Part shown: positions 1 through 40,065 of the stretch, piece by piece
How positions within the stretch are numbered: position 1 is the stretch's first letter
Layout of the letters: each line of letters opens with the position of its first letter
NCBI GenBank assembly: GCA_913065105.1
Contig: CAJXZZ010000020.1
Coordinates: forward strand, 1 to 40,065
Source: an uncultured Gammaproteobacteria bacterium
GTDB lineage: Bacteria > Pseudomonadota > Gammaproteobacteria > SZUA-229
Length of the DNA stretch: 40,065 bases
Direction: 5' to 3'
Notes under the pieces: generated by a model
What the model was told of the DNA's origin: nothing
Seen by the model: only the letters and a program-made list of their open reading frames with translations
The model's database searches: none
Translations under genes and position numbers: made by a program

Positions 1-152
1 GATTCCGAGTGGCAGGGCATAACTCATATCACAAATAAACCCCGGGGCAGTGTGTAGCAGCGACGCCATAGGCAGTACGGTAAAGGATTTAACACATTGC
101 GTATTCTCTATATTGCTAATAACATGCGGGCTTATCAAATATCTATTAATCA
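1..152. other. Left edge, no confident gene
   Basis: Two weak alternatives reach the window edge. On the minus strand a frame starts at ATG (position 153) and stays open to base 1 (51 codons), but it has no Shine-Dalgarno sequence and no recognisable motif. On the plus strand one frame is open from base 1 to a TAG at 55-57, which could be the last 18 codons of an upstream gene. I cannot choose between them from this window. Confidence 0.2.
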
Positions 153-158
153 TTGTTA

Positions 159-1733
159 ATGCCAGATAATCAGCACAGTTTTGTAATTCCTGACAATCAA
201 AGTATTTCGGCCCTGGTATCACTATTACAGGAGACTTTCTCTGTTCAGATGCAGGCAGAAACGGTTTATCACCGCGTGTTTTATGACACCTTTGACTGGC
301 GACTTGATAAGAATGGCTCAGCACTCGAAGTGCATGACGATGGCCAGACAAACAGGATTTACTGGCGGAAAGATAAGGATGGCCAGTTAAAAATACAGCT
401 GGGAGTTAAGAAAATACCGCGCCTGGCCGTTGATCTTCCTGCTGGCGCGTTTCGCCAGAAACTGCAGTCAGTCATCTATGTTCGTGAACTTTACCCCCGC
501 ATCAAGCTAAGAATTAAACGCCAGTCACTTGCTGTGCTGGATAAAAACAAAAAAATAGTCGTCCGTCTAAATTTTGATGTGTACTGGTATAGTCCATCAA
601 AATTGCATGCCGCCAGGGTGCTGACCAGGCGTCTGACAATAAAGGCAGTAAAAGGTTATGCGAAAGAGTACCAGCGGGTTGAAGACTTCTTTCTGAGCAT
701 GCCGCTACCCATACCACTCCAAACCGCCCAGGATAATGTGATGAAACTCGCGCTGATTACAATGGGTGTGAGTACCGACGAATATACCACCAGACTGAAC
801 CTCCGGCTTGATCCTGAATTACCGGCTGAACAGGTGTTAAAGGAAATCCTGTTTCGTTTGTTTGAGATCATGCGGCAGAATACCGCCGGCTGTATCAAAG
901 GAAGAGATACGGAATTTCTGCATGATTATCGTGTTGCTATAAGAAAAATACGCATCGCTTTAAAACAGATCAATCATCTACAGCCGCAAGCAGCCAGTAC
1001 TGCAGATAGGAATTTCTTTTCAGCGCTGGGTAAATTAACGAATCCTGTCAGAGACCTTGATATCTTCCTGTACCAACTTGAGAATTATCAGCCAGATTTC
1101 GACGCATCAAGCTGGTTACAGCTGCAAGTCTTACGCGACTATCTTTTACTTTCGAGAGCAGAGGCGCAAAAGAAATTTGTTGAAGAACTTAAATCTTCCC
1201 GTTACCGCGAGACTATTAAGCAGTGGCGTGATTATCTCGAGCACTCTGATAAAGAAAATATCGCACCTGATGAACCCGGCAAAGAAGTCTATAAACTGTC
1301 CGATGAACTTCTTCTGCGTTATAACCAGAAAACGCTAGCACAAGGCAAGGCTATTACCAGGAACAGTGATGCCGATACAATGCATGAGTTGCGCAAAACC
1401 TTTAAGAAGCTGCGCTATCTGATGGAGTTTTTTCGCGGTCTTTACCCGGCAGGAAAAAAGCTGCGTGAATTAATTCAACTATTAATCGCTGTACAGGATG
1501 ACCTCGGGGAATTCAATGATCGGTATATTCAGATTGGCATGGTGAAAGCGTTTATCGATCAGAGCAATAATGAAGAGGCAATAAAAGCCTCTGAACAGAT
1601 AATAAAAATTCTTCAACAGCAACAACACGAAGCAGGCAACAGGTTTAAGGATAGTTATGCCGCTTATGCTTCATCTGCCAACCAGGGTACATTCAAGGAG
1701 ATGTTCGTCGATTATTACGGGAGTAAAAATTAG
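159..1733 (+). CDS. CHAD domain protein with degenerate CYTH-like N-terminus
   Basis: About 524 aa. CHAD domains are conserved histidine-rich helical domains that bind polyphosphate in characterised members. The CHAD part covers roughly residues 220-515. It shows the paired signatures HDYRVAIRK (about 255-263) and MHELRKTFKKLRYL (about 408-421), each placing His next to basic residues on a helix. Residues 30-210 resemble a CYTH/triphosphate-tunnel fold (YDTFDWRL, then strands with IYWRK and KIQL), but the N-terminal ExExK metal motif is not visible, so this half is probably not catalytic. No signal peptide is seen, so it should be cytoplasmic. A TTG two codons upstream is possible; I chose the ATG. 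The ParA gene follows 3 bp after the stop, which implies co-translation. The CHAD assignment is firm; the CYTH part is tentative. Confidence 0.88.
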   Translation: MPDNQHSFVIPDNQSISALVSLLQETFSVQMQAETVYHRVFYDTFDWRLDKNGSALEVHDDGQTNRIYWRKDKDGQLKIQLGVKKIPRLAVDLPAGAFRQKLQSVIYVRELYPRIKLRIKRQSLAVLDKNKKIVVRLNFDVYWYSPSKLHAARVLTRRLTIKAVKGYAKEYQRVEDFFLSMPLPIPLQTAQDNVMKLALITMGVSTDEYTTRLNLRLDPELPAEQVLKEILFRLFEIMRQNTAGCIKGRDTEFLHDYRVAIRKIRIALKQINHLQPQAASTADRNFFSALGKLTNPVRDLDIFLYQLENYQPDFDASSWLQLQVLRDYLLLSRAEAQKKFVEELKSSRYRETIKQWRDYLEHSDKENIAPDEPGKEVYKLSDELLLRYNQKTLAQGKAITRNSDADTMHELRKTFKKLRYLMEFFRGLYPAGKKLRELIQLLIAVQDDLGEFNDRYIQIGMVKAFIDQSNNEEAIKASEQIIKILQQQQHEAGNRFKDSYAAYASSANQGTFKEMFVDYYGSKN

Positions 1734-1736
1734 GCT

Positions 1737-2489
1737 GTGAAAACTATTGCGATTTATAATATTAAAGGCGGTGTCGGTAAGACGGCGACAGCGGTAAACC
1801 TTTCTTTTCTGGCTTCACTCGATGGCGCTAATACGCTGTTATGGGATCTTGATCCTCAGGGTGCTGCCAGTTATTACTGCAGGATAAAACCTGAGATCAA
1901 AGGCGGTGGCAAAAAACTGATCGATGGTAAGAGCAGTATGCAGGAGTCTGTCAAAGGCACTGATTATGAAAACCTGGATCTATTACCAGCAGATTTCACC
2001 TATCGCCATATGGACACTTTTCTGGATCAGACAAAAGATCCAGTAAACCGTTTTAACAAACTGCTCAAACCGTTTGCAGAAGAATATGATTATGTTTTCC
2101 TGGATTGTCCACCGAGCATCTCATCATTATCAGAAAGTGTTTTTGCTGCCGCAGATATACTGCTGGTACCAACGATACCCACCACACTTTCATTGCGAAC
2201 TTATCAGCAGATCATGCAGTTCTTTGAGCAGCAGGGTATAGAGCAGACTAAAGTGTTGCCATTTTTCACTATGGTCGACAGGCGTAAAAATATGCACCGT
2301 TTAATCGTGCAGCGTCCACCTTCATTTATGTCATCCGTTCTAAAGAGTCATATACCGTATGCCAGTGAAGTTGAACGCATGGGGACTCATCGTGCGCCTG
2401 TGACTGTATTTGCCGCCCGGAGCAGGGCTGCACGGTGTTATACGTCGATGTGGGATGAGTTACGGTCACATATATATTTATTGCCGTAA
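1737..2489 (+). CDS. ParA/MinD-family ATPase
   Basis: 250 aa with a GTG start 3 bp after the CHAD stop. The deviant Walker A motif KGGVGKT spans residues 10-16 and carries both the signature Lys10 and Lys15. The A' region is WDLDPQGAAS (about 37-46) and the Walker B-like segment is YVFLDCPPS (about 117-125). Length fits an orphan cargo-positioning ParA with no N-terminal helix-turn-helix, unlike plasmid P1-type ParA. No ParB gene or parS-like repeats are adjacent, so chromosome segregation is unlikely. Such ATPases position cargos by dynamic binding to nucleoid or membrane. Linkage to a CHAD protein suggests a polyphosphate-associated cargo, which is inference. The family call is certain; the role is not. 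Confidence 0.92.
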   Translation: MKTIAIYNIKGGVGKTATAVNLSFLASLDGANTLLWDLDPQGAASYYCRIKPEIKGGGKKLIDGKSSMQESVKGTDYENLDLLPADFTYRHMDTFLDQTKDPVNRFNKLLKPFAEEYDYVFLDCPPSISSLSESVFAAADILLVPTIPTTLSLRTYQQIMQFFEQQGIEQTKVLPFFTMVDRRKNMHRLIVQRPPSFMSSVLKSHIPYASEVERMGTHRAPVTVFAARSRAARCYTSMWDELRSHIYLLP

Positions 2490-2506
2490 CTTGAAACAGA
2501 TTCATC

Positions 2507-3025
2507 ATGAAGGCAAATCTCTCAGCAATAAAAGGCGACATTACAACGGCAAAGGTGGATGCCATTGTTAACGCGGCAAACCCGATGATGTTAGGTGGCG
2601 GCGGCGTTGATGGCACAATACATAGAGCGGCGGGTAGACAGCTATTTGAAGCCTGTGAAGCGGTAGAAGTTAAAGAGGGCGTTCGTTGCCCGATCGGTGA
2701 AGCCAGAATAACGCAAGCCGGCAATCTCAATGCTAAATATGTAATCCATACCGTTGGGCCAAGATATGCGATCGACCCAGAGCCTGAATTTTTACTTAAC
2801 TCTGCCTATAAAAACTCATTAGATCTTGCGCTGCAACATAGATGTAAATCTATCGCGTTTCCTGCAATATCATGTGGGGTGTATGGCTACCCGATCGATG
2901 AAGCGGCGAAAATCTCAATCGACGTATGTAAACAAAACAAATATAATGACATCCAAATTTATTTTTATCTGTTTCAGGATGATGCATTTAACATCTGGAA
3001 TAACTTAATAAATAGATCTGAATAA
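2507..3025 (+). CDS. Macro domain protein, ADP-ribose/O-acetyl-ADP-ribose hydrolase type
   Basis: 172 aa, a single macro domain over almost the full length. The N-terminal KGDIT, then VDAIVNAANPMMLGGGGVDG followed by IHRAAG, is the diagnostic adenosine/distal-ribose binding region of the MacroD/YmdB branch. YVIHTVGP and the later SCGVYGYP loop complete the fold. Members of this branch remove acetyl from O-acetyl-ADP-ribose or hydrolyse ADP-ribosyl esters on proteins. It is probably cytoplasmic. It lies 17 bp downstream of the ParA stop in the same direction, so it may be the third gene of that unit, although macro-domain genes are commonly placed independently. Transcription then converges on the minus-strand esterase gene. 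Confidence 0.92.
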   Translation: MKANLSAIKGDITTAKVDAIVNAANPMMLGGGGVDGTIHRAAGRQLFEACEAVEVKEGVRCPIGEARITQAGNLNAKYVIHTVGPRYAIDPEPEFLLNSAYKNSLDLALQHRCKSIAFPAISCGVYGYPIDEAAKISIDVCKQNKYNDIQIYFYLFQDDAFNIWNNLINRSE

Positions 3026-3120
3026 ATTAAAGAGAATAGTCTGTCTCCATATATCTGTTCAGTTACAAAATCCTGCCAGCCTTCAGGTGATTAAAGGTGA
3101 CGGAGGGATTGATATTTAAT

Positions 3121-4578
3121 CTAATCAGGTGCTGCTTGCACGGTTTTTCTGGTTAACGGTTTAACTGAGCGTGTTTCATCAAACCAGATGTATTCATCAA
3201 ATTGTCGTGGTAATGAGGCGTAAGAATAATGTTTTTTTAATTCGTCTTCGGGATCGTATGTTGTGCCTATTGCGCGCTGCAGTCTTTTTTTGAGCAGTTT
3301 TTTGCGCGTTATATTCTGTATTGGTTTACGCATTGTAGATGTACGCAGTGGCAACATAAAATTATCCGCTTTTACATCGTGAAACAAACTTTCATAACTG
3401 TCTTTATGAGAAGGCGGTATCTGCATGACTTTCATCGGCGCTCCCCATTCAGAGGCTGCTGACACCGTACCATGGTCGGTACCGAAGCCGATCAGGTAGG
3501 CGTCATCTGCAAAAACTTCGCGAACCCGTTGGCCAAGATTAAACTCACCACGCGCACTCATATCTGTTGCGCGGGCGTCACCAATATGTGAATTATGTGC
3601 CCAGACAACTGCTTTCGAGTTAAGACCACGGTGATTCAGAATCGCCAGCAAGGTGTCGAACATATTTTGATCGCGTTGATTCCATGAATCATTATCGTCT
3701 TGGTACATAGTGCGATAAAAACGTTCGCCATTTCTTACCAATCGCGCATTCTGTACTGCATTAAAATATCGTTGTTGATCTTCCTTAGTATCGGTCTGTC
3801 TATAAAACTTTCGATGTTTGAGCAAATCCTGCAATACTGTATATACCTCGTATCCACAACCGCGATATCTGCGTGACTGCATATCACGGCTATATAATGA
3901 TGGGTCATTAGCCCATGGCTTCAGGCATCCATAAGACCAACGTGCAGCTTCTGCTGCTTTTGGGTCAACATCCTCTAAATAACCGAGTACAGCTTCAATT
4001 GAGTTGAACAGGTTGTAGATATCCAGTCCATAAAATCCAACTGCATGTTCGGCTGAGTTAAAACGCTGGTTATAGTCTTTCAACCAGTGGGTAAACGTTA
4101 ATACTGAATGATTCGCCCACATCCATGACGGAAACCCTGTAAACAGTTTAATTTTAAAGTTGGGTTTCTTACCAGACCCACGGATAAAATAATCGATGCT
4201 TGTTGCATCTGGCCAGTCAGCTTCAACCGCGACGATATTAAAACCTTTCTTCTCAATCAGCTCCCTGGTAATGCGTGCGCGCATGTCATAAAAATCAGCC
4301 GTGCCATGTGTGGATTCTCCCAGTAATACCAACCGGGAATCACCGATGCGATCAAGCAGGCCATCCAGATCTGCTGAATCGATGTCGGAAAAATGTTCGC
4401 TCGAATCATAGATAAGCTCAGGCAGTGTAGTGTTCGTCCACCCGGTCTGTTCCGTAGTGTGTTTTGAGACTTGTTCGACGGTGTCAGTCTGTGAAGCGGC
4501 CGCACTGATCAGTGGTACAGATAACAGTAACCAAAAAATATGGGTGCTGTATTTTTTAGTTATTCGTCTGTTCAGCAT
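3121..4578 (-). CDS. Exported erythromycin-esterase-family protein
   Basis: 485 aa. The family motif LLGESTHGTADFYDMRARIT is followed by a FNIVAVEADWPDA segment, and WAHNSHIGDAR carries a further conserved His. These define the EreA-like fold (PF05139), whose characterised members hydrolyse macrolide lactones; many chromosomal members have unknown substrates. The N-terminus has basic residues, a hydrophobic stretch (FWLLLSVPLISAA) and an alanine-rich cleavage site, so it is probably exported. That differs from cytoplasmic resistance esterases and argues against simply calling it a resistance gene. It is the last gene of a four-gene minus-strand run, 53 bp after the DUF2779 gene. Confidence 0.85.
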   Translation of the reverse strand: MLNRRITKKYSTHIFWLLLSVPLISAAASQTDTVEQVSKHTTEQTGWTNTTLPELIYDSSEHFSDIDSADLDGLLDRIGDSRLVLLGESTHGTADFYDMRARITRELIEKKGFNIVAVEADWPDATSIDYFIRGSGKKPNFKIKLFTGFPSWMWANHSVLTFTHWLKDYNQRFNSAEHAVGFYGLDIYNLFNSIEAVLGYLEDVDPKAAEAARWSYGCLKPWANDPSLYSRDMQSRRYRGCGYEVYTVLQDLLKHRKFYRQTDTKEDQQRYFNAVQNARLVRNGERFYRTMYQDDNDSWNQRDQNMFDTLLAILNHRGLNSKAVVWAHNSHIGDARATDMSARGEFNLGQRVREVFADDAYLIGFGTDHGTVSAASEWGAPMKVMQIPPSHKDSYESLFHDVKADNFMLPLRTSTMRKPIQNITRKKLLKKRLQRAIGTTYDPEDELKKHYSYASLPRQFDEYIWFDETRSVKPLTRKTVQAAPD

Positions 4579-4631
4579 CTTTGCTAACTCTTAACCTTTA
4601 TCTGAAAATGACTCAGGTCTATTGGATTTCA

Positions 4632-6074
4632 TTATGAACACACTTTATCAATAATCGCTAACATGGCGTAGGTATCAAGTTCGCAATAGGCCAGCATATC
4701 CGCATACAGTGAATCCTTTTCTTGTTTAGATAGTTTTCCGCTAATTATTTCAAGATAAGCACTCTGTGCCATCAGGCCATCCTGTACATCTCCCAGGTCT
4801 GAATAGCGTAATTCTGGCAGCAGGCAGGTGAGAACATTCTTGATGCTCCAGGAACCTTTCATGGCCGGGTGATAATAATATTTCTTCATGACGGGTAGCA
4901 GATCAAAAACCCGTGTATTTATCACCAGTAATTGCTCTTTTAAATCTTCATATTCGCCAGCAAGGCTTTTTATGATGCCTTTTTCAAAAGACTTGTTGTA
5001 TACGATTACCGGTCCTGCTGTTCCGCAGGCAGCAATCAGTGACTCGGCGAATTTTCGTCGTGGATCTTTACCGCTGACATCGAGAAAATCTTTATGTGTG
5101 GTGGTACCGTCTCGCTGTTGAATATGGCATGACCACTGAAAGGGCAGCTGCTGACTCGGCCTGGTGCCTGACCAGATGGGCACGGCGAAATTGATCGTCT
5201 CAAAATCAAGATAATAACGCGGGTAATCTAATCGTTTAAGGATATGAGCCGCATTCGATTCTAATTCGGCGTGGCCATCGATGGTTACCCTGCGAACTTT
5301 CAGATGTGTTTCACTGCTCAGCATGTCGATCGGTATATCTCGAATATCGTAAATCGCATCATCGTGAAGCTTGCGTATGGCGACTGCAGCATTTGGCAGC
5401 CAGCTGACCGGGTAGTCGCCATCCTGCTTCTCGCAATAAGATTTAAATTCACAGTTGTAAGGGGTCTTGCAATGACCATCGACATGATGGACCGGTTCTT
5501 CTTCTGTTATGTTCTGTCTGATATGCGCCACTGCATCTGAGATAGTGTGGCGGTGGGCGATGACTCTTTCTGCGATGTCTTCACGGATGAACAAGCCATC
5601 GTAGTTACCGTCTCCCTGGTAGACGAAGTTTTTATTGAGGTACATCAGCTCGATACGATTGATTTTTATGCCGGCGTTGGTTAACACCATGTATTGTACA
5701 GTGACATCATCGATATAATTATCTTTAACCGAGCTTGCAGATTTAACTTCGATCAGGTTCCACATAGAATCATCACGTTGCAGGATATCGACAAAAACTT
5801 CTGTGTCCTGATAACGAAATCCAGCTTCGAAGATTGCGACAGTGTTTTCGTCCTTGAGATAGTTACTGGTTTCTGTAAATGGATCGACATTTTCCTGAAA
5901 ACGATTAACCAGTACCCCGTCAGAAAATTCCTTACGTGCCTGCTCGCCGACAGCGATGCCAGATTCTGCTAACGGTGATTTTTTTGAGATAGCCAGCTCA
6001 GGATGGTTGAGCATGAGATACAGGCGTTTTTCGCACTGCAGAGCCGCGAGGATTCTGGTTTTGCTCAGAACCAT
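4632..6074 (-). CDS. DUF2779 protein: Cas4-like nuclease fused to DEDD-type exonuclease fold
   Basis: 480 aa. The N-terminal half looks like a Cas4/RecB-type PD-(D/E)XK nuclease. Asp96 sits in VFVDIL, the E-x-K pair is at residues 109-111 (LIEVKSAS), and Cys14, Cys202, Cys208 and Cys214 match the four-cysteine iron-sulfur pattern of Cas4/AddB-like nucleases. The C-terminal half begins with YYLDFETINF (Asp290, Glu292), a DEDD exonuclease motif I, and ends near CELDTYAML, which suits the last acidic motif. This matches the uncharacterised DUF2779 family. The start ATG lies 9 bp beyond the stop of the upstream membrane-protein gene, suggesting coupling. No cas genes or CRISPR repeats are nearby. 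The nuclease role is inferred from motifs. Confidence 0.85.
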   Translation of the reverse strand: MVLSKTRILAALQCEKRLYLMLNHPELAISKKSPLAESGIAVGEQARKEFSDGVLVNRFQENVDPFTETSNYLKDENTVAIFEAGFRYQDTEVFVDILQRDDSMWNLIEVKSASSVKDNYIDDVTVQYMVLTNAGIKINRIELMYLNKNFVYQGDGNYDGLFIREDIAERVIAHRHTISDAVAHIRQNITEEEPVHHVDGHCKTPYNCEFKSYCEKQDGDYPVSWLPNAAVAIRKLHDDAIYDIRDIPIDMLSSETHLKVRRVTIDGHAELESNAAHILKRLDYPRYYLDFETINFAVPIWSGTRPSQQLPFQWSCHIQQRDGTTTHKDFLDVSGKDPRRKFAESLIAACGTAGPVIVYNKSFEKGIIKSLAGEYEDLKEQLLVINTRVFDLLPVMKKYYYHPAMKGSWSIKNVLTCLLPELRYSDLGDVQDGLMAQSAYLEIISGKLSKQEKDSLYADMLAYCELDTYAMLAIIDKVCS

Positions 6075-6083
6075 GAGAATGAT

Positions 6084-8552
6084 CTATTGGTTTTCATACG
6101 CTCTATGGCTCAGCCAGGCTATCAGGTAGAGAACAACTGCGCATAACATGACACCATTAAAACCGATCTCTATTGCAAGTAACACCGCCAGTATTGCGCT
6201 CAATACAGAGGCGCAACCGTTGATGCCCCAGGCCCATGGGATGAGATGCGGGCTGGTTTGTTGCAGCGTGGCCAGGCCGAGCGGGAATGGCATGCCCATA
6301 ACGAAGGCAAGGGGTGCGGCGAGAATGAAAGCTGAAATAATTCGTGCTATTTCAGGTAATGCCATAATCGTGCCGCTGATTAGCGGTAACACTGCAATAT
6401 ATATTACGGTGATCAACCCGATCAGGCTAACTGCGCGGCGCAATAAAACGGGTATGATGGATTCTGTTTCAGTCCTCAATCGCCGCTCGGCATAAAGGCT
6501 GCCGAGGCCTGAAAAAATCAGGAAGGCACATAAGGCAACGGCAATGGCATATAGCGGCTGGCTGAGTATCAGGGTAAATTTCTGGATAAATGCAAGTTCA
6601 ATAAAAAGAAATGCCAGTCCGATGGCCAGGTAGTAAATAATGATATTACGCCGCCTGCCTGAAGCTTTTGTAACTGCATTGTTTTTATCTGACTGCACAA
6701 ACAGCAACGGCAGCAAGATCAAAACGAAGGCAGCAACGGACGCCTGTGCCAGGGTTACCAGCAAGGTCGGATAACCGACGCCTATCATCGATATACCTGC
6801 CTGTGCAGGCAGTGATAATAACTCTTTCAAGCTTGACCATCTGAAATAATTATTAAAATAAGGGATGTTGTCGGTACTTGCCTGTATGTCGTATTTGTAT
6901 TGTCCGCTGAAACTGTTATCCGGGTCTTCTAATATCGATTGAGCGGCAAGATAAAAAACGGGTTCCTGTAAAAGCTGGAACCTGTTGGCTTCATGTGGCT
7001 GGATGCCAGGCAGCCAGGCAAGGTCAAAGCTGCGTGATAAACTAAATTCGCGCACCTTGTTTATCTCTTCTGGCGTCAATGATGTATTCTTCAATAACAG
7101 TGTTGCTGTGTTCCAGCTTCGAATCCATGCAATGTTGTTTTCAGGATGGTTAAGCCCGGCTTTTTTCATTGCACTCACTGCGGTTGCGAATAGTTTTAAA
7201 TTTCCACGTGCCGGTGTACTGGTCCATAGCGTGATGCTTAGCAGGCCCTCAGGGGCGAGCAGCTTCAGGTAGGACTGCAAGGCTTCAACGGTATAGTCAT
7301 AAGAGCTGGACAGTGCATGTACGCCTGCCGAGCCACCGGCTGAACCGCCAGATGGACCCATGATGACAAGATCATACTTGTTTTCTGCTGCGGCAAAGCC
7401 ACGCGGTGAGATGGTGTGTATTCTCACTCTGTCTTTAAGGCTGGGCCAGTCGTAGTAATCAGCAAATACATCTGTGATCAACAGGCTGAGTTGTTTGTCC
7501 GGCTCTACGGCATCGATCCATGGTATTTCATGCAGACGTGCCTGCAGTATCTGCGCGCCGGTGGAGGAGGCAAGAATCAGTGCGTTCTGAGGTCCGCTGT
7601 GTACGTGATAAGGCAGCGCCGAACTCATGTAGTCATGATATTCCAGTGAACTTATATCGCTGACATGATCGATTGCAGTCATCTCGTCGCCGTCTCTAAA
7701 CACAGCGAGCTGCTCTGGCGGTCCGGAAGGACTCTGTAAACTCATACCGGGGGCATGGCGAAAGGGCACCAGCGGACTCTGCACCACATCCGTCTGAGAA
7801 ACCGGCGAGCTGTGTCGCAACAGTAAAGCGGTATCTTTGATCAACAGTGTTTGTGCCAGTCCCTTGTATTCTGATAGACGCAGGTCGAGCCATTGCTGTG
7901 GCAGCACGACAACAGCAAACATGCTCAGCACAATGGTAACAACTGTGATCTGTCTGTGCCTGATACTGAGATTAGAAAGCGCAAAAAGAGATGCGGCAAT
8001 ACCGCAGATAGCTAACACCCGTAACACGGTGTCTGGTGAAGAAATCTGCAACAGCACCATGACCAGCACCGCGCCTATACCAGCACCGATAAGATCAAAA
8101 CCATACACCTGTGGAATATGTTGATGAAAACGCATGATGGTTAGCGCCAGTGCATTGGCAACAAAGAAAAAGGGCAGCGTCAGTAATAGATAGCTGAGCA
8201 ACAGCCGTTGCCACTGTGAACTATCCCAGAGTATTTCCAGCGTATTAAAAGGTAACTGCTGTACAACGATGAAACAGCTAATCGATGAAAGTCCAAATAA
8301 CACGATATTGGATATAAACACGCTGTCATAGTGGGCAAGCAAGCGACGCCGAAACACAGTAATGAAACTGCCGCTGGCGCCGTAACCAAGTAAAGCGATG
8401 CTGATCACCATAAAGGCGAAATGGTGCCAGTGAATAATCGAAAACAGTCTTATCAGCAGAACTTCGTATGCCAGGGCGGAAGCAGACAGGATAAAAACAG
8501 ACAGCAGCGGTGGCGAGGGTGTCTGTTTGTCTGTCATCGAATTATTCAGCAT
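6084..8552 (-). CDS. Multi-pass membrane protein with spermidine-synthase-like domain
   Basis: 822 aa in three parts. Residues 15-230 hold about seven to eight hydrophobic helices. A soluble central region, roughly 315-520, resembles the Rossmann part of spermidine synthases and SAM methyltransferases: NALILASSTGAQIL, then an acidic strand end IDAVEPDKQLS, then KYDLVIMGPSGG. Residues 590-815 return to about seven membrane helices. This is the large fused MFS-like/spermidine-synthase-like family found in many bacteria, with substrate unknown. The usual glycine-rich SAM loop is replaced by ASSTG, so activity is uncertain. It lies 26 bp after the Pcm-like gene and 9 bp before the DUF2779 gene, in one apparent operon. 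Confidence 0.82.
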   Translation of the reverse strand: MLNNSMTDKQTPSPPLLSVFILSASALAYEVLLIRLFSIIHWHHFAFMVISIALLGYGASGSFITVFRRRLLAHYDSVFISNIVLFGLSSISCFIVVQQLPFNTLEILWDSSQWQRLLLSYLLLTLPFFFVANALALTIMRFHQHIPQVYGFDLIGAGIGAVLVMVLLQISSPDTVLRVLAICGIAASLFALSNLSIRHRQITVVTIVLSMFAVVVLPQQWLDLRLSEYKGLAQTLLIKDTALLLRHSSPVSQTDVVQSPLVPFRHAPGMSLQSPSGPPEQLAVFRDGDEMTAIDHVSDISSLEYHDYMSSALPYHVHSGPQNALILASSTGAQILQARLHEIPWIDAVEPDKQLSLLITDVFADYYDWPSLKDRVRIHTISPRGFAAAENKYDLVIMGPSGGSAGGSAGVHALSSSYDYTVEALQSYLKLLAPEGLLSITLWTSTPARGNLKLFATAVSAMKKAGLNHPENNIAWIRSWNTATLLLKNTSLTPEEINKVREFSLSRSFDLAWLPGIQPHEANRFQLLQEPVFYLAAQSILEDPDNSFSGQYKYDIQASTDNIPYFNNYFRWSSLKELLSLPAQAGISMIGVGYPTLLVTLAQASVAAFVLILLPLLFVQSDKNNAVTKASGRRRNIIIYYLAIGLAFLFIELAFIQKFTLILSQPLYAIAVALCAFLIFSGLGSLYAERRLRTETESIIPVLLRRAVSLIGLITVIYIAVLPLISGTIMALPEIARIISAFILAAPLAFVMGMPFPLGLATLQQTSPHLIPWAWGINGCASVLSAILAVLLAIEIGFNGVMLCAVVLYLIAWLSHRAYENQ

Positions 8553-8578
8553 GTTACTAAAATATTTTCAGCTGCATG

Positions 8579-9313
8579 TTAGTGACCGCCAGTAAACGGC
8601 ACAAAACTAACCGGCAATATCTGTCGGGTCGTGATCGTGCCAGACATGTCTTTTTCGACAAGTGTCAGGTATTGCGTCTGGAAGCCTGTGCCCACGGGTA
8701 TTACCATACGGCCGCCTTTTTTCAGTTGCTGAACCAGCGGCGGTGGAATATGACTGATGGCGGCAGTGACGATAATGCTGTCAAAGGGTGCGTGCTCTGA
8801 CCAGCCGTCATAACCATCAGCAAAACGCGTTTCGATGTTGTCATAATCAAGCCGCGCCAGCAGTTGCGTCGTGGCTTTACCTAATTCTTCGATAATCTCG
8901 ATGCTGTAAACCTGTGCTACCAGTTGCGAAAGCACGGCTGCCTGGTAACCAGAACCAGTACCAATTTCCAGCACACGCTGACCTGGCTGTGGTTGTAATA
9001 GATCAGTCATCAGAGCGACGATGTACGGCTGTGAGATGGTCTGGCCATAGCCGATGGGTAACGGCTGGTTCTCATAAGCCTTGAAGCGCATGAGCTCTGG
9101 TACAAACTCATGCCGGGGGACGGTATTCATGGCCTGCATTACCTGCATATCAAATGACTTTTTATCGATGTATTTAGAAGTCGTGAGCACACCATCTTCT
9201 ATTTCGCTGAGCATCTGCTGACGCTGTCGTGCGTAATCATCAGCCATAACTAGACCACTAGATAAGAAAACCAGTAGTGCGATTACCCGGGTTTTTATAT
9301 GTTTGATTGGCAT
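8579..9313 (-). CDS. pcm: Protein-L-isoaspartate O-methyltransferase with signal peptide
   Basis: 244 aa. PIMTs methylate isoaspartyl residues in damaged proteins using SAM. The SAM-binding motif VLEIGTGSGYQAAVLS is at about 115-130, preceded by the family segment GYGQTISQPYIVALM and followed by IDSIIVTAA-like strand residues. Family length is about 210 aa; the extra N-terminus is a credible signal peptide (KTRV, then IALLVFLSSGLVMA, then ADD). An internal ATG at residue 23 would give a cytosolic form. Neither start has a clear Shine-Dalgarno, so export is likely but not proven. It is first in the minus-strand run with the membrane spermidine-synthase-like gene, away from the usual surE-pcm-nlpD setting. 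Confidence 0.88.
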   Translation of the reverse strand: MPIKHIKTRVIALLVFLSSGLVMADDYARQRQQMLSEIEDGVLTTSKYIDKKSFDMQVMQAMNTVPRHEFVPELMRFKAYENQPLPIGYGQTISQPYIVALMTDLLQPQPGQRVLEIGTGSGYQAAVLSQLVAQVYSIEIIEELGKATTQLLARLDYDNIETRFADGYDGWSEHAPFDSIIVTAAISHIPPPLVQQLKKGGRMVIPVGTGFQTQYLTLVEKDMSGTITTRQILPVSFVPFTGGH

Positions 9314-9450
9314 ATAGTTAGGATGACGGTATCGGCAAGTAAAATCAAGCTGAAATGCTGTGGGCGCGTGTATTTACAGCTAAAGCTGATGAAATTATTG
9401 TTCATAATGACAGTCATAGAACTATGTGGAGACCATTATTTCCTGAGATT

Positions 9451-9996
9451 ATGAAGTTTACCCATCCTGCAATTTATTCTGCCTGGCTGCTCTTAATTGT
9501 GACGATGTCAGCGTGCAGCTCGCACATCCCCGCTGTCATCCAGCAGCCGATTGAAGGTGCGCCTGCTATAGGCGAGGTACGCGACAAAGCGGATGTTTAT
9601 ATCGCACAAAGAGTACGCTGGGGCGGGGTTATCCTGGATACCGAAAATAAACCGGATAACAGTTCGCTGACTATTGTTGCTTTTCCTTTAAATGACGATG
9701 GAGAGCCCCAGGTTTCAGACCATAGCAGCGGGCGGTTTATTGCGATAGTCGATGAATTTCTCGAGCCGCTGGTATTTAGCCGCGAGCGTGAAATTACCGT
9801 GATTGGCAAACTGCTAGAAACGCAGACACTTGATGTCGGTGAATTCGCCTACGATTACCCGATGATTGAGGTGGAACATTACTATATATGGCCAGTCAAA
9901 GAAGATCCGGTGTATGATGATTATCCGCCTTACTGGTGGTATGACCCATGGTATCCGTATCCTTATTATCATTACCCTCATCATCGCATCCGTTAA
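9451..9996 (+). CDS. slp: Slp family outer membrane lipoprotein, copy 1
   Basis: 181 aa from the chosen ATG. An in-frame ATG-free extension back to 9355 exists, but only this start puts a short basic n-region directly ahead of the hydrophobic stretch and lipobox (VTMSAC, Cys near residue 21). The Slp core follows: RWGGVILDTENK, a strand ending in VAFPLN, GRFIAI, and ELxVxG-like REITVIGKL, ending in a YDYP segment and WPVK. Slp proteins are stress- and stationary-phase-linked outer membrane lipoproteins of unclear function. The last 27 residues are almost all Tyr, Pro, Trp, His and Asp. It is followed 20 bp later by a paralogue. Confidence 0.85.
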   Translation: MKFTHPAIYSAWLLLIVTMSACSSHIPAVIQQPIEGAPAIGEVRDKADVYIAQRVRWGGVILDTENKPDNSSLTIVAFPLNDDGEPQVSDHSSGRFIAIVDEFLEPLVFSREREITVIGKLLETQTLDVGEFAYDYPMIEVEHYYIWPVKEDPVYDDYPPYWWYDPWYPYPYYHYPHHRIR

Positions 9997-10016
9997 TGCG
10001 ATAAAGCAGTGCTATA

Positions 10017-10505
10017 GTGTTTTACAGATTTTATTTACTGGTTCTTTTTACTCTGCTGTCTGGCTGCGCCAGCACACCGAAGTTTGATACTTCGCAGGTC
10101 GACCGGTCGTTGACGCCTAAGAGCGTCATCGCCGAAGCTGAGGCCAGCCGCGGTAAGGTCGCACTCTGGGGTGGAACGATCCTGGATACCCGTAACCTGA
10201 AAGATACCACGCAGATCGAAGTTTTGGCTTATCCACTTAATAGCAGTAATCAGCCAATGCTGGAAAGCAAACCGCTGGGGCGTTTTATCATTAAACATAC
10301 GGGTTACCTTGAGCCGACCAGTTATGCACAGGGCAGGGATTTAACCGTGTTAGGCAGTATCAGCGGTAAGCAAAGTGCTAAAGTAGGCGAGACCAGCTAC
10401 GATTACCCCGTTATCAGTGACCGTCAGCTGCATCTGTGGCCGCTGGCCAGTGATCGTAGCCGGACTAATGTCCACTTTGGTATTGGTGTAGGTGTTGGTT
10501 TATAA
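10017..10505 (+). CDS. slp: Slp family outer membrane lipoprotein, copy 2
   Basis: 162 aa, GTG start. The lipobox LLSGC (Cys at residue 17) follows a short hydrophobic segment. The core aligns throughout with the preceding gene: WGGTILDTRN, LAYPLN, GRFII, RDLTVLGSI, TSYDYPVI and HLWPL, so this is a tandem duplication. It ends in a Gly/Val stretch (GIGVGVGL) instead of the aromatic tail of copy 1. The 20-bp spacing suggests one transcript. Function is as uncertain as for other Slp proteins. The GTG start is supported because it gives a minimal lipoprotein signal and no ATG lies upstream in frame before the lipobox. Confidence 0.85.
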   Translation: MFYRFYLLVLFTLLSGCASTPKFDTSQVDRSLTPKSVIAEAEASRGKVALWGGTILDTRNLKDTTQIEVLAYPLNSSNQPMLESKPLGRFIIKHTGYLEPTSYAQGRDLTVLGSISGKQSAKVGETSYDYPVISDRQLHLWPLASDRSRTNVHFGIGVGVGL

Positions 10506-10576
10506 ATTTTCGTAAATACAGAACAGATACATGAAAAGGGCCAGAACCCTTTATCGATGATAAGTAGAGCTTAAGA

Positions 10577-11098
10577 ATGAGATTAAAATGGCCCGACTTT
10601 AATGATAACGGAAACGTCCTTATCAATCTTGATCCAGATGCTTTTTGCCTGTCAGAAAGAGACATCGAAGTTGACGGTGCTGTCTTCACGCCAAAAGATG
10701 AACTTCATGTCACCTTGATCGGAACCAAACTCGGATCGATAATTCTGGAAAAAATAAAGCAGGATAAATCAATCGATGGCTTGCTCGGAAAGGCTTTTGA
10801 AGATATTGACTGGTCATTCGAACAGACTGGTCCTGTGCATATCCTGTCTCGTAATAAAGGTAAAATTTTTCAGAAGAGTATCATCATGCTAATCGAAATG
10901 CCTGGTGTAGCAGAATTTTATGAGCGCTTTATGTCACTTGGCTTGATTGACACTGAAATTCCCTTGCCACCACCGCATGTTACGATGTATACCCACAACA
11001 TTCCTTTAGGCATCGGTGTGCCTGGCCAGAAAATGCTCAATATTTTATCCAGGAAAACCTTAACCGTTAATGAGTTAAACGAGTACTGTAATGATTAG
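10577..11098 (+). CDS. Probable 2H phosphoesterase superfamily protein
   Basis: 173 aa with no signal peptide or membrane segment. I do not recognise a named family, but it has two H-x-T motifs about 90 residues apart: LHVTLIG with His44-Thr46 and PPHVTMYTHN with His134-Thr136. That spacing and the hydrophobic strand context are the signature of 2H phosphoesterases (RNA 2',3'-cyclic phosphodiesterase/ThpR and relatives), where the two histidines and threonines act on 2',3'-cyclic or 2'-5' linkages. The N-terminal WPDFNDNGNVLINLD is not typical of ThpR, so it is probably a separate branch. It stands alone between the Slp pair and the alkyladenine glycosylase gene. The fold call is inference from motifs. 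Confidence 0.65.
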   Translation: MRLKWPDFNDNGNVLINLDPDAFCLSERDIEVDGAVFTPKDELHVTLIGTKLGSIILEKIKQDKSIDGLLGKAFEDIDWSFEQTGPVHILSRNKGKIFQKSIIMLIEMPGVAEFYERFMSLGLIDTEIPLPPPHVTMYTHNIPLGIGVPGQKMLNILSRKTLTVNELNEYCND

Positions 11099-11195
11099 GG
11101 CCAAAACTGGCAGGTGCTATTATTGATCCGTTTCATATAACTTTTAAGCAGACGTAATTGACTTTATCTCCTCACCAAAAGTAAAACTAATAAAC

Positions 11196-11873
11196 ATGCT
11201 TAAAGCTTCTTTCTTCAATCGTGACGCCTGCCTGGTAGCACAACAATTACTAGGAAAAATCATTCGTAGAAAACACCAGGGACACTGGTTAGCCGCACGT
11301 ATTATAGAAACTGAAGCCTACTACATGGAAGAAAAAGGCAGCCATTCTTCGATCGGTTACACAGAAAAACGCAAAGCCATGTTTATGCCGGCAGGTACCA
11401 TCTACATGTACTACGCCAGGGGTAAAGACTCATTAAACGTAAGTTGTAAAGGCAAAGGCAATGCCGTGTTAATAAAATCCGCCTACCCATTTTTCGATAA
11501 ATTTTCCGACGCTAACGCGTTGCAGATTATGCAGCAATTGAACCCGACAATATCCGGTAGCACACGTTCGATAGATAAACTCTGCAAGGGACAAACGCTA
11601 TTGTGCCATTCACTTAATCTAAAAGTTAATGAATGGGATCAGCAACAATTTGATGCGAAAAAATTTTATATTGATGACATAAAAAATCTGCCAGGCAAGA
11701 TTATTCAAGCCACACGGCTTGGTATTCCTGCAGGCAGAGATGAGCATTTACAGTATCGTTTTATTGATTATGACTTTGCCCGGTTCTGTACCAGTAATCC
11801 TTTAACCAAACGTAACTGGGTTGAAAATAATCACTATAAAATATACGCATACCCTCGGTTGATAAAACAATAG
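11196..11873 (+). CDS. DNA-3-methyladenine glycosylase, AAG/MPG family
   Basis: 225 aa. The protein starts with the family pattern FFNRDACLVAQQLLGKIIRR and contains the catalytic region ARIIETEAYY with the general-base Glu, then an aromatic wedge region (TIYMYYARG) and NVSCKGKGNAVLIKSAYP. AAG enzymes remove 3-methyladenine, hypoxanthine and related bases in base-excision repair. Unlike the helix-hairpin-helix glycosylase encoded near 16.3-16.9 kb, this is the unrelated AAG fold, so this genome carries both types within about 5 kb. Length agrees with bacterial members (about 200-230 aa). It appears to be a single-gene unit. Confidence 0.9.
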   Translation: MLKASFFNRDACLVAQQLLGKIIRRKHQGHWLAARIIETEAYYMEEKGSHSSIGYTEKRKAMFMPAGTIYMYYARGKDSLNVSCKGKGNAVLIKSAYPFFDKFSDANALQIMQQLNPTISGSTRSIDKLCKGQTLLCHSLNLKVNEWDQQQFDAKKFYIDDIKNLPGKIIQATRLGIPAGRDEHLQYRFIDYDFARFCTSNPLTKRNWVENNHYKIYAYPRLIKQ

Positions 11874-11936
11874 GGGACGTTGGTCTCTGCTTAGCCTACT
11901 GATGCTAAAGGATGAGCGCCATGTTTACACCCGCGT

Positions 11937-12242
11937 TTATTTGTTGGGTTTTCTGAAATCTTCGCCTGGTTCAGTCCAGTCATCAGCCTTGGTATCCGTT
12001 ACTCCGGTACCCAGATCATCTTTCTCTGCAATATCGAGGGCGCCTGACCAGTTTTCTGGCTCCTCACTCAACACAATACGGAGATCACGCCATTCATCAA
12101 GGCTGAGCTCTTCAATATCACCGTCAAAATGTTGTACTTCAACTGTGTTTTGTTCTTCGTTAATGGCTACAACGTAAAAACGCTGTCCTTTATCAAGATG
12201 GGCATACCATTGGTCAATTCGTGGATCTAGTTCATTTGGCAT
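11937..12242 (-). CDS. Small DUF6763-like protein
   Basis: 101 aa from the ATG chosen because a good Shine-Dalgarno (GAGGAA) lies about 7 nt upstream; a longer reading frame exists but would bury that site. Recognisable features are the opening MPNELDPRIDQWYAHLDKGQ, FYVVAINE, and VEVQHFDGDIEELSLDEW, an SH3-like pattern of strands rich in acidic residues, then a disordered charged tail. It resembles the short DUF6763-type proteins common in sulfur-oxidising and related Gammaproteobacteria; the family name is from memory. No function is known. It lies 88 bp downstream of the YbaK-like gene in the same direction. Confidence 0.75.
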   Translation of the reverse strand: MPNELDPRIDQWYAHLDKGQRFYVVAINEEQNTVEVQHFDGDIEELSLDEWRDLRIVLSEEPENWSGALDIAEKDDLGTGVTDTKADDWTEPGEDFRKPNK

Positions 12243-12330
12243 TGTCTTGTTCCTCATGTGGTTGTTAAGGTTCGACCTCGTCTGCAATCTAACCTTAGGA
12301 TTACTATCTTCAAAACTTTTTTTCTTAGCC

Positions 12331-12801
12331 TCAATCATCATGGCTGTAGTGGCCGTGCCGTACACCGCTCAACAGAGTCTTAAAACCATCGCCGCTGATA
12401 TGCACCAGATGTTCATGGTCGCCAGCTTCGAAATAAATATTGGCTAGAGTGGTTAGCGCTTCATCGAGAAAAGTCTCAATCTGGTACGCTGGGCCGAGAG
12501 GCGGCACAGCACCAGGCTCGCAGTCGGGAAACAGTTTGGCAAATTCGTCCTCTTCAACGAGTTCTAGCTCCCGGTCGAGTTCTTTGCGCACATGTTTCAT
12601 CTCGACATAGTTGATGGCGGGAACCAGTAACATCGCATACCCGGTTTCGTCTTTAACGATTACCGCCTTTGCGATATGGTCCTCACTAACGTGGGTCGCT
12701 TCAGCAGTCTCATGACTAGAACCCGTGTGTGGATGAGACACCAGATCGTATTCAACTGATTTTTGTTCAAGAAAGTTTTTTACCGTTTCTGCGATTGCCA
12801 T
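12331..12801 (-). CDS. YbaK/ProXp-type aminoacyl-tRNA deacylase family protein
   Basis: 156 aa. YbaK-fold proteins hydrolyse mischarged aminoacyl-tRNA, or act as free-standing relatives of the ProRS INS editing domain. Visible motifs are HPHTGSSHETAEA (about 22-34), the IAKAVIVKD lysine region (about 43-51), and the GAVPPLG loop (about 97-103), the conserved GxxPP glycine-proline segment of this fold. The C-terminus extends with a His-rich tail (GVRHGHYSHDD). A GGAGA Shine-Dalgarno precedes the ATG. Which tRNA it proofreads cannot be read from the sequence. It precedes the DUF6763-like gene on the same strand. Confidence 0.85.
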   Translation of the reverse strand: MAIAETVKNFLEQKSVEYDLVSHPHTGSSHETAEATHVSEDHIAKAVIVKDETGYAMLLVPAINYVEMKHVRKELDRELELVEEDEFAKLFPDCEPGAVPPLGPAYQIETFLDEALTTLANIYFEAGDHEHLVHISGDGFKTLLSGVRHGHYSHDD

Positions 12802-12889
12802 GAGTGTTCTCCAATCGTGAATGAAAATAAAACCTTTATTGATGGTATATCAGACCTTTAAACCATAAATTGACCTTCATCAATTAAAC

Positions 12890-12917
12890 GTAAAAGGGGG
12901 TTTATAGTACCCCCCTA
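12890..12917 (-). terminator. Rho-independent terminator of the small lipoprotein gene
   Basis: An AGGGGG/CCCCCT stem with a 9-nt loop (TTTATAGTA on the plus strand) lies about 40 bp past the lipoprotein stop. Read on the minus strand the stem is followed by TTTTACG, a short T-tract. Confidence 0.55.
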
Positions 12918-12955
12918 TATATTCTTAACTTCTTTTAGGTCGAATAGAATCATTT

Positions 12956-13135
12956 CTACTTCGATGTTTCTCTGGACAGTTCATCCTGTGCCTGTTTTGC
13001 ATTTGATCGTTGTGAATCTGCCGAATTTCCCTGATCTACCTGTGGTTGGGGAGTGCTGGAGCAGCCGACTATAGGTAGTGATAGAGACAGGGCGGTTAGT
13101 AATAATACGATATTAGTTTTGACGAAAGTTTTCAT
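12956..13135 (-). CDS. Small (59 aa) lipoprotein
   Basis: Below the usual 60-aa cutoff but well supported. A strong AAAAGGAGA Shine-Dalgarno lies 5-6 nt ahead of the ATG. The protein starts MKTFVKTN, has a hydrophobic stretch (IVLLLTALSLSLPIV), and a lipobox IVGC with Cys at residue 25. The mature part is 35 residues, Gln/Ser/Asp-rich, with no Trp and a helical, charged end (KQAQDELSRETSK), like small Lpp-type or entericidin-type peptides, though I cannot assign it to either. A terminator follows. The leader and first codons are duplicated at 14888-14957. Confidence 0.75.
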   Translation of the reverse strand: MKTFVKTNIVLLLTALSLSLPIVGCSSTPQPQVDQGNSADSQRSNAKQAQDELSRETSK

Positions 13136-13180
13136 TAGATTCTCCTTTTATTTTTTCTGCTTTGGTTTAACAACTACAGG
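13111..13180. repeat. Copy A of a 70-bp diverged duplication (lipoprotein leader)
   Basis: This 70-bp segment holds the first eight codons, Shine-Dalgarno and upstream region of the 59-aa lipoprotein gene. It aligns without gaps to 14888-14957 with about 11 differences, both in the same orientation. Confidence 0.75.
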
Positions 13181-13327
13181 GCAGGGCACGATGATTGCCC
13201 CTGATTATTATGTTGGACGCAGGCTATGACTGCCTGGAATAATAACAGAATCGATTGACACTATGGGTTACACTAATTCAGATGTTTTAACAGGCGGTTT
13301 ATTCACACCGCATTAGAAGATGCGAGG

Positions 13328-13948
13328 GTGACAATTAAACCATTTAGACATAATCGTATGTTGCAAAGCCTTGTGCTGTGGCTGGTTGCGCTGTGGGTCA
13401 TCACTGCCATCAATCCGTTCTATCCTCGTGACTGGCTGATTGAAAATATGCTGGTTTTTATCTACGTTGCTCTGCTGGTTTTCACTTATCCCCGGTTTAA
13501 GTTTTCTAATTTTTCTTATGCGTTGTTTAGTCTGTTTCTTAGTCTCCATCTGATCGGCGCGCACTACACCTATTCAGAAACTCCTCTCGGGTTCTGGCTG
13601 CAGCCAATATTTGATTTCGAACGTAATCATTACGACCGCATAGTCCATTTCTGTTTCGGCCTGCTCATCGCTTACCCGATGCGTGAAATCTTGCTGCGGC
13701 AGGTAGAGGTAAAGCGGGCGTGGTCCTATTTTCTTGCGGTGGCGGTGATCATGGCTTTCAGTGCCTTTTATGAGGTGATGGAAGGTATCGTCGCGATGCT
13801 GGTTAGCCCTGAGCTTGGCAGCGCCTACCTGGGAACGCAGGGAGATGAATGGGATGCGCAGAAAGATTCATTCCTCGCTTTTATCGGTGCGATTGTTGCG
13901 ATGCTGCTGACCTGGGTGTATGTAAGGAAAACTGGCCGCGAAAACTGA
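13328..13948 (+). CDS. YjdF/DUF2238 family membrane protein
   Basis: 206 aa, GTG start. Five to six hydrophobic helices cover most of the length. The family-diagnostic stretch is GAHYTYSETPLGFW, then RNHYDRIVHFCFGLLIAYPMREI: His, Tyr, Asp, Arg and His in and around the membrane. A later AFYEVMEGI and a GTQGDEWDAQKD loop also match the YjdF family. Function of the family is unknown. GTG is preferred over an internal ATG (13358) because GAAG/GAGG purine runs precede it. It is transcribed divergently from the small lipoprotein gene. A TTGACA at 13255-13260 could be its -35 box, but no good -10 follows. Confidence 0.82.
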   Translation: MTIKPFRHNRMLQSLVLWLVALWVITAINPFYPRDWLIENMLVFIYVALLVFTYPRFKFSNFSYALFSLFLSLHLIGAHYTYSETPLGFWLQPIFDFERNHYDRIVHFCFGLLIAYPMREILLRQVEVKRAWSYFLAVAVIMAFSAFYEVMEGIVAMLVSPELGSAYLGTQGDEWDAQKDSFLAFIGAIVAMLLTWVYVRKTGREN

Positions 13949-14046
13949 ATTGATGGCAGCGGGCGAGGTTACATTCTTCTTACCGTAAAGCAGCAATAGT
14001 GGGCGGGCCCGTTACCTAACCATGCGCCTATGAGAGACGGGAAGTT

Positions 14047-14811
14047 TCAGGGCCCTTTATTAACGCTGCTGATCATCTCTTGCATCTTCAGATAATGACT
14101 TCCTTTCCAGTAGATTTTCTTACACGAATCGCATTGAAAAAATTCATTGTAGTATTTTTTTGTTTTGGGTAATAACTGCGTTTCTATTGCCTGCTTTTCC
14201 ACTGGCTGTGTTTTACCATTGCAGTGCATACAACGTGTGAACGGTTTTAAATTATCGTACAAGTGAAAGCGTGACAATATTTCCAGCAACTGCTGTTGTG
14301 GTTGCCTGTTACGTACAAAGTAACCATGAGTGACCTGTTTACGCATTAACAGTAGGCGGTCGCAGGTGAGCAGTATACGATGTTCACCGGCTGATATCTC
14401 TGCAAGGGCTGGATCATCACAGTCATTTTTATAGAGCGTGTCAAAACCCAGCATACGCAGGTATGCGGCGAGCCTGCCCAGGTGAACATCAAGTACAAAT
14501 CGGGGTTTATATAATGGTTGCGGCTGGCAATGCTGAAGTAGTGAGGGCATTATTACCATGCCTTCTGGCAGCGAATTAGATACCGGGTATACGCTTATGT
14601 GGTCGTCGGGCTGAACCTGGTAGTTAAAATCTACGGATTCGCCATTGACAATAATAAGGTCGATCTCTGTGTGCGGTATGCCGATTGATTCGATAAGGTC
14701 TTTGACAGATCTTGCTTTTTTTAGCTCGACGTTAAAATCTGTCTCGCATTGGTCCTGCGCCAAGAAATCATTAAGTTCTTCGTAAAAGCGTATAGTAATC
14801 TGTTGCGGCAT
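14047..14811 (-). CDS. Mut7-C RNase-like protein with ubiquitin-like N-terminal domain
   Basis: 254 aa, two domains. Residues 1-80 form a ThiS/MoaD-like beta-grasp (ITIRFYEELNDFL, then DLIIVNGESVDFNYQVQPDD) without the C-terminal Gly-Gly used for sulfur transfer. Residues 100-240 are Mut7-C: FVLDVHLGRLAAYLRMLGFDT (split here across residues 105-125, Asp108), Asp132/133 and LLTCDRLLL (Asp151) supply the PIN-like acidic residues. A zinc ribbon follows (Cys194, Cys197, Cys227, Cys230). The combined architecture is a known but uncharacterised family presumed to act on RNA. It may share its promoter region with the lipoprotein-leader remnant upstream. Confidence 0.87.
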   Translation of the reverse strand: MPQQITIRFYEELNDFLAQDQCETDFNVELKKARSVKDLIESIGIPHTEIDLIIVNGESVDFNYQVQPDDHISVYPVSNSLPEGMVIMPSLLQHCQPQPLYKPRFVLDVHLGRLAAYLRMLGFDTLYKNDCDDPALAEISAGEHRILLTCDRLLLMRKQVTHGYFVRNRQPQQQLLEILSRFHLYDNLKPFTRCMHCNGKTQPVEKQAIETQLLPKTKKYYNEFFQCDSCKKIYWKGSHYLKMQEMISSVNKGP

Positions 14812-14873
14812 GTGGATATGATAACGGATAATAAATTGAAATGGCCATACCGCTTTTTTATTAGCGATTATTT

Positions 14874-14912
14874 CTACTGCAATAGAATATTAGTTTTGAT
14901 GACGGGTTTCAT
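14874..14912 (-). pseudogene. 12-codon remnant of the small lipoprotein gene
   Basis: Within copy B of the 70-bp duplication the ATG, a weakened Shine-Dalgarno (AAAAGGAGC) and the start of the reading frame survive, giving MKPVIKTNILLQ and then TAG. The intact copy reads MKTFVKTNIVLLL at the same place. The stop and next bases (TAGAAAT) match those after the intact gene, consistent with an internal deletion that removed the lipobox and mature part. Confidence 0.55.
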
Positions 14913-14957
14913 TAGATGCTCCTTTTATATTTTCTGCTTATGTTTGACAGCTATAGG
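14888..14957. repeat. Copy B of the 70-bp diverged duplication
   Basis: Ungapped match, about 84 percent by eye, to 13111-13180. It lies between the YgjP-like gene and the Mut7-C gene, 77 bp upstream of the latter's start and in the same orientation, so it could now supply that gene's promoter. Confidence 0.75.
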
Positions 14958-14978
14958 AAATTACCCCATTTGACTCTT

Positions 14979-15485
14979 CTAGTCGTATATCGAACCACCT
15001 AACTCTAACTGGATAAGATACAGACGCATATCTAACTCTAACTGATGATAGTCGTTCAGCATGTGCAGGCATAGGCGGTAAAATGCTTTATTGTGTTCTC
15101 TTTCTTTCAGGTGCGCTAACTCATGCACGACGATCATATTCAAAAAATCTTCTGGCGTCTTTTTGAAAACGGCACTCACTCGTAGTTCATTTTTACTCTT
15201 TAGCTTGCCACCTTGCACACGGGTAACATAACTGTGCAGGCCAAGCGCATTATGTACGACATGCAGTTTTGTGTCGTATAAGATCTTACTCAACGGCTGC
15301 GACTTTTTCATGTGCTGATTTTTTAATGTCGTGACATAGTCGCGCAGATCACTATCGTTGGCTACATCATGTGGCCGTGGATATCGTTCCAGTAAATAGC
15401 TTGCAAGGCGATCAGTTTTTATAAGTGACTCTACTCTGGCGATAATGGTTGGCGGGTAGTTTGTCAGGTATTTATGTGCAGGCAT
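14979..15485 (-). CDS. YgjP-like zinc metallopeptidase (DUF45/M48-like)
   Basis: 168 aa. The zinc motif HELAHLKEREHNKAFY (about residues 117-132) supplies HExxH and the downstream His that identify the YgjP/WLM-type gluzincin family. The N-terminal half has the family's basic, strand-rich segment (SKILYDTKLHVVHNALGLHS). YgjP family members are presumed cytoplasmic proteases with unknown substrates. No signal peptide is seen. The gene has no clear Shine-Dalgarno. It is followed on the same strand by the lipoprotein remnant and the Mut7-C gene, with 167 bp between coding regions. Confidence 0.83.
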   Translation of the reverse strand: MPAHKYLTNYPPTIIARVESLIKTDRLASYLLERYPRPHDVANDSDLRDYVTTLKNQHMKKSQPLSKILYDTKLHVVHNALGLHSYVTRVQGGKLKSKNELRVSAVFKKTPEDFLNMIVVHELAHLKEREHNKAFYRLCLHMLNDYHQLELDMRLYLIQLELGGSIYD

Positions 15486-15597
15486 AATAAGGTGGGTATA
15501 AAAGAGACCGGATTATCTGTGACATAGAAAAAATCAAGAGGTATCTCAGAAGGATATACCACTACTGTGGTTAACTGGTATTCCCTTCATTGCTTAT

Positions 15598-16269
15598 TCA
15601 TTTTATTTCAGTCAGCGGATCAGTATAAGGTACTGCCGTCGTTGCTGCGTTTTTGAAACAGGCGAGATAAGCCTGTCTAATATCTTTATCTTTTATATCG
15701 TCTGGTGAGTCAGGCATATCATAATATTCGAACCCTATGGAAACTGGTTTGTTATTGTATGTGCCTACGCATTGCTCGTAGAGCATGTCATCCATTGCGT
15801 CGAATTGTCTAAAACTATGTAAATTTTCTTCGTAGTAATGGAGGTTGATCAGCGTCTGGTACGGCGCTTTACGATGAACGGGTAAATACGAAGCTGAATA
15901 GTCGCGTATCAGTCGACCCTGATCGTCATAGATGTTAACAATAATGTCATGTAGATTGTCTGGGCTTTTGTTCTCCCACTGGATAATACTAACAATCTGA
16001 TTATTGGTTTTGTTAATATGTTTTATTTCTTTGTAAAATTCCAGGTCATTGGTTATACCACCATAACCACCCAAAGATTCTTTTGATGTAACGGCCTGAG
16101 TCTTTATTAGATGGTCACTTAATTTAACCAGTGCATTGGCAAATTTATTGCCTTGTATTGCGCTTGGGTGTGGTTGTGTTTCTGCGAGGCAAGCCGTCGA
16201 TGCACTTAAGCAAAACACTGCAATTAATGAAATGTTATATTTTTTAGTTACGTGATGTTTTATGTTCAT
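15598..16269 (-). CDS. Exported protein of unknown function
   Basis: 223 aa; I do not recognise the family. The N-terminus is a signal peptide (basic MNIKHHVTKKYN, hydrophobic ISLIAVFCLSASTA, cleavage after CLA). The Cys lies near the cleavage site, but the preceding residues (STA) do not make a standard lipobox, so soluble periplasmic is more likely. The mature protein is predicted alpha/beta with a strand-rich central part (IVSIIQWENKS, DIIVNIYDDQGRLIRDY) resembling immunoglobulin-like envelope domains, and two Cys (CVGTY and ACFKN) that could pair. Its start overlaps the stop of the AlkA-like gene as ATGA, so it is translationally coupled to that gene. Confidence 0.7.
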   Translation of the reverse strand: MNIKHHVTKKYNISLIAVFCLSASTACLAETQPHPSAIQGNKFANALVKLSDHLIKTQAVTSKESLGGYGGITNDLEFYKEIKHINKTNNQIVSIIQWENKSPDNLHDIIVNIYDDQGRLIRDYSASYLPVHRKAPYQTLINLHYYEENLHSFRQFDAMDDMLYEQCVGTYNNKPVSIGFEYYDMPDSPDDIKDKDIRQAYLACFKNAATTAVPYTDPLTEIK

Positions 16270-16892
16270 AATCGTTTATTTTTCTGATGGAAAGCTTTCC
16301 ACAAATAATAGCTGGCGATCGTTCGGTAAGGCCGCCAGTTTTCGGCAATAGCAATATATTCATCATAATGCGAGTCGGCTGGTATCGAATAATGATGCTG
16401 TATCGATTTTCGAATGATCAGGTCACCTATAGGAAAAACGTCCTCTCTACCTAAACCATTCATTATAAAGATGTCTGCACTCCATTGGCCGATGCCCGGA
16501 TAGCTGATCAGATGGTTACGTATTGATTCATCATCCTGCGTTATCAGTTTTTTGAAGTTAAGTTTTTTAGTAACAACAGCTTCAGCAAGTGTTTTTATAT
16601 AACGTATTTTATTACGTGACAGGCCACATTCTCTCAGTGGCTCTTCTTCTAGATTATATAGTTTCTCAGCATTAAAAACCCGCCCACCTTGTTTCTCTAG
16701 AACACGTTTTACGATTGTTTCTGCCGCTTTAACCGAAAGCTGTTGATTGATAATGGTGTGAACCAGGGTATGAAAATATGAGGGTGTGGTTTTTTTAAAA
16801 GATACTGGCTCAGTAGTGCTGATCATACGTCGCATGATCACATCTGATCGACAGAGGTGCAATTCTGCTAGTTTAAGTCTTGAATCTTCCAT
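16266..16892 (-). CDS. AlkA-like DNA-3-methyladenine glycosylase II (HhH-GPD)
   Basis: 208 aa. HhH-GPD glycosylase: the substrate-pocket opening FHTLVHTIINQQLSVKAAETI, the helix-hairpin-helix LISYPGIGQWSADIFIM (about 128-144) and the catalytic Asp in DVFPIGD (about 151-157). It lacks the large N-terminal domain of E. coli AlkA (282 aa), so it belongs to the short AlkA/MAG-like group found in many bacteria. It excises 3-alkylated purines. It overlaps the next gene by 4 bp. An adaptive-response regulator (Ada) is not adjacent. A 15-bp palindrome lies about 55 bp upstream of the start. Confidence 0.88.
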   Translation of the reverse strand: MEDSRLKLAELHLCRSDVIMRRMISTTEPVSFKKTTPSYFHTLVHTIINQQLSVKAAETIVKRVLEKQGGRVFNAEKLYNLEEEPLRECGLSRNKIRYIKTLAEAVVTKKLNFKKLITQDDESIRNHLISYPGIGQWSADIFIMNGLGREDVFPIGDLIIRKSIQHHYSIPADSHYDEYIAIAENWRPYRTIASYYLWKAFHQKNKRL

Positions 16893-16945
16893 TATTACTT
16901 ATCAAAGTTTACTGCGTAAGGTGTCAGCGAAACAATCACATAGTA

Positions 16946-16960
16946 TTACTCATTGAGTAA
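16946..16960. promoter_or_regulatory. Possible operator palindrome
   Basis: Perfect TTACTCA-T-TGAGTAA inverted repeat in the 282-bp region between the divergent AlkA-like gene and the coiled-coil membrane protein gene. The adjacent AAAGGGT/ACCCTTT hairpin (16968-16985) lacks a T-tract. No regulator is known for either. Confidence 0.3.
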
Positions 16961-17174
16961 GTGTAATAAAGGGTCAAAACCCTTTAAATGTGATAAAAGA
17001 AGCTGAATTAATTGCTGATGGCACCGTGCGCTGATCCTGGCATCGTTTCCTGGCTCGACTCTACCACCGACTCCATCCATATAGTCGTACCGATCCTTCC
17101 GTGGTATCGTACTAGCTACGTTCATGCAGGTAACTATGAATGAATATAAAAAGTTAAATTCGTGAGGGATAATA

Positions 17175-18380
17175 ATGAATGAATTTTATATACAGCGCCA
17201 TTTTAAATTATGGGAAGACAATAATAAGCTGATAAACAGGGTTGTTTTTTTAACGGTGGTACTTTCTCTAGCACTGGTCATTAAAGTATTGATACCGTTT
17301 GTTGATTTTTCTGAAGATAAAAAGCCGGTTATCCAAACTATTGAGTCCCTCAAAATAAAGCAAGAAGCTGCCAATAAAGAAATAGCGATTATCAATAAAA
17401 CGACAAAGGTTCTTAAAAGTGTTGATGGTTTCATCTCCCAACAACCATGGCAACAAGAGAAAAAAGATCTTATAAACCGTTATAAAAGTATGCGTATCTC
17501 TCCACCACCGGAGGGTTATACGCGTGAACGTTATCAGCAGGAGGCTGATGGCACAATTAACAAAATTGCTGATCTGTTAACCGAAAACATTTTAAATCCT
17601 CTTCAGCATAGTATCGTCGGGACGGATGCTGTGCAAAATATACCTGAACGGCTGATTAGAGAAGTGGCGTCTCTAGATCAATTTATCGTCGATTGGAAAG
17701 GAGAAACCATCAATAAGGACTGGTACCGCACAATTCAGGGTAAAGACAGGACTATGCGCGAGTTGACCGAGAACTTGAACCAGCGACTCGATGACTTTTC
17801 GAGAGTTGTAAAGGCCGAACTTGCTGCCACCAAACAAGCTAAATCCACAGTCGACAAGGAATTGAAAATACTGAATGCGGAGATTGTAACGGAAGCTGAT
17901 AAGTTGCAGGTACTCGATGACGAATTACAGAAAATATTGCCTAACTGGCTACGGGGACTCGTGAACATCGAACAGGTGATCCAGTTATTGCCAGTAGCTT
18001 TACTTGGCGTTGCCTTTTTTGTTCTTACTCTTGGTATCAGCTTAACCAGGCATTACAACATTTACGTCACCGGTAAAGAATTTCCACGGGATATTACTAA
18101 CGACCCTGGGATGAGCACGACCTGGACTATTATTCATCGAGGTTTTTTCGGTTCTATACAAACGATAGCGGCCTATACGTTGTTTATAATTTTCACATGG
18201 TTATTGTTTGAAAGGTCAATGCTGTTGTTATTGGGGTGGTTGTCGATTGACCCTTCAAAAGCCTGGGTCGATAGCTATGTTTTCTGGGAGAGTTTTCTTT
18301 GGCTAAGCCGAGCAGGTTTTGTGCTGCTATTGACTTATAGTATTACAAGGTTAAGACACATCATCTCTGATGAAGATTAA
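17175..18380 (+). CDS. Unknown membrane protein with large coiled-coil loop
   Basis: 401 aa, no family recognised. There is a membrane helix at about 22-42, then a roughly 225-residue hydrophilic region that is mostly helical and contains heptad-like coiled coil (about 55-80 and 195-265), then helices at about 268-292, 325-347 and 375-395. A short loop carrying NIYVTGKEFPRDITNDPG lies between helices two and three. An even number of membrane spans puts both ends on the same side; the charged loop is probably periplasmic. A GAGG Shine-Dalgarno lies about 8 nt before the ATG. It reads toward the HD-GYP gene, with 373 bp between, so an operon is uncertain. Confidence 0.75.
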   Translation: MNEFYIQRHFKLWEDNNKLINRVVFLTVVLSLALVIKVLIPFVDFSEDKKPVIQTIESLKIKQEAANKEIAIINKTTKVLKSVDGFISQQPWQQEKKDLINRYKSMRISPPPEGYTRERYQQEADGTINKIADLLTENILNPLQHSIVGTDAVQNIPERLIREVASLDQFIVDWKGETINKDWYRTIQGKDRTMRELTENLNQRLDDFSRVVKAELAATKQAKSTVDKELKILNAEIVTEADKLQVLDDELQKILPNWLRGLVNIEQVIQLLPVALLGVAFFVLTLGISLTRHYNIYVTGKEFPRDITNDPGMSTTWTIIHRGFFGSIQTIAAYTLFIIFTWLLFERSMLLLLGWLSIDPSKAWVDSYVFWESFLWLSRAGFVLLLTYSITRLRHIISDED

Positions 18381-18753
18381 CCTATAAAAACTCTGGCTTT
18401 AAAGAAGGATTTGGGGCTATGAGTGTTGAAAGCACAACAATAGAGGAGGTTTTGTTAAAAAGGACATATAAATAAACTATAATTAATTAAATCATAGGGT
18501 TATTGTTTATACTTAAACAATATTAGAATATCTTCCTGACACGCCTGCAGTATGACACTGTACCGTTTGTCGAATTTGTTGAATAAATGACACTTTATAC
18601 ACTGAAACTGTCCATTTATGTAATTCCAGGACTACACTCCTTTAAATGTACATAATTGCTGCGATTCTGAATAGCTTCAGATATCAGGTGCAGTAATTCT
18701 CAAAATGTTAAATCACTAAATTTCTTTCTCCATCTTTCACCAGGTCATCTGTT
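18381..18753. other. 373-bp gene-free region
   Basis: AT-rich spacer ahead of the HD-GYP gene. It holds one strong palindrome (18501-18522) and a weak TATACA -10-like sequence near 18596, but no -35 at standard spacing. An 18-codon frame at 18419 is too short to call. I see no RNA gene. Confidence 0.5.
18501..18522. promoter_or_regulatory. 22-bp palindrome upstream of HD-GYP gene
   Basis: TATTGTTTA-TACT-TAAACAATA has perfect 9-bp arms. There is no T-tract on either side, so an operator is more likely than a terminator. Confidence 0.4.
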
Positions 18754-19986
18754 ATGGATCGCAAGGTTAGTACCGCATATTTAAAAATTGGCATGTACGT
18801 GTCAAGACTTGATCGCCCTTGGGTGCAAACACCCTTTTTGATTCAGGGTTTCTTTATTAAGGACGAGATTGAAATTTGCTCATTAGTTAAATATTGCGAT
18901 TTTGTTTTCATTGATACCGATCTTGGTGTCAGAGCTAATAAGTACTGTGACATGGCGCAGACCATACACACAAAACAAACGCTTATTCCTGATTCACAGG
19001 TAGACGGTATTCTAGATACAGGCAAAAAAACCGTTGATTATGTTGATAAAAAAACAACGATTGAAGAGCTGCCTGAGGCAAAACTAGCATTAGAAAAAGC
19101 CTCGGAATGTGTGGCGCGCATCGTTGAACACGATCTACGCAAGGGCCAATTAAATGTCACCACTGTTAAGAATGCTGTAGAGCCCATACTGGACAGTATG
19201 ATCAGAAATTCAGATGCATTCATGTGGTTATCAAAAATGCGTCAGCACGATTCAAACAGCTATGAACGTTCAGTGCAGAATTGCGCTCTGGGAATCGCGT
19301 TCGGTCGTCACATGGGGTTGAACAAGCGGGCACTTAATACTTTGGCCATTGGTTTGTTAATGATGGATATCGGTAAGACTCGATTATCTAAAGAGCTACT
19401 AGAGAAAAGTACACCATACACACCTGCAGAGACGGAAGTAGTGCGAAAGCATGTTGATTATTCTGTGGAGATACTAAGGAGCGCTAAAGATATAAATGAA
19501 AACATCATAAACATCGCATTGACTCATCATGAGAGATACGACGGTAGTGGTTATCCAAATGGCCTGATCGGTATACAGACACCTGCCTATGGAAGAATGG
19601 CTGCAATTATCGATTGTTATGATGCGATGATAACAACCAGGCCTTATAGACCGGCGATAGCAGAGCACAAGGCGCTGCAGAGTATATATAACTTAGGTGG
19701 CAAAGCTTTTCAACAGGAGTTAGTTGAGCAGTTTATGCAGTGTATGGGGGTCTATCCTACCGGATCGCTTGTCGAGCTATCATCTGGCGCAGTCGCAGCG
19801 ATTTTATCGCAGAATGCACAACAGAAACTAAAACCTAGAGTCCTGCTGTTACTCGATGAAAACAAACAGCCATATAAAAAGCGTAGTGTTTTTGATCTTA
19901 CCAAGCAGGATGAGATGCCAATTCATATCACAAAAAGTCTTGAGAATAATACCTATGGCGTGGATGTTAGACAGATAGGGTTATGA
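18754..19986 (+). CDS. DUF3391 HD-GYP domain protein, degenerate metal site
   Basis: 410 aa. Residues 1-60 are DUF3391 (VSTAYLKIGMYVSRLDRPW). Residues about 165-345 are HD-GYP with the signature HHERYDGSGYP (258-268) intact. HD-GYP enzymes hydrolyse cyclic di-GMP to pGpG or GMP using a bi- or tri-nuclear metal site. Here the usual first-helix His is Arg172 (YERSVQN) and the HD motif reads MMDIGK, with Met204 in place of His. His233, His258, His259 and the late Asp are kept. Catalysis is therefore doubtful; a c-di-GMP-sensing or structural role is possible. The protein is cytosolic and lacks a receiver domain. A bidirectional terminator follows. Confidence 0.88.
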   Translation: MDRKVSTAYLKIGMYVSRLDRPWVQTPFLIQGFFIKDEIEICSLVKYCDFVFIDTDLGVRANKYCDMAQTIHTKQTLIPDSQVDGILDTGKKTVDYVDKKTTIEELPEAKLALEKASECVARIVEHDLRKGQLNVTTVKNAVEPILDSMIRNSDAFMWLSKMRQHDSNSYERSVQNCALGIAFGRHMGLNKRALNTLAIGLLMMDIGKTRLSKELLEKSTPYTPAETEVVRKHVDYSVEILRSAKDINENIINIALTHHERYDGSGYPNGLIGIQTPAYGRMAAIIDCYDAMITTRPYRPAIAEHKALQSIYNLGGKAFQQELVEQFMQCMGVYPTGSLVELSSGAVAAILSQNAQQKLKPRVLLLLDENKQPYKKRSVFDLTKQDEMPIHITKSLENNTYGVDVRQIGL

Positions 19987-20040
19987 TGTTGCAGCAACCA
20001 TCTCAGCTTGAAAATGGAGACCGATTTATTTAGTGCCTCC

Positions 20041-20101
20041 AAAAAAACTGAGTCAGTGAGCAATTTTGTCGAAGTACGAGTGCTCTCAGACTCAGGTTTT
20101 A
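20041..20101. terminator. Bidirectional rho-independent terminator
   Basis: A7 - CTGAGTC (20048-20054) - inner GAGCA/TGCTC stem - GACTCAG (20089-20095) - GTTTTATTATT. T-runs flank the stem on both strands, so it can end the HD-GYP gene (+) and the opposing secreted-protein gene (-). Confidence 0.8.
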
Positions 20102-20800
20102 TTATTCACTTCTAGCAAAACCCGCCACATCTTCTTCATCAAAATCAATCGCTCTCTGACTTAACGTAATCGGTGTTTCAATTCCTAATAAACCAGCCTT
20201 AAGTACGATTTCCATCGATTTAGCGTTATCCCACATTGCTGGTGATTTCTCTGCACGTACCACTATTACGGTTTCTGTGTTTGGCTGTAATTGTTTGGTA
20301 TCAGCTTCAATCGACAATACCGCGTAGTTCTTTCCATTGTTATCTTTTACTTCAATCAGTGAAACATCACTCTTTTTAATACTTATATCTCTTTTTGTTT
20401 GTGGTGAATAGTTAAGCTGTAGATAAAATACCGTTTGTGTTCTCACACTGGTATTCTTTTGAACTTTCTTTTTATAGGTTTCGATGACTACTTTTTTGAG
20501 TTTTATATCCAGATCGGTAGTTCGAACCTGTTGTTTTGTAATTAAAGACGCGTTACCCATGGATTGCCAACTGCCGTCATCTTTCAGACGTACGCGGGTC
20601 CCATCTTTTGTATTGACGTAACGATCAGTTGATAGATATTTCCAGCTACCGTCATTATTGAGTATAACTTCGCGGCCATCGACGCTGACCACTTCCGCTT
20701 TAGCAGGTTCGGCATAACTGACCGGCGTGAATAATAAAGTCGTCAGTGTGAAGAGAGCAGGTGTGGTAATGAGTATTTTTACCGTCAGTAGTGATTTCAT
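20102..20800 (-). CDS. Exported protein, DUF3157-like DGSW repeats
   Basis: 232 aa from the internal ATG I prefer, since it places a compact signal peptide (MKSLLTVKILITTPALFTLT through FTPVSYA) at the N-terminus. A start 12 codons upstream is also possible; neither has a clear Shine-Dalgarno. The mature N-terminus has two copies of a short strand motif, DGREVILNNDGSWKYL and DGTRVRLKDDGSWQSM, as in DUF3157-type secreted proteins. A second domain (about residues 100-225) is strand-rich and resembles an immunoglobulin-like fold (TQTVFYLQLNYSP, TETVIVVRAEKSP). Function is unknown. The gene is divergent from the ydbH operon. Confidence 0.7.
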   Translation of the reverse strand: MKSLLTVKILITTPALFTLTTLLFTPVSYAEPAKAEVVSVDGREVILNNDGSWKYLSTDRYVNTKDGTRVRLKDDGSWQSMGNASLITKQQVRTTDLDIKLKKVVIETYKKKVQKNTSVRTQTVFYLQLNYSPQTKRDISIKKSDVSLIEVKDNNGKNYAVLSIEADTKQLQPNTETVIVVRAEKSPAMWDNAKSMEIVLKAGLLGIETPITLSQRAIDFDEEDVAGFARSE

Positions 20801-21014
20801 ATTTTGAAAAAGGCTTAGTAGTGGTTGTAAATCCATGGTAAAGAAAAACTGTCAGTCTCGACAAATACTGGTCGATTGATTGTATAGTGTAAAAGAGAGC
20901 AGGATTCACGTATTCTCTGAAATCACTATTATATGGCATAATTTATATCAGATTATAAACATATAAAACACCAGGGTCAGAGCAATAGTTTTGAATGTTA
21001 AAGAACAATACTCT

Positions 21015-21041
21015 TTGACACATATTAACTATTACTAATAA
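21015..21041 (+). promoter_or_regulatory. Candidate sigma70 promoter of the ydbH operon
   Basis: TTGACA at 21015-21020 is a perfect -35. TAATAA at 21036-21041 is a plausible -10, although the 15-bp spacer is short. It lies 55 bp ahead of the ydbH start. Confidence 0.4.
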
Positions 21042-21095
21042 ACCATGATTGATAAAACAAATAAGATAGATGAAATAATGTAATGGGAATTTACA

Positions 21096-23315
21096 ATGTC
21101 TATTTTTAAGCGTTGGTTCTTTTTACTTCCTGTATTGATCATTCTATTGGTACTGGGTATCTGGTCGGCGCGGACGCAGCTTGCCGAATTAGTTATTTCA
21201 TCAGCAGTGTATGATGCTGGCCTTACTAACGTCACAACGAATATTCATCAGATTGATATTGATCAAAGCAAAATATCCCGCCTCTCATTTTCGTTATTAA
21301 CTGAAACCGGGTCATTGCATATTGAGGCGTATGATATAAACATCAGTTACAGGCCTGAAAAACTAATAAACGGTCAGATTGATAATCTTGTTATCGGCAA
21401 GCTTGTGGTAGACGCTGAGAAAAGCATTAAAACACAAGAAGACTTTCCCGCTGTAAATAAAGTACTCAAACCTCTGAAAATAATTGCAGATCTAAGACGT
21501 GCTTTACGTGAATACATATTCTTTAACACCGTATTTGTTCAACATTTAACGCTAAGCGGCGAGCCTTTTAGTGTATTGAAGGGTAAAACTTTGCAGTTGA
21601 AAAGCACAGCTGAAAATAAGTCGCTATATACAGAGATCACTCTGCTGGATGTGTCTGCAACTGTGCAACCAAAGCAGTTACCCCAGTTGGTAATCAGCAG
21701 ACTGACAGGAGATGCGCTGAACATAGAGTTAAGGCTTATAGAAACGGACAGCGAAAAAGTGAGCGTTACAGCCGATGACATAGCCGCGAAATTTGATCTG
21801 ATTATTCGTGATGCAGCGTTAGCGGGTAGTTACCATATTAACCCGCAGAGATTTCAGGCATGGTCACAAGCTTTTATTAATATAAAAGGTATTAATCAAA
21901 CAGAGGCCGTTTATGGAACATTAGCAGTTAATTTTTCATCGGCTTCGCAGATCATTTCAACACTGACCGTCGTCTCCGATAAAGTAAATTTCAACGCTGT
22001 TAATGCAGATAATGTTGTTATTAAATTAATACTCAAAACCACAACTATCAATCCTTCACAAGAATTACAATTACTCAACGGTTCTTATATTAAAGCGGCT
22101 AATTTCAAGTACGATAATGTCTCACTTGAAGACAGCCGAATTAACATGGTGGGTAAGCTGACCACCACCGGTGAGAACTGGTTATACAAAGGTGATCTCA
22201 CTTCGGAAATAATTGCGGCCAGATACGATGCTCAGTCACTTAAAATAAAAGATATTGCTGCTCACATCAGCTGTGATTCAGCTAATCTGAACGTTAGCGG
22301 CACTTTCTCTCCAGAAAGCGTGCCTGGGAAATTTTCATTCGCACTTGATCATAACCTCGCAAAAAATCACGGCAAACTTTCTGTCAATCCGTTAAACCCG
22401 CTAGATCTCAATGCTGAGAATAACAAACTGAGTCAGCTTTTCACGCCGTGGCCTTATCCATTCGATCTGTTGAGTGGAAAGATAGAACTAAACGCAGAGG
22501 CTAAGTGGTCGCAAAAAAATACGTTCAGTTTAAAAACAGATATAAATATTAATGATGCCGGCGGCAATGTGGGCGAACTGGTATTTTCTGGTCTTAGTTT
22601 TGCACATGAAATTGAAATATTGCCGAAATTGCAGTCACTTCGCACCAGTAATATTAACCTCAGTTACGTTGATAGTGGTGTTATCGTCAGTAATATCAGC
22701 ACCACTCTTGCCGTTAGGACGGCAAACATTGGTGTTATGCCACAGATCGTTATACGAGACCTGCGCGGTGAAATACTTGGCGGTAGTTTTTCCGCCAACG
22801 ATTTACTCTATGACTTTAATAAAACAAAAAATAAATTCACAATTAAAGTGACGAATATAGACCTGGCTGAAATTGTTAAAACCCAGCAACTAGATGATAT
22901 CACCGCAACAGGAAGGATCGATGGATTTATCCCGGTAGAAATAAATCAAGAGGGCATCTTCATCGAAGACGGTGCTTTTATTAACGATATCCGCAGTGGA
23001 ACCATCCGTTACAACCCTGCAACCGGGGTTGATCAATTGAAACAGAATCCACTCACTGGCATGGCACTTGATGCCCTCAGGGATTTCCGTTACAGTTATT
23101 TATCGGCTGGTGTAAACTTCACCCCAGATGGCAAGCTCACTATCAATCTTCAGTTAAAAGGTACAAGCCCCGAACTCGACACTGATCGTCCGGTGCATTT
23201 AAATATAAATACTGAACAAAATCTGCTTTCACTGCTCAAAAGTTTACGTTATGCGCAAGGTATAAGTGAAAGCATCGATAAGAAAGTGCGTCATCAGTTT
23301 GAAAAACAAAAATAA
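21096..23315 (+). CDS. ydbH: YdbH-type intermembrane phospholipid transport protein
   Basis: 739 aa. One N-terminal membrane anchor (FFLLPVLIILLVLGIW, about 8-23) is followed by a very long strand-rich periplasmic region made of repeating AsmA-like segments, ending in the conserved DUF-type C-terminus GTSPELDTDRPVHLNINTEQ and a LLKSLRYAQGI helix. YdbH is one of the AsmA-like bridge proteins that help move phospholipid to the outer membrane in E. coli, working with the lipoprotein YnbE. The E. coli protein is about 880 aa, so this one is shorter. The order ydbH-ynbE-ydbL is conserved here, which is the strongest support. Confidence 0.9.
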   Translation: MSIFKRWFFLLPVLIILLVLGIWSARTQLAELVISSAVYDAGLTNVTTNIHQIDIDQSKISRLSFSLLTETGSLHIEAYDINISYRPEKLINGQIDNLVIGKLVVDAEKSIKTQEDFPAVNKVLKPLKIIADLRRALREYIFFNTVFVQHLTLSGEPFSVLKGKTLQLKSTAENKSLYTEITLLDVSATVQPKQLPQLVISRLTGDALNIELRLIETDSEKVSVTADDIAAKFDLIIRDAALAGSYHINPQRFQAWSQAFINIKGINQTEAVYGTLAVNFSSASQIISTLTVVSDKVNFNAVNADNVVIKLILKTTTINPSQELQLLNGSYIKAANFKYDNVSLEDSRINMVGKLTTTGENWLYKGDLTSEIIAARYDAQSLKIKDIAAHISCDSANLNVSGTFSPESVPGKFSFALDHNLAKNHGKLSVNPLNPLDLNAENNKLSQLFTPWPYPFDLLSGKIELNAEAKWSQKNTFSLKTDININDAGGNVGELVFSGLSFAHEIEILPKLQSLRTSNINLSYVDSGVIVSNISTTLAVRTANIGVMPQIVIRDLRGEILGGSFSANDLLYDFNKTKNKFTIKVTNIDLAEIVKTQQLDDITATGRIDGFIPVEINQEGIFIEDGAFINDIRSGTIRYNPATGVDQLKQNPLTGMALDALRDFRYSYLSAGVNFTPDGKLTINLQLKGTSPELDTDRPVHLNINTEQNLLSLLKSLRYAQGISESIDKKVRHQFEKQK

Positions 23316-23374
23316 GCTGAATCATTAATCAGCGAAAGTAACTCTAAAAATAATCAATAGGCCAGTTAAACATC

Positions 23375-23575
23375 ATGCAAAGACAACTGCCAGCAATCAT
23401 AATCATAGGGTTGACCATGGGTTTTTTTCTGACCAGTTGCGCGCCTACCGTTAAGGTAGAGGCACCCGATAAACCCATCACGATTAATCTCAACGTCAAG
23501 ATCGAACATGAAATACACGTCAAAGTCGATAAAGAACTCGACAGTGTGTTCAGCGATAGCAGTGACCTTTTTTAA
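23375..23575 (+). CDS. ynbE: YnbE lipoprotein
   Basis: 66 aa. The hydrophobic stretch IIIIGLTMGFFLTSC gives a lipobox ending at Cys (about residue 22). The mature segment PTVKVEAPDKPITINLNVKI followed by EHEIHVKVDKEL has the alternating hydrophobic pattern of YnbE, which stacks as an extended strand onto the C-terminus of YdbH at the outer membrane. Length matches E. coli YnbE (61 aa). It lies 59 bp after ydbH and 15 bp before ydbL. Confidence 0.9.
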   Translation: MQRQLPAIIIIGLTMGFFLTSCAPTVKVEAPDKPITINLNVKIEHEIHVKVDKELDSVFSDSSDLF

Positions 23576-23590
23576 CGGAGACGACAAGAA

Positions 23591-23914
23591 ATGAAAAAAA
23601 TTCTGATATTACTCACAACCTGTCTGCTGCTGATAGCGCAACCTGTATATTCCATTGATTTGCAAACAGCTAAGAATCAAGGACTGGTGGGTGAAACCCC
23701 CGGCGGTTACCTTGCTGCAGTCACCACAGCGTCATCTGAAACCTCTGCATTAATACAGAGTGTCAACGCCAAACGAAAGGATAAATACCAGGAGATTGCG
23801 ACGCGCAACAGCACTTCACTACAGACGGTAGAACAGCTTGCCGGTAAAAAAGCCATAGAAAAATCCAAAGCCGGCAGTTATATCAAACAGGGCGGTTCGT
23901 GGCATAAAAAATAA
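23591..23914 (+). CDS. ydbL: YdbL family (DUF1318) periplasmic protein
   Basis: 107 aa with a signal peptide (MKKILILLTTCLLLIAQPVYS). The DUF1318 core is visible as AKNQGLVGETPGGYLA (about 26-41), NAKRKDKYQEIATRNSTSL (about 58-76), and AGKKAIEKSKAGSYIKQGG near the C-terminus. YdbL is thought to act with YdbH and YnbE, possibly as a chaperone for YnbE. A GGAG Shine-Dalgarno lies 9 nt ahead of the ATG. It is the last gene of the operon; a long imperfect hairpin follows the stop. Confidence 0.92.
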   Translation: MKKILILLTTCLLLIAQPVYSIDLQTAKNQGLVGETPGGYLAAVTTASSETSALIQSVNAKRKDKYQEIATRNSTSLQTVEQLAGKKAIEKSKAGSYIKQGGSWHKK

Positions 23915-24237
23915 TTACCACGGTTACACAATAGGGTATGGACCGCGTTATAAATCACTGTAATCGGTCCTTACCCAACTATATCAAACAGTTACCTTCC
24001 TTTGCTCATTAAGCGTTCAAATCCAAACCGTAAATTGATTTAATTTCTGACTATTAATACGAGTTAATCGTGCCAATATCATTGATTTTCGTTGAGTATC
24101 TAGTACTCTTTAATGTGTCTGCTAATAACAATTTCTACGTATTTAGCGTTCAGATTATAATTGAGAATAAATAGACGCTGCTTAGCCTGCTGGTCACGCC
24201 AGGAAGTGGTTTGTGTCCACGAAGAGCTGTCAAACTA
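23915..24237. other. 323-bp gene-free region
   Basis: Holds the hairpin at 23934-23976 just after ydbL and then AT-rich sequence ahead of slt. I see no RNA gene or strong promoter consensus. Confidence 0.5.
23934..23976 (+). terminator. Long hairpin after ydbL, possible terminator
   Basis: GGGTATGGACCG pairs with CGGTCCTTACCC over 12 positions with one mismatch and a 19-nt loop. No T-run follows (AACTATATC), so this is not a classical rho-independent terminator; it could be a 3'-end stabiliser. Confidence 0.35.
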
Positions 24238-26442
24238 ATGATAAAAAACCGTCCTTTTCTACTGTTATCTTTATCAGCATGTATGCTTTGGTCTACTGCT
24301 ATATTCAGTAAAAATGACTCTGCTACTTATAATGTGGCAATCGCCAGTTATTCTGCACCAATTCAAGTATCAATGCTGACAGAGTCACAGAATGACCTAC
24401 GCATAGAAAAGATTACACCCGCTAAAAAAATCGAAGAGCCTGTTCATCACACGGGTGAAAACGGTAGTCAATCTGTTAGCGATACAACATCAAGCACACC
24501 ATCAGAGGCGACATCAGAGCAATATTTTTCCGATGAGGAGATAGCAGCCCAGAGGCAGCTTTTTTTACAGGCTGAAAACTCGCTCAAGAAACGTGATGAC
24601 GCAAGCTACTTTCTGCTTGCCGATCAGTTAAAAGAATACCCGCTGTATCCATACCTGCAATATCAATGGTTAAAGAAGAATCTGCGGCATGAACGTCAGG
24701 TAAAACATTTTCTTGAGCAGTATGAGTCTTCACGTTATGCCAGACCATTGAAACATAAATGGTTATATCGCCTGGCAAAGAAAAAGCAGTGGCAAACCTT
24801 TTTAGAATTTTACAGTACGACCAGCGATACCAGCTTAAACTGTTATTACCGCCAGGCACAATTTAAAACAGGCGACACACAGGCTGCACTTAACGGTGCG
24901 GCAAAACTCTGGGCTGTCGGTAAGTCGCAACCAGACGCGTGTGATCCATTATTTGCACAGTTAAAAAAATCCAGCTTATTTAACCAGGATCTATTCTGGC
25001 AGCGTTTTGATGCCGCACTGCGAAACAACAAGACTAGCCTTGCTAAATATATAAAAAGACCAATGTCGCCGGCTGATCAAAAAATAGCTGAATTATGGCT
25101 GAATCTTCACCGTGATCCTGAACGCCACATACCTAAGTTGTTAAGTAGTGCCAAAACTGCACAATCAGCTCTAATGTACACCCACGCCATTAATCGCATA
25201 ACCAACAAAGACATTTTTCTGGCTATAACTTTATGGGATAACAACAAACAACATTTTGCAATTAATAAAAAAACTGCCGACAAGATAGAAAAACGACTGG
25301 CCTTCAAACTGGCTCACAAGAACCAGTCGGGCGCCTACGAGCGGCTGGGTCAATTGAATGAATCTGACAGTAGCAGTAAAACAAAACGTATAAGAGTTGC
25401 CTTATATGAACAGAACTGGCCGCGTGTCATCACCGCAATAGAAGACCTGAGCAGTGCTGATCAAAAACTTGAGAAATGGCAGTACTGGCTAGCACGTGCC
25501 TACCAGGAAACAGGTAGACCCATACAGTCTGATGAACTGTTGAGCGAGCTTGCCAACAAACGTGACTTTTATGGTTATCTCGCCGCCGACCGATTAAACC
25601 GCCTGTATCAACTAGACGATAACCCGATAGCGGTAACTGAACAAGAAATAGCAGACATTAGACACCGTAAAGCATTTCGTGTTGCTTTCGAATTTTTGAC
25701 TCTGGATAGAGTCAACGATGCCAAACTGCAATGGTGGCACGCACTACGACAGTTAGATAAAAGTGAATTTACGGCAGCAGCAAAACTGGCACAACAATGG
25801 CGATGGGATGAAATTGCAATATTTACCATCGCTAAAGTGAAACAGTGGGATGACATTGAAATGCGTTTCCCACTCAGTTATTCCGATAAGATTTATGAAA
25901 ATGCGATAGAGCAAAATCTTAATCCTGTCATACTATTTGGTCTGGTTCGTCGCGAGAGCGCGTTTAATAAAGATGCGCATTCATCAGTCGGTGCACGCGG
26001 ACTAATGCAGATAATGCCCAGAACAGGACGGCAGATAGCCAAAGATCTTAATGAACGCTGGCCGGGTAAAAGCGATCTATACAACCCGGTGAAAAACTTA
26101 AAGTACGGTTCATATTATTATCAAAAACTGCTGAATCAATTTGATGGGCATTATGCGCTTGCCCTGGCAGCCTATAATGCCGGTCCTAATAGAGTAAAAA
26201 AATGGCTGCCCGATGAGTCAATACCCGCAGACATATGGATCGAAACTATTCCGTACCGTGAAACCCGCAACTATGTAACCTCAGTGCTGGTATATGCGAT
26301 GATCTATCAGCAGCGTATACGATCTAATGAATTGACCATGAAAGACTTAACACGCAATGTGCAGCCATTAGAGAAAAGCTCTGAAGAGCTAACTATGAAT
26401 GACTTAACACCTGACGTGCAGCCATCGGTGATGACGCCTTAG
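24238..26442 (+). CDS. slt: Soluble lytic murein transglycosylase
   Basis: 734 aa from the chosen ATG; an in-frame TTG nine codons upstream is less likely because the signal peptide (KNRPFLLLSLSACMLWSTAIFS) fits the ATG. A Ser/Thr/Glu-rich linker (to about residue 100) leads to the helical superhelix of Slt70 (LKEYPLYPYLQYQWLKK). The C-terminal catalytic domain has FGLVRRESAFNKDAHSSVGA with the catalytic Glu, GLMQIMPRTG and ALAAYNAGPNRVKKWLP. The enzyme cleaves peptidoglycan glycan strands to 1,6-anhydro-muropeptides in the periplasm. The C-terminal tail beyond the catalytic domain carries an imperfect 13-residue duplication. Confidence 0.93.
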   Translation: MIKNRPFLLLSLSACMLWSTAIFSKNDSATYNVAIASYSAPIQVSMLTESQNDLRIEKITPAKKIEEPVHHTGENGSQSVSDTTSSTPSEATSEQYFSDEEIAAQRQLFLQAENSLKKRDDASYFLLADQLKEYPLYPYLQYQWLKKNLRHERQVKHFLEQYESSRYARPLKHKWLYRLAKKKQWQTFLEFYSTTSDTSLNCYYRQAQFKTGDTQAALNGAAKLWAVGKSQPDACDPLFAQLKKSSLFNQDLFWQRFDAALRNNKTSLAKYIKRPMSPADQKIAELWLNLHRDPERHIPKLLSSAKTAQSALMYTHAINRITNKDIFLAITLWDNNKQHFAINKKTADKIEKRLAFKLAHKNQSGAYERLGQLNESDSSSKTKRIRVALYEQNWPRVITAIEDLSSADQKLEKWQYWLARAYQETGRPIQSDELLSELANKRDFYGYLAADRLNRLYQLDDNPIAVTEQEIADIRHRKAFRVAFEFLTLDRVNDAKLQWWHALRQLDKSEFTAAAKLAQQWRWDEIAIFTIAKVKQWDDIEMRFPLSYSDKIYENAIEQNLNPVILFGLVRRESAFNKDAHSSVGARGLMQIMPRTGRQIAKDLNERWPGKSDLYNPVKNLKYGSYYYQKLLNQFDGHYALALAAYNAGPNRVKKWLPDESIPADIWIETIPYRETRNYVTSVLVYAMIYQQRIRSNELTMKDLTRNVQPLEKSSEELTMNDLTPDVQPSVMTP

Positions 26443-26469
26443 TTTACTGTCTAAGATCAAAAGAGGACT

Positions 26470-27360
26470 GTGCACGTTTTAAATCAGAGTAAACCAAAAC
26501 CACTATGTATCTACCACGGCAATTGCCTCGATGGTTTTGCTGCGGCCTGGGCGGTTCGCCATGCACTGGGCGAAAAGGTTGAATTCTACAAAGGCATCCA
26601 TCATCAGTCGCCACCGGATGTCACTGGCCGTGATGTTTTTCTGGTCGATTTCTCGTATAAAAAGCAGGTACTGGAAACCATGCTGCAAACAGCCGCCAGT
26701 ATTACTATTCTTGATCACCATATATCCGCCGAAGAAGATCTATCTGTCTTATTAAAATGCGGTGCAATAAAAGGCCTGTTTGATATGAACCAGTCTGGTG
26801 CCATGCTGGCATGGCACTGGTTTAATCCAAAGGAGCCACCGCCTGAACTGATCGCGCACATTCAAGACCGCGACTTGTGGTCGTTTAAGCTCGAGGGTAG
26901 CCGAGAGATTAATGCGGCACTTTCTTCTTACCCTTATGATTTTAGGGTGTGGGATAACCTCATGGCCAATAACAAAGACGAACTCACATTACTTAGACGA
27001 GATGGCGAGGCGATAGAACGTAAACTGCAAAAGGATATAAAACAATTAATTGCCTCTGGTGTAAGACGCATGATCATCGGTGGTTACGACGTACCGGTGC
27101 TCAACGCATCGTCTGCTTACGTATCAGATGCCGGTAATATCATGTCAACAGGTGAAGCCTTTGCTGCCTGTTACTGGGATCACCCAGATGGTCGCTCTTT
27201 CAGCCTGCGTTCACGTAATGATGGTGGCGAGAAGGGGATTAACGTGGCTGATGTGGCAAAAAAATATGGTGGTGGCGGACATAAAAATGCGGCGGGTTTT
27301 ACTGTAGAACTCGGTTGGGAAGGTGAGCGAGTCTCAGTCATTCATAATGATACTGCCTGA
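26470..27360 (+). CDS. DHH/DHHA1 family phosphoesterase
   Basis: 296 aa, GTG start with AAGAGG close upstream. The N-terminal DHH domain shows HGNCLDGFAAAWA (about 17-29), VFLVDFS (about 56-62) and ITILDHH (about 77-83), the metal-binding motifs of the RecJ/NrnA/GdpP superfamily. The C-terminal DHHA1 module ends in the signature GGGGHKNAAGF. The small size and arrangement resemble NrnB-type oligoribonucleases or related pAp/cyclic-dinucleotide-linker hydrolases; the substrate cannot be read. It is 27 bp after slt and in the same direction, but is likely independent in function. Confidence 0.88.
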   Translation: MHVLNQSKPKPLCIYHGNCLDGFAAAWAVRHALGEKVEFYKGIHHQSPPDVTGRDVFLVDFSYKKQVLETMLQTAASITILDHHISAEEDLSVLLKCGAIKGLFDMNQSGAMLAWHWFNPKEPPPELIAHIQDRDLWSFKLEGSREINAALSSYPYDFRVWDNLMANNKDELTLLRRDGEAIERKLQKDIKQLIASGVRRMIIGGYDVPVLNASSAYVSDAGNIMSTGEAFAACYWDHPDGRSFSLRSRNDGGEKGINVADVAKKYGGGGHKNAAGFTVELGWEGERVSVIHNDTA

Positions 27361-27527
27361 ACAGTAGAGGTTTCCGCAATACTTTCCTGATAACAAAATA
27401 TTGATAATTAGATTCTTATTACTTAATCTCTACATACAGTAATAAATCGACACAGATACTGCCAATTATTTGATACAGACATCTAAGGGGTCTGTATAAA
27501 CACCGTTACAGATACCGGATAAATTCA

Positions 27528-28364
27528 TTGTTAAGCTATCGCCATTCATTTCACGCTGGAAACTTTGCTGATGTCATCAAACATGTTGTCATCGTCGAGA
27601 TCCTTGAGTATCTAAGCAAAAAAGATAAAGCTTTTGAGTATATTGATAGCCATGCTGGCGCAGGGTTATTTAGCCTGCAATCTGATCATGCAGAAAAATT
27701 GCATGAATATACCAATGGCATTGGCAAACTGAATGCACAGGATTGGCCAGAGCTTGCACTCTATTTTGAGATTATTAATAGCTTCAATGAAACTGGTTCA
27801 TTCGTTTACTATCCCGGTTCACCGCTGATCGCCAGACATTTTTTACGTAGCCAGGACAGAGCCTGGCTGTATGAATTACATCCGACCGATTTCGACTTAC
27901 TAAAAAGCAATATCGGCAGTGATAGGCAGATACGGGTAAAACAAGAAGACGGTTATAAGGGTTTACTTTCGTTGTTGCCGCCGTTATCACGCAGGGGACT
28001 AGTGCTGATTGATCCACCTTATGAAGTTAAAACCGATTACCAGCAGGTTGTTAACACGGTTGTTCTGGCGCATAAAAAGTTTTCAACCGGTACCTATGCC
28101 ATCTGGTACCCGGTCGTTGATCGGTCTCGGATAGATCAGTTAGAAAAAAATTTTATCGACAGCGGTATTAAAAATATTCAGCGTTTTGAATTAGCGATAG
28201 CGCCAGACTCGCATGCCAGCGGTATGACGTCTTCAGGCATGATTGTGATCAATCCACCATGGACGCTTATGAAGAAGATGAATCAGTTATTGCCAAAATT
28301 AGTTGCGAGACTTGCAGATGATAAGGACGCATATTTTAAATGTGATGTGCTTGTGGGTGAATGA
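27528..28364 (+). CDS. rlmJ: 23S rRNA (adenine2030-N6)-methyltransferase RlmJ
   Basis: 278 aa. The start is a TTG: the protein begins MLSYRHSFHAGNFADVIKH, exactly the conserved N-terminus of E. coli RlmJ, so no upstream start is needed. The catalytic motif VLIDPPYE (DPPY, about 164-171) is that of N6-adenine methyltransferases, and YIDSHAGAGLFSL is the SAM-binding loop. The enzyme methylates A2030 of 23S rRNA during ribosome assembly. Length matches the family (280 aa). The only unusual feature is the TTG start without a strong Shine-Dalgarno, suggesting low expression. It stands alone. Confidence 0.95.
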   Translation: MLSYRHSFHAGNFADVIKHVVIVEILEYLSKKDKAFEYIDSHAGAGLFSLQSDHAEKLHEYTNGIGKLNAQDWPELALYFEIINSFNETGSFVYYPGSPLIARHFLRSQDRAWLYELHPTDFDLLKSNIGSDRQIRVKQEDGYKGLLSLLPPLSRRGLVLIDPPYEVKTDYQQVVNTVVLAHKKFSTGTYAIWYPVVDRSRIDQLEKNFIDSGIKNIQRFELAIAPDSHASGMTSSGMIVINPPWTLMKKMNQLLPKLVARLADDKDAYFKCDVLVGE

Positions 28365-28435
28365 CTTATCACTGATAAGCTACCGCACGAGTCTTTCAGT
28401 AAAAACAATAAATCCCATAACAGGCAAAAAATAAA

Positions 28436-28795
28436 ATGAGCAATATCGATCTTATTACCTTAAAACAACGCCTGCGTGAATTCGCCGACGCCCGTGACTG
28501 GAACCAATTTCATTCGCCCAAAAACCTCACGATGGCACTGAGTGTCGAAGTTGCTGAGATAGTCGAACATTTCCAGTGGTTAACCGAAGAGCAGAGCGAT
28601 AATCTACCACAGAAAAAATTAGATGAGGTTGAAGCTGAGCTGGCCGACACTTTCATCTATTTAATCCGTCTGGCCGATAAACTAGATATCGATCTTATTG
28701 ACGCCACGGTTAGAAAAATTGCCGTCAACGAGCAGAAATATCCGGTCGATAAAGCCAGGGGAAATGCCAGAAAATATACGGAACTGGATGAATGA
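28436..28795 (+). CDS. MazG-like nucleotide pyrophosphohydrolase
   Basis: 119 aa, a single all-alpha NTP-PPase domain of the RS21-C6/dCTPase type. Magnesium ligands are in SVEVAEIVEHFQW (ExxE, about 36-48) and VEAELADTFIYLIRLAD (ExxxD, about 66-82). KNLTMALSVE and KYPVDKARGNARKYTEL match the family ends. Such enzymes hydrolyse dCTP, methylated or other non-canonical dNTPs to the monophosphate, limiting their incorporation into DNA. It lies 71 bp downstream of rlmJ, possibly cotranscribed. A substrate cannot be assigned from sequence. Confidence 0.9.
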   Translation: MSNIDLITLKQRLREFADARDWNQFHSPKNLTMALSVEVAEIVEHFQWLTEEQSDNLPQKKLDEVEAELADTFIYLIRLADKLDIDLIDATVRKIAVNEQKYPVDKARGNARKYTELDE

Positions 28796-28930
28796 TGGAA
28801 AACGGCGATGCAGGGATTAACAATGCTCAGTTACAGATGTGGTTAACTAATAATCTCTGTGCGCTGTTTTATTGATTGCTCTGATTTAACAGCTGATCTA
28901 TCGCCGGTTTTTCCGTATTTTAAAAGCCAA

Positions 28931-28939
28931 TCTGCTATC
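28931..28939 (+). promoter_or_regulatory. Extended -10 for the SPFH-NfeD pair
   Basis: TGCTATCCT, an extended -10 (TGnTATCCT), sits about 35 bp ahead of the SPFH start codon, which has a strong AAAGGAGA Shine-Dalgarno. Confidence 0.4.
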
Positions 28940-28974
28940 CTCACTGACTAGATATTAACTAAAGGAGACGAACC

Positions 28975-29928
28975 ATGGGTATTGATGAATTATTGGGTGT
29001 GATTTTTAACTTTTGGACAGGTCTGGCCATATTAATCATTATCCTGGTCAAATCCTCAATCAAGTTTGTACCACAAAATAGGGCCTATGTGGTCGAGCGT
29101 TTTGGTAAGTACAACAAAACCATGATCGCTGGTCTGAATATGCTTTTTCCTTTTATCGATAAAGTGGCTTATGACCAGTCATTAAAAGAACATGCTTTTG
29201 ATGTGCCCAGTCAGGGGGCGATCACTAAAGATAATATCTCACTGGTAGTCGATGGTGTTCTGTATCTTAAATTACTTGATCCTTACAAGGCATCCTACGG
29301 TGTTGACCACTACGTGTATGCCGTCAGCCAGCTGGCGCAGACCACCATGCGTAGTGAGATCGGTAAGATTGATCTGGATAAAACCTTTGAAGAACGTGAA
29401 AGCCTGAATATCAATATCGTTAATGCGATCAACCTGGCATCAGAACCCTGGGGCGTGCAGGTGATGCGCTATGAGATTAAAGACATCGAACCACCGCGTA
29501 CTATTTTAGATGCGATGGAACGCCAGATGAAAGCCGAACGTGAAAAACGAGCCACTATCCTGGAATCTGAAGGTAATCGCCAGTCGGCTATCAATGTCGC
29601 CGAAGGTGCCAAGCGGGCGCAGGTGTTAGCGGCCGAAGCAGATAAGGCCGAACAGATATTACGCGCTGAAGGTGAGGCGCAGGCGATCATCGCCGTTGCC
29701 GATGCACAGGCGAAAGCGCTTGATACCGTCGGACAGGTGGCCAATACGGTGGAAGGTCAAAAAGCGATCCAACTGGACCTTGCGGATAAAGCGATCGAAG
29801 CAAAACGCGTCATCGCCAAAGAATCAACCGTGGTGTTACTACCAGAGAGCAGCAGCAGTGCGGCCAATGTGGTGGCTGAAGCCATGACCATAATCAATAC
29901 ATTAAATAGCGATAAGGTTGCTGGTTAA
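28975..29928 (+). CDS. SPFH/stomatin family protein (QmcA-like)
   Basis: 317 aa. An N-terminal membrane helix (about 10-25) is followed by the SPFH domain: VPQNRAYVVERFGKYNKT, then AITKDNISLVVDGVLYLKLLD, then RSEIGKIDLDKTFEERESLN. The second half is a long coiled coil rich in Ala and Glu (ILESEGNRQSAINVAEGAKR, then RAEGEAQAIIAVADAQ). SPFH proteins form large ring complexes in the inner membrane; QmcA-type members pair with NfeD-type partners. The gene starts with a strong Shine-Dalgarno and is followed 29 bp later by the NfeD gene. The exact role in membrane domains or protease control is unknown. Confidence 0.93.
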   Translation: MGIDELLGVIFNFWTGLAILIIILVKSSIKFVPQNRAYVVERFGKYNKTMIAGLNMLFPFIDKVAYDQSLKEHAFDVPSQGAITKDNISLVVDGVLYLKLLDPYKASYGVDHYVYAVSQLAQTTMRSEIGKIDLDKTFEERESLNINIVNAINLASEPWGVQVMRYEIKDIEPPRTILDAMERQMKAEREKRATILESEGNRQSAINVAEGAKRAQVLAAEADKAEQILRAEGEAQAIIAVADAQAKALDTVGQVANTVEGQKAIQLDLADKAIEAKRVIAKESTVVLLPESSSSAANVVAEAMTIINTLNSDKVAG

Positions 29929-29957
29929 TAACCATCGTCTACTAACAGGAGATCGAG

Positions 29958-30434
29958 ATGATTACTGATTATGTTGTCAGTCACCAGGCAGAGTTCTGGC
30001 TGGTATTTGGTTTTGCCATGCTGGCTATCGAAGTTGTTACCGGTTTTACCACCGGTGTATTTTTATTTGGTGGTCTGGGAGCACTGACAACCGGACTATT
30101 AATGAGTTTTGGTGTACTGCCAGAGACATGGATTGCGGGAGTTGCCTGCACCGGGATCAGTTCGGGCATTATTACTACACTGCTGTGGAAACCATTAAAA
30201 AATTTACAGAATCGTGGTCCTGCTGAAAAGGATAACAGCAGCGATATGATTGGCCATGAGTTTGTTGTTGATAATGATATTACGATGAATCAACCCGGCT
30301 CTACCAATTATTCAGGCATCAGCTGGAAAGTTGAGATTGACCGGGATGCCGGCATCGATACTATCGCAGCTGGACAACGGGTATCGGTTAGTTCGGTTGA
30401 AGTAGGTGTGTTTAAGGTTAAACTTTCGCAATAA
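29958..30434 (+). CDS. NfeD family protein, SPFH partner (YbbK-like)
   Basis: 158 aa. Three membrane helices (about 12-30, 32-50, 58-76) include the glycine-rich turn FLFGGLGALTTGLL. The C-terminal NfeD OB-fold follows, with WKVEIDRDAGIDTIAAGQRV and VSSVEVGVFKV, the typical ending of the family. There is no ClpP-like protease domain, so this is the short NfeD type that works with SPFH proteins. It is translated from AGGAGA 6 nt before the ATG. The two genes form one unit and may extend to the aldo-keto reductase 26 bp downstream. Confidence 0.92.
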   Translation: MITDYVVSHQAEFWLVFGFAMLAIEVVTGFTTGVFLFGGLGALTTGLLMSFGVLPETWIAGVACTGISSGIITTLLWKPLKNLQNRGPAEKDNSSDMIGHEFVVDNDITMNQPGSTNYSGISWKVEIDRDAGIDTIAAGQRVSVSSVEVGVFKVKLSQ

Positions 30435-30460
30435 AACCACACTGAGTTAAAGACGACAAC

Positions 30461-31504
30461 ATGTTATACCGAAAACTTGGCAATACTGAAATGGATGTAA
30501 GTGTCATCTGCCTTGGCAGCATGACCTGGGGTCAACAGAACTCCCGTGAGCAGGCATTTGAGCAGATGGATTATGCCCTTTCTCAAGACGTAAATTTCTT
30601 TGATACCGCAGAGCTTTATGCCATTCCGCCCCGGGCTGAGACATACGGTCGCACCGAGGCAATTATCGGCGAATGGCTGCAACTACGGAAAGCACGTGAA
30701 CAGATTGTACTGGCCAGCAAGATTGCCGGACCCGGAGAAGACTGGATACCGCATATCCGTGAGGGTAAAACCCGTTTTGATCATATTGATATTCCCCTGG
30801 CACTGGATGCCAGCCTGAGACGTTTGCAGACGGATTACCTCGATCTGTATCAATTACACTGGCCGCAACGTGAAGCTAATTTTTTTGGTCAGCTTGGCTT
30901 CGAGGTACCCACAGATGAGCACATCACCCCCATTTTGGAAACCCTGGAAGCACTGGCTGAGCAGGTAAAAGCAGGGAAGATCCGCCATATTGGCCTGTCG
31001 AATGAAACCCCCTGGGGCGTGATGCAATTTCTGCATTATGCCGAGCAAGCTGGGTTACCGCGTATTGTAAGCGTGCAAAACCCTTATTGTTTGCTCAACC
31101 GTAGCTATGAAGTTGGACTGGCAGAGATTTCCTGGCGTGAGCAGGTAGGACTGCTGGCGTATTCGCCACTGGGTTTTGGTGTGCTCTCGGGTAAATACCT
31201 CGGTGGTGCACAGCCGGATGACGCTCGTTTGTCACTGTTCCCGGACTATACCCGATACAGTAGTCCCGCTGCGGTGGCTGCTACTGAAAAATATGCAGCA
31301 CTAGCGCGAAATCATGGTCTTGACCCGGCGCAGATGGCACTGGCTTACGTCAACAACCGTGCGTTTTTGACCAGTACGATTATCGGTGCCACCTCGATGC
31401 AACAGTTACGCAGTAATGTTGCCAGTATCGATTTGCATTTGTCGGATGAGGTGTTGACCGCCATCGAAGAAATTCATAATGCACACGCTAACCCGAGTCC
31501 TTAG
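30461..31504 (+). CDS. tas: Aldo/keto reductase, Tas-like
   Basis: 347 aa, close to E. coli Tas (346 aa). The TIM-barrel N-terminus LGNTEMDVSVICLGSMTWG, the catalytic Asp/Tyr in NFFDTAELYAIPP (about 46-58), the Lys in IVLASKIAG and the His in LYQLHWPQREANFFG complete the tetrad. The Tas-specific insertion PPRAETYGRTEAIIG is present. C-terminal SSPAAVAATEKYAALARNHG and TIIGATSMQQLRSN supply the cofactor-binding end. It uses NADPH to reduce carbonyls of unknown nature; in E. coli it was found as a suppressor of tyrosine auxotrophy. It is cytoplasmic and probably cotranscribed with or just after NfeD. Confidence 0.9.
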   Translation: MLYRKLGNTEMDVSVICLGSMTWGQQNSREQAFEQMDYALSQDVNFFDTAELYAIPPRAETYGRTEAIIGEWLQLRKAREQIVLASKIAGPGEDWIPHIREGKTRFDHIDIPLALDASLRRLQTDYLDLYQLHWPQREANFFGQLGFEVPTDEHITPILETLEALAEQVKAGKIRHIGLSNETPWGVMQFLHYAEQAGLPRIVSVQNPYCLLNRSYEVGLAEISWREQVGLLAYSPLGFGVLSGKYLGGAQPDDARLSLFPDYTRYSSPAAVAATEKYAALARNHGLDPAQMALAYVNNRAFLTSTIIGATSMQQLRSNVASIDLHLSDEVLTAIEEIHNAHANPSP

Positions 31505-31577
31505 TTTAACCGCGTTATAAAACCGTAAATAGCGAACAGTCTGACTTTGATCTGTAACATACAGAAAGGAATACCTC

Positions 31578-31859
31578 ATGAACACTCGAATAATCATTAA
31601 CGGTAACGAAGTAAATAATCCACTTACAAAGATTTTATTGATTCTTGGTACGATTATTATTGCGACACTGGTTACGGCGGTCGTTATATTTATTCTGCTG
31701 CCTATAATTGGTGTTGCGGTAACATTGTCAATTGGGTTTATTGTGATTTTTTTCATAGCGACTATCGCGAGTGTTGCTGCCCTGGTGCTGGTCACCATAA
31801 TTTCTAGCTGGTTATTTGGTTCGACGGAATTTAGAATCGTAAGGATTCATAGGAAATAA
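31578..31859 (+). CDS. Small membrane protein, unknown
   Basis: 93 aa. An opening charged stretch (MNTRIIINGNEVNN) is followed by two long hydrophobic segments (about 18-45 and 46-75, Ile/Val/Thr-rich) and a basic tail ending FRIVRIHRK. AAAGGAA 6 nt before the ATG is a good Shine-Dalgarno, which makes it real. No family is recognised. It lies between the reductase and the LEA2 lipoprotein gene, all in the same direction. Confidence 0.65.
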   Translation: MNTRIIINGNEVNNPLTKILLILGTIIIATLVTAVVIFILLPIIGVAVTLSIGFIVIFFIATIASVAALVLVTIISSWLFGSTEFRIVRIHRK

Positions 31860-31937
31860 GAATTAAACAGAGTAAATCTGGCCGCACCCATTGTCCAAAA
31901 CCACTTTCATCAAAACAATTTCACCGAAGAGAAGGTA

Positions 31938-32420
31938 ATGCTGTATTCAATCCGATTATTTTTAATAGTGGCAGTCTGTATTGTATTTATCACCGCCTGT
32001 GTTACAACCCCGACTGACTTTGAAGAACCTTCAGTGTCGGTTACTTCGTTCAAGCCAAAAATCTCAACAAATATTTCGCCTCAATTTGAGATTGTTTTAC
32101 ATGTGACCAACCCAAATCGTGAACCACTGCAACTGGAAGGTATGTCTTACACCATTCAATTAGAAGGTATTAAGGTTATGTCGGGGGTTGCCAATGATCT
32201 ACCGACGATTGAGGCTTATGGTGAAGCGGATGTAAAACTCAATGCTACCGCTGATTTACTTGGCGGTTTTCAGTTATTGGCTGGCCTTATGACTGAAAAT
32301 AAAGAACATATCGACTATGAATTTAATGCCAAACTGGATGTCGGTGTATTTATGCCACGCATCGAGGTTAGTAAAAAAGGCACTTTTTATGAGAAGAAGA
32401 ACGATGCAATTAAATTTTAA
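31938..32420 (+). CDS. LEA2-type lipoprotein
   Basis: 160 aa. A signal ending VFITAC gives lipobox Cys at about residue 21. The mature domain is a single WHy/LEA2 immunoglobulin-like fold: EPSVSVTSFKP, then FEIVLHVTNPNREPLQLEGM with the conserved NPN motif, YTIQLEGIKVMSGVAND and ADVKLNATADL. Bacterial LEA2 lipoproteins are of unclear function, often linked to desiccation or envelope stability. GAAGAGAAGG lies immediately upstream of the ATG. Confidence 0.85.
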   Translation: MLYSIRLFLIVAVCIVFITACVTTPTDFEEPSVSVTSFKPKISTNISPQFEIVLHVTNPNREPLQLEGMSYTIQLEGIKVMSGVANDLPTIEAYGEADVKLNATADLLGGFQLLAGLMTENKEHIDYEFNAKLDVGVFMPRIEVSKKGTFYEKKNDAIKF

Positions 32421-32474
32421 CGGGACTAAAGACGTTAACCTCTTTACTCGCAACGCTATATCGACAGGGTCACG

Positions 32475-33152
32475 ATGAATACAATTTCGATACCCGGTTT
32501 TAGTGAACCATTTAGCTCGATAAGCCATTTACTGGGTGCGCTGGTTTTTGTTGTTTATGGCGTAAAATTGATATACATGGCTCGTAGCCATCTTGGCTGG
32601 GCTATCTCAGTCGGCGTGTTTGTGCTCTCGGGCGTTTTTTTATTGTCCATGAGCGGCGTGTTCCATCTATTAGATATTCAGGGTGTTAACCGCGATGTTT
32701 TACAACGCCTGGATCATGCTGGTATCTTTGCGTTGATCGCTGGTACTTTTACACCTGTACATACCATTTTATTTACCGGCTTCTGGCGCTGGGGCTTTTT
32801 AATTGGTATCTGGTCGTTGGCTATTGCCGGCATTATCCTGAAATCAATATACTTTAATGAACTGGCTGAATGGGTAGGGCTGGTAGCTTACCTGGGGCTA
32901 GGTTGGTGTGGTATTTTATCGGCTTATCTAACGCATCGACTTCACGGTTTTTCCATCATCAAACCTCTGCTCTATGGTGCTCTGGCCTATACTGCCGGTG
33001 CCAGCCTGGAATTTCTGCGACTACCAGTCGTCATCTCTGGCATTATTGGCCCACACGAGTTATTTCACATTGCAGTATTAGCGGGGCTTGCATGGCACTG
33101 GATATTTATCAGAAATCTGCTGTTGATGGATCAGCGAGATGAAGAGAAATAA
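32475..33152 (+). CDS. Hemolysin III/adiponectin-receptor-like membrane protein
   Basis: 225 aa with seven hydrophobic helices. Zinc-site histidines of the family are visible: FSSISHLLGAL (helix 1), SGVFHLLD followed by LQRLDHAGIF (helices 2-3), and GPHELFHIAVLAG near the C-terminus. Hly-III family members such as YqfA are membrane hydrolase-like proteins related to PAQR receptors; haemolytic activity is not general and should not be assumed. AGGG precedes the ATG. It converges with the amidohydrolase gene. Confidence 0.88.
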   Translation: MNTISIPGFSEPFSSISHLLGALVFVVYGVKLIYMARSHLGWAISVGVFVLSGVFLLSMSGVFHLLDIQGVNRDVLQRLDHAGIFALIAGTFTPVHTILFTGFWRWGFLIGIWSLAIAGIILKSIYFNELAEWVGLVAYLGLGWCGILSAYLTHRLHGFSIIKPLLYGALAYTAGASLEFLRLPVVISGIIGPHELFHIAVLAGLAWHWIFIRNLLLMDQRDEEK

Positions 33153-33192
33153 CAGCAATTCATTTAGCCTCATAACCGACTTAAACCTGCGC

Positions 33193-34080
33193 TCATTTTT
33201 TCAGTATGACCTGCGTATTTTCCCAGGCTATTTTTTTTCTAACCTCTTCGGGCAGATCGTTTAACCAGGTCCAATGGTAGTTGTATAATTTTTCATAATG
33301 CTGCCAGCCTTCGTCGTCTGTATCCCAGGTCGACCCTCGAGTTACTTTCCAAACTGGATCGGTACCGGTAATAAAACGCTCCGGATAACGTAACACCAGT
33401 TGTTTCCATTGCGGGAGCAGGGTGTAGTCCTCTTTACTTATACCGTCATATCGCCATGGATCGCGCGCGGCAAAATCTATCCAGGCATTATCACAGCGGC
33501 TCAGAATTTTTTCTATATGACTTGGCCTGAGATTGCCGCCGGCATGGGCAAAGATCATCTTGATATTTGGATTAGCTAAACATAACCTTTGAAAGCGCTG
33601 TTCGTTAGATGAGTCTATGTGAATAAGCATTGGTACCTTGTATTTTTCTGCCAGTGCGAGCAGTTGAAGAAATATCTTATTGTCGGTCTCTGGTTTAAAT
33701 CCGCTCATAAAGTGGACTTCACCGATGCCAAAATATTGGCCACTGCTCAAACCTGACTCTGCACGCTTGATGACTTCTTCGTCCATATACCAGTCGCGTT
33801 TTCCTAACGGGTGGATATAAGGACTAAAAAAAGGAATTATCCAGTCACCGCCATTTTCTCTTAACTCTAACGCCAGCTCAGATGGTGTACCGGCGACGAT
33901 GGTCAGACCAACATTATGTTGTTTGAGTATATCGACCACCTCTTGCACAGAGGTTTCTTCACGATGGTCCCAGTTAAAATGGATATGGCTATCGGCAAAT
34001 TTCTCCGATGCAATTACATTGCTTATCTGTAAAACAGTGAAAATTAGTGTCAGATAGTTAGTTTTGGAGGCGTATTTCAT
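33193..34080 (-). CDS. Exported amidohydrolase/TatD-like hydrolase
   Basis: 295 aa. A signal peptide-like N-terminus (KTNYLTLIFTVLQISNVIA) is followed by ADSHIHFNWDH, giving the first HxH metal pair. Later LIHIDSSNEQR and IFAHAGGNLRPS provide metal/catalytic histidines, and RFITGTDPVWKV gives the final Asp of a TIM-barrel amidohydrolase. It resembles the amidohydrolase_2 group more than DNase TatD. Substrate unknown; it probably acts in the periplasm, which is less common in this superfamily. The gene is divergent from the methyltransferase gene with 109 bp between. Confidence 0.82.
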   Translation of the reverse strand: MKYASKTNYLTLIFTVLQISNVIASEKFADSHIHFNWDHREETSVQEVVDILKQHNVGLTIVAGTPSELALELRENGGDWIIPFFSPYIHPLGKRDWYMDEEVIKRAESGLSSGQYFGIGEVHFMSGFKPETDNKIFLQLLALAEKYKVPMLIHIDSSNEQRFQRLCLANPNIKMIFAHAGGNLRPSHIEKILSRCDNAWIDFAARDPWRYDGISKEDYTLLPQWKQLVLRYPERFITGTDPVWKVTRGSTWDTDDEGWQHYEKLYNYHWTWLNDLPEEVRKKIAWENTQVILKK

Positions 34081-34189
34081 AATTTGTTTGTGTCAAAATG
34101 ATAAGGCTGCAAAAACCTGGTACGTGTTGCTACTATTCTAGTTATTTATAATACTACAGGCAAAAGTGACTAAAACCAGAGGTTAATCA

Positions 34190-34894
34190 ATGAAAATAGC
34201 TAGCGAACAGATCGATGTTAACTGCCCTGAATCCGACATATACAATCGTCTGTTATCACTGGACAACAAGCATATCCTGGAATTAGGCTGCGGCAGTGCA
34301 GAGATAACCCGTAATATTGCAACCGCTGGTGCCAATCGTAAGATTACCGCCTTAGAAGTTGATGACATCGCACATGAGAAAAACGTGCAGATAACGGATT
34401 TACCCAATGTCACGTTTGCACTTTCTGGCGCTCAGAACATACCATTACAAGATGAAACCGCCGATGTGGTATTTATGTTCAAATCTCTGCACCATGTACC
34501 ACTTGAGCTCATGGATGCATCGATGCATGAAATTCGGCGGGTATTGAAGCCTGGGGGTCTGGTCTATATTTCAGAGCCCATATTTGCCGGTGAATTTAAC
34601 GAGGTTCTACGCCTGTTTCATGACGAGAAAAAAGTACGTGAAGCTGCATTCGACACGATAATAAAAGCGGTGGATGATAATTTATTCAGTCTGGTTGAAG
34701 AAACGTTTTTTAATTCACCGATGCAGTTTGAAAATTTTTCTGCGTTCGAAAACAAGATAATCAAAGCCACGCACTCTGACCACAAGCTCGATGATAATTT
34801 ATACCAGCAGGTCAAGCAACGGTTTGAACAACACCTTGGTGATGACGGTGCGCACTTCATGATGCCGATACGTGTTGATCTGTTACAAAAATAA
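34190..34894 (+). CDS. Class I SAM-dependent methyltransferase
   Basis: 234 aa. Rossmann motif I is ILELGCGSAEITR (about 27-39), acidic motif II ends ITALEVDDIA (about 48-57), and ADVVFMFKSLHHV (about 92-104) followed by EIRRVLKPGGLVYISEP matches Methyltransf_11/25. It has no membrane or signal segment. AGAGG precedes the ATG by 7 nt. The exported MBL hydrolase follows 14 bp later, so they are probably cotranscribed, although one product is cytosolic and the other is not. Substrate unknown. Confidence 0.88.
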   Translation: MKIASEQIDVNCPESDIYNRLLSLDNKHILELGCGSAEITRNIATAGANRKITALEVDDIAHEKNVQITDLPNVTFALSGAQNIPLQDETADVVFMFKSLHHVPLELMDASMHEIRRVLKPGGLVYISEPIFAGEFNEVLRLFHDEKKVREAAFDTIIKAVDDNLFSLVEETFFNSPMQFENFSAFENKIIKATHSDHKLDDNLYQQVKQRFEQHLGDDGAHFMMPIRVDLLQK

Positions 34895-34908
34895 CGTGGA
34901 GATGACGA

Positions 34909-35880
34909 ATGACAGCAATACAATTCTTACGACACAGCATAATTACAGCTTGTTTTCTACTCACAGTAGAATCTGCATTTGCCGCTAATGTAAAAATTAC
35001 CCCACTGGGCAGCCATGATGGTGAATTCTGTAAGTTTGATCGTGCGATGCTCCTACAGGACCCTGATGGCACCCGAATTCTATATGATGCCGGCAGAACG
35101 GTCGCAGGTGCTAACGATGTCCGTCTGGGAAAGGTCGATGTTATTCTGGTAAGCCATATGCACGGTGATCATGTGGGTGACCGTCATCTTAAAACGGTTA
35201 ATGCGGGTAGTTGTGATAAACCGGATATAGTCGTTTCGGCTTTACCAAACACTAACAGCGTTAATATTGCGTTGGCTAAAAAAGCACGCATCATTACCGG
35301 CAGTGAGATGCCGAAATTTTTCGCTAACAAACTTGAGACTCTGGGAGGTGATGCCAGTAAATCACAACTGGTGCGTTTTGGTGGCTCCACCCGTATTAAT
35401 GGCGTGACCATTGCTTCGGTACCGGCCGTGCATTCAAATGGTATTGCCGGCGCGATGATCGGTGGCGAGCTAGGTCACATGCTCGATACCGCTGGATTGA
35501 CAGCTTACGCCGGCCCGCCAACAGGTTACATACTCACTTTTTCTAATGGCCTGGTGGTTTACCTGTCTGGTGATACCGGTATTACTGCCGAACAAGATAC
35601 GGTAGTGCGTGGACACTACGATGCGAAACTGGCTGTCATCAATATCGGTAATACTTTCACCACAGGGCCGAAGGAAGCCGCGTATGTTATCAACGAACTG
35701 ATCAAACCTGCGTCTGTAATTCCTTCGCACGCAAACCAGGCTTCAACTAAAAATGGCAAGCTGATAGCTGAGACCAATGCTGACATATTTAGCAAAGCAT
35801 CGCAGGTGCCTGTACATCTGCCACTAAGTGGACACACCATGGAATTTGATAAGGCTGGTAACTGCATCACTGGTTGTTGA
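34909..35880 (+). CDS. Exported metallo-beta-lactamase-fold hydrolase
   Basis: 323 aa with a signal peptide (FLRHSIITACFLLTVESAFA). The zinc motif ILVSHMHGDHVGDRH (HxHxDH, about 83-93) is intact. Further ligands probably lie in PAVHSNG and YLSGDTGIT and the C-terminal SGHTM-containing segment. It resembles UlaG/YcjG-like or lactonase-type MBL proteins, not the antibiotic-hydrolysing class; resistance should not be inferred. A short CDKP and a C-terminal CITGC could pair in the periplasm. GGAG lies 8 nt before the ATG. Confidence 0.87.
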   Translation: MTAIQFLRHSIITACFLLTVESAFAANVKITPLGSHDGEFCKFDRAMLLQDPDGTRILYDAGRTVAGANDVRLGKVDVILVSHMHGDHVGDRHLKTVNAGSCDKPDIVVSALPNTNSVNIALAKKARIITGSEMPKFFANKLETLGGDASKSQLVRFGGSTRINGVTIASVPAVHSNGIAGAMIGGELGHMLDTAGLTAYAGPPTGYILTFSNGLVVYLSGDTGITAEQDTVVRGHYDAKLAVINIGNTFTTGPKEAAYVINELIKPASVIPSHANQASTKNGKLIAETNADIFSKASQVPVHLPLSGHTMEFDKAGNCITGC

Positions 35881-35928
35881 TTGCTAGCAGTAAACGATAA
35901 AAGATAGCGTTCATTCCTGGAGTACTTC

Positions 35929-36729
35929 ATCAAAATAGTTCAAATAATCCGCAACTGGTTAGACCGCCGCATTATAAAACGCTCTGCTATCACACAGGCA
36001 CAATGGGACAGCGCATTTGCGCTACTACCGTTGCTGGCTGGGTATAGTGAAGATGAGAAACAATCACTGCGTGAGCTGGCTATTCTGTTTTTGCATCATA
36101 AGATATTTGAAGGTGCGAATGGCTTTGTTGTTACCCAGGCGATGACGTTGATTATTGCTTTACAGGCCAGCATTCCGATATTAAAACTTGGACTAGAAGG
36201 TTATCAAGGCTGGGTTTCGGTGATCGTCTATCCGGCCGGCTTTGCACCCAAACGTGTTATCGTGGATGAATTTGGTGTGCAACATAGTGTGCAATCAAAT
36301 TTGTCGGGGGAGGCCTGGCAACGAGGACCTGTGGTATTAGCCTGGAATGATACTGAACATGCCGGCATTATCGATGGCCATAATTTAGTGATCCATGAAT
36401 TTGCCCACAAACTCGATATGCAAACGGGCGATGCCAATGGTTTCCCACCGTTACACACCGGCATGAGCTCATCAGCGTGGTTTGAGGCTTTTAGTAAAGG
36501 CTTTAAAGATTTTGAACATAGATGCAGCCGAGGCAAACACATTGGCATTAATTGTTATGCCGCAGCTTCACCGGCAGAATATTTTGCAGTGTTGAGTGAA
36601 GTGTTCTTTGAGCGGCCTGATATCATCTTGCAGCATTACCCAAAGGTTTATCAGCAATTACGACAATATTATCGGCAAGACCCGCTAACTCGACTGAGTA
36701 AAAGAAATTTACATGCAAGAAATATTTAA
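35929..36729 (+). CDS. mtfA: MtfA-type zinc peptidase, apparent ATC start
   Basis: About 266 aa. MtfA (M90) is a cytosolic zinc aminopeptidase that binds the Mlc repressor in E. coli. The catalytic motif VIHEFAHKLDM (HExxH at about 156-160) and EYFAVLSEVFFE are clear, as is LGLEGYQGWVSVIVYP. Starting at the only standard codon in the frame, TTG at 36031, would drop a conserved N-terminus that reads IIRNWLDRRIIKRSAITQAQ then WDSAFALLPLLAGYSEDE, matching homologues. Upstream the frame runs to a TAG at 35905-35907 with no ATG, GTG or TTG. ATC at 35929, with GGAG 6 nt before it, is the best candidate. A sequencing error is the alternative. Confidence 0.8.
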   Translation: MKIVQIIRNWLDRRIIKRSAITQAQWDSAFALLPLLAGYSEDEKQSLRELAILFLHHKIFEGANGFVVTQAMTLIIALQASIPILKLGLEGYQGWVSVIVYPAGFAPKRVIVDEFGVQHSVQSNLSGEAWQRGPVVLAWNDTEHAGIIDGHNLVIHEFAHKLDMQTGDANGFPPLHTGMSSSAWFEAFSKGFKDFEHRCSRGKHIGINCYAAASPAEYFAVLSEVFFERPDIILQHYPKVYQQLRQYYRQDPLTRLSKRNLHARNI

Positions 36730-36759
36730 GTAACCGGGGCTGACCATAGCTAAAAAATC

Positions 36760-37290
36760 ATGAAACAATCAAAAGTCAGCATTGGTTTAACCAATCCAAA
36801 AAGCCCGGAAAATGTAAGTTCTGTAATGCGCTCTGCTGGAAATTTTCGCGTCGATAGTGTTTTTTATACCGGTACACGTTATCCACGGGCAGTAAAACTT
36901 AAAACCTGTACTGTCGATATGAGCCGTAAGGTGAGTCAAGATATTCCTCTCTCTGCAGTAACAGACCTTATAACTGATGCCCCTGAGAAATTGGACATCG
37001 TGTGTGTTGAATTTGCCGAGAACGCTATTGCCTTGCCTGAGTATCAACACCCACAAAATGCTTTTTATATCTTCGGCCCCGAAGACGGTACGATCAGTCA
37101 GCACGTTATCGACAGGGCAGATGCGGTTATTTATATACCTACCGTCGGTTGTATGAACCTGGCCGCAGCGGTGAATGTTGTGCTTTATGATCGATTAGCT
37201 AAATCTTTTCAGAATTTTCAAGACGCTTCTGACAACAATAAACTGATTCGTAAAAGCCGAGATAGTAATAATAGTTTAAAGGTTCTTTAG
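36760..37290 (+). CDS. TrmH/SpoU family RNA 2'-O-methyltransferase
   Basis: 176 aa. SPOUT motifs: SIGLTNPKSPENVSSVMRSA (motif 1, Asn and Arg for catalysis), YIFGPEDGTIS (motif 2) and VYIPTVGCMNLAAAVNVVLYD (motif 3, given as residues about 123-144). The trefoil-knot SAM site is intact. Size suits TrmL/TrmH or small rRNA methylases; the modified nucleotide cannot be assigned. Motif 3 reads NLAAAVNVVLYD, slightly unlike the usual NLSVAVG. It lies 30 bp after mtfA in the same direction. Confidence 0.87.
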   Translation: MKQSKVSIGLTNPKSPENVSSVMRSAGNFRVDSVFYTGTRYPRAVKLKTCTVDMSRKVSQDIPLSAVTDLITDAPEKLDIVCVEFAENAIALPEYQHPQNAFYIFGPEDGTISQHVIDRADAVIYIPTVGCMNLAAAVNVVLYDRLAKSFQNFQDASDNNKLIRKSRDSNNSLKVL

Positions 37291-37305
37291 TAGAGGAGCT
37301 TCAGG

Positions 37306-37536
37306 TTATTTTCGTTTACCTTTAACATTGCGTGCGTTAATGGTTTCGACCACGTCTGCTGCGTGTTCTGTAGCAGTTTTAAGTGAACCGGTTATTTTTC
37401 CTTCCATTATCGAATTGGTTAAATTGCCTTTTTGTATAACATAGCGAAACCAGTTATCACCCAGCATACCTACTGGAGCGGTGGTTTTTTCAACCGTTAC
37501 TATCTGGTATATATTTTCATTTGAGATATCGTGCAT
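37306..37536 (-). CDS. Small conserved protein, unknown
   Basis: 76 aa. A Shine-Dalgarno AGAGG lies 9 nt ahead of the ATG. The protein has a strand segment YQIVTVEKTTAPVGMLGDNW followed by FRYVIQKGN, and a helical, basic C-terminus (AADVVETINARNVKGKRK). I recognise the motif pattern as common in small gammaproteobacterial proteins of unknown function, but have no family name. It converges on the TrmH-family gene. Confidence 0.7.
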   Translation of the reverse strand: MHDISNENIYQIVTVEKTTAPVGMLGDNWFRYVIQKGNLTNSIMEGKITGSLKTATEHAADVVETINARNVKGKRK

Positions 37537-37638
37537 GATTTAATTGCCTCTTTATTTATCTTCGTCGTGCGCTACGACGGGTTTATTTGTTGTATGCGCG
37601 GGTGTTTATCTGCAACAGCCTTTCTGTGACGGACTAAT

Positions 37639-37995
37639 GTGACTGGTCTAATAGATAGTCATTTATTCCAGCAAGGCGCTGTATTCCTTGCCGGTTTTTG
37701 CGGATGGCTGCTAGACTACGAACCACGTCAAGGTTTCGTCTTTAAAGAAAGAGTACCACGCAGAGAAGAAGGTGTAGAACAATATACACCTACATTCGAC
37801 CATCCACTACACCTTATTTCAAATTTAACGAATTTTGCTGATGTGGCGACTGACGGAGTCGCTGAATCTGACGCGGTTTTTTTCGATGAGAACCAGTGGT
37901 ATGTGGGGCCATTTGCCTATCCGGATCGATCAAAAACGATTTACTCATGCAATCAGCGTTATCTTAATGATCAGTGGTCTGATGTTATTGTATGA
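37639..37995 (+). CDS. Hypothetical protein
   Basis: 118 aa with a GTG start and no Shine-Dalgarno. No family recognised. The composition (Trp, Tyr, Asp, Arg and Phe well represented, no low complexity) looks coding: LAGFCGWLLDYEPRQGFVFK and FFDENQWYVGPFAYPDRSKT. No membrane or signal segment is clear apart from a weak hydrophobic patch at residues 10-25. The position between a small minus-strand gene and the AsmA-like gene gives no clue. Confidence 0.45.
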   Translation: MTGLIDSHLFQQGAVFLAGFCGWLLDYEPRQGFVFKERVPRREEGVEQYTPTFDHPLHLISNLTNFADVATDGVAESDAVFFDENQWYVGPFAYPDRSKTIYSCNQRYLNDQWSDVIV

Positions 37996-38086
37996 AGCCA
38001 TGCAATGAATAAATGAGTAAACTTGGTGACTGATGGATCTTGATGCTGCATCTATGCTAATTATGAGTCAATCTGATAATCTCACG

Positions 38087-38092
38087 TATAAT
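38087..38092 (+). promoter_or_regulatory. Candidate -10 box (TATAAT)
   Basis: A perfect TATAAT 45 bp ahead of the AsmA-like gene, which has AGGGG upstream of its ATG. No convincing -35 is at 16-18 bp. Confidence 0.35.
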
Positions 38093-38136
38093 TTCCTGCT
38101 AACAAATAATCGAACCAAAATATTTAGGGGTGTAAC

Positions 38137-38952
38137 ATGAAAAAAATCGTTTACGGTATAGTGCTGGTTATCCTTTTCGCTATTGCTGGTGGTACTTATT
38201 ATGTATTCACCAACCTTAACTCTCTGGTAGAAGCGGCTATAGAAAAATACGGCAGCGAAGCCACACAGACTTCGGTGCTAGTTGATGGTGTAAATATTGA
38301 TCTCACCAGTGGCGCTGGTGCTATCAGTGGCCTGACTGTTGCCAACCCTGAAGGTTTTACAATGCCGTATGCGTTTTCACTCGGAGAAATACGTACTGGT
38401 ATCGACCTGCAATCCTTACAGGAAGAACCGTATATCATTGATGAGATCGCCGTACTTGCCCCACAGGTGTTCGTAGAGATTAATGAAGCCAATAAGACCA
38501 ACTTAAATGAGTTGAAGAAAAACCTCACAGCAGGATCGGCAGCCACAACTCAGGATAAAAAATCTCAGCCAGCTGCAAAGGGCAGTACAGATGAACCACG
38601 TTTGATTATCCGCCGTGTTATTTTTGCCGATGGCACCATTCAGGCCAGAGTTGCGGCACTGAAAGATAAAGAATATACACTCAAATTACCGGGCATGGAC
38701 ATGAGCAACCTTGGCGGTAACAAAGGGGCTACCGCGACTGAACTTGCCAGCGAGATATTAAAACGTTTAACCGACCGAGCCAGCGAAATCATTAAAAAAG
38801 ATATTATCGATGCAGAGCTGAATAAACTTAAAGATAAAGCGCAGGTGATGGTCGACGAAGAAAAAGCCAAACTTAAAGCACAGGCTGATGCTAAACAGGA
38901 AGAAGAAAAACAAAAAGCAAAAGACAAGTTAAAAAACATGTTCAGTCAGTAA
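38137..38952 (+). CDS. AsmA-like single-pass membrane protein, Lys/Glu-rich tail
   Basis: 271 aa. An N-terminal anchor (IVYGIVLVILFAIAGGTYYV, about 4-23) is followed by a beta-rich segment resembling the N-terminal part of AsmA-family proteins (LTSGAGAISGLTVANPEGF, then FSLGEIRTGIDLQSLQEEPY, then PQVFVEINEANKTNL). The second half has a further short beta stretch (PRLIIRRVIFADGTIQA) and then a highly charged helical tail of Lys, Glu, Ala and Asp (about 205-271). Most of the protein should be periplasmic. Function unknown; an envelope lipid-related role is only suggested by the AsmA resemblance. Confidence 0.75.
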   Translation: MKKIVYGIVLVILFAIAGGTYYVFTNLNSLVEAAIEKYGSEATQTSVLVDGVNIDLTSGAGAISGLTVANPEGFTMPYAFSLGEIRTGIDLQSLQEEPYIIDEIAVLAPQVFVEINEANKTNLNELKKNLTAGSAATTQDKKSQPAAKGSTDEPRLIIRRVIFADGTIQARVAALKDKEYTLKLPGMDMSNLGGNKGATATELASEILKRLTDRASEIIKKDIIDAELNKLKDKAQVMVDEEKAKLKAQADAKQEEEKQKAKDKLKNMFSQ

Positions 38953-38965
38953 TCGTTGATGTCAA

Positions 38966-39172
38966 ATGTGTAAATTATTAAGCGAGTGGTCACCCTCAGA
39001 ACCAGCGATTGCGTTGATTAAGTTAAATGGTATAAACGACGAACAGATAGCAAAGTCTCTTACTTATTTAAAAAACCAACAAGAGTTATCGAATATTGAC
39101 GATGTTGAGGGTTATGATAACTGGAATGCATTTTTTATCATGTTTTGTGTGAAAGCAGTGAAAGGCACATGA
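38966..39172 (+). CDS. Small protein coupled to the exonuclease gene
   Basis: 68 aa, no family known. The sequence is mixed and looks coding (LLSEWSPSEPAIALIKLNGI, then EGYDNWNAFFIMFC). The stop TGA overlaps the ATG of the exonuclease gene (ATGA at 39169-39172), the classic sign of translational coupling. It lies 13 bp after the AsmA-like gene but has no clear Shine-Dalgarno. Confidence 0.55.
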   Translation: MCKLLSEWSPSEPAIALIKLNGINDEQIAKSLTYLKNQQELSNIDDVEGYDNWNAFFIMFCVKAVKGT

Positions 39173-39807
39173 GCGCTACCGATCTTAATGCAGAGACAAC
39201 GATTGTGCTGGATTTTGAAACCTCCGGTTTATCGCCAGACCAGGGTGAAAGGGCGATCGAGATAGGTGCGGTTAAATTAGTTGACGGTGAAGTTGTCGAT
39301 ACTTTTCAGCAACTGATGTATCCAGGTAAGCGGATAAATTCTTTTATTGAAGACTACACCGGCATTAGCAATAACATGCTTAAAAATGCACCGCCCTGTG
39401 AAGAAGTGATGCGCGAGTTTTCTGACTTCATCGATGGCTTTAATCTGGTCGCACATAACGCTTCTTTTGATAGTCGCTTTCTTGATGCAGAACTACGCCG
39501 TATACAACGCAATCAGCAGGGTGAATTCGCCTGTTCGATGCTGATAGCTAGACGGGTCTACCCTGATGCGCCCAATCACAAACTAGGCACTTTGGTACGC
39601 TATAAACGTTTACCAAATGATGGAACATTTCATAGAGCGCTAGCGGATTCACAAATGACAGCGCATTTATGGCTAGCAATGATCAACGAGATTAAAACCA
39701 GTTTTTCTTTTAGGCATGTTCCATTTAATGTCATGCAGCAGTTATCCCGTACAACAAAATCATCGGTTTCTCATTTTCTCCATCGGGAGGCTAAAAATCA
39801 GCGCTAA
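39169..39807 (+). CDS. DEDDh 3'-5' exonuclease
   Basis: 212 aa. The four acidic motifs are: VLDFETSGLSPD (D-x-E, Exo I, about 14-25), LVAHNASFDSRFLD (Exo II), and HRALADSQMTAHLW (His and Asp, Exo III). This is the PolC/DnaQ-epsilon type of DEDDh exonuclease without polymerase or helicase domains. Substrate unknown. The preferred start is the ATG at 39169, overlapping the upstream stop and preceded by AAAGG; a longer in-frame start at 39145 is less likely. It is followed by the tRNA pair. Confidence 0.85.
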   Translation: MSATDLNAETTIVLDFETSGLSPDQGERAIEIGAVKLVDGEVVDTFQQLMYPGKRINSFIEDYTGISNNMLKNAPPCEEVMREFSDFIDGFNLVAHNASFDSRFLDAELRRIQRNQQGEFACSMLIARRVYPDAPNHKLGTLVRYKRLPNDGTFHRALADSQMTAHLWLAMINEIKTSFSFRHVPFNVMQQLSRTTKSSVSHFLHREAKNQR

Positions 39808-39851
39808 GGACAAATTTATTGGGTAGTCGATACATTTTTTCCTTTTTCTAA

Positions 39852-39880
39852 TTGTTTATTAACGAACCTTGATATAGAAT
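39852..39880 (+). promoter_or_regulatory. Promoter of the tRNA-Val/tRNA-Asp pair
   Basis: TTGTTT (39852-39857) and TAGAAT (39875-39880), with 17 bp between, followed by a GC-rich GCCCGCCGC discriminator region as in stringently controlled tRNA promoters. Confidence 0.55.
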
Positions 39881-39894
39881 GCCCGCCGCTCAAC

Positions 39895-39970
39895 GGGTGC
39901 TTAGCTCAGCTGGTAGAGCGTCGCCCTTACAAGGCGAATGTCGGGGGTTCGACTCCCTCAGCACCCACCA
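39895..39970 (+). tRNA. tRNA-Val (anticodon UAC)
   Basis: Acceptor GGGTGCT pairs with AGCACCC and CCA is encoded. The D arm is GCTCAGCTGGTAGAGC, the anticodon stem TCGCC/GGCGA with loop CTTACAA and anticodon TAC at 39928-39930, and the T arm is GGGGGTTCGACTCCCTC. All stems close. Confidence 0.96.
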
Positions 39971-39987
39971 TTTATAAATCATTCTAC

Positions 39988-40064
39988 GGACCGGTAGTTC
40001 AGCTGGTTAGAATGCCGGCCTGTCACGCCGGAGGTCGCGGGTTCGAATCCCGTCCGGTCCGCCA
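39988..40064 (+). tRNA. tRNA-Asp (anticodon GUC)
   Basis: Acceptor GGACCGG pairs with CCGGTCC, then G and encoded CCA. The anticodon stem CCGGC/GCCGG carries loop CTGTCAC with GTC at 40022-40024. T arm CGGGTTCGAATCCCG. It lies 17 bp after tRNA-Val, so they form one transcript. The window ends one base after the tRNA, so further tRNAs may follow. Confidence 0.96.
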
Positions 40065-40065
40065 T

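Follow-up and report, generated by a model that had tools for sequence, protein, structure and literature searches.

A conserved CHAD-ParA gene pair amid phosphate-storage genes: a possible ATP-driven positioning system for polyphosphate

The window analysed here is a stretch of 40,065 nucleotides from an uncultured gammaproteobacterium, running from base 1 of a contig in a 3.06-Mb draft genome. Its first genes encode a protein with a CHAD domain (ATG start), an orphan ParA-type ATPase (GTG start) and a macro-domain protein (Table 1); the coordinates, gaps and Pfam families match the original prediction, which had placed the CHAD and ParA genes 3 bp apart and the macro-domain gene 17 bp further on, and all three lie on the same strand. 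The Pfam match of the CHAD protein covers residues 230-460, and no credible Pfam match was found for residues 1-229. The gene 5' of CHAD lies outside the contig, and the 57 bases 5' of the CHAD gene do not code for the end of a Na/Pi transporter, the gene that precedes CHAD in a sister genome. The pair had also been described as lacking ParB and parS, and this holds: neighbour clustering revealed no ParB-like gene adjoining the pair in the loci examined, a scan at three or fewer mismatches found no parS-like 16-mer anywhere in the window, and the short repeats near the two genes resemble chance pairs. Downstream lie genes for an Erythromycin-esterase family protein with a signal-like N-terminal stretch (3121-4578; PF05139, E 6.7e-122) and for a DUF2779 protein that weakly matches a Cas4-like nuclease (4632-6074).

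Table 1. Features of the CHAD-ParA locus, in window coordinates.
Feature	Position	Strand	Evidence
TTM-like (CYTH) + CHAD protein, 524 aa	159..1733	+	PF05235 E 4.7e-46; AlphaFold pLDDT 89; fold matches
N-terminal triphosphate-tunnel (CYTH) fold, aa 2-202, EXEXK absent	162..764	+	VIA; Z 14.9, rmsd 3.5, 182 residues to 6yp4
Long-type CHAD domain, aa 209-521	783..1721	+	Z 31.9 to 6qv7; Z 31.2 to 6qva (polyphosphate complex)
Gap between CHAD stop and ParA GTG, 3 bp	1734..1736	+	
ParA-type deviant Walker A ATPase, 250 aa	1737..2489	+	AAA_31 E 1.1e-33; KGGVGKT
Walker A KGGVGKT with signature lysine K10	1764..1784	+	
Macro-domain protein, PRK00431 type	2507..3025	+	PF01661 E 6.3e-43; NF001664 200.2 bits vs cut-off 200

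Judged from gene order, the macro-domain gene is an incidental local neighbour. It had been suggested, with a chance neighbour as the alternative, that the macro-domain protein may link cargo handling to ADP-ribose metabolism, and a three-gene unit of this kind would fit the 17-bp gap and the shared strand. None of the 37 other ParA loci described below carries a macro gene, and the relatives of this gene in the window's genus (52-55% identity) are found on other contigs; in the sister genome that has the pair, the macro relative (53%) is on a different contig from it. A third member of the unit is thereby rejected, the metabolic link has next to no chance of being right, and the chance neighbour is what survives of that suggestion.

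The remaining two genes were proposed to act as one unit, and a search for conserved CHAD-ParA neighbourhoods in other genomes was named as one way to check it. With ParA alone as the query against 84,980 bacterial and archaeal species we obtained 37 loci, and in 23 of these a CHAD gene lies immediately 5' of ParA on the same strand. The record names of the CHAD-linked loci include Gammaproteobacteria, Desulfobacterota, Rhodospirillales, Chloroflexi and Actinobacteria, several of them metagenome-assembled genomes whose labels may err. The junction between the two genes ranges elsewhere from a 4-nt overlap, which is frequent and typical of translational coupling, up to tens of bases. A profile built from the ParA-linked CHADs was run on two unbiased samples totalling 615 genomes, 397 from Pseudomonadota and 218 from Thermodesulfobacteriota (the phylum of locus L014). 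The Pseudomonadota matches fall into two score classes, nine at 266-613 bits and 98 at 164 bits or less; seven of the nine high scorers are followed by an intact ParA of this family and an eighth by one shortened to 130 aa, while the ninth has its ParA on another contig, against 0/98 low scorers adjoining a ParA of the window family among the matches listed. Thermodesulfobacteriota gave 8/9 high scorers next to ParA and 0/3 low scorers. Pooling both samples, adjacency to an intact ParA stands at 15/18 for high scorers and 0/101 for the others among the matches listed (p=2e-16, a nominal value given the non-independence of the genomes, though several families and two phyla are covered). Within the Pseudomonadota sample, the ParA family and a CHAD of any kind also tend to co-occur (52/62 against 152/335). 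Conservation of the pair was thus found, as the single-unit proposal expected, and the outcome of no conservation did not occur. Two loci show damaged pairs: in a Desulfobulbaceae genome (L034, 6035-6873) the ParA 3' of CHAD is split into two overlapping frames, by a frameshift or an assembly error, and at L094 (2699-5066) a decaying pair consists, in this order, of CHAD, a ParA cut to 130 aa and a CYTH gene.

These counts bear on a reading already in print. A folD-ppk-parA-CHAD cluster has been drawn for Acidithiobacillus, with its ParA taken to serve chromosome or plasmid partition (PMC6416229; PMC10892726), and an ordinary partition ParA that adjoins CHAD by chance would agree with the plasmid-borne members, with the database name "ParA family partition" and with a CHAD-less relative near a KilA-N gene on a Pontibacter plasmid. 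Conservation rules this out as a general account, adjacency being 15/18 as opposed to 0/101 and the pair being kept on chromosomes of several phyla; no ParB-like gene adjoins the pair in the loci examined, the window has no parS, and the three Paracoccus plasmids inspected have CHAD directly beside ParA amid CYTH and NUDIX genes. We consider partition very improbable.

Phylogenetic analysis separated the ParA-linked CHADs, as a single clade, from the canonical CYTH-CHADs (support 100/100), and placed CtCHAD, UniProt Q8KE09, inside the ParA-linked clade (97/93). Distances in the ParA and CHAD trees are correlated over 37 pairs (r=0.83; 0/5000 permutations as high), and when distant clostridial ParAs serve as the outgroup, the deepest branches of the ParA tree are all CHAD-linked. 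Many relatives of the window ParA have no adjoining CHAD and different neighbours; on this tree the CHAD-less groups (Methylococcaceae, Solitalea and others) look derived. The two genes are separated in Methylococcales, yet 4/5 genomes retain both ParA and the clade CHAD, the latter adjoining sixA and a phosphate-binding (Pst-like) gene. The distribution of the pair is patchy, a few per cent of the genomes in each sampled phylum; within the window's genus it is confined to 2/18 genomes, that of the window and one sister (G011), which argues for gain and loss of the pair, probably through horizontal transfer.

Some relatives are found in other surroundings. The window's genus also contains a further CHAD belonging to the ParA-linked clade, with no adjoining ParA (L075, 1166-3334, in G011; L076, 1013-3017, in G007), and because this CHAD is related to the Paracoccus type, ParA has probably been lost there. 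At L058, L060 and L063 (~3.2-3.7 kb) CHAD-less ParA relatives adjoin an RnfH-family protein whose Ala/Lys-rich tail resembles those of AlgP and PhaF, with truA present in some. On the conjugative plasmid pMAQU02 of Marinobacter nauticus (L089, 1-10738) a CHAD-less relative lies near phbB, an acetyl-CoA transferase gene and a pyruvate kinase gene, and may be related to PHB.

According to Pfam assignments the pair is surrounded by a phosphate-storage neighbourhood, which includes PPK1, PPK2, a SixA-type histidine phosphatase, a Na/Pi cotransporter with a PhoU domain and small CYTH proteins. The gene order in the sister genome is PPK1 - UspA - Na/Pi transporter - CHAD - ParA; the three Paracoccus plasmids share the order CHAD - ParA - CYTH - NUDIX, and in P. 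marcusii this set comes right after pstC-pstA-pstB-phoU-phoB. PPK1 is the nearest 5' gene in several loci and adjoins in a minority only; the draft genome of the window itself carries PPK2, and a search of it detected no PPK1. We regard the CHAD-ParA pair as a real, old, phosphate-linked unit.

The AlphaFold model of the CHAD protein has two domains. The first matches HpAC1 in its tunnel (CYTH) fold, and the second matches CtCHAD, alone and in its polyphosphate complex, in a fold of two 4-helix bundles (Table 1). The EXEXK motif of active tunnel enzymes is missing from the first strand in 43/43 members of the ParA clade (one chance match occurs at an unrelated position) and kept in 18/20 canonical CYTH-CHADs. 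An active CYTH enzyme is thereby rejected, and the earlier view of a degenerate CYTH half with a binding rather than an enzymatic role agrees with the modelled fold and the lost motif. The polyphosphate contacts are kept: H255, R258, R262, R298, R419 and Y420 of the window protein correspond to H253, R256, R260, R296, R418 and Y419 of CtCHAD, and every mutationally verified contact is invariant in 43/43 clade members. Mutation of H253, R256, R260, R296 or R418/Y419 in CtCHAD weakens polyphosphate binding (PMC6537752), and given the position of CtCHAD within the ParA-linked clade, polyphosphate binding has been measured for a member of that clade. The tunnel residues R109, K132 and Y167, specific to the clade, are candidate contacts for ParA.

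A basic, disordered N-terminal peptide of the kind that activates ParA was sought in the CHAD protein by charge and by model, and is absent. The first 30 residues have a mean net charge of +0.4 (-3 in the window protein), and the AlphaFold model places the N-terminus within the folded tunnel domain; any contact with ParA would therefore be unlike that of ParB and McdB. The lack of this charged and disordered N-terminus, typical of ParA partners, counts against a positioning role, as do the patchiness of the pair, the absence of a detected PPK1 from the window's draft genome and the many CHAD-less relatives of ParA.

In the ATPase, the residues K10, K15, D37 and D123, among them the signature lysine and the Walker A' and B aspartates, are invariant in 29/29 homologues. 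The closest solved structure is the ParA 8ray (E 4.7e-36), and the distant PDB matches include FleN/FlhG, ParA/MinD relatives that act as regulators. Of the arginine sites by which Soj/ParA contacts DNA (PMC7229837), the first aligns with an RRK motif (R182-K184), and conservation at the second is not clear. It thus appears that the ATPase retains just one (R183 region) of the two DNA-contact arginines known best, which also counts against a positioning role, and the nucleoid is the likely matrix.

Two other accounts keep polyphosphate at the centre and dispense with positioning. In the first, the ATPase would control polyphosphate synthesis or granule number, for example through ATP-dependent recruitment or release of PPK by way of CHAD; the place of PPK1 as the nearest 5' gene in several loci speaks for this, and so does the raising of tunnel enzyme activity by CHAD in ygiF (PMC6537752), while the minority of loci in which PPK1 adjoins and the invariance of the nucleotide-sandwich residues, including the signature lysine K10, as in spatial members of the family, speak against it. 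We hold this account to be rather unlikely. In the second, which we judge improbable, polyphosphate would be a signal and not a cargo: CHAD bound to it would modulate ParA, and through ParA the organisation of the nucleoid or division, at times when phosphate runs short or is being stored. Here the conservation and the phosphate-gene context are identical, and the regulators FleN/FlhG offer a parallel; set against these, the ParA is distinct from chromosomal ParABS, with neither an adjoining ParB nor a parS in the window, and an adaptor next to an orphan ParA is the standard layout of a cargo system (PMC10241942).

The reading that we prefer, with a probability of about 0.6, is that the pair constitutes a ParA-type cargo-positioning system with polyphosphate as its cargo. 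The invariant contacts, the polyphosphate gene context and the conservation of the pair all favour polyphosphate, the cargo that the original prediction had thought likely. Polyphosphate granules occur in many bacteria, and in some they are evenly spaced or centred. Under the mechanism we propose, the CHAD protein would coat the granules, or nascent polyphosphate bound to PPK, and would make contact with ParA in its ATP-bound dimeric form, the dead tunnel domain being a possible contact site; CHAD would then stimulate ATP hydrolysis by ParA and its release from the matrix, most likely the nucleoid, and the resulting gradient of ParA depletion would move and space the granules and split them between daughter cells, as McdA/McdB does for carboxysomes. 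The parts of this reading observed here are the conserved pair, the polyphosphate contacts, the tunnel without a catalytic motif and the switch residues of ParA; from these we infer granule coating, CHAD-ParA contact, ATPase stimulation, a nucleoid gradient and granule spacing. Since the genes are conserved together amid phosphate-storage genes in unrelated bacteria, an ATP-driven device for spacing and apportioning the granules is probable.

One of the closest known systems is McdAB, in which an orphan ParA ATPase likewise adjoins genes for a cargo-binding adaptor and cargo, without ParB or parS, and for which positioning by a Brownian ratchet on the nucleoid is proposed. The pair differs in that the adaptor is not McdB and is a folded TTM-CHAD protein for an inorganic polymer that lacks a basic N-terminal peptide, and in that the window ParA has the signature lysine, which is missing from the beta-McdA of S. 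elongatus. Neither an McdB adaptor nor a carboxysome operon is present at the pair loci, where the adaptor is TTM-CHAD and the neighbours are phosphate genes. The phosins, CHAD proteins on the polyphosphate granules of Ralstonia eutropha, and CtCHAD with polyphosphate share the CHAD fold and the contact residues; no ATPase partner or positioning role has been described for them, whereas here a tunnel without the catalytic motif is linked to ParA. AlgP of Pseudomonas aeruginosa, and PhaM, PhaF and PhaH for PHB, are similar in spacing granules by way of the nucleoid, and differ in being DNA-binding tethers without a known ATPase. A survey of ParA/MinD cargos that concerns Halothiobacillus names no polyphosphate (PMC10241942), and a review from 2025 gives only AlgP for polyphosphate, with the spacing proteins of Caulobacter unidentified and the use of energy still to be seen (PMC13052382). 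We found no proposal of ParA-driven polyphosphate positioning in the literature searched, preprints and most subscription journals being outside its scope.

In the Acidithiobacillus cluster the ParA gene likewise adjoins CHAD and ppk1; the cluster differs in that the published accounts give its CYTH active site as conserved. Two loci of our own, L126 (3432-6121; SixA-ParA-CHAD) and L091 (2816-5113; CHAD-ParA), have a canonical CYTH-CHAD with intact EXEXK beside a shorter, distant ParF-like ParA (Walker A KGGSGKT and KGGCGKT, respectively). On their sequences they are possibly a second, independent CHAD-ParA pairing, and the Acidithiobacillus cluster may be of the same type; if the origin is separate, this pairing would lend independent support to the link between CHAD and ParA. 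The fullest form of the proposal, a dedicated ATP-driven system for positioning and inheritance of polyphosphate granules in several phyla, made of a dead tunnel-CHAD protein and its own ParA subfamily, and joined by the canonical CYTH-CHAD and ParF-like ParA of L126 and L091 as a pairing that arose separately, has in our estimate about an even chance of being correct.

With this pair a specific ATPase and a specific adaptor can be named, and this in cultured organisms, Paracoccus marcusii and P. aestuarii, in which the genes could be deleted; the sole CHAD crystallised with polyphosphate (CtCHAD) now falls within a ParA-associated clade. If the positioning reading is true, an inorganic polymer joins the known cargos of the ParA/MinD family, and as enhanced phosphorus removal depends on organisms that accumulate polyphosphate, the inheritance of their granules is of practical interest.
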